From NCBI GenBank assembly GCA_020718925.1, contig DYRC01000007.1, forward strand, positions 1 through 32,673: 32,673 nt of DNA. The letters run 5' to 3'. This document shows positions 1-32,673 of this stretch, piece after piece. Source of the stretch: Desulfonema limicola. Its GTDB lineage: Bacteria > Desulfobacterota > Desulfobacteria > Desulfobacterales > DYRC01. Each line of letters begins with the position of its first letter. Position 1 is the first letter of the stretch. Position numbers and translations under genes: made by a program. Under the pieces are notes generated by a model that was not told where the DNA came from, made no database searches, and worked only from the letters and a program-made list of their open reading frames with translations.

Positions 1-176
1 GGGGGAGGGGTGCTTTGATAGCGAATCGGTATAAGAGCTGACCGTTTCTTTTTTATGAACTCAGGTTTTCGGCTGAGATTGAAAAAATCGCGGATGTGGA
101 AACTGAGCGATTGACAGAATCGTCGGTTGCCGATAATAAAGACAGACAAAGCAATTGATAGAATCGGAAGGCTGCT

Positions 177-1304
177 ATGGATTGGAAAATTGTTCTGATT
201 GATGATGAGCCGGATATCCGGGATGTGATGTCGGTTATCCTCAAAGATGCGGGATATGTCGTTTTTACGGCACCGGACGGTGAAACCGGTTTGCAGCTCT
301 GTGAATCGGAATCTCCTCAGATTGTCATTACCGATATTCGTATGCCCGGAATGAACGGTCTTGAGGTTCTTGAAGCTCTCAAAAAAAAATCTCCGGATAC
401 AGAGGTGATTGTGGTTACTGCTTTCGGAGAAATGGATACCGCTATCCGTGCGCTTCAACTGGATGCTTCGGATTTCGTTACCAAGCCGATTAACGATGAA
501 GCGATCCGCATGGCACTGAAACGGGCAAAGGAGCGATACAGGTCAGGAAAAAAACTTGCTGACTATACTGCCATGCTTGAAAAGGAAAACGCCGATATGG
601 CGATGATTCTGCATCAGGATAAGATGATGTCTTTGGGGAGGCTTGCTGCCAGCGTTGTCCATGAAATCAACAATCCGCTTTCCGGGATTCTCAATTATCT
701 CAGGCTGATGATGCGAATCCTTAAACAGAAAGATATGACAAGCGAACTCAGACAGAAATTTCAGCGTTATCTTGAACTGGTTGAAAACGAAACCAGCCGA
801 TGTTCGCAGATCGTTTCCGGTCTGCTTAGTTTTTCCCGGAAATCGCCGCCTGCTTTCAGTCAGGTATCGGTAGAAGAATTACTGAATCGCAGCAAAATAC
901 TCAGCCAGCACAAGCTTGAACTCGGCAATATCCGGCTCGGACTTTCCGTAAAAAAAGACATTCCGCAGGTGCATGGGGATTTCAATCAGTTACAGCAATG
1001 TCTGATCAACCTTATTTTCAATGCGATTGATGCGATGCCTGATGGCGGAAATCTCCGACTTGAAGGCGGCTATGATGCTGACAAAAACACGGTTATCATC
1101 AAAGTTGAAGATAGCGGCTGCGGGATTGAAGCCAAAGACCTGCCTCATATTTTTGAGCCGTTTTTTACCACGAAAAAAGAAGGATACGGCGTAGGACTCG
1201 GGCTTTCGACAGTTTATGGAATTATTGAGCGGCACAAAGGCAGCATTCAGGTGGAAAGCCATATCGGAACCGGAACTGTTTTTACGATTTTCTTACCATT
1301 ATGA
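177..1304 (+). CDS. Response regulator receiver domain fused to histidine kinase
   Basis: N-terminal receiver (IDDEPDIR, IVITDIRMPGMNG, KPI); H-box VVHEINNPLSGILNYL; HATPase motifs NLIFNAIDAMPDGG, EDSGCGI, GVGLGLSTVYGI. Confidence 0.93.
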   Translation: MDWKIVLIDDEPDIRDVMSVILKDAGYVVFTAPDGETGLQLCESESPQIVITDIRMPGMNGLEVLEALKKKSPDTEVIVVTAFGEMDTAIRALQLDASDFVTKPINDEAIRMALKRAKERYRSGKKLADYTAMLEKENADMAMILHQDKMMSLGRLAASVVHEINNPLSGILNYLRLMMRILKQKDMTSELRQKFQRYLELVENETSRCSQIVSGLLSFSRKSPPAFSQVSVEELLNRSKILSQHKLELGNIRLGLSVKKDIPQVHGDFNQLQQCLINLIFNAIDAMPDGGNLRLEGGYDADKNTVIIKVEDSGCGIEAKDLPHIFEPFFTTKKEGYGVGLGLSTVYGIIERHKGSIQVESHIGTGTVFTIFLPL

Positions 1305-3040
1305 TCAGATTGAGCCAAAGCAAATACAGTGTTTCATTCAGTCAGTGGCTGCAAATTCTGGATGAACTGAATATCGGAGCGTTTATGGTGGATTGCCGCC
1401 GCCGGGTTTCCTCAATGAACTATTCGGCTCAGTCGCTGATAGGATTGCGCGAATCGGAAGCTGTGGGAAGACCGTGCCGGGAAGTTTTTATGGGCGTTCC
1501 CTGTCTTGCAAACTGTATGTTCAAAGACAACAGCGATATGGCAGACGATGAGAACGAAATTCAGATACGGGATGATTTTGATGAAAAACATCTTTTTACG
1601 CGAGTTGCAACGCCGGTGTATGACGATTGCCGCCATATCGTAGGCTGCCTGACGATTATACAGGATCAGAAGCCCATCGCCGATCTTATTGACAGAATCC
1701 GTCATGAAGAACGCAACGTAAAAATTATCCTTGATAATCTCGATATCGGCGTCTTTACGGTGAACCATGACTACTATCTCACCTTCTTTAACAAGAACGC
1801 TGAAAAAATATCCGGTTACGGCCGCCGTGAAGTTTTGGGAAAACCCTGTGCTGCGATTTTCAAAGGCGAGGCGGCTGAAGGTTTCTGTATGTTGAAGGAA
1901 ACCATCAGAGACGGCGTAACACGCAGCAGCCGGCACGGTAAAATGATTACCCGGCACGGAGAAATCATTCCGATTCATGTCAGTTACATGGCGCTCAGAA
2001 ACGAAAAAGACACCATTGTCGGCGGGTTGGCAACTTTCCATGACTTAACGCTGGTCTATCAGCTTGATCAGGCGATCAGCGACCGATATACGTTTAACGA
2101 CATGATCGGAAAAAGTCCTGCCATGCAGCGAACTTTTGAACAGGTTCATGCCGTTGCAAGTACGGATGCTACCGTACTGATTGAGGGGCAGACCGGGACA
2201 GGCAAAGATCTGCTGGCAAAAGCCATACACTCGGACAGCCGGCGGGCTGACAGGCAGATGGTCAAAGTCAACTGTGCGGCTATCCCGGAAAGCCTTTTGG
2301 AGTCGGAGATGTTCGGCTATGTCCGAGGCGCGTTCACAGGGGCGGATCAGGACAAGCCCGGACGCTTTCAGGAAGCTGACGGAGGAACGTTGTTTTTGGA
2401 TGAAATCGGTGATCTGCCGCTGCCGCTTCAGGCAAAACTGTTACGGGTTTTGGAAGAAAAGGTGTTTTATCCTCTGGGAAGCCGCCGAATTATGAAGGTA
2501 GATGTGCGGATTATCACCGCGACAAACCGCAATCTGCGGGAGCTTGTCGGCAAGCAGCTTTTTCGGGAAGACCTGTATTATCGCCTGAATGTATTCCGAA
2601 TTGAGCTGCCTGCCTTGAAAGAGTGCCGGCTTGATATTCCCCTGCTGATCCGACATATCATCAGACGCCTCTGTGCTGCCCGAAACGACAGAGTAATTGA
2701 CCTTTCCGGACATGCTATGGAAATTCTTCTGAACTATGACTATCCCGGAAATATCAGAGAACTTGAAAACATCCTCGAACACGCGCTGATCATCTGCCGG
2801 GAAAATCTCATTCAACAGAACGATTTCCCCGAATACCTGCAACATCCGATAGAAAGACGGGGGAATACGCCTGCCGGTTTTTCGCCGGCTGAAGAAATTG
2901 ATGAACGGGAACGGGAAGAAATTCTCCGGGTGCTGCGGGAAAATGGCTGGAATCGCAGGAAAACAGCAGCATCCATCGGAATAGATCGCTCTACATTATG
3001 GCGTAAGATGAAAAAGCTGGGGTTGAAATTTCAACGTTGA
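1301..3040 (+). CDS. PAS-containing sigma-54-dependent Fis-type transcriptional regulator
   Basis: Two PAS-like regions, Walker A EGQTGTGKD, GAFTGA-type loop (YVRGAFTGADQ), C-terminal Fis HTH (NRRKTAASIGIDRSTLWRKMKKLGL); 4-nt overlap with the upstream kinase. Confidence 0.93.
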   Translation: MIRLSQSKYSVSFSQWLQILDELNIGAFMVDCRRRVSSMNYSAQSLIGLRESEAVGRPCREVFMGVPCLANCMFKDNSDMADDENEIQIRDDFDEKHLFTRVATPVYDDCRHIVGCLTIIQDQKPIADLIDRIRHEERNVKIILDNLDIGVFTVNHDYYLTFFNKNAEKISGYGRREVLGKPCAAIFKGEAAEGFCMLKETIRDGVTRSSRHGKMITRHGEIIPIHVSYMALRNEKDTIVGGLATFHDLTLVYQLDQAISDRYTFNDMIGKSPAMQRTFEQVHAVASTDATVLIEGQTGTGKDLLAKAIHSDSRRADRQMVKVNCAAIPESLLESEMFGYVRGAFTGADQDKPGRFQEADGGTLFLDEIGDLPLPLQAKLLRVLEEKVFYPLGSRRIMKVDVRIITATNRNLRELVGKQLFREDLYYRLNVFRIELPALKECRLDIPLLIRHIIRRLCAARNDRVIDLSGHAMEILLNYDYPGNIRELENILEHALIICRENLIQQNDFPEYLQHPIERRGNTPAGFSPAEEIDEREREEILRVLRENGWNRRKTAASIGIDRSTLWRKMKKLGLKFQR

Positions 3041-3169
3041 ATCAATGCTCGTATAAAACTTCTGCTTCATGACTGATTGCTGTTCGTTCTGATATGCCGT
3101 TACAACATATATCGTTTCCCTATTGATTAAACAACATATCCGCAATGTCCGAACCGACCTCTGCAGTCA

Positions 3170-3385
3170 TTACGGAGGAAGACCGACTTTTTTACCGGTT
3201 CTATCTTCATAATACCCGCAGAGTTCTTCCGATGTCGGATCAGGCTTTTCGGCAATAATTCCGGTAAGAAATATGCGCCCTTCTTCATGTATTGCCGGTG
3301 TCTGTCCTCCTCCGTGCGGTTTCGGACGGATATGTCCGTTCTGCCTGAAATTTTTTATCAGACCGGAAACAGATGTCAGAGAAAA
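3170..3385 (-). pseudogene. IS630-family transposase N-terminal HTH remnant
   Basis: Minus-strand reading FSLTSVSGLIKNFRQNGHIRPKPHGGGQTPAIHEEGRIFLTGIIAEKPDPTSEELCGYYEDRTGKKVGLPP* resembles the IS630-type winged-helix N-terminus; DDE catalytic part absent. Confidence 0.6.
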
Positions 3386-3555
3386 TACTCAGAGCAAATG
3401 ATTGGTGAAATGACTTCTGGCATCAAAGAATCCGAATGAAAATTGCTGCATAGGGTTTACCGACTATGGTGAATCACACACATAATCGGATTAAAACTTG
3501 ACTTATTTTTATCATAATTTTATAAATAGGCTAAACAAACCACAACGGAGGGGCA

Positions 3556-4164
3556 ATGAACTTCAAACTTTATCTTGAAACCGCATGGAAACTGATGCTT
3601 CAGTATATTGCGCCGCTGATTCTGATGACGCTGGTTATGGGCGTTGCCAGCGTCATAACGCTTGGCTTTCTTGCGCCGGTAATGATGGCGGGCTATATGC
3701 AGTCTGTCCTGCTGATGATCAGAAACGGACGTGAACCTGTGATTCAGGATATTTTTTCGCAGATGAAACTGTTTTTTCCGCTTCTCGGATTCGGAATAGC
3801 TGTGTTTATCCTTATTATGATGGGCTTGATGATGTTCATCCTGCCCGGCATCCTCATATCTTTAGCCATCTCTTATATCTGCCTGTATATGCTGCCGCTG
3901 ATGACAGACAAACAAAAGGGAATTATTGAGGCAGTGAAAGAAAGCTTTGAGATCACGACGAACAAAGAAAAATTTTCGGATCATCTGATTGTCGCAATTC
4001 TGATCACGGGAATTTATATGCTCGGAGGCTATACCTATATCGGCTGGATATTCACGCTGCCCTTTTCAACCGTGTTTCTGATGCTTATCTATGAAGAACA
4101 GGTCAATCGGATGCCGATGCAGCCCATGTATCAAGCCGAACCGCCGGAACAGAATAACGCTTAA
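3556..4164 (+). CDS. Multi-pass integral membrane protein of unknown function
   Basis: Several hydrophobic segments; RBS ggaggggcaatg. Confidence 0.7.
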   Translation: MNFKLYLETAWKLMLQYIAPLILMTLVMGVASVITLGFLAPVMMAGYMQSVLLMIRNGREPVIQDIFSQMKLFFPLLGFGIAVFILIMMGLMMFILPGILISLAISYICLYMLPLMTDKQKGIIEAVKESFEITTNKEKFSDHLIVAILITGIYMLGGYTYIGWIFTLPFSTVFLMLIYEEQVNRMPMQPMYQAEPPEQNNA

Positions 4165-4179
4165 CCTATCAGGAGTATT

Positions 4180-4719
4180 ATGATGCCGAATCCCACAACG
4201 ATTATGATTATTGACGATGATGAAACCAACAGATATATTCTTTCCGATCTCGTTGAAATGCTTGAGCATATTCCGATTCTTGCCGGAGATGGGATTACGG
4301 CGTTGAATATTATGCGGAAACAGCCGCCTGATCTTGTGCTGCTGGATATTCTCATGCCTAAAATGACGGGCTACGAAGTCCTAAAGCTGATGAAAGAGGA
4401 GGAGGCTATGGCAGATATTCCGGTCATGATTACCTCCGGAGTCAATGAGATGGATATTGTGGTACAGTGCATCAAAAAGGGCGCGGAAGACTATATTACC
4501 AAGCCCTATAACCTGTCTGTGCTTAAAAACAAAATCATCTCCTGTCTTGAAAAAAAGAATTTAAACTCTCAGGATAAGGATCGTCTGAAAAATAAGGAAG
4601 AATATGAGCTTCATCTGAAAATTTATCAGAAACAGATGGAAGAATATACGCGGTGCGGCGATACCGGCTGCGCTGAAACGCAGGCAAAGTACGGAAAGCA
4701 GTTTCCCACTGCCCGATAA
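4180..4719 (+). CDS. Single-domain response regulator with C-terminal extension
   Basis: Receiver motifs IDDDETN, DLVLLDILMPKMTG, KPY. Confidence 0.9.
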   Translation: MMPNPTTIMIIDDDETNRYILSDLVEMLEHIPILAGDGITALNIMRKQPPDLVLLDILMPKMTGYEVLKLMKEEEAMADIPVMITSGVNEMDIVVQCIKKGAEDYITKPYNLSVLKNKIISCLEKKNLNSQDKDRLKNKEEYELHLKIYQKQMEEYTRCGDTGCAETQAKYGKQFPTAR

Positions 4720-4722
4720 CGT

Positions 4723-5355
4723 TTATTTTTGTTTGTAAAAATCAGGATAGAGTTCTTTCGCGCAGCTAGGGCATATTCCGTGACTGAATTTTGCTTCGGA
4801 ATGATTTCTGATATAAACCTCTATCACTTCCCATGCTCCCTTGTCATCTCTGATTTTTTTGCAGTGAGAACATATCGGCAGAAGTCCTTTCAGCACCTTG
4901 ATTTCTGCCAACGCCTTTTCAAGTTCTTCCTTTTGCCGGAGAATTTCGTTTCGCTGCCGCAGAATGGTCAGATGCGTATTGACTCTTGCCAAAACCTCTT
5001 CCTGTCGAAAGGGTTTGGTGATGTAATCCACCGCACCGAGATTAAAGCCTTTGATTTTATCTGAAATTTCGGAAAGCGATGTCATAAAAATGACAGGAAT
5101 ATCCTTTATTTCAGGCTTTTTCTTAATGCGGCGGCAGGTCTCGAACCCATCAATGCCGGGCATCATCACGTCTAATAAGATAATGTCCGGTCTGAGTGTC
5201 TCAAGCTTTGCCAAGCCCGCTTCCCCATGTTCAGCCATTTGTATCTCAAAGCCCGATACTTTCAGATATTTCAACAAAATTTTCAAATTCGTCGGACTGT
5301 CGTCAATAATCAGGATTACGGCTTTTTCCGAAAGATCGTTATTCATAGGCAGCAT
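4723..5355 (-). CDS. Response regulator with C-terminal Cys-rich (CSHC...CPSC) motif
   Basis: Receiver motifs IDDSPTN, DIILLDVMMPGIDG, KPF; C-terminal ICSHCKKIRDDKGAW...HGICPSCAKELYPD. Confidence 0.9.
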   Translation of the reverse strand: MLPMNNDLSEKAVILIIDDSPTNLKILLKYLKVSGFEIQMAEHGEAGLAKLETLRPDIILLDVMMPGIDGFETCRRIKKKPEIKDIPVIFMTSLSEISDKIKGFNLGAVDYITKPFRQEEVLARVNTHLTILRQRNEILRQKEELEKALAEIKVLKGLLPICSHCKKIRDDKGAWEVIEVYIRNHSEAKFSHGICPSCAKELYPDFYKQK

Positions 5356-5436
5356 TCTCTGTGATTAAATGTAATTCATCTTTTGAATATTTGAATGATG
5401 ATCATACTAAATAATTCAGAATATGAAAAGCATAAT

Positions 5437-7842
5437 TTACATCATGCGATTCTGATCAAAATCAAACACGACTTTGAGCGTTCCTGCGTCATCTTTTTGA
5501 ACTTTCAATCGGGCAGAAAATGGTGAGCCTTTTTTTGAGATAAAACCATCAATTGTTTCGGTTATTCCTTTTTCTAAAAGCAATAGTACCGTTTCTCTGG
5601 GCAGCTCTTTTTGCGCGATGGTTTTCCAAATCACGAATTTGCATCCGCCGTTTTCTTCTTTCCAATTGGCACACCCGAAGCCTTTGTTCCCTTCAACAAC
5701 TTTGCCGCCGCAAGCCGGGCAGATTCCGATTTCTTCCGGCTCTCCGAAATCAAACTGAATCCTCCATTCGGTTTCTTCTTGTTGAACAAGTTTTAGGGAT
5801 GCGGAAAAGGGCGTTCCTTTTTTGGACATAAAGCCTTCTATCGGCGCTGTTTCGCGCTTTTCAAGCAATTGCTGAATGACAGAAATTTCCAAATCTTTGC
5901 CTGCCAATTGTTTCCAGATTACGAATTTACATCCGCCGTTTTCTTCTTTCCAATTGGCGCACCCGAAGCCTTTTTTGCCTTCAATAATGCTTCCCCCGCA
6001 AGCCGGACATTTTCCGATTTCAGAAGGATCACTGCTCATTTTAAATTCCTCCACCATTTGGCTGACAAACTGCCGAATCGTTGTTAAAAAATCTTCGCCT
6101 GAATCCTCTCCGCGTGCAATGCGGTCAAGACGCCTTTCCCAACGGGCGGTTTCCTCCGGCGAAGTCAGAATTTTTGCCATCGTTAAGCCGCGCAGCCGAT
6201 CAATCAGCAGGCAGCCTTTATCTGTTGCGATAATCTGCTTTTTATTTCGTTCTGCATAGTTTCTGTGCAGAAGCGTTTCGATAATCTGAGCGCGGGTTGC
6301 CTGAGTTCCGAGTCCCACATCGCCCCGATAGACTTTCTTCAATTCTTCTTCAGACACATATTTTGCCGGATTGGTCATATCTTTGAGCAGCAATGCTTCG
6401 GAATACTCCGGCGGCGGCGTGGTCATTTTCTTTTCAATCCGGCTCTCCGTTACCATTGCCGGATCGTTATCCGCCAGCGGCGGCAGATTCCCGGCTTCCG
6501 AATCTTCTTCCTCACGCGCTTCATTTTTATACAACGCCTGCCAGCCGGGCTTGAGAATTACCCGTCCTTTGGTCTGAAAATTCTGTTTTTTCACCTCAGT
6601 TACAATATCGGTCTGCTCAAATTCAAAATCCGGATGAAATGCTGCGGCAAATCGCCGGATAACCAAATCGTAAAGTTTGCTTTCCTGATCGCCGGCAGAT
6701 GCCGGAAGCGGCGCAAGCGGAATCAGCGCGTGATGATCCGTCAGCTTGTCATCATCAAACACCCGCTTATTAGACGCCGCGATAAGCTTTTTCTCAACAC
6801 CGTCAAACAGTTCGGAGTAGTTTTGAGAAAGCTGTTCAACCAATTTTTTTGCCATATCCGCGTTTTGGCTGCCCAGCACTTTGGAATCTGTACGCGGATA
6901 AGACAGGCACTTTTTTTGTTCATACAGATTTTGGGCAATATCCAGCGTGGTCTGGGCAGAGAAAGCAAACTGCTTGTTAGCATCCTGCTGAAGTTCGGTC
7001 AGCGAATACAAGGGCGGCGGCGGCTGTTTTTTTTTCTGCTTTTTAACCGATGCGACATTTCCGGTCTGCTTCTCAATACTTCTCTGAACCTGAACTGCCT
7101 CTTCCTCAGTATAAAACCGGTTTTCTTTTTTCTTAGTCCAAAGCCCTGTCCAAGTTCCTTTATCATTGGCAAATACGGCGCGAAGCATCCAAAATGGTTC
7201 CGGCTTGAAATTTTCCCGCTCCCTGCGCCGATCCGCGAGCAGAGAAAGCACGGCAGTCTGAACCCGTCCCACGCTGAATAAATCTTTAAGCCGAATTGTG
7301 GCAGCCCGCGAGCCGTTCATACCCACAAGCCAGTCTGCAATCTGACGCGACTGCCCGGCTTTCCACAGCCGATCATAAAATGAGGCAGGCTTTGATTTTT
7401 CCAAGCCCTCTTTGATCACCTGCGGCGTCAATGCCTGACTTGTCCAGAACCGCCTCATATTGTTCGGCGAATTGAAATCAGACACAAGAAGAATGGTTCG
7501 GGCAATCACTTCGCCTTCGCGCCCTGCATCAGTAGCAATCACGATCTTATCAAAATGTCCCTGATTCAGCACCGATTTGATAATGTTAAGCTGCTTTTCC
7601 GTTGCAGCAATAGATTTATATTTAAACTGTTCCGGTAAAATGGGCAGCACATCAAGCCGCCATCGCCCACCCCATTTGTCATCATAATCTTCCGGCTCTG
7701 ACAAGTCCACCAGATGCCCGATAGCCCAAGTGATGACATACTGCTCATTTTCCAAATAGCCGTCTTTTTTTCCATTAACCCCAAGTGCTTTGGCAAAATC
7801 TCTGGCAACCGACGGCTTTTCTGTGAGAATCAGTGTTTTCAT
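5437..7842 (-). CDS. topB: DNA topoisomerase III with duplicated C-terminal Cys-containing domain
   Basis: TOPRIM start MKTLILTEKPSVARDFAKALG, ATDAGREGE, SYPRTDS active-site Tyr; two C-terminal CPACGG...GFGCANWKEENGGCKFVIWK repeats. Confidence 0.93.
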   Translation of the reverse strand: MKTLILTEKPSVARDFAKALGVNGKKDGYLENEQYVITWAIGHLVDLSEPEDYDDKWGGRWRLDVLPILPEQFKYKSIAATEKQLNIIKSVLNQGHFDKIVIATDAGREGEVIARTILLVSDFNSPNNMRRFWTSQALTPQVIKEGLEKSKPASFYDRLWKAGQSRQIADWLVGMNGSRAATIRLKDLFSVGRVQTAVLSLLADRRRERENFKPEPFWMLRAVFANDKGTWTGLWTKKKENRFYTEEEAVQVQRSIEKQTGNVASVKKQKKKQPPPPLYSLTELQQDANKQFAFSAQTTLDIAQNLYEQKKCLSYPRTDSKVLGSQNADMAKKLVEQLSQNYSELFDGVEKKLIAASNKRVFDDDKLTDHHALIPLAPLPASAGDQESKLYDLVIRRFAAAFHPDFEFEQTDIVTEVKKQNFQTKGRVILKPGWQALYKNEAREEEDSEAGNLPPLADNDPAMVTESRIEKKMTTPPPEYSEALLLKDMTNPAKYVSEEELKKVYRGDVGLGTQATRAQIIETLLHRNYAERNKKQIIATDKGCLLIDRLRGLTMAKILTSPEETARWERRLDRIARGEDSGEDFLTTIRQFVSQMVEEFKMSSDPSEIGKCPACGGSIIEGKKGFGCANWKEENGGCKFVIWKQLAGKDLEISVIQQLLEKRETAPIEGFMSKKGTPFSASLKLVQQEETEWRIQFDFGEPEEIGICPACGGKVVEGNKGFGCANWKEENGGCKFVIWKTIAQKELPRETVLLLLEKGITETIDGFISKKGSPFSARLKVQKDDAGTLKVVFDFDQNRMM

Positions 7843-7849
7843 GGCGTTG

Positions 7850-8986
7850 CTATCGGCATTCTTTCATCAGGTTTCTGAAATTTTCAAACAGATACGCGGC
7901 ATCATGGGGACCCGGCGAAGCTTCGGGATGATACTGCACCGCAAACAGCGGATATTTCTTATGTCTGAATCCTTCCAGCGTGTTATCATTCAGATTGATA
8001 TGGGTAATTTCCACATCGGATTTGTTCAGCGTACTCAAATCCACCACAAAGCCGTGATTTTGCGAAGTAATTTCAATCCTTCCGGTAATCAGATTCTTGA
8101 CCGGCTGATTTGCGCCCCGATGCCCGAATTTGAGCTTGTAGGTTTTTGCGCCCAGCGCCAGCCCAAGTAGCTGATGCCCCAGACAAATTCCGAACATGGG
8201 AACCTGCCCTAACAAAGCGCGAATGGTTTCAATGGAGTATGTAACCGGCTCCGGGTCTCCGGGACCGTTGGAGAAAAAAATGCCATCCGGCGACATCGCT
8301 CTGACGGTATCTGCATCGGTTTTTGCCGGAACAACAATCACTTCAAAGCCCTGATGTTCCAGACATCGTAAAATATTGTATTTGATTCCGAAATCAAACG
8401 CGATCACAGACGGCTTTTTGCCTTTATGTTTCCACAAATCTTTATTCAAAGCAGATGCGCCGCATAAAATCGGCGTTGAGTTTTCCCAATAATACGCAGT
8501 ATCGGAACTCACGACCTTTGCCAAATCCTGCCCTGCCATACTGGGAATGGCTTTGGCTTGCCGAACCAAGTCATCAGGATTGAGATTATCCGTAGAAATC
8601 ACCGCCCGCATTGCGCCGAAATCTCTGAGATGCCGGGTCAGCGCACGGGTGTCCAATTCGTGAACGCCCAAAACTCCATAGCGTTTCAGATACTCTGCAA
8701 GCGTGGCAGTGGCTCTGAAATTGCTTGGGGATGGCTGATATTCCCTGACGATGAATGCAGACACCTGCACCCGGTCTGATTCGATGTCTTCAGGATTGAC
8801 GCCGTAATTGCCAATCAGCGGATAGGTCATGGTAACCATCTGTCCCCGATATGATGGGTCGGTCAGCACTTCCTGATACCCGGTCATGCCGGTATTGAAA
8901 ACCGCTTCCCCGAAAGCCTGTCCGGGACCTGTGAATGAGCGGCATTTGAAAATCCGCCCGTCTTCAAGAGCTAATAATGCGTTCAT
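7850..8986 (-). CDS. carA: Carbamoyl-phosphate synthase small subunit
   Basis: MNALLALEDGRIFKCRSF, glutaminase motif MFGICLGHQLLGLALG, QYHPEASPGPHD. Confidence 0.97.
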   Translation of the reverse strand: MNALLALEDGRIFKCRSFTGPGQAFGEAVFNTGMTGYQEVLTDPSYRGQMVTMTYPLIGNYGVNPEDIESDRVQVSAFIVREYQPSPSNFRATATLAEYLKRYGVLGVHELDTRALTRHLRDFGAMRAVISTDNLNPDDLVRQAKAIPSMAGQDLAKVVSSDTAYYWENSTPILCGASALNKDLWKHKGKKPSVIAFDFGIKYNILRCLEHQGFEVIVVPAKTDADTVRAMSPDGIFFSNGPGDPEPVTYSIETIRALLGQVPMFGICLGHQLLGLALGAKTYKLKFGHRGANQPVKNLITGRIEITSQNHGFVVDLSTLNKSDVEITHINLNDNTLEGFRHKKYPLFAVQYHPEASPGPHDAAYLFENFRNLMKECR

Positions 8987-9417
8987 AATTCACTATCTGT
9001 TTGAGCAGAATATAAATCAGAATAATCTTTGAGCATCTGATAAATATAGTGCGCCAGTTCTTTGTCCATAGTTTTGCTTTCCCGTTTGAAGATTTCAGCA
9101 ACAGCTTCAGACTCGAATTTACCATCTGTTACCAAAACCGGCGTTGCTTTGTACTTGCCCGGCTTCTGCTCCCCGTCATCAACGCGATTGTGTATATATC
9201 CCGTATGTTTATGCCATGTCAGGGCGTGCTGATTTTTCAGTTTGTCATAGCACAATTGAAAACCGATCACTTCCTTGTTTTTACTGAGCCAGACAATCAG
9301 ATCAAAATAATCATCCACAAACCATCGCCGCTGAGGTTCGCCGTCATATTGTTTCACATTTTTGATTTCACAAAGCATGACAGACATCATACTCTTTTTT
9401 GCGAATTTAGTCAGCAT
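8983..9417 (-). CDS. Conserved-looking hypothetical protein
   Basis: Open frame overlapping the carA start by 4 nt; the true start may be an internal Met (MLCEIKNVKQYDGEPQRRW). Confidence 0.7.
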   Translation of the reverse strand: MLTKFAKKSMMSVMLCEIKNVKQYDGEPQRRWFVDDYFDLIVWLSKNKEVIGFQLCYDKLKNQHALTWHKHTGYIHNRVDDGEQKPGKYKATPVLVTDGKFESEAVAEIFKRESKTMDKELAHYIYQMLKDYSDLYSAQTDSEL

Positions 9418-9423
9418 TTTTCT

Positions 9424-11349
9424 TCAAAAGGGAATAACCTCCCCCGTGCGTCTGGTGCTGTATCCGCCCAAAGTTTCAACACGCGCTTTGAATCTTGCGG
9501 AGTTGATCGTCTCCAAAAGAATCCGAATATTTTCCGATTCAAAATATGCTTGGGGAATCACCAGATCATACTGCTCCGTTACCACCGGAATAAAATCAAG
9601 CTTTAACGCCTTTGCCGCGCTCAGAATGCCAAGTCCGACATCTGCCGCGCCGCTTAAAACCGCAACAGCCACCGACATGTGCGTAAATTCTTCAGTCTCA
9701 TAGCCTTTGATCTTTGCCGGATCAATTCCTGTCTGTTTAAGGCGATAATCCAACAGAATCCGCGTGCCGGATCCGCCCTGACGATTGATAAATCGAATAT
9801 CTTCACGCGCCAAGTCTTCAATACCTTTGATATTTTTCGGATTTCCGGGCAAAACCATAAAGCCCTGATCCCGATACACCAGATGCACCAGTTTAACCGG
9901 CGTATCTGACAGATATTTTCTGATGTAAGACACATTATACGAACCATCTTCGGCATCTAACAGATGAGAGCCTGCCAGATGACACACGCCTTTTTTAATC
10001 GCCATCAATCCGCCAGTGCTGCCGACATGGCTTGAGGACAATATCAGTCCCTTCTCCCCGGCTCTGAGTTCATCTGCCAACACATCCAGCGTATTGTCAT
10101 GGCTGCCCACCACCACCAGCGTATTGTGAAGAGAAGCCAACGGACGCAGAAGTTCCGCCATGACCGGCTCGCCATCTTTAATGCCTTCAATGGAATTGGG
10201 AATGCGGATAATGCCGTCTGCTTCGGTAATGCTGGTGATGCAGCCCGCGCCTCTGGGTAGTTGCGTTGCCACAATGCGATGTCCGACCATGCCCAGCTTG
10301 ACGCGTACAAATTCCTCAAGCCCCAATTTTGATGCAATCTTGCGGCTCGGCTCAACTGCGATTTTTTCGCGTTCCGGTTCGGGAACGCCCAGCTTTCGGC
10401 AAATCAACGGGCGCACAAACTGCTCAAAGGCTAAAATCGCAGACACCGGATAGCCCGGAATCCCGAATACCGGCTTGTTTTTAATTTTTCCGATTAAAAT
10501 CGGCTTGCCGGGCATCATGGTTACGCCGTGAACCAATACCTCGCCCAATCCGAGAATCACATCTTTGGAATAATCCTCAGACCCGGCTGATGATCCGCCG
10601 ACCATGAGAACCATATCAAAATCCGCGTTGATGGCTTCCTGAACCGCAGCAGTGATTTTTTCCAAAATATCCGTGATCATCTCATGGCGGACATAGTTTG
10701 CGCCGCAGGATTCGGCAAGTTTTCCCAGCACAAATGAGTTGGTTTCAAATATCTGACCGGGTTTAAGCGTGTGCGTTTTTTGCCAATCTACCAGTTCCGA
10801 TCCGGTAGGAATAATCAGAAGCTTAGGCTTTCTCCGCACTGAAACCGTGAAAATGCCGCCGGATAACAACGCGCCGACACAATAGGGCGTAATCTGATGA
10901 TTTCGGGGAAACAATAATTCGGTTGCCACAATATCTTCGCCCATTTTCCGCACATACTGCCAGGGAAATGCCGGGGCTTCGATCTGAATGCGGTTGTTAT
11001 CCATGACCTGAACATGCTCAATCATAATCACGGCATTGGTATTCTGAGGAAGAACATGCCCGGTATTGACATAAAATGCGGTTTTACCGATGATTAATTC
11101 TTTGGGACGCCCTTCTGACGCGCCGAAAGTGTCTTCAGCCTTGACCGCAATGCCATCCATAGCTGCGGAATGAAAATTAGGCGAAGAAATGTTTGCCACC
11201 ACCGGTTCAGCCAGAACGCGCCCCACCGCATCCGGCACAGACACGATCTCACCCGGCAGATTTCCGAAATCAGGAAATGCTTCAATCAGAATAGCTTTGG
11301 CATTTTCCAAAGTTTCCATTTTAAGATATACATTGCGATCTGTTTTCAT
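9424..11349 (-). CDS. MoeA-like molybdopterin biosynthesis protein fused to a substrate-binding-like domain
   Basis: MoeA motifs SAMDGIAVKAED, NTGHVLPQNTNAVIMIEHV, GGSSAGSEDY, MMPGKPILIGKIKNKPVFGIPGYPVSA; C-terminal periplasmic-binding-like domain (VGSHDNTLDVLADEL, NRQGGSGTRILLD). Confidence 0.9.
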   Translation of the reverse strand: MKTDRNVYLKMETLENAKAILIEAFPDFGNLPGEIVSVPDAVGRVLAEPVVANISSPNFHSAAMDGIAVKAEDTFGASEGRPKELIIGKTAFYVNTGHVLPQNTNAVIMIEHVQVMDNNRIQIEAPAFPWQYVRKMGEDIVATELLFPRNHQITPYCVGALLSGGIFTVSVRRKPKLLIIPTGSELVDWQKTHTLKPGQIFETNSFVLGKLAESCGANYVRHEMITDILEKITAAVQEAINADFDMVLMVGGSSAGSEDYSKDVILGLGEVLVHGVTMMPGKPILIGKIKNKPVFGIPGYPVSAILAFEQFVRPLICRKLGVPEPEREKIAVEPSRKIASKLGLEEFVRVKLGMVGHRIVATQLPRGAGCITSITEADGIIRIPNSIEGIKDGEPVMAELLRPLASLHNTLVVVGSHDNTLDVLADELRAGEKGLILSSSHVGSTGGLMAIKKGVCHLAGSHLLDAEDGSYNVSYIRKYLSDTPVKLVHLVYRDQGFMVLPGNPKNIKGIEDLAREDIRFINRQGGSGTRILLDYRLKQTGIDPAKIKGYETEEFTHMSVAVAVLSGAADVGLGILSAAKALKLDFIPVVTEQYDLVIPQAYFESENIRILLETINSARFKARVETLGGYSTRRTGEVIPF

Positions 11350-11490
11350 GTTCTCTCCGAAATTTTTAAAGTATCATTGACTTAGGATTTCATACGTATT
11401 CTTTCTGATTAATCTTATATATTATTCCTAATCTGATCGGATGTAAATAGTTTAAAAAACTTTGTAAAAATGTTACTGTAACTCCTTCTG

Positions 11491-11528
11491 AGATAAGCCT
11501 CTGCTCAAAATGCGGAGGTCTATTTTTT
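11491..11528 (+). terminator. Rho-independent-like terminator, repeat copy A (degenerate)
   Basis: ATAAGCCTCtgctcaaaatgcgGAGGTCTATTTTTT; related to copies at 12053 and 13401. Confidence 0.55.
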
Positions 11529-11563
11529 AAACTCAAAAATTTGATATAATACAAAAAAACAAC

Positions 11564-11578
11564 CCACAAATTTTGTAG
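11564..11578. promoter_or_regulatory. Palindrome CCACAAATTTTGTAG, candidate upstream activator site (copy A)
   Basis: 7-bp arms around a single T; the same element lies at 12173 with near-identical spacing to the sigma-54 promoter. Confidence 0.5.
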
Positions 11579-11678
11579 ATTATGATTTTTTGCGCGATAA
11601 TTATATCCCGCAAAGCAACTATTTAATTATCTGATTATATAATACTTTTCATACCAACAATAATTTTGTTATCGGCTT

Positions 11679-11694
11679 TGGCATTGAATGTGCA
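11679..11694 (+). promoter_or_regulatory. Candidate sigma-54 promoter TGGCATTGAATGTGCA (copy A)
   Basis: GG-N10-GC spacing and match to consensus TGGCACRNNNNTTGCW; about 50 nt upstream of the small ORF. Confidence 0.65.
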
Positions 11695-11744
11695 TATAAA
11701 TATGGATAAGAAGAAATAAAAAAATCACATTTCGGAGGTGGCTT

Positions 11745-11924
11745 ATGAATATGACATTGAAAATTGCATCATTGTTTATCGTATTCTTTCTGATGGTCTC
11801 ATCGTTTGCGTTTGCTTCTTTTAACAATCATGCTATGATGTCTGAGGCTGCTTCTATGATATTGATAGGTATCGGACTGATGAGTATGGGCGGATTTTTA
11901 AGAGGAACGATAGGCAGACGTTAA
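11745..11924 (+). CDS. 59-aa small secreted/membrane peptide, PEP-CTERM-like tail (copy A)
   Basis: MNMTLKIASLFIVFFLMVSSFAFASFNNHAMMSEAASMILIGIGLMSMGGFLRGTIGRR*; strong RBS ttCGGAGGTGgctt; paralogue 608 bp downstream with mostly synonymous differences. Confidence 0.8.
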   Translation: MNMTLKIASLFIVFFLMVSSFAFASFNNHAMMSEAASMILIGIGLMSMGGFLRGTIGRR

Positions 11925-12026
11925 ACAATAATGTCCCTAGCATCACTCTCCAACGCAGCCACGTCTTGTACTATCAACGATATGGGATTAGAATTTAAAA
12001 AAACTTCGTAAAATTAAGTGATATAA

Positions 12027-12044
12027 GGTTACCCCCCTGTAACC
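12027..12044. repeat. Inverted repeat GGTTACCCCCCTGTAACC, copy B
   Basis: Same element follows the PEP-CTERM gene at 13374..13391. Confidence 0.7.
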
Positions 12045-12052
12045 ACCTCCTA

Positions 12053-12090
12053 AAATAAGCCTCTGCTGAAAAGCGGGGGCTTATTTTTTT
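12053..12090 (+). terminator. Rho-independent terminator, repeat copy B
   Basis: AAATAAGCC...GGCTTATTT stem followed by a T-tract. Confidence 0.75.
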
Positions 12091-12172
12091 CGTCTGCCCG
12101 CGCAAAATCGTGCGAAGTTTGTTTTCTCGGAAATAATCAAACCTGAAAAATTGAGATAAACTAAAAAACAAC

Positions 12173-12187
12173 CTACAAATTTTGTAG
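12173..12187. promoter_or_regulatory. Palindrome CTACAAATTTTGTAG, candidate upstream activator site (copy B)
   Basis: Perfect 7-bp arms with a central T, about 107 bp upstream of the sigma-54 element. Confidence 0.5.
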
Positions 12188-12286
12188 ATTATGAACTTTG
12201 GCGTGATAATTATATCCCGCAAATAATAATTTAATTGTCTGATTATATAATACTTTTCATATAAACAATAATTTTATTATCAGCTT

Positions 12287-12302
12287 TGGCATTGAATGTG
12301 CA
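12287..12302 (+). promoter_or_regulatory. Candidate sigma-54 promoter TGGCATTGAATGTGCA (copy B)
   Basis: Identical 16-mer to copy A; GG-N10-GC. Confidence 0.65.
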
Positions 12303-12352
12303 TATAAAAATAGGCAAGAAGTGATACAAAAATCACATTTCGGAGGTGGCGT

Positions 12353-12532
12353 ATGAATATGACATTGAAAATTGCATCTTTGTTTATAATATTTTTTCTG
12401 ATGGTTTCATCGTTTGCTTTTGCTTCTTTTAATAATCCTGCCATGATGTCTGAGTCTGCGTCTATGATATTGATAGGTATCGGGCTGATGAGTATGGGCG
12501 GATTTTTAAGGGGATCGATAGGCAGACGTTAA
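12353..12532 (+). CDS. 59-aa small secreted/membrane peptide, PEP-CTERM-like tail (copy B)
   Basis: MNMTLKIASLFIIFFLMVSSFAFASFNNPAMMSESASMILIGIGLMSMGGFLRGSIGRR*; RBS CGGAGGTGG. Confidence 0.8.
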   Translation: MNMTLKIASLFIIFFLMVSSFAFASFNNPAMMSESASMILIGIGLMSMGGFLRGSIGRR

Positions 12533-12588
12533 ACAATAATATCGGGCATCAGCCTGATAAACATTTCTTAATTGAGAGGGGAACTACA

Positions 12589-13365
12589 ATGAACAGAAAT
12601 TTGATGAGAACTTTGGCTTTGGCAGTGGCAGCAGCGGTATTATTTTTAGCACCGCTGAACGGGTATGCGGATTCGCTGAGTTATGTCAGCTCTATCGGAG
12701 CTGCCGGACAGACCGTCAGTATGGTATCTAAGGATGATGCAGGCGCAGAGCATACCTATAACGGCACGGCATCGAATTTCAACGTCAAAGTTATAGATGA
12801 TGGCAATCTGATAGAAAATCCCGATAATCCGGATACGGATTGGTTCACGGCATTCTGTGTTGATCCGTTTCAGTATGCAGGAACCGGAACTGTCGAACTT
12901 GTAGCTCCCAGCGCAGTACAAGGCGGATTACAGGCAGCATGGCTGTTTGAAAATTATTATAAAAATTCTCCTACCACTACGACCGTAGCAGCTCTGCAAG
13001 TGGCTCTGTGGGAAGTGGTTGTTGACTATGACAAAGAATACAATCTGAATACCGGAGATTTTTACGTTACCAAAATTAACAAAGTAGGTGCTCCGTCTGC
13101 AACCGTAACAAATACGACATGGAGTTTGGCAGACACCATGCTTGCCGATTTACAGCAGAATTTCAATGCCAAAGATTTGGATTATATGTACAGAATCGCA
13201 CAAACCGGCTACAAGCAGGATTTGATTGTCCGATTGTATGATCCGCCGGTAGCAGATCCGGCAGATTCGGGTCCGGCAGCAGGAACTCCCGAACCGGCAA
13301 CCGTGATTCTGATGGGACTCGGATTGATCGGACTCGCAGGATTTAAAAAATTTCGTAAGAATTAA
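12589..13365 (+). CDS. PEP-CTERM sorting-domain protein with candidate thioester (TQXA-like) domain
   Basis: Signal peptide; single Cys in FTAFCVDPFQ; AALQVALWEVV; C-terminal TPEPATVILMGLGLIGLAGFKKFRKN. Confidence 0.9.
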   Translation: MNRNLMRTLALAVAAAVLFLAPLNGYADSLSYVSSIGAAGQTVSMVSKDDAGAEHTYNGTASNFNVKVIDDGNLIENPDNPDTDWFTAFCVDPFQYAGTGTVELVAPSAVQGGLQAAWLFENYYKNSPTTTTVAALQVALWEVVVDYDKEYNLNTGDFYVTKINKVGAPSATVTNTTWSLADTMLADLQQNFNAKDLDYMYRIAQTGYKQDLIVRLYDPPVADPADSGPAAGTPEPATVILMGLGLIGLAGFKKFRKN

Positions 13366-13373
13366 GTGATAAA

Positions 13374-13391
13374 GGTTACCCCCCTGTAACC
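13374..13391. repeat. Inverted repeat GGTTACCCCCCTGTAACC, copy C
   Basis: 6-bp arms; identical to 12027..12044. Confidence 0.7.
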
Positions 13392-13400
13392 TCCTCCTAA

Positions 13401-13437
13401 ATAAGCCTCTGCTGATAATGCGGAGGCTTATTTTTTT
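13401..13437 (+). terminator. Rho-independent terminator after PEP-CTERM gene, copy C
   Basis: ATAAGCCTCtgctgataatgcgGAGGCTTAT followed by T-tract. Confidence 0.85.
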
Positions 13438-13909
13438 AATGGAGAACTCGGCGCGAAGTCCGGTATATTTTTTGCCAATATTCATCTTCAAGATGTGAAA
13501 TGATTACGCCCGACTTGGTGGACGCATGAACAAATTCACCGTTTTTTAAATAAATTCCCACATGATTAAGCTTGGAATACCGCGAAAAAAACACAAGGTC
13601 TCCGGCTCTGAGTTCAGATTTTGAAATCGGAACGCCGACTATCGCCTGCTGTGAAGTATCACGCGGTAAGCGGATATTGAAAAGTTTTTCATAGACTCTT
13701 GAGACAAGTCCGGAACAGTCAATTCCATTCGCGTCATTTCCTCCGTGAACATACCGCGTTCCTTTCCATAATCGGGCTTCATCGTACAGTTGTCTTTCAA
13801 TTTCGCTGAGATCAAGCCTCATAACTTGAAAAGGCAGCGTACACCCGGCTGTAAAAGTAATCAGAATAAAGACACAGAGTTTATACTTTTTCACATAATC
13901 CCATGCCAT
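13436..13909 (-). CDS. NlpC/P60-family lipoprotein (putative peptidoglycan endopeptidase)
   Basis: GIDCSGLVSRVYEKL and LNHVGIYLKNGEFVHAS motifs; lipobox-like TAGC. Confidence 0.92.
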   Translation of the reverse strand: MAWDYVKKYKLCVFILITFTAGCTLPFQVMRLDLSEIERQLYDEARLWKGTRYVHGGNDANGIDCSGLVSRVYEKLFNIRLPRDTSQQAIVGVPISKSELRAGDLVFFSRYSKLNHVGIYLKNGEFVHASTKSGVIISHLEDEYWQKIYRTSRRVLH

Positions 13910-14565
13910 GTTGTAATACTTTCAACAGATTCGCGCCCGCTTTGCAGACGATTTGCCGGAAAATTTTCATCAGGATAGCCGATAGCAATAGCGATAATAA
14001 TCCGTTTTGAATCCGGGATATTAAGATGTTTCCGCAATACATCCGGATACATCACGCCCTGATCTTCGATACAGGTTCCTAGTCCGTAATGAACTGCCGC
14101 AAGACATATTGTCTGCATGATTGCGCCAAGATCAAGCAGAGGCGCGGTTTCGGCAAGAGCGCGATCTGTCAGAATAATGATTGCAGCCGGGGCGTCGAAG
14201 TAGCGAAATCCCCGCTCCAGCCATTGCGCCCTTTTTTCCGTATCATCTCTGGCAATATCCATCAGATTGAAAAGCTCTTTGGCAAGATTCACCTGACGCT
14301 GCCGATACACGCTGTCTTTTGTCCACCCGACCACCGAATGCTCTGAGCAGGGCTGCTCGCCGGAGCGAAGCTTTTCAATATAACTCTGTCGTATCGTTTC
14401 AAGAACGTCTCCGCCCATAACCATAAATTCCCATGGCTGGGTGTTCATGGCTGACGGGCTTCGTACCGCAGCTTCCAGAATTTTTTTCAGAATTTCTTTG
14501 GATACAGGCGTTGGTTTGAAATTGCGAATGCTTTTTCGCTGTCTTATGGCGTCAAGAATGTCCAT
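13891..14565 (-). CDS. Nitroreductase family protein
   Basis: RQRKSIRNF, AVRSPSAMNTQPWEFMVM, LDLGAIMQTICLAAVHYGLGTC. Confidence 0.93.
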   Translation of the reverse strand: MDILDAIRQRKSIRNFKPTPVSKEILKKILEAAVRSPSAMNTQPWEFMVMGGDVLETIRQSYIEKLRSGEQPCSEHSVVGWTKDSVYRQRQVNLAKELFNLMDIARDDTEKRAQWLERGFRYFDAPAAIIILTDRALAETAPLLDLGAIMQTICLAAVHYGLGTCIEDQGVMYPDVLRKHLNIPDSKRIIIAIAIGYPDENFPANRLQSGRESVESITTWHGIM

Positions 14566-15619
14566 TGTTTTTCCCCTTTATAGGATATTCAAAAGATTTT
14601 CCCTCATAATTTCGGATCAGCCATCTGTGCGGCTCTTTTTTCTGCACATATTCCGGCAGAAGAGGGATTTTACCACCGCCGCCGGGAAGATCAATCATAA
14701 AATGCGGCACACACAACCCCGATGTATGACCTCGCAGTTTTTCTATTATTTCAAGCCCTTTTTCCGGATGAGTATGAAAATGTCCTGTTCCGCGAACCAG
14801 ATCGCTTTGGTGAATGTAATAAGGCTTAACCCGGATGCTCATCAGTTTTTGCATCAGACGTTTCATAATTTCAGGATCATCATTGACGCCTTTCAGCAGC
14901 ACGGTCTGACATCCCATCGGAATCCCTGCATTGGCAAGCATAGCACAAGCCATTGAAGATTGTGGCGTAATTTCATCAGGATGATTGAAATGCGTGTTGA
15001 TATACAAAGGGTGAAAGGCTTTAAGCATATCGCACAGTTCCGGTGTGATCCGCTGAGGCAGGGTGCATGGAATCCGTGTGTGAATGCGGATAATCTCAAC
15101 ATGCGAAATTGCGCGAAGCTGTGTCAATGTGGTTTTAAGCCGCTCATCATCAAGAAGCAGCGGATCTCCGCCGGAAAGAATCATGTCCCGGATATCGGTA
15201 TGATCGCGAATATATCGGATTCCGGCGTCAATAGTATGATCATTGACCACAAAAGGATGACCGATTTTGCGCTTTCTCATGCAATATCGGCAAAACATAG
15301 CACATTCGCTTGAAATCAGAAACACCGCCCGGTCAGGATAGCGATGAATGAGATTGGGAACAGGTGATTGAGCTTCTTCGGTCAGCGGATCATCATCGCC
15401 CCATGTATCTTCGATTTCCGCAATATCGGGAATTGCCTGTTTCCAAAGCGGATCGCCTTGATGTCGAATCAGGGAAAGATAATAAGAATTGATCCGCATG
15501 GGATAGCGGGCAATCACCTTTTCTATCTTTTCCCGATCAATCGGAAGGTGGCGGCTTAATTCTTCTGCGGTTGTGATGGCAGAAGAAAGCAATTTTTTCC
15601 AGTAGGTTTCATTTTTCAT
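14552..15619 (-). CDS. KamA-family radical SAM protein (lysine 2,3-aminomutase / EF-P beta-lysylation type)
   Basis: CAMFCRYCMRKRKIG radical SAM CxxxCxxC, LSGGDPLLLDD, HFNHPDEIT. Start set at the internal Met (MKNETYWKK) because the longer ORF overlaps a terminator. Confidence 0.85.
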   Translation of the reverse strand: MKNETYWKKLLSSAITTAEELSRHLPIDREKIEKVIARYPMRINSYYLSLIRHQGDPLWKQAIPDIAEIEDTWGDDDPLTEEAQSPVPNLIHRYPDRAVFLISSECAMFCRYCMRKRKIGHPFVVNDHTIDAGIRYIRDHTDIRDMILSGGDPLLLDDERLKTTLTQLRAISHVEIIRIHTRIPCTLPQRITPELCDMLKAFHPLYINTHFNHPDEITPQSSMACAMLANAGIPMGCQTVLLKGVNDDPEIMKRLMQKLMSIRVKPYYIHQSDLVRGTGHFHTHPEKGLEIIEKLRGHTSGLCVPHFMIDLPGGGGKIPLLPEYVQKKEPHRWLIRNYEGKSFEYPIKGKNNGHS

Positions 15620-15648
15620 ATCTGAATACAGTTCGTGAAAAAATGAAA

Positions 15649-15677
15649 AACCCGACTCCTTCAACAAGAGCCGGGTT
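15649..15677 (-). terminator. Rho-independent terminator closing the F0 operon
   Basis: AACCCGGCTC...GAGTCGGGTT on minus strand followed by tttttcatttttt. Confidence 0.8.
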
Positions 15678-15693
15678 CATCATTCAATACGCA

Positions 15694-16275
15694 TCAGGTC
15701 GCTGCAATTAAATAGCGATCCAATAATTTCTGATTATCATCATCTGTGATAATTTCAGGGAGCTTTTTCGTAGCAAGGGCAATGGCTTGATCTACCAATT
15801 GAACCTTGACTTCGCTTTTTGCCTGAGCAATTCTGCCCGTTATTTTCTGCTTTGCCAAGTCCATTATCAGTCGGCTTTGCTGTTCAGCATCCTTGATAAT
15901 GTTCTGTTTTGCATCTTCTCCGCGCTTGATGAAGCGATTTTTCAGTTCCGCAAAATGGGTTTCGCTGTCTGCCAGCGCTTTCATCATCTCCCCGATTTTA
16001 CCTGAAACTTTCTCTTTCTCACGTTCCATCTGACGGATTTCACGAGCGACATCTTCCCGCTGACCATGCAGAAAATTCATCAATGGCGTCTTGAGATATT
16101 TGACCAGCAGAAATACCAGTATTCCAAAATTCACCCATGCCATTACAAGGTCGTAGGTAGGACGCCAGTGTTTGGAGCCTTCGTCTGCCCACGCAGTGCT
16201 GCCCGCCAAATGAATACAACCTATTGCGCCCATGATCCACAGAGATAAACGCATGGAATTTCTTATGTTTTTCAA
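15694..16275 (-). CDS. atpF: ATP synthase F0 subunit b
   Basis: N-terminal TM followed by long charged coiled coil; adjacent to b' and c genes. Confidence 0.88.
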   Translation of the reverse strand: MKNIRNSMRLSLWIMGAIGCIHLAGSTAWADEGSKHWRPTYDLVMAWVNFGILVFLLVKYLKTPLMNFLHGQREDVAREIRQMEREKEKVSGKIGEMMKALADSETHFAELKNRFIKRGEDAKQNIIKDAEQQSRLIMDLAKQKITGRIAQAKSEVKVQLVDQAIALATKKLPEIITDDDNQKLLDRYLIAAT

Positions 16276-16727
16276 GGGGCAATCCTCCGATCCAAAATGT
16301 TCTCCATAATCTGATTTGCCAGAATTTCGGACTCTGCTTTGAGATATTTTTTAGCCTCAGCAATCTGTTCGCTGACATCTCTTTCTGTCTTGCTTTTTAA
16401 TGCGGACACTTCTTCTTTAACAGCAGCAAGCAGTTCAGCAGCCCTCTGGCTTCCCGATGCTTCCAGTTTTTTTCTGAGTTCGTTGGCTTCGGCACGAATC
16501 GCAGATTCCCGATTTTTCAATTGAGACGAAATTGTCTCCATCTGCGATTCCGCATCATCAATATCTCCGCTTAAGCCGTTGATATACTCTTTTCTTTGGA
16601 GCATCACTTCGCTTAATGGACGAATCATAATGCGTCTCAGAATAAACATCAGCGTCAGAAAAGAAAGTATCTGAATCACCAATGTGCCGTTAATCGTGAT
16701 AAGGGCTATGTTGCTTATGATTTGCAT
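16272..16727 (-). CDS. ATP synthase F0 subunit b'
   Basis: N-terminal TM plus coiled coil; 4-nt overlap with atpF. Confidence 0.82.
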   Translation of the reverse strand: MQIISNIALITINGTLVIQILSFLTLMFILRRIMIRPLSEVMLQRKEYINGLSGDIDDAESQMETISSQLKNRESAIRAEANELRKKLEASGSQRAAELLAAVKEEVSALKSKTERDVSEQIAEAKKYLKAESEILANQIMENILDRRIAP

Positions 16728-16757
16728 TGACTGCCTTCCTTAATTATCAGAAGGAAC

Positions 16758-17006
16758 TTAAACTACAAAAAGAAGAAGCAAGGCGATAACCAGCGAATAA
16801 ATACCTGTGGATTCGGTTACAGCCTGTCCAACCAGCATGGTTCGGGTAAGCAAGCCGGCTTCTCTTGGGTTTTTGCCAATAGCTTCGCATGTTTTTGCTG
16901 CAACCATACCTTCGCCTACCGCAGGACCTATCGCTCCGAGTCCCATCGAAATGCTTGCGCCCAAAAATGCCGCTGCTTTAACAATATCTGCGCCTTCAAT
17001 TGCCAT
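16758..17006 (-). CDS. atpE: ATP synthase F0 subunit c, single hairpin
   Basis: MAIEGADIVKAAAFLGASISMGLGAIGPAVGEGMVAAKTCEAIGKNP...MLVGQAVTESTGIYSLVIALLLLFVV; internal start chosen on GGAGGaagaaa RBS. Confidence 0.9.
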   Translation of the reverse strand: MAIEGADIVKAAAFLGASISMGLGAIGPAVGEGMVAAKTCEAIGKNPREAGLLTRTMLVGQAVTESTGIYSLVIALLLLFVV

Positions 17007-17041
17007 TTTTTTTCTTCCTCCAAAATGTTTTTTACACACGG

Positions 17042-18016
17042 TTATACGACAAAAATCAGGACGAGTGCGATCACCATCCCATATATTCCTGTTGATTCGG
17101 TAACTGCCTGTCCGACCAGCATGGTCCGGGTAATTACCGCAGTAACATCCTCATTTCTTGCCATCGCATCCACAGCTTTCTGCCCGACGTATCCTTCACC
17201 GATACCGGGTCCTATGGCTGCAAATCCCATACAGATGCCTGCTGCCAAAAGTGCTGCTGCCGGTGCAATCGCCGGTGAGTCAGGGACGCCCTTGAACAGC
17301 AGAATAAAACTGATCAGCAGCCCATAGACTGCCGTTGTCTGACTTACCGCCTGCCCCAGAAGCATGATATTGGTCAGAGCGGTGCTTCGCGTAGGCTGCC
17401 GGGCAATGCCTTCGCACCCTGCCTGCGCTACCAGTCCTCCGCCCAGACTGGGACCGATAGACCCTAATCCTGCGGAAAGCCCCGCGCCCACAAGTGCTGC
17501 AAATGTAGGCAATAGCGGCTGTTGTGAAAAATCCGTGAACAACAAAATAAATGACACCACCATTGAAAAAATAGAAGGTGTCTGGCATACGGCTGAACCG
17601 ATCAGCATGTTTGTTGTCAACCGCTTGCCGATTCCGGGCTGACGGGAAATGCCGATACACGCCGCGCCTGTCGGAAAGCCTGATCCGATACCGGAACCGA
17701 TTGCGCCAAGTCCCATACATATTCCCGCTGACAGCAGCACCGCTACCATCACGTAAGAATCTGTCGGGAATTTGCTGAACAATAAAAGCATTGCAATGAC
17801 CAGCGCAAAAATCGCCGCAGATTCCGCAATAGCTTGCCCCACCAGCATGGCTTTGAAAATTTCGCCTGCTGATTTCGGATTGCGGGATATGGCGCTGTTT
17901 GCACACGCGGCTGAATATCCTTCTCCCACCGCCGCACCGATTGCCCCTACTCCCATGGCAATACCGCCGCCCACAAATGCGGCAACACGAACCCAAGTTT
18001 GAATGTCTGATGCCAT
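17042..18016 (-). CDS. Four-fold fused ATP synthase c subunit (8 TM)
   Basis: Four consecutive c-type hairpins of about 80 aa in one uninterrupted 324-aa ORF. Confidence 0.9.
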   Translation of the reverse strand: MASDIQTWVRVAAFVGGGIAMGVGAIGAAVGEGYSAACANSAISRNPKSAGEIFKAMLVGQAIAESAAIFALVIAMLLLFSKFPTDSYVMVAVLLSAGICMGLGAIGSGIGSGFPTGAACIGISRQPGIGKRLTTNMLIGSAVCQTPSIFSMVVSFILLFTDFSQQPLLPTFAALVGAGLSAGLGSIGPSLGGGLVAQAGCEGIARQPTRSTALTNIMLLGQAVSQTTAVYGLLISFILLFKGVPDSPAIAPAAALLAAGICMGFAAIGPGIGEGYVGQKAVDAMARNEDVTAVITRTMLVGQAVTESTGIYGMVIALVLIFVV

Positions 18017-18019
18017 AGC

Positions 18020-18697
18020 TTATTTCACCTGTACTGAAATGTAAACAATTGTCAACATTGTAAATACAAAAGCCTGAATCGTGCCTACGAACATTCCGAA
18101 AAACAGATTGAGAAACGGGGGGAGAAGTACGCTGTACGTCAGATAGGAAACGACCATGATAATAATAGAACCGCCCATGATATTTCCGAAAAGACGAAAA
18201 GAGATGGAGACGACTTTTGCGAGTTCGCCGACCACGTTTAACGGCATCATAAAAAAGAAAGGTTCGCAATATCCCAAAAGGTAATCTTTAATGCCTTTTG
18301 CTTTGATTCCGGCATAATGTGCGATAAAAAACCCCAACACTCCCAATCCCAGCGGCGTATTCAGATCCTTGGTAGGCTCCTCAAGACGCGGAATAATCCC
18401 TAGCCAGTTGGATAACATGAGAAACAAAAATAAGCTGCATATCAGCGGCGTATATTTTTTTGCCATCTCATCATCATCCAGAGCATCTTTGACCAGCCCG
18501 CCAAACTGAGCGATAAATAATTCGCCGATGACCTGTATGGCATGAGGAATCATATTTCGTTTGCGGGCGGCTAGGGTGCCGAAGAGGGTGAGAATCGTAA
18601 TAACAATCCACGTCATCACGATTGTTTCAAGATTAAATACCACTTTGTAACCGAACATTGGGACGATCAATTGATGAATTCTGCCAAGTTCTTCCAT
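18020..18697 (-). CDS. atpB: ATP synthase F0 subunit a
   Basis: SNWLGIIPRLEEPTKDLNTPLGLGVLGFF, VVSISFRLFGNIMGG. Confidence 0.93.
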   Translation of the reverse strand: MEELGRIHQLIVPMFGYKVVFNLETIVMTWIVITILTLFGTLAARKRNMIPHAIQVIGELFIAQFGGLVKDALDDDEMAKKYTPLICSLFLFLMLSNWLGIIPRLEEPTKDLNTPLGLGVLGFFIAHYAGIKAKGIKDYLLGYCEPFFFMMPLNVVGELAKVVSISFRLFGNIMGGSIIIMVVSYLTYSVLLPPFLNLFFGMFVGTIQAFVFTMLTIVYISVQVK

Positions 18698-18709
18698 ATC
18701 GCGTTGCCC

Positions 18710-19165
18710 TTACTCCTGTTTACGAGTTGAAAAGATAAATGTCGCCAGATGATCCCCAAGGATCATCAATTGAACCATAAAAATTCCCACGATCACGCCG
18801 AACACATTATATTCCTGCGATCTGACAGCCATAAATAAAGGTATCGCCATCAGCGCATATCTGAAACCGATAGAAGCCAGTGCAATCAATGTGGCTTCGG
18901 ATCTTGTTTTGTCTATCCGGGCAGGGAGCGTTTCTCCCATCAGCACAAAATTGACAATACTGAATATCGTCCCTAAAATCAACGATTTACCAATCGGTTT
19001 ATACCCCGCTGCAATACATGCCACCGATACGGCGATGGCAGCGAACATGGCGACAGAGCAGTATTTTTTTTCAGTCTCTCTGATTGAGACGCTACTCTCC
19101 ATGATTCTTCTTCTTTTCTTCGGTAATTTCAAGTATCTGGCGATAAACCACATTTGCGCCGCCAA
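18710..19165 (-). CDS. AtpI-like ATP synthase assembly protein
   Basis: Four-TM small protein directly upstream of atpB. Confidence 0.75.
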   Translation of the reverse strand: MAAQMWFIARYLKLPKKRRRIMESSVSIRETEKKYCSVAMFAAIAVSVACIAAGYKPIGKSLILGTIFSIVNFVLMGETLPARIDKTRSEATLIALASIGFRYALMAIPLFMAVRSQEYNVFGVIVGIFMVQLMILGDHLATFIFSTRKQE

Positions 19166-19370
19166 AAACTCCGAAAAGAGTTAAAATGGTTATAAAAACA
19201 CCTTTTGTGCCGATCAGTCTGTCAAGGAAGCGTCCCGCAAAAAGACACAACACAATACAGCCTGCCATTGTAAGCCCAAGCTGCATGACGACAGAAAAAT
19301 TTTCCATCCATACCCGGTTTTTTTTGTAATCGAAAAACATATCTGTGCGCCTTTCGTTACTTTGGCGCAC
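19092..19370 (-). CDS. AtpZ-like small membrane protein
   Basis: Two-TM protein (GLTMAGCIVLCLFAGRFLDRLIGTKGVFITILTLFGVFGGANVVY), first gene of F0 operon. Confidence 0.75.
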   Translation of the reverse strand: MRQSNERRTDMFFDYKKNRVWMENFSVVMQLGLTMAGCIVLCLFAGRFLDRLIGTKGVFITILTLFGVFGGANVVYRQILEITEEKKKNHGE

Positions 19371-19621
19371 TTAGATAGCAGATGAATCCGGGTATGTCAA
19401 GAAATCATTTCCGTTTTTCGACAAAGCTTATCCGATTCTGAAAAAAATACACAAGATGGAGTATTAAGTAATACATGCTGAACAATATGCGTGTTTTTTT
19501 ATTCGGATCGCATGAAAATCTGATATCTTCGGATAGGAAGAATCTATAAGATTTGTTGCCAAATTGATCTGAATGGGATAAAAAGAGATCAGAAATCTGA
19601 TACTAAGGGTTGGATTAAAAC

Positions 19622-21058
19622 ATGAATATTCCATTTTATCTGAATATACGTCAGAAAGTAGCCGTAGGACTGACAATCTGTCTTCTGGCAATCGGCTTTG
19701 TCGGCGGAACATCGTATCGCTATCTGCGCGAAATCGAGCGGAAACAGCATTTCGTTGAAATTGCAGATGATTTAAGCAATACCATTCTGGAAATCCGCCG
19801 CTATGAAAAGAATTTCCTTCTCTATCGCTCCTTAGATGACCTTGAGGAAAATCGTAAATATATTGCTTACGGATTGACCGTATTGAACAGTATTGCCGAT
19901 GAAATGAAAAATCTTAAAGGCGCGCCTCACTTCAATCTGATTGAAAAAAAATTATCAGCATATCAAGGCATTATGGAGCAGATTGCCGAGTGCGTCAGAT
20001 TGAAACGACAGCTTTGCGGCGATGAGACGGAAGTCCGACTTCGGGAATATGGCAAAGACTTGGTGGATCGCGCCAACGGACTTGTGAAATTTGAACGTGA
20101 ACAAATCCTGATTATCCTTAAAACGCTTGAAAGCTATCTTCTGTCTTCGCTGCTGATCTTTTTGGGGATGGGGTTTTTTCTTATCACCACAGTTGCCCGC
20201 AAGATCATTTCTCCGTTGAAAATTATTGAAGAAACCACGCATCATATTGCTCAGGGGCATTTCAAGTCCCTTCCGGTTCTGCAAACCCGTGATGAAACGC
20301 AGAAAGTGGTGGAAGCATTTAACCGCATGGTTGAAGAACTTGAAAAGCGTCAGGAGCAGTTGGTGCAGGCGCGTAAATTGTCTTCCATCGGCATATTAAC
20401 TTCCGGCATTGCCCATCAGTTGAATAATCCGCTCAACAATATTTCCACATCCTGTCAGATTCTTTTGGAAGAAGGCAGCAAGGCTGATGCTGAATTTGCG
20501 CGTAAAATGCTGACCAATATTGAGCAGGAAGTTCATCGGGCGCGGGATACGGTCAAAGGACTTTTGGAATTTTCGCGTGAAAAAGAATTTGCGCTGAGAC
20601 CGACACCGCTTTCGGAAGTCGTGGAACGTTCAATCAGGCTGATTTCAAGTCAGGTTCCCGCAGGCATTCAGATTGAAAGAACTATTCCGAAAGAGTTGAT
20701 TCTGAACTTGGACGCTCAGAGAATGCAGGAAGTTTTTCTGAATCTGATGATGAATGCGGTTCAGGCGATTCAGACATTACCGGGGCATATCAGAATTTCG
20801 GCAGCAGCAGATGAAACCGAAGGCATCGGTATTATCACGGTGGAAGATAGCGGTGTCGGTATTCCCGAAAAAAATTTCAGTCATATTTTCGACCCGTTTT
20901 TCACCACCAAAGATGTCGGCGCAGGAACAGGGCTGGGGCTTTCGATTGTGTATGGTATTATTCAGAAACATCAGGGAACGATTTCGGCTGAGAGCCATGT
21001 TGAGGAAGGCACCAGATTTGTCATCCGGCTGCCGTTATATCAGGGGGGAAAGTCATAA
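19622..21058 (+). CDS. Membrane sensor histidine kinase with HAMP domain
   Basis: Two TM segments, HAMP-like KIISPLKIIEETTHHIAQGHF, H-box SGIAHQLNNPLNNI, NLMMNAVQAI, GTGLGLSIVYGI. Confidence 0.93.
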   Translation: MNIPFYLNIRQKVAVGLTICLLAIGFVGGTSYRYLREIERKQHFVEIADDLSNTILEIRRYEKNFLLYRSLDDLEENRKYIAYGLTVLNSIADEMKNLKGAPHFNLIEKKLSAYQGIMEQIAECVRLKRQLCGDETEVRLREYGKDLVDRANGLVKFEREQILIILKTLESYLLSSLLIFLGMGFFLITTVARKIISPLKIIEETTHHIAQGHFKSLPVLQTRDETQKVVEAFNRMVEELEKRQEQLVQARKLSSIGILTSGIAHQLNNPLNNISTSCQILLEEGSKADAEFARKMLTNIEQEVHRARDTVKGLLEFSREKEFALRPTPLSEVVERSIRLISSQVPAGIQIERTIPKELILNLDAQRMQEVFLNLMMNAVQAIQTLPGHIRISAAADETEGIGIITVEDSGVGIPEKNFSHIFDPFFTTKDVGAGTGLGLSIVYGIIQKHQGTISAESHVEEGTRFVIRLPLYQGGKS

Positions 21059-21059
21059 G

Positions 21060-21090
21060 GTTGACAGAACCCGGATTTGAAAATATATAC
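21060..21090. repeat. 31-bp promoter-region repeat (copy 1)
   Basis: GTTGACAGAACCCGGATTTGAAAATATATAC; exact reverse-complement copy at 28650..28680. Confidence 0.9.
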
Positions 21091-21113
21091 TTTTTAGAAT
21101 GGAACTTATTGAA

Positions 21114-21527
21114 ATGGCAAAAAAGAGAAAAATGTGGCTGCCCGCTCCTCCGAAACGGGTGAAACATGAGGCGCCTGATTCTGTAAAGCGTATTCTCAAA
21201 GAAAAGGCAGATGAACTCATTGAAAAAACTCTGAAACCGAGGCATATAAAACCGCCTCCCGCTGACATTGACCTGAATTATCTCGCTGATATACACTCGA
21301 AGTGGTATCGGAATTATTTCTACTTCTGCGCCACATATAATTCTCCGAGTCCGGATGCGATTTCTCCGTCATTTGAAACGAAATTCGCAAGAATGGAATA
21401 TGCGGATAATGAAAAGTTTCATCTTTCATATATGAGACATACCGAACAATGGTGGGAAATATCTCAAAATATGCCCATGCTCGAATGTCTGCAATTGATT
21501 ACAGAAGAATCGCTTTTTATACCGTGA
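21114..21527 (+). CDS. Hypothetical protein between the kinase and regulator genes; its 5' end is duplicated near 27.7 kb
   Basis: Open frame MAKKRKMWLPAPPKRVKHEAPDS...SYMRHTEQWWEI; 5' part nearly identical to 27684..27809 (minus). Confidence 0.7.
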   Translation: MAKKRKMWLPAPPKRVKHEAPDSVKRILKEKADELIEKTLKPRHIKPPPADIDLNYLADIHSKWYRNYFYFCATYNSPSPDAISPSFETKFARMEYADNEKFHLSYMRHTEQWWEISQNMPMLECLQLITEESLFIP

Positions 21528-21546
21528 AGGGTCTGACGTATCCGCA

Positions 21547-22899
21547 ATGCAGCAAGCAAAAATCCTGATAGCAGACGATGAGGCAATTGCCCGCGACAAT
21601 CTCAGATACATCCTGAGCAGGCAGAGCTATGATATTGTAACTGTGGAAAGCGGCGCACGGGCGATTGAGGAAATCGGAAAACAGGAATTTGATCTGGTTC
21701 TGACAGACCTCAGAATGCAGACCGTTGACGGCATGCAGGTTGTCGAATACGTCAAAGAGAGAACCCCGGACACCGAAGTCATTGTGATTACCGGATATGC
21801 GACAGTGGCAACTGCAGTCGAGGCGATGCAGAAAGGCGCGTATCATTATGTTGCAAAGCCTTACAATATTGATGAAGTCCGCATTCTGGTGCGTCAGGCT
21901 CTTGAAAAAAGAGCATTGCATCGGGAAGTCCGACAACTCAGACAACAAGTAGCAGAATGTCAGCCACCCACCCCATTGCTGATCGGACAAGATCCGAAAA
22001 TGCAGGCGATCAGAGCCACGATTGAGCAGATCGCGCCCACAGACTGCAACGTGCTGATTTTAGGAGAAACCGGAACCGGCAAGGAGCTTGTGGCAAAAAC
22101 CATTCATCAACTGAGCCTTCGGGCTGAAAAGCGGTTTTTGGCGGTCAACTGCGGCGCATTTACCGAAGATCTGCTGACCAATGAGCTTTTCGGGCATGAA
22201 AAAGAAGCATTTACCGGCGCGCGCGGCGTCAAAAAAGGCTTGCTTGAAACCGCGCACGGCGGCACACTTTTTTTGGATGAAATCGGCGATATGCCTTTGT
22301 CCATGCAGGTCAGGCTGTTAAGAGTGCTTCAGGAAAAAAGATTTATGCGGGTGGGCGGCACTCAGGAAATTGCAACGGATATTCGGATTATTGCCGCGAC
22401 CAACAAAGACCTGCTGACTGAGGTTGAAAACGGCAAATTCCGTCAGGATTTTTACTATCGCTTAAATGTGATTACGCTTGATATTCCTCCGCTATCTGAA
22501 CGGAAAGAAAGCATTCCCTTATTATGCCAGCATTTTCTTCGCAAATTTTCCCAATCTTACGGAAAGCAAATCAATCAGGTTGCCGATGAGGTGATGAATG
22601 TGCTGCTCAGTTATGAATTTCCGGGCAATGTCCGGGAACTTGAAAATATCATCGAAAGAGCAGTTGCGCTTTCAAACACTCATGCTATCGAAATTCAGCA
22701 TCTTCCGCCTGACCTTCAGCGGTTTCCGTTGGGATTTCAGCGACAGCGCAAGTTTATGACGCTGGATGAAAATGAGAAAGAGTACATTTTGTGGATACTG
22801 GAGCAAGCCAATCAGAACAAAACCAAAGCGGCTGAGATTTTGGGGATTGACCGGGTGTCGCTTTGGCGAAAGCTTAGGCGGTATCATATTGATGATTAG
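21547..22899 (+). CDS. NtrC-family sigma-54-dependent response regulator
   Basis: Receiver ADDEAIARDN...LTDLRMQTVDG; Walker A GETGTGKE; AFTGARGVKKG loop; C-terminal Fis HTH. Confidence 0.95.
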   Translation: MQQAKILIADDEAIARDNLRYILSRQSYDIVTVESGARAIEEIGKQEFDLVLTDLRMQTVDGMQVVEYVKERTPDTEVIVITGYATVATAVEAMQKGAYHYVAKPYNIDEVRILVRQALEKRALHREVRQLRQQVAECQPPTPLLIGQDPKMQAIRATIEQIAPTDCNVLILGETGTGKELVAKTIHQLSLRAEKRFLAVNCGAFTEDLLTNELFGHEKEAFTGARGVKKGLLETAHGGTLFLDEIGDMPLSMQVRLLRVLQEKRFMRVGGTQEIATDIRIIAATNKDLLTEVENGKFRQDFYYRLNVITLDIPPLSERKESIPLLCQHFLRKFSQSYGKQINQVADEVMNVLLSYEFPGNVRELENIIERAVALSNTHAIEIQHLPPDLQRFPLGFQRQRKFMTLDENEKEYILWILEQANQNKTKAAEILGIDRVSLWRKLRRYHIDD

Positions 22900-23011
22900 C
22901 TATTCTTTAAAAAATTAGGATTGACAGGGTTTAGACAATAACGTATAGAAAAAGTGAGGTATATAAAATAGGAATGAGTTGTTTCCTGAAAAGGAAGGGG
23001 GTTATAAATTT

Positions 23012-25009
23012 ATGGATATAAATTTCATCGGACGAGTTCAAAATACAACTTTATCTGGTTCTAACTCATTACTGCCGATTTTTGAAGCTATTGTCAATTC
23101 CATTCATGCAATAGAAGAATCAGGTATCAGTGATGGAAAAATAGTTTTAACTATTGAAAGAGATGAGCAGGCAGAATTACCATCACTTAATGATACACGA
23201 CCAATTAAAAATATTGAAATTATAGATAATGGTATCGGTTTTACAGATGAAAACTATCAATCGTTTCGCACTTCTGATACGACTAAAAAAGCTTCAAAAG
23301 GAGCTAAGGGAATTGGGAGATTTTTATGGCTGAAAGCATTTGAAAAAGTTGAAGTTAAAAGTATTTTTTACCAAAACGATTCTTGTTATCGCAGAAAATT
23401 TGACTTTCTGCTGAATCGGGAAGGAATAAATAATCATACATTTGATGAAGATAATTCTGATAAAATCAGAGAAACAAGCGTAAAACTATTCAACTTCAAA
23501 CAACCGTATCAATCACATTGTCCTAAGAGTTCGGAGGTTATAGCATTTAAAATCATTGAACATATCCTTGTATGGTTTTTGTATAAAAAGCAGCCTTTTA
23601 TACAAATAATTGATAATAATACCATCTTAGACTTAACTAAGCTTTTCAATGAAAAAATTCAAACAACATCCGCTTTCAATGAATTTTCTGTTAAATCTGA
23701 AAATTTCAGAATTGATCATTTGAAAATTTATCATGGAGCTACTCAGAAACATCAAACACATTACTGTGCGAATAACAGAGAAGTAGAAAGTATCGCTTTA
23801 ATGTCAGATATTAAAGACTTATCGAACAAATTAAAAGATGAGCAAGATCGCTATTTTACCTATTCAGGATATATTTCCGGAAAATTTTTGGATAAGCATG
23901 TTAATCCTGAAAGAACAAATTTTAATATCCAGGAAAAAAGAGAATCTGTTTTCGGTGAAATAACAAAAGAAGAAATAAAAAATGCCTCTATTCCTTATGT
24001 AGAAGAATATTTGTCATCATATTTAACACCTCTGAGAAAAATAAAACGGGAGAAGATTGAAAAATATATTTTCTCGAACAGCCCTCAATTCAGACCTCTG
24101 TTAAAATATAAACCTGAATATTTAAAGTTACTTCCTCCGAACTTGGAAGGGGATAAATTACATATTGAGTTGTCTAAAGTTTATTACAAAGCAGAAATCG
24201 AAACAAGAGAAACAATTCAATATCTTATTGGTGAAAAAAATATAGATAAAGACAATTTGGAAGAATTCAAAGAGAAATTTGTAAAATGTATTGATCAGGT
24301 TAATGATTTTGGTAAAGCCAACCTTGCTCAATATATTGTTCATCGCAGATTAATCTTAGAACTATTTGAAAAATTGTTAAGTAAAAATAATGAAAGTAAA
24401 AAATATAGTCTGGAGGAAACTATTCATAGAATTATTTTTCCTTTGAAAAAGACCTCTGATGAAATTACTCATGAACAACAAAATTTATGGATTATTGATG
24501 AAAGGCTTTGTTACCATAAGTATTTGGCATCAGATAAACTGTTAAAACATATTGAAGAAATAGAAAATCAGAGCGATCTGAGACCTGATTTGCTTATCTT
24601 CAACTCGCCTTTTGCATTTGTGGAAGGAAATCCTCCGTTTAATTCTATTGTAATTATTGAATTTAAACGACCAGTTAGGATGAATTATACAGACGATGAT
24701 AATCCTATTGAGCAAGTCATCAGATATGCAAAAAAGATTACAGACGGCAAAATTCTTGATAAGAATGGTCGCCCCATCTCAATATCGCCCAAATTTCCAT
24801 TTTATGCTTATATCCTATGTGATCTTACAGAAAAGATAAGACAGTATGCCGAAGAAAAAGACTGCACACCATCCCCTGACAATTTAGGATATTTCTATTA
24901 TCATAAGAACTATTCAATATATATAGAAATTATTTCTTATGATAAGCTTGTGAGTGATGCAAAAAAGCGTAATCAGGTTCTCTTTGAAAAACTATCTGTT
25001 CCGCTATAA
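23012..25009 (+). CDS. GHKL (HSP90/MORC-like) ATPase with C-terminal PD-(D/E)xK-like motif
   Basis: FEAIVNSIHAIEESG, IEIIDNGIGF, SKGAKGIGRFLWLKAF; C-terminal RPDLLIF...IVIIEFKRP. Start chosen at internal ATG with GGAAGGGGG upstream; ORF track begins at a TTG at 22979. Confidence 0.8.
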   Translation: MDINFIGRVQNTTLSGSNSLLPIFEAIVNSIHAIEESGISDGKIVLTIERDEQAELPSLNDTRPIKNIEIIDNGIGFTDENYQSFRTSDTTKKASKGAKGIGRFLWLKAFEKVEVKSIFYQNDSCYRRKFDFLLNREGINNHTFDEDNSDKIRETSVKLFNFKQPYQSHCPKSSEVIAFKIIEHILVWFLYKKQPFIQIIDNNTILDLTKLFNEKIQTTSAFNEFSVKSENFRIDHLKIYHGATQKHQTHYCANNREVESIALMSDIKDLSNKLKDEQDRYFTYSGYISGKFLDKHVNPERTNFNIQEKRESVFGEITKEEIKNASIPYVEEYLSSYLTPLRKIKREKIEKYIFSNSPQFRPLLKYKPEYLKLLPPNLEGDKLHIELSKVYYKAEIETRETIQYLIGEKNIDKDNLEEFKEKFVKCIDQVNDFGKANLAQYIVHRRLILELFEKLLSKNNESKKYSLEETIHRIIFPLKKTSDEITHEQQNLWIIDERLCYHKYLASDKLLKHIEEIENQSDLRPDLLIFNSPFAFVEGNPPFNSIVIIEFKRPVRMNYTDDDNPIEQVIRYAKKITDGKILDKNGRPISISPKFPFYAYILCDLTEKIRQYAEEKDCTPSPDNLGYFYYHKNYSIYIEIISYDKLVSDAKKRNQVLFEKLSVPL

Positions 25010-25024
25010 TCAGATGCGATTTTC

Positions 25025-27037
25025 TCAAACCATCACCCGCCCGACCAACGCCGAAATCTCATCCGCCAACACAATTTCCATGCCTTCTTTCACTTCCGGT
25101 TCCAGCGCACTGATTTCCGATTCATTGCGTTTGGGAAAAACAACGGTTGTGATTCCGGCACGCTGCGCTCCCAGAATTTTTTCCCGAATACCGCTCACCG
25201 CCAAAATACGCCCGCTCAACGTGATTTCTCCGGTAATGGCAATATCCCGGCGCGCCGATTTTCGGGTCAGCAAGGAGATGAGCGATAACGCAATGGTTAC
25301 GCCCGCAGAAGGTCCGTCTTTGGGAATCGCACCGGATGGAATATGGATATGAATATCACGCCCTTTGAAAAAATCCGGATCAATTTCAAACTTTTCGGCA
25401 TGACTTCGGATATAGCTTAACGCAGTCTGAGCAGATTCGCGCAGCACATCGCCCATAGAACCGGTTAAAATCAGTTGCTGAGAACCGTTCATCATGGTTG
25501 ATTCAATAAAAATGATTTCTCCGCCCACATCTGTCCACACCAGCCCCGTCGTAACGCCAATCTGATGATCGCGGTTTGCAATTTCATGGGCAAATTTTCC
25601 GGGACCTAAGAGCGTTTCAACCATTGAGGTATCTATCTGAACCGTTGCTGAATTTTGCGAACCTAAAGAAAGCCGGGCAAGTTTTCTGCACACATTGGCG
25701 ATTTCCCGCTCCAGATTTCTGAGTCCGGCTTCACGGGTATAATTTCGGATGACATGCAGAATCGCATCATCGCCAAATTCCTGTTGGGCAGAAGACAAGC
25801 CGTTTGCCCTGATCTGGCGGGGAATCAGATAATTTCGGGCAATTTCTTTTTTCTCGCGTTCGGTATAGCCTGCAAAATTGATGACTTCAAGCCGATCCAG
25901 CAACGGACCCGGCAGGCGTTCAACCGCATTTGCAGTGGCAATGAACATCACGCCGGAAAGATCAAAAGGAATATCCAAATAATGGTCATTAAAGTGGGTA
26001 TTCTGTTCAGGATCGAGAATTTCAAGCAGGACTGACGCGGGATCCCCCCTGAAATCCTGACCGATTTTGTCAATTTCATCCAGCATGAACACCGGATTTC
26101 TGTATCCGATCCGCTTGAGTTCATTGATAATCCGCCCGGACATTGCGCCGACATAAGTCCTGCGATGTCCGCGAAGTTCGGCTTCATCCCGAAGCCCTGC
26201 CATAGAAAGCCGCACAAATTTACGCTCCAAAGCGTCTGCAATCGCCCGTCCGATGGATGTTTTGCCGGTTCCCGGAGGTCCTGCGAAACACAGCACCGGG
26301 CTTTTCGTCATCTGAAGATGTTTTTTCTTTTCCTGAATCTGACGCACCACTGCCCGCAATTCATCCAACTGAATCGGCTTGGACAGATAATGCGCCGCGC
26401 CTTTTTTCAGCGCGTCCACTGCGGAATTGACCGTAGCAAAACCGGTAACCATCACGGTTTCGGTATGCGGCGCGACTTTTCTGACAGATTCAAGCAGTTG
26501 AAGACCGTCCATTTTTTCCATTTTCAGATCGGTAAGAATGAGATCAAACTCTTCTGCTTTCAGTTTTTCCAAAGCATCTATGCCGTTATGAGCAGTTCTG
26601 ACCTGATACCCTTCTTTTTTCAGCACATATTCCATGTTGGTTCGGGCAATATCTTCATCATCCACCACCAGAATATGAAATGCCCTGAGGCTGAACAATG
26701 TCCGCACCGCAAGATATTCCAGAATCCGCTCCTTGATATGCTTTAAGCCGTAATGCTCTGATTCCAGAATTTTTTCCGCCCGCTTCAAGTCCAGATTGTC
26801 ATCTGTAAAACGGTTCCACGGAAGGGAAAGAACAAGCTCGATATATGTCAATCCGATGGCATATTCGGGACTTAGCGGATCGCTTTTGACAAGCCGATCC
26901 CATTCTTTCATCAGCAAGCCGCTTACAGACTCGGACAATTTGGCTTTTTCGATTCCGGTTTTAAGTTCCTCAAGTTCCTGATCCGTCTGGGGAACTTCAG
27001 CGGCTTTGGGTTTTTCTGCTTTTCTGCCGAATAACAT
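25025..27037 (-). CDS. Lon-like ATP-dependent protease with inserted response-regulator receiver domain
   Basis: Receiver HILVVDDEDIARTN...FDLILTDLKMEKMDG...SKP; AAA+ FAGPPGTGKTS; Lon catalytic PKDGPSAGVTIA and GIREKILGAQRAGI. Confidence 0.93.
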   Translation of the reverse strand: MLFGRKAEKPKAAEVPQTDQELEELKTGIEKAKLSESVSGLLMKEWDRLVKSDPLSPEYAIGLTYIELVLSLPWNRFTDDNLDLKRAEKILESEHYGLKHIKERILEYLAVRTLFSLRAFHILVVDDEDIARTNMEYVLKKEGYQVRTAHNGIDALEKLKAEEFDLILTDLKMEKMDGLQLLESVRKVAPHTETVMVTGFATVNSAVDALKKGAAHYLSKPIQLDELRAVVRQIQEKKKHLQMTKSPVLCFAGPPGTGKTSIGRAIADALERKFVRLSMAGLRDEAELRGHRRTYVGAMSGRIINELKRIGYRNPVFMLDEIDKIGQDFRGDPASVLLEILDPEQNTHFNDHYLDIPFDLSGVMFIATANAVERLPGPLLDRLEVINFAGYTEREKKEIARNYLIPRQIRANGLSSAQQEFGDDAILHVIRNYTREAGLRNLEREIANVCRKLARLSLGSQNSATVQIDTSMVETLLGPGKFAHEIANRDHQIGVTTGLVWTDVGGEIIFIESTMMNGSQQLILTGSMGDVLRESAQTALSYIRSHAEKFEIDPDFFKGRDIHIHIPSGAIPKDGPSAGVTIALSLISLLTRKSARRDIAITGEITLSGRILAVSGIREKILGAQRAGITTVVFPKRNESEISALEPEVKEGMEIVLADEISALVGRVMV

Positions 27038-27380
27038 GATGTGTTACCTTCTTGATAATTTTTTTGAAAACAATAAATAGCTATCTGATAATACAGTTTA
27101 TATTCCCAATATCCAGAAGAAGACCATCGGCTGATTTCCCGCGTTAAAATTTCCTTTGTCCATTGACTGACAGGATGTCTTTTCTGAAAATTTTATAACA
27201 TTTCATAAGAGTTACGCAGTTGAAAAATTAAGTCTTTGATTTCTGCGGAATCGGCATCATGTATCGCACAAACAGCTATCAATAAAATAAATTACTTAAA
27301 ATCCAAATGCGTAACGCTCAATTTATATGAGATTCTTTCATCTGTCAAATGACAATTCTGCGATGTTCAAATAATGTAGA

Positions 27381-27583
27381 AGTTACGCAGTTGAATTTTA
27401 AAAACCCCGAAGGGGTATAATGATTATAGAAATCAGGAAATTGCACAATGGAAAAAACTCCGAAGGAGTGAAATTATTATAGAAATATATCATCCCTTCG
27501 GGATTCTGTTCCGCAACCTGAATCTTCTTTCTATAATCCTATCAATCCTTCGGATTTGATAATCGGGTCTCAACTGCGTAACT
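27381..27583. mobile_element. MITE/REP-like palindromic element with 14-bp terminal inverted repeats and four internal hairpins
   Basis: AGTTACGCAGTTGA at 27381..27394 and its reverse complement at 27570..27583; hairpins ACCCCGAAGGGGT, ACTCCGAAGGAGT, ATCCCTTCGGGAT, AATCCTTCGGATT. Confidence 0.6.
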
Positions 27584-27608
27584 CGTATAATGCCCGGCAT
27601 ATTATCAG

Positions 27609-27643
27609 GCATTCATATCCCGATAAACCAATACGGGGCGGGT
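27609..27643. repeat. 35-bp direct repeat of universal stress protein 3' end (distal copy)
   Basis: GCATTCATATCCCGATAAACCAATACGGGGCGGGT, identical to 28819..28853. Confidence 0.9.
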
Positions 27644-27683
27644 CGTCAGGCAGGCAGGCAATATTGAGTGCTTTATAAATTAT

Positions 27684-27809
27684 TGGTTTCATAGTTTTTT
27701 CAATGGATTCATCTGCTTTTTCTTTGAGAATACGCTTTACAGAATCAGGCGCCTCATGTTTCACCCGTTTCGGAGGAGCGGGCAGCCACATTTTTCTTTT
27801 TTTTGCCAT
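27684..27809 (-). pseudogene. Truncated 5' copy of the 21114 hypothetical gene
   Basis: MAKKRKMWLPAPPKRVKHEAPDSVKRILKEKADESIEKTMKP, then joins USP 3'-end sequence. Confidence 0.8.
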
Positions 27810-27855
27810 TTTGCAAGTTTCATCTGTTTTTTATGCTGCCGTTAGGCTTTATATC

Positions 27856-28239
27856 TCAGGAACAGTTTTCAGATACCAGCCATTTTCTGATTTCTGATAA
27901 AACTGTTTCCAAATCCTGCTGCATCTTCCCTTTCAACGGAGACTCGCTCACCTTATTATTTTCATCATGAAAATGATGCGGTGCTGTAGAAATATTCGGA
28001 TAATGAGGAGCATTATCCCGTCGTAAAATCGGGTGATCCGTAAATAATTGATAAGCATAGTCCTGAAACCCCGGTTCATGGTGAAACCATATCTGCATAT
28101 GATAATTTCTGAAAAGACGACAGCGTATCTTCACCTCAAGTTTTCCCGCAGGTGTTTCATCATAACTGACAACACGGACAGTTTTCACAGTAGGATGTCT
28201 TTGCAGGATTCTGATCAGATCGTCAACAAGGGGATTCAT
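27856..28239 (-). CDS. TumE-like (DUF6516-type) toxin
   Basis: YAYQLFTDHPILRRDNAPHYPNISTAPHHFHDE resembles the TumE/DUF6516 signature, recognised from memory. Confidence 0.65.
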   Translation of the reverse strand: MNPLVDDLIRILQRHPTVKTVRVVSYDETPAGKLEVKIRCRLFRNYHMQIWFHHEPGFQDYAYQLFTDHPILRRDNAPHYPNISTAPHHFHDENNKVSESPLKGKMQQDLETVLSEIRKWLVSENCS

Positions 28240-28543
28240 GAATCATATCCTGATATGTTTTCTGCCAGTCAGCTAACATACTTCGGGCTGACCGCCATTC
28301 CAGCCAGTCATCCTCTTCGGAAGGAGTAGCCTGATTTTTCAGGCGAGCCGTAAATTTATCGTAGTCTGTTCCGTATCTGTTCTCCAGTTTCCGGATACGC
28401 TTCCGATAATAAACGGTTTTACTTCGTATAGACGACAATGCAATCTCCCAGATTGCCTTTTCCACACTCGGGTATCGCTGTCTGGCAACAAGAGATGTCG
28501 CAACCTGATTTATCACTCCTGCCGGAGAAAGTCCATGAATCAT
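28223..28543 (-). CDS. TumA-like antitoxin partner
   Basis: Small ORF overlapping the TumE-like gene start by 17 nt; RBS gagaggtg upstream of ATG. Confidence 0.5.
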   Translation of the reverse strand: MIHGLSPAGVINQVATSLVARQRYPSVEKAIWEIALSSIRSKTVYYRKRIRKLENRYGTDYDKFTARLKNQATPSEEDDWLEWRSARSMLADWQKTYQDMIHESPC

Positions 28544-28649
28544 AAGTAGCACCTCTCATTAAACATCTCATCTCTCCTTTAAAAACTAATCAGCGATTAT
28601 ACCTCAGATGCCATATAAACCACGACATCATAAGCTCTCACCTGACCAA

Positions 28650-28680
28650 GTATATATTTTCAAATCCGGGTTCTGTCAAC
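28650..28680. repeat. 31-bp promoter-region repeat (copy 2)
   Basis: Exact reverse complement of 21060..21090. Confidence 0.9.
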
Positions 28681-28814
28681 CGATTTTGCAAATGTTGCTT
28701 ATATTCTGATGTGCCTGCGGGGAAGTCTGAGGATTTCGGCAGCCGGAGGATGAATTCCATCCGGCTTCTACCGACAATTGTTCCGTGATGTTTCCGAATA
28801 GTGCTGGGCGCGTG

Positions 28815-29672
28815 TCAAGCATTCATATCCCGATAAACCAATACGGGGCGGGTGGTCAGACGGGCAATATCAAGTGCCTCATCACTGATGAGACCGAAAT
28901 ATTTCGGGCGTTTATGTCCATACGCCCCCAGCACGACCAGATCATATCTTCCGGTTGCCACTTCCTTGAGGATTTCATCTGTGAAATTGCCTTTTGTCAT
29001 TTTGGTAATCGGCGTATGCTCAAACTCTTTAAGCTTCTGTTCTCCTTTTAGAAGACAAGCCTTTGCAACTGTATCGTTTTCTTCTGTTTTGTTTTCCTGA
29101 ACATGCAGGATGGTAATTTCCGGTTTTCGTTTGAGAAGCAGGGATGCGATAAACTCAACAGCCCCCTGATCGCAGTCCGACCCCCGATATGCGACCAATA
29201 CCCGCTTAATCTCGCGGAAATTGCGGACAATCAGCACCGGCAGACGGGCATGATGAAGAATTTTTGCCTGAACTGCGCCCAGCAGAAATCCTCTGATAGA
29301 AGAACTTGCCTGCGCGCCCAGCACAATCATGTCGTATTTTTCAGTATGCGCCGCATTCAGAATTTCTTCTGCCGGTTCTCCGACAAGAATGCGGGGCCAG
29401 CAGGAAATTTTCCCGAAATCGCATACGCCGCAGGAACTCAGCACCTCTTCGGCAACAGATTCGGCTTTTTTCTCAATCCATTCTTTTACCGCATCTTTTC
29501 CGACAAACGGCGCGTACAGGGTTTCGGGTCCCATGTCTGCTTCATCCGGCTTTACATACACCGCATCCACTTTGGCTTCCGTGTATGCCATCAGATGACA
29601 GGCATATTGAAGCGCTCTCTGCGATTCTTCGCTTTCATCAACAGCTACCAATATTTTCATCATGTGCTTCAC
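28815..29672 (-). CDS. Universal stress protein, tandem UspA domains
   Basis: KILVAVDESEESQRALQYA; GSSSIRGFLLGAVQAKILHHARLPVLIV-type motif; second domain RVLVAYRGSDCDQGAVEF ... VVLGAYGHKRPKYFGLISDEALDIARLTTRPVLVYRD. Confidence 0.88.
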   Translation of the reverse strand: MKHMMKILVAVDESEESQRALQYACHLMAYTEAKVDAVYVKPDEADMGPETLYAPFVGKDAVKEWIEKKAESVAEEVLSSCGVCDFGKISCWPRILVGEPAEEILNAAHTEKYDMIVLGAQASSSIRGFLLGAVQAKILHHARLPVLIVRNFREIKRVLVAYRGSDCDQGAVEFIASLLLKRKPEITILHVQENKTEENDTVAKACLLKGEQKLKEFEHTPITKMTKGNFTDEILKEVATGRYDLVVLGAYGHKRPKYFGLISDEALDIARLTTRPVLVYRDMNA

Positions 29673-29688
29673 CTATTTTTTTAAAAAG

Positions 29689-30294
29689 TTATCGCAATAT
29701 CAGCACAGAGGACTGACAGGTGCTGACAAACCGCTCCACACGATCTTTGGGAAACATCAGTGTCAGCAATGATTTTTTTCCCATACAAAACGCCAGCAGA
29801 TCGCCATCTGTATCTTTCGAGACAAATGCCTCAAGTTCGGATTGTTCCATCAATCGTGTGGTTATGCCGATTCCCCGGTCGCTGTAATAATCGCCGATTT
29901 CAATCATGCGGGTATACGCTTCGGGTTTTGCGCCCCCGTCTTTGGTCAGACCGACAAGTTCCAATTGCGCTTTATGAATCGTAACCATCTGATTGATCAT
30001 CTCCAGCGATTCCTGACTCACGGATGTCTGGTCAATACAGGCAAGGATTCTTCGGATCGGCTTGTCTTCTTTGACCAAAAACACCGAGCTGTCGGTATTG
30101 CTGACAATCTTCTGCGGCAGGCTGGCAGATGATTCCCACCGGCATTGTTTTCCTTTGCCGCACCCCAGAACAATGAGATCACTGCTGACTGCCAGAAGCG
30201 TTACATCTGCCCATGTATGTCTTGCCAATTCAATGACTTTTTTCAAGGCATAAGCACTGTAAGGATGCTCATCCCCGGCAAATAAAATTCTCAT
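29689..30294 (-). CDS. Universal stress protein-like protein
   Basis: MRILFAGDEHPYSAYALKKVIELARHTWADVTLLAV; degenerate second Usp-like region. Confidence 0.65.
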   Translation of the reverse strand: MRILFAGDEHPYSAYALKKVIELARHTWADVTLLAVSSDLIVLGCGKGKQCRWESSASLPQKIVSNTDSSVFLVKEDKPIRRILACIDQTSVSQESLEMINQMVTIHKAQLELVGLTKDGGAKPEAYTRMIEIGDYYSDRGIGITTRLMEQSELEAFVSKDTDGDLLAFCMGKKSLLTLMFPKDRVERFVSTCQSSVLILR

Positions 30295-30307
30295 AATGGC
30301 TCTCCTA

Positions 30308-30697
30308 TTATGCCGCGTTTTTACGTTTGATTTCGGCTTTTTTCACGACTTCCAGAATCTCTCCCATTTTGAACGGCTTGGCGACAAAATCAAACACGCC
30401 TTTCTGATAAGATTCTTTTGCGGTTTCCATGGTGGCAAAGCCGGTGATAACAATTACTTCGGTTTTTTCGGAGCGTTTTCGGACTTCTGTAAGAAATGCC
30501 ATTCCGTCAACTCCTTCCATTTTAAGGTCCGTAATCACCACATCAAATTGTTTTTCCGTGATTCTGTGCATGGCTTCACGGCTTTTGGTAAAAGATTCAA
30601 CTTCATAGCCCGCTTTTTCCAGCGCGGGTTTGAGCCGCTTGCAGACAATGGGTTCATCGTCAAGAATTAAAATCTGTGTTTTCTGCGCCGTTGTCAT
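30308..30697 (-). CDS. Single-domain response regulator
   Basis: MTTAQKTQILILDDEPIVCKRL...DVVITDLKMEGVDG...KPF; start at internal ATG with GGAGGTG RBS. Confidence 0.92.
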   Translation of the reverse strand: MTTAQKTQILILDDEPIVCKRLKPALEKAGYEVESFTKSREAMHRITEKQFDVVITDLKMEGVDGMAFLTEVRKRSEKTEVIVITGFATMETAKESYQKGVFDFVAKPFKMGEILEVVKKAEIKRKNAA

Positions 30698-32673
30698 AAC
30701 TGCACCTCCGTTGAAAAAAATCATTTACATACTGTCCTACATAGTCATCGCTGTGCATCTGAGCATCCAACTGCCGGGTGTATGCGACCAGACAGCCCAG
30801 CAATCTCATTTTTTCCATCATCCGCACCCGATCCAGTTTTTTGATGCGCCCGATGACCAGATCGCCCCGTATTTCCGTGCGGAAATTGAATCGTTCAAGC
30901 ACTTCTGCAATAAATCTGGCGCGTCTTGATCTTCGGGTGATGTCGGTAACACCGCCGAGAAATCGGAAATACACATAATTATCATTAAGATTTTCAGATA
31001 TATACGCATCAATAATATTGAAATGATAGCCCAGCCTCATGCTGAGATCGAAATATTCCTTTGAAATCACAGCCAAATTTTGTCCCGAATATCGGAAACC
31101 CGCGTCTGAAGAAGAATATGATGTCCGCGTCAGACTGGACATAAAGCTCCCCAAATCCACCGACATCGGCTCCGTACTCCACATCCCCGGCGCGGTCAGT
31201 CCGTCAAGAAATGCCTGCATGGGAACAGAGTCAATATCGTCAGGACAGATGGCTTTGTCCAATGCTTTGCTGTGGTGAATGCCGCCGCCGATATCAATCA
31301 CCATCAGCCCTAACGGAATATCGAATTTCAGGCGTCTTGCCGCAGAATCGCTGTGAACAATCCGGGTATTTCCGAAATGAATCAACTCTTCCACTGCTTT
31401 TTCGTGAATAAACCGGATGATGTCATGTAGCGTTTCGCACCCTGATGGCTTGAAATTTTTATCATTGGGTTCCACAAGATTCAGCGGACTTATTTTTTTC
31501 AATATCCGGCGAAGCAGCCGATATTCATACGATTCCTCAAACACATCTTCCGAAGTGAACTCATAATAGCAGAGTTTTTTGATATTTCCGGCATATACGA
31601 TATTCTGAGACGCATCCATGGTAATCTCATCGCCGGTTTTGAATACCTGTGTGGCGATTTCGGTGTTCACGATGGTCGGAACCCGAAATTCTCTGGCAAT
31701 CGCTGCCATGTGTCCCATCGGAGAGCCGACATCGGTAATAATTCCGTGAACTTTACGCATCACTCTTGCCAGACGCGGAGACGTATGTTTGGCAACCAGA
31801 ATTGAGCCGTAAGGAACTTCGGACAAATCTTCATGCTGTCTCACAACAAACACCTTGCCGGATGCAACACCGCGCTGAACCACAATGCCTTTTCCTGTCA
31901 GCAATATCGGATAATCTGCCGATTCTCTGACAATATCACCCGCCGAACATCCGGGCTGAGGTCTGATATTGAGCGGACGCGCCTGAAGAATGATCAGTTC
32001 GGAATTATGATCCATTGCCCATTCGATGTCCTGGGGTCTTTTGAAATACCGCTCAATTAAAAGCGCGGTTTCAGCCAATTTCTGCAGATTCTCAGGCGTC
32101 AGACATGCCTTGTTTTCCATATCTTCAGGAACCGGAACTGTCTGTGTTCCGCCTTTTTTTGCCGCAACCAGCATCCCGGCTTTTCTGACAATCTTGAATC
32201 CGCACAGCTTATGCGGCGGCGTGCGGCTGACAACATAATGATCCGTATGAACCTCGCCTTCGACGACCGGCGCGCCCAATCCGTAAGCTGCCGTAACTGT
32301 AAGCGTTTCATTTTCAGGAGAAAGGGGATCCATGGTATAAATCACCCCGCTGACTTTCGCATCTGCCATAGTCTGACAGGCAACCGACATTGCCAGTTCC
32401 TGAAGATGAAATCCCTTCTGCTGCCGATAAGACAAGGCATTGAGCGAATACGCGCCCGCAAGCACTTTTTTATAAGTGGCACGAATCTGATCTGCGGACA
32501 CATTCAGAAAGCTTTTGTACTGCCCCGCAAAACTGTGAATGCTGTCTTCTCCCCATGCACTGCTTCTGACGGCAAAAAAGAGCTTTTTTTCAGGGTGTTT
32601 CTGTTGCAGCACATCAATTGCTTCTTCGATCTGCCGGATCAGCTCAGTCGGAAACGTGCCGGACAGAAACCGC
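30660..32673 (-). CDS. PEP-synthase-like (pyruvate/PEP-binding) protein, 5' end beyond window
   Basis: AVRSSAWGEDSIHSFAGQYKSFLNV; DIEWAMD; swivelling-domain IITDVGSPMGHMAAIAREFRVPTIVNTE; C-terminal part not recognised as the PEP-binding barrel. Confidence 0.82.
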   Translation of the reverse strand, partial: RFLSGTFPTELIRQIEEAIDVLQQKHPEKKLFFAVRSSAWGEDSIHSFAGQYKSFLNVSADQIRATYKKVLAGAYSLNALSYRQQKGFHLQELAMSVACQTMADAKVSGVIYTMDPLSPENETLTVTAAYGLGAPVVEGEVHTDHYVVSRTPPHKLCGFKIVRKAGMLVAAKKGGTQTVPVPEDMENKACLTPENLQKLAETALLIERYFKRPQDIEWAMDHNSELIILQARPLNIRPQPGCSAGDIVRESADYPILLTGKGIVVQRGVASGKVFVVRQHEDLSEVPYGSILVAKHTSPRLARVMRKVHGIITDVGSPMGHMAAIAREFRVPTIVNTEIATQVFKTGDEITMDASQNIVYAGNIKKLCYYEFTSEDVFEESYEYRLLRRILKKISPLNLVEPNDKNFKPSGCETLHDIIRFIHEKAVEELIHFGNTRIVHSDSAARRLKFDIPLGLMVIDIGGGIHHSKALDKAICPDDIDSVPMQAFLDGLTAPGMWSTEPMSVDLGSFMSSLTRTSYSSSDAGFRYSGQNLAVISKEYFDLSMRLGYHFNIIDAYISENLNDNYVYFRFLGGVTDITRRSRRARFIAEVLERFNFRTEIRGDLVIGRIKKLDRVRMMEKMRLLGCLVAYTRQLDAQMHSDDYVGQYVNDFFQRRCSYDNGAENTDFNS

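Follow-up and report, generated by a model that had tools for sequence, protein, structure and literature searches.

Miniature genes in Desulfobacterales with the anatomy of PEP-CTERM tails, possible substrates of an exosortase-type system

PEP-CTERM sorting has so far been described through larger passenger proteins, and to our knowledge the biochemistry of exosortases has been little worked out. The tripartite logic of its tail, in which a motif is followed by a hydrophobic helix and then by basic residues, is shared with the LPXTG/sortase, GlyGly-CTERM/rhombosortase and MYXO-CTERM/myxosortase systems. Haft 2006 (PMC1569441) describes the PEP-CTERM tail together with exosortase and PrsK/PrsR/PrsT, and reports a sigma-54 promoter element for 99 of the 167 PEP-CTERM genes of proteobacteria, located 5' of the gene at a mean of 71 nt from the start. 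In Aquincola (PMC9850573), the RpoN-dependent promoter of pepA was studied experimentally and has TGGCAC as its -24 and GC as its -12 element.

We analysed a 32,673-nt stretch of DNA from Desulfonema limicola (the window) that carries two very small genes of related anatomy, referred to here as minis. Their predicted signal peptide, Glu-containing motif, membrane helix and basic extreme C-terminus resemble those of the PEP-CTERM/exosortase system (EpsH; TIGR02595/PF07589 with PF09721), as do their sigma-54 promoter and the presence of exosortase and PrsK in the same genome. In contrast to PEP-CTERM proteins, the window minis lack a passenger domain, their mature part being about 8 residues long, carry S-E-S/A in place of P-E-P, and score below the HMM cut-offs, and some of their relatives occur in genomes with no detectable exosortase. 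With PepA, the flocculation PEP-CTERM protein of Aquincola (NF033554), they have the sigma-54 promoter class and the tail in common; PepA is a full-size secreted protein (PMC9850573), whereas the minis have the tail part only. The tail of one relative, L076, matches positions 225-260 of NF033554. Unlike the LPXTG, GlyGly-CTERM and MYXO-CTERM systems, the window minis contain neither LPXTG nor a Cys motif and belong to a Gram-negative host with an exosortase; their match to LPXTG_anchor was at chance level.

Mini gene 1 (11745..11924, + strand) and mini gene 2 (12353..12532, + strand) were identified by reading open frames. Each encodes 59 aa between an ATG start and a TAA stop, the second being 93% identical to the first, and they stand in tandem with a start-to-start distance of 608 nt, as the initial annotation had indicated. 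Mini 1 has a predicted signal peptide at residues 1-24, with the cut between AFA and S, followed by SFNNHAMM, SEA, a hydrophobic helix and RGTIGRR; in mini 2 the corresponding parts are SFNNPAMM, SES, the helix and RGSIGRR. The hydrophobic N-terminal segment and the AFA site were recognized by inspection and hydropathy, which rises again over approximately residues 35-52, with basic residues at 53 and 58-59. The motif retains its Glu while both prolines of PEP are gone, in agreement with the earlier reading of SEA and SES at the place of PEP, with the helix and basic end behind them. Against a cut-off of 20.7 bits for PF07589, the window minis scored 9.7 and 6.9 bits; TIGR02595 gave 10.4 bits for mini 2 (P0002) against a cut-off of 16, and mini 1 (P0001) was not among the matches listed.

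The coding sequences of the two minis differ at 14 nt, distributed 3/1/10 over codon positions 1/2/3, with ten synonymous and four non-synonymous changes (V/I, H/P, A/S and T/S). These recomputed counts are those first reported. The NG86 dN/dS ratio is 0.09, and four or fewer non-synonymous changes among 14 would arise under neutrality with a probability of 1e-4, which bears out the original suggestion of purifying selection on the protein.

The repeat had been described as a pair of ORFs, and this account fell short in extent, since the promoter region and the terminator are duplicated as well; approximately 300 nt, upstream region included, are 91% identical between the two units. A sigma-54-type -24/-12 promoter of identical sequence, TGGCATTGAATGTGCA (GG-N10-GC), lies 50 nt 5' of the ATG of both mini 1 (11679..11694, +) and mini 2 (12287..12302, +), and a GGAGG ribosome-binding site lies 6 nt before each start (11734..11738 and 12342..12346, +). 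The near-palindrome CCACAAATTTTGTAG (11564..11578) 5' of promoter 1 and the palindrome CTACAAATTTTGTAG (12173..12187) 5' of promoter 2 differ by one base and are putative activator sites. A Gibbs search for an activator motif 5' of the promoters yielded 8.3 bits, compared to 7.4-7.9 bits for shuffled sequence, with no carry-over to the full-length genes.

A full-size PEP-CTERM protein of 258 aa with a TPEPATVILMGLGLIGLAGFKKFRKN tail (TIGR02595, 24.4 bits; PF07589, 26.9 bits) is encoded 56 nt 3' of mini 2, at 12589..13365 (+). The two genes are probably co-transcribed, and a terminator at 13399..13433 (+) closes the unit. It is one of three related terminators, the others lying 5' of unit 1 and after mini 1, and each of these first two is preceded by sequence that can be aligned to the 3'-terminal codons of the intact PEP-CTERM gene. 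Both appear to be PEP-CTERM gene-end remnants with their terminators, at 11451..11531 (+), 5' of unit 1, and at 11990..12093 (+), between mini 1 and unit 2. From the remnants and related terminators at both units, we propose that the locus descends from a tandem array whose repeating unit ran from promoter through mini and PEP-CTERM gene to terminator, and that unit 1 has lost its large gene and kept its mini intact. The initial annotation had mentioned neither the sigma-54 promoters nor the duplicated terminator, the gene-end remnants, the PEP-CTERM gene just 3' of mini 2 or a third mini that the same genome carries elsewhere.

Several other genes of the window merit description. The 258-aa protein resembles a thioester-domain (TED) adhesin in its FCVDPFQ and LQVALWEV motifs, with a weak match to Pfam TED (15.3 bits, under the cut-off of 22); its structure, predicted without an alignment, had a pLDDT of 34, a very low confidence that makes the model uninformative. 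At 17042-18016 (-) the sequence reads as a gene for a 324-aa ATP synthase c subunit with seemingly four fused hairpins, in an operon that appears to encode an atypical ATPase of N-ATPase-like arrangement. At 25025-27037 (-), a 670-aa Lon-like protease, likewise read from sequence, has an apparent response-regulator receiver domain inserted ahead of its AAA part.

When 85,488 genomes were scanned with mini 2 alone, no close relative came up, so profiles were needed; A2 likewise proved too distant in sequence for such a scan. A direct protein search of 99 genomes from the same order returned three small-ORF homologues amid chance matches and ordinary PEP-CTERM tails. A profile built from these three recovered many more minis, and further loci were then read. 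Profile searching, which the initial annotation had proposed for short ORFs, and the reading of these loci led to 42 intact, non-identical minis in about 35 genomes of this order (Desulfosarcina and its relatives), and the absence of homologues that it had named as evidence against its reading was not what we found; a spread over so many genomes shows that the window pair is no product of chance. In 398 genomes drawn from the phylum as a whole, a strict threshold left only one full-length mini outside the order (L165), which suggests that the family is concentrated there. Among the relatives, L060 (MNRIFKVITLFIIFSVMISSAAAAAFTDTQPVFSEAASLIMLGIGLISLGCFMRDNFNIGK) comes closest to the window minis. 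One subgroup is that of Desulfosarcina, and a search with its alignment led to named strains, D. alkanivorans PL12 and D. cetonica among them.

The minis are 54-88 aa long (median 62, n=42), and the motif follows the predicted signal-peptidase site after a median of 13 residues. Each of the 42 combines a predicted signal peptide and a short mature stretch with an (S/P)E(P/S/A)-type motif, which is followed by a hydrophobic helix and then a basic end, with a basic residue close to the C-terminus in every case. The motif Glu is invariant in an alignment of 25 members; the list of 42 was collected with a pattern that contained this Glu, and its count there is not independent. The motifs are PEP (17), SEP (16), PES (3), SEA (2), LEP (2), SES (1) and NEP (1). 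Ser therefore occupies the first motif position in 19 of the 42 minis, compared to none of the 57 tails of full-length PEP-CTERM proteins at these loci, all of which have Pro; the lone S-tail among the full-length rows was the L043 mini, its frame having been extended upstream, and was excluded. When subgroups rather than sequences are counted, by our reading the SEx motif would represent about eight separate lineages, and Ser for Pro at this position may mark a distinct recognition signal.

Two further loci are of note for their arrangement. The third mini of the window's genome, with a TPEPA motif (L122:7709-8641, G000:C54), ends just 5' of a gene for a 243-aa secreted protein that has no PEP-CTERM tail, and the two could possibly be a separate sorting tail and its passenger. 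At L144, positions 5430 and 6357, two nearby minis of 54 and 56 aa are near-identical in signal peptide and tail, and their mature stretches differ (MPSITV versus DFGLPTPV).

We then asked whether the minis behave as genes. The dN/dS ratio was 0.06-0.43 in every mini pair with unsaturated dS, so the comparison across homologues that had been suggested from the outset revealed no neutral pattern. The mature stretch changes faster than the other parts in many pairs, and the tail is often the most conserved; Desulfosarcina is an exception, its mature stretch being conserved too (DF[IV]G..x.LP). Sigma-54 sites, defined by a GG-N10-GC score of at least 10 of 12, were found upstream of 26 of 42 minis and in 4 of 147 control intergenic regions from the same loci (P=5e-17, an optimistic value because related minis are not independent). 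The other 16 minis have no site at this threshold, and the sites vary between subgroups in sequence and distance. Synteny across species is kept in five subgroups, groups B-F; group B minis follow aat and precede genes for a receiver and a sigma-54 activator, and group C minis lie about 270 nt 3' of an rlmN-like gene. By the sequence evidence of dN/dS, promoter enrichment and conserved synteny, the minis are genes. In group B, all five genomes with downstream sequence (L061, L062, L064, L071 and L072) have on the same strand a stand-alone receiver gene and then a receiver-less sigma-54 activator gene. A role of the minis as precursors of radical-SAM-modified peptides was rejected because the conserved radical-SAM neighbour in Desulfosarcina is an RlmN-like housekeeping enzyme.

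These data also bear on two rival explanations. The apparent gene-end remnants in the window, and a second PEP tail with an in-frame stop after the mini in G048, are what would be expected if minis were decaying full-size PEP-CTERM genes whose middle part was lost. However, their frames are open, dN/dS is low, strong ribosome-binding sites and promoters are retained, and synteny extends across species, so decay is very improbable. Minis might instead be leader ORFs controlling a downstream PEP-CTERM gene in cis, with little activity of the peptide as such. Mini 2 sits close to such a gene in the same apparent transcription unit, the L028 and L079 minis lie just 5' of a PEP-CTERM gene or remnant, and the third mini of the window's genome ends just ahead of its secreted-protein gene. 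This arrangement does not account for mini 1, which has its own terminator and no intact downstream gene yet is under equal coding selection, nor for the majority of homologues, which stand alone, and selection acts on the protein up to its far C-terminus. We consider a leader function improbable.

Type I toxin peptides are small, hydrophobic and found in tandem copies, and toxin-like peptides had been offered as an alternative in the initial annotation. The tandem arrangement of small hydrophobic protein genes with long untranslated upstream regions would be compatible with this idea, but unlike such toxins the minis have a predicted AxA-type signal peptide, homology to sorting tails and sigma-54 promoters. 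The stretch that was scanned has a single antisense promoter-like site, which lies 5' of the unit (11447-11419), sigma-70-type sites there were no more numerous than expected by chance, and an Rfam search of the mini locus gave no match. The toxin alternative gained little support, and we judge it highly improbable.

In our assessment, chances are about even that the window minis are miniature substrates of a PEP-CTERM/exosortase-type system. Some minis bear canonical VPEPAS tails, and one member, L076, passes TIGR02595 with 26.6 bits against the cut-off of 16; by sequence, such members are a bridge between minis and PEP-CTERM proteins. The window's genome encodes an exosortase (PF09721, E = 4.7e-73, G000:C386), a PrsK over the cut-off (320 bits) and seven PEP-CTERM proteins over the cut-off. 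Exosortase (E<=0.001) was detected in 19 of 30 genomes that carry minis or short forms resembling them, compared to 7 of 30 with no profile match. Neither PF09721 nor TIGR04178 detected one in the near-complete genomes G155, G156 and G193, which have minis or PEP-CTERM tails, nor did TIGR04178, the one profile applied there, in the near-complete, mini-bearing G017, and exosortase is therefore not always present with minis. G155 is rated 100% complete and is PrsK-positive; beyond the window's genome, PrsK searches scored up to 24 candidates per genome, so that negatives say little. Either the exosortase-negative genomes with minis have an unrecognised enzyme or their minis need none. The original proposal of exosortase mini-substrates or accessory peptides is strengthened by the PEP-motif homologues, L076, exosortase with PrsK, the sigma-54 promoters and purifying selection, and weakened by the scores of the window copies under the PEP-CTERM cut-offs and by near-complete mini genomes with no detectable exosortase.

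As miniature substrates, the minis would be transcribed from the sigma-54 promoter, probably with other PEP-CTERM genes under PrsK/PrsR. They would be exported by Sec and cleaved by signal peptidase after AFA, with the C-terminal tail retaining them in the inner membrane. An exosortase-type enzyme could then cut near the S-E-S/A (P-E-P) motif, and a peptide of approximately 8-15 residues would be set free or joined to exopolysaccharide. The processing and function outlined here are predicted from sequence, and the fast-changing mature stretch does not favour one conserved peptide ligand.

We also considered that a mini may act uncleaved, as a membrane decoy, brake or adaptor whose sorting-like tail occupies exosortase or another partner during PEP-CTERM expression. 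A tail that is often the best conserved part next to a least conserved mature stretch would fit this role, as would the first-position Ser seen in minis and not in full-length tails, and the position of group B minis 5' of genes for a receiver and a sigma-54 activator. Since minis are also kept in several near-complete genomes with no detectable exosortase, we retain an intact regulator as a tentative alternative, rather unlikely overall. Normal PEP/PES tails are, however, found in almost half of the minis, the AxA end of the signal peptide is kept, and in Desulfosarcina the mature stretch is conserved as well. Beyond substrate status, a bolder proposal is that the minis form a passenger-less, RpoN-controlled 'SEP-CTERM' class in which signal peptidase and exosortase cuts yield an extracellular peptide of 8-15 residues, acting as a signal or linked to exopolysaccharide. 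Because the mature stretch is often least conserved, Desulfosarcina excepted, we regard this proposal as unlikely and keep the intact regulator beside it.

In the open literature on PEP-CTERM, we found no title or abstract describing such minis, and individual PEP-motif members may well carry automatic PEP-CTERM annotation. The family contributes small proteins that escape both length cut-offs and the thresholds of curated HMMs, and members are present in named strains with sequenced genomes, Desulfosarcina alkanivorans PL12 and D. cetonica for example. A conserved family made up almost entirely of a sorting signal would supply a minimal natural exosortase substrate, and it raises the question of why cells produce a sorted product of about 10 residues. 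If the 'SEP-CTERM' proposal is true, the product would be an exosortase-made peptide signal or an exopolysaccharide-linked peptide in Gram-negative bacteria.
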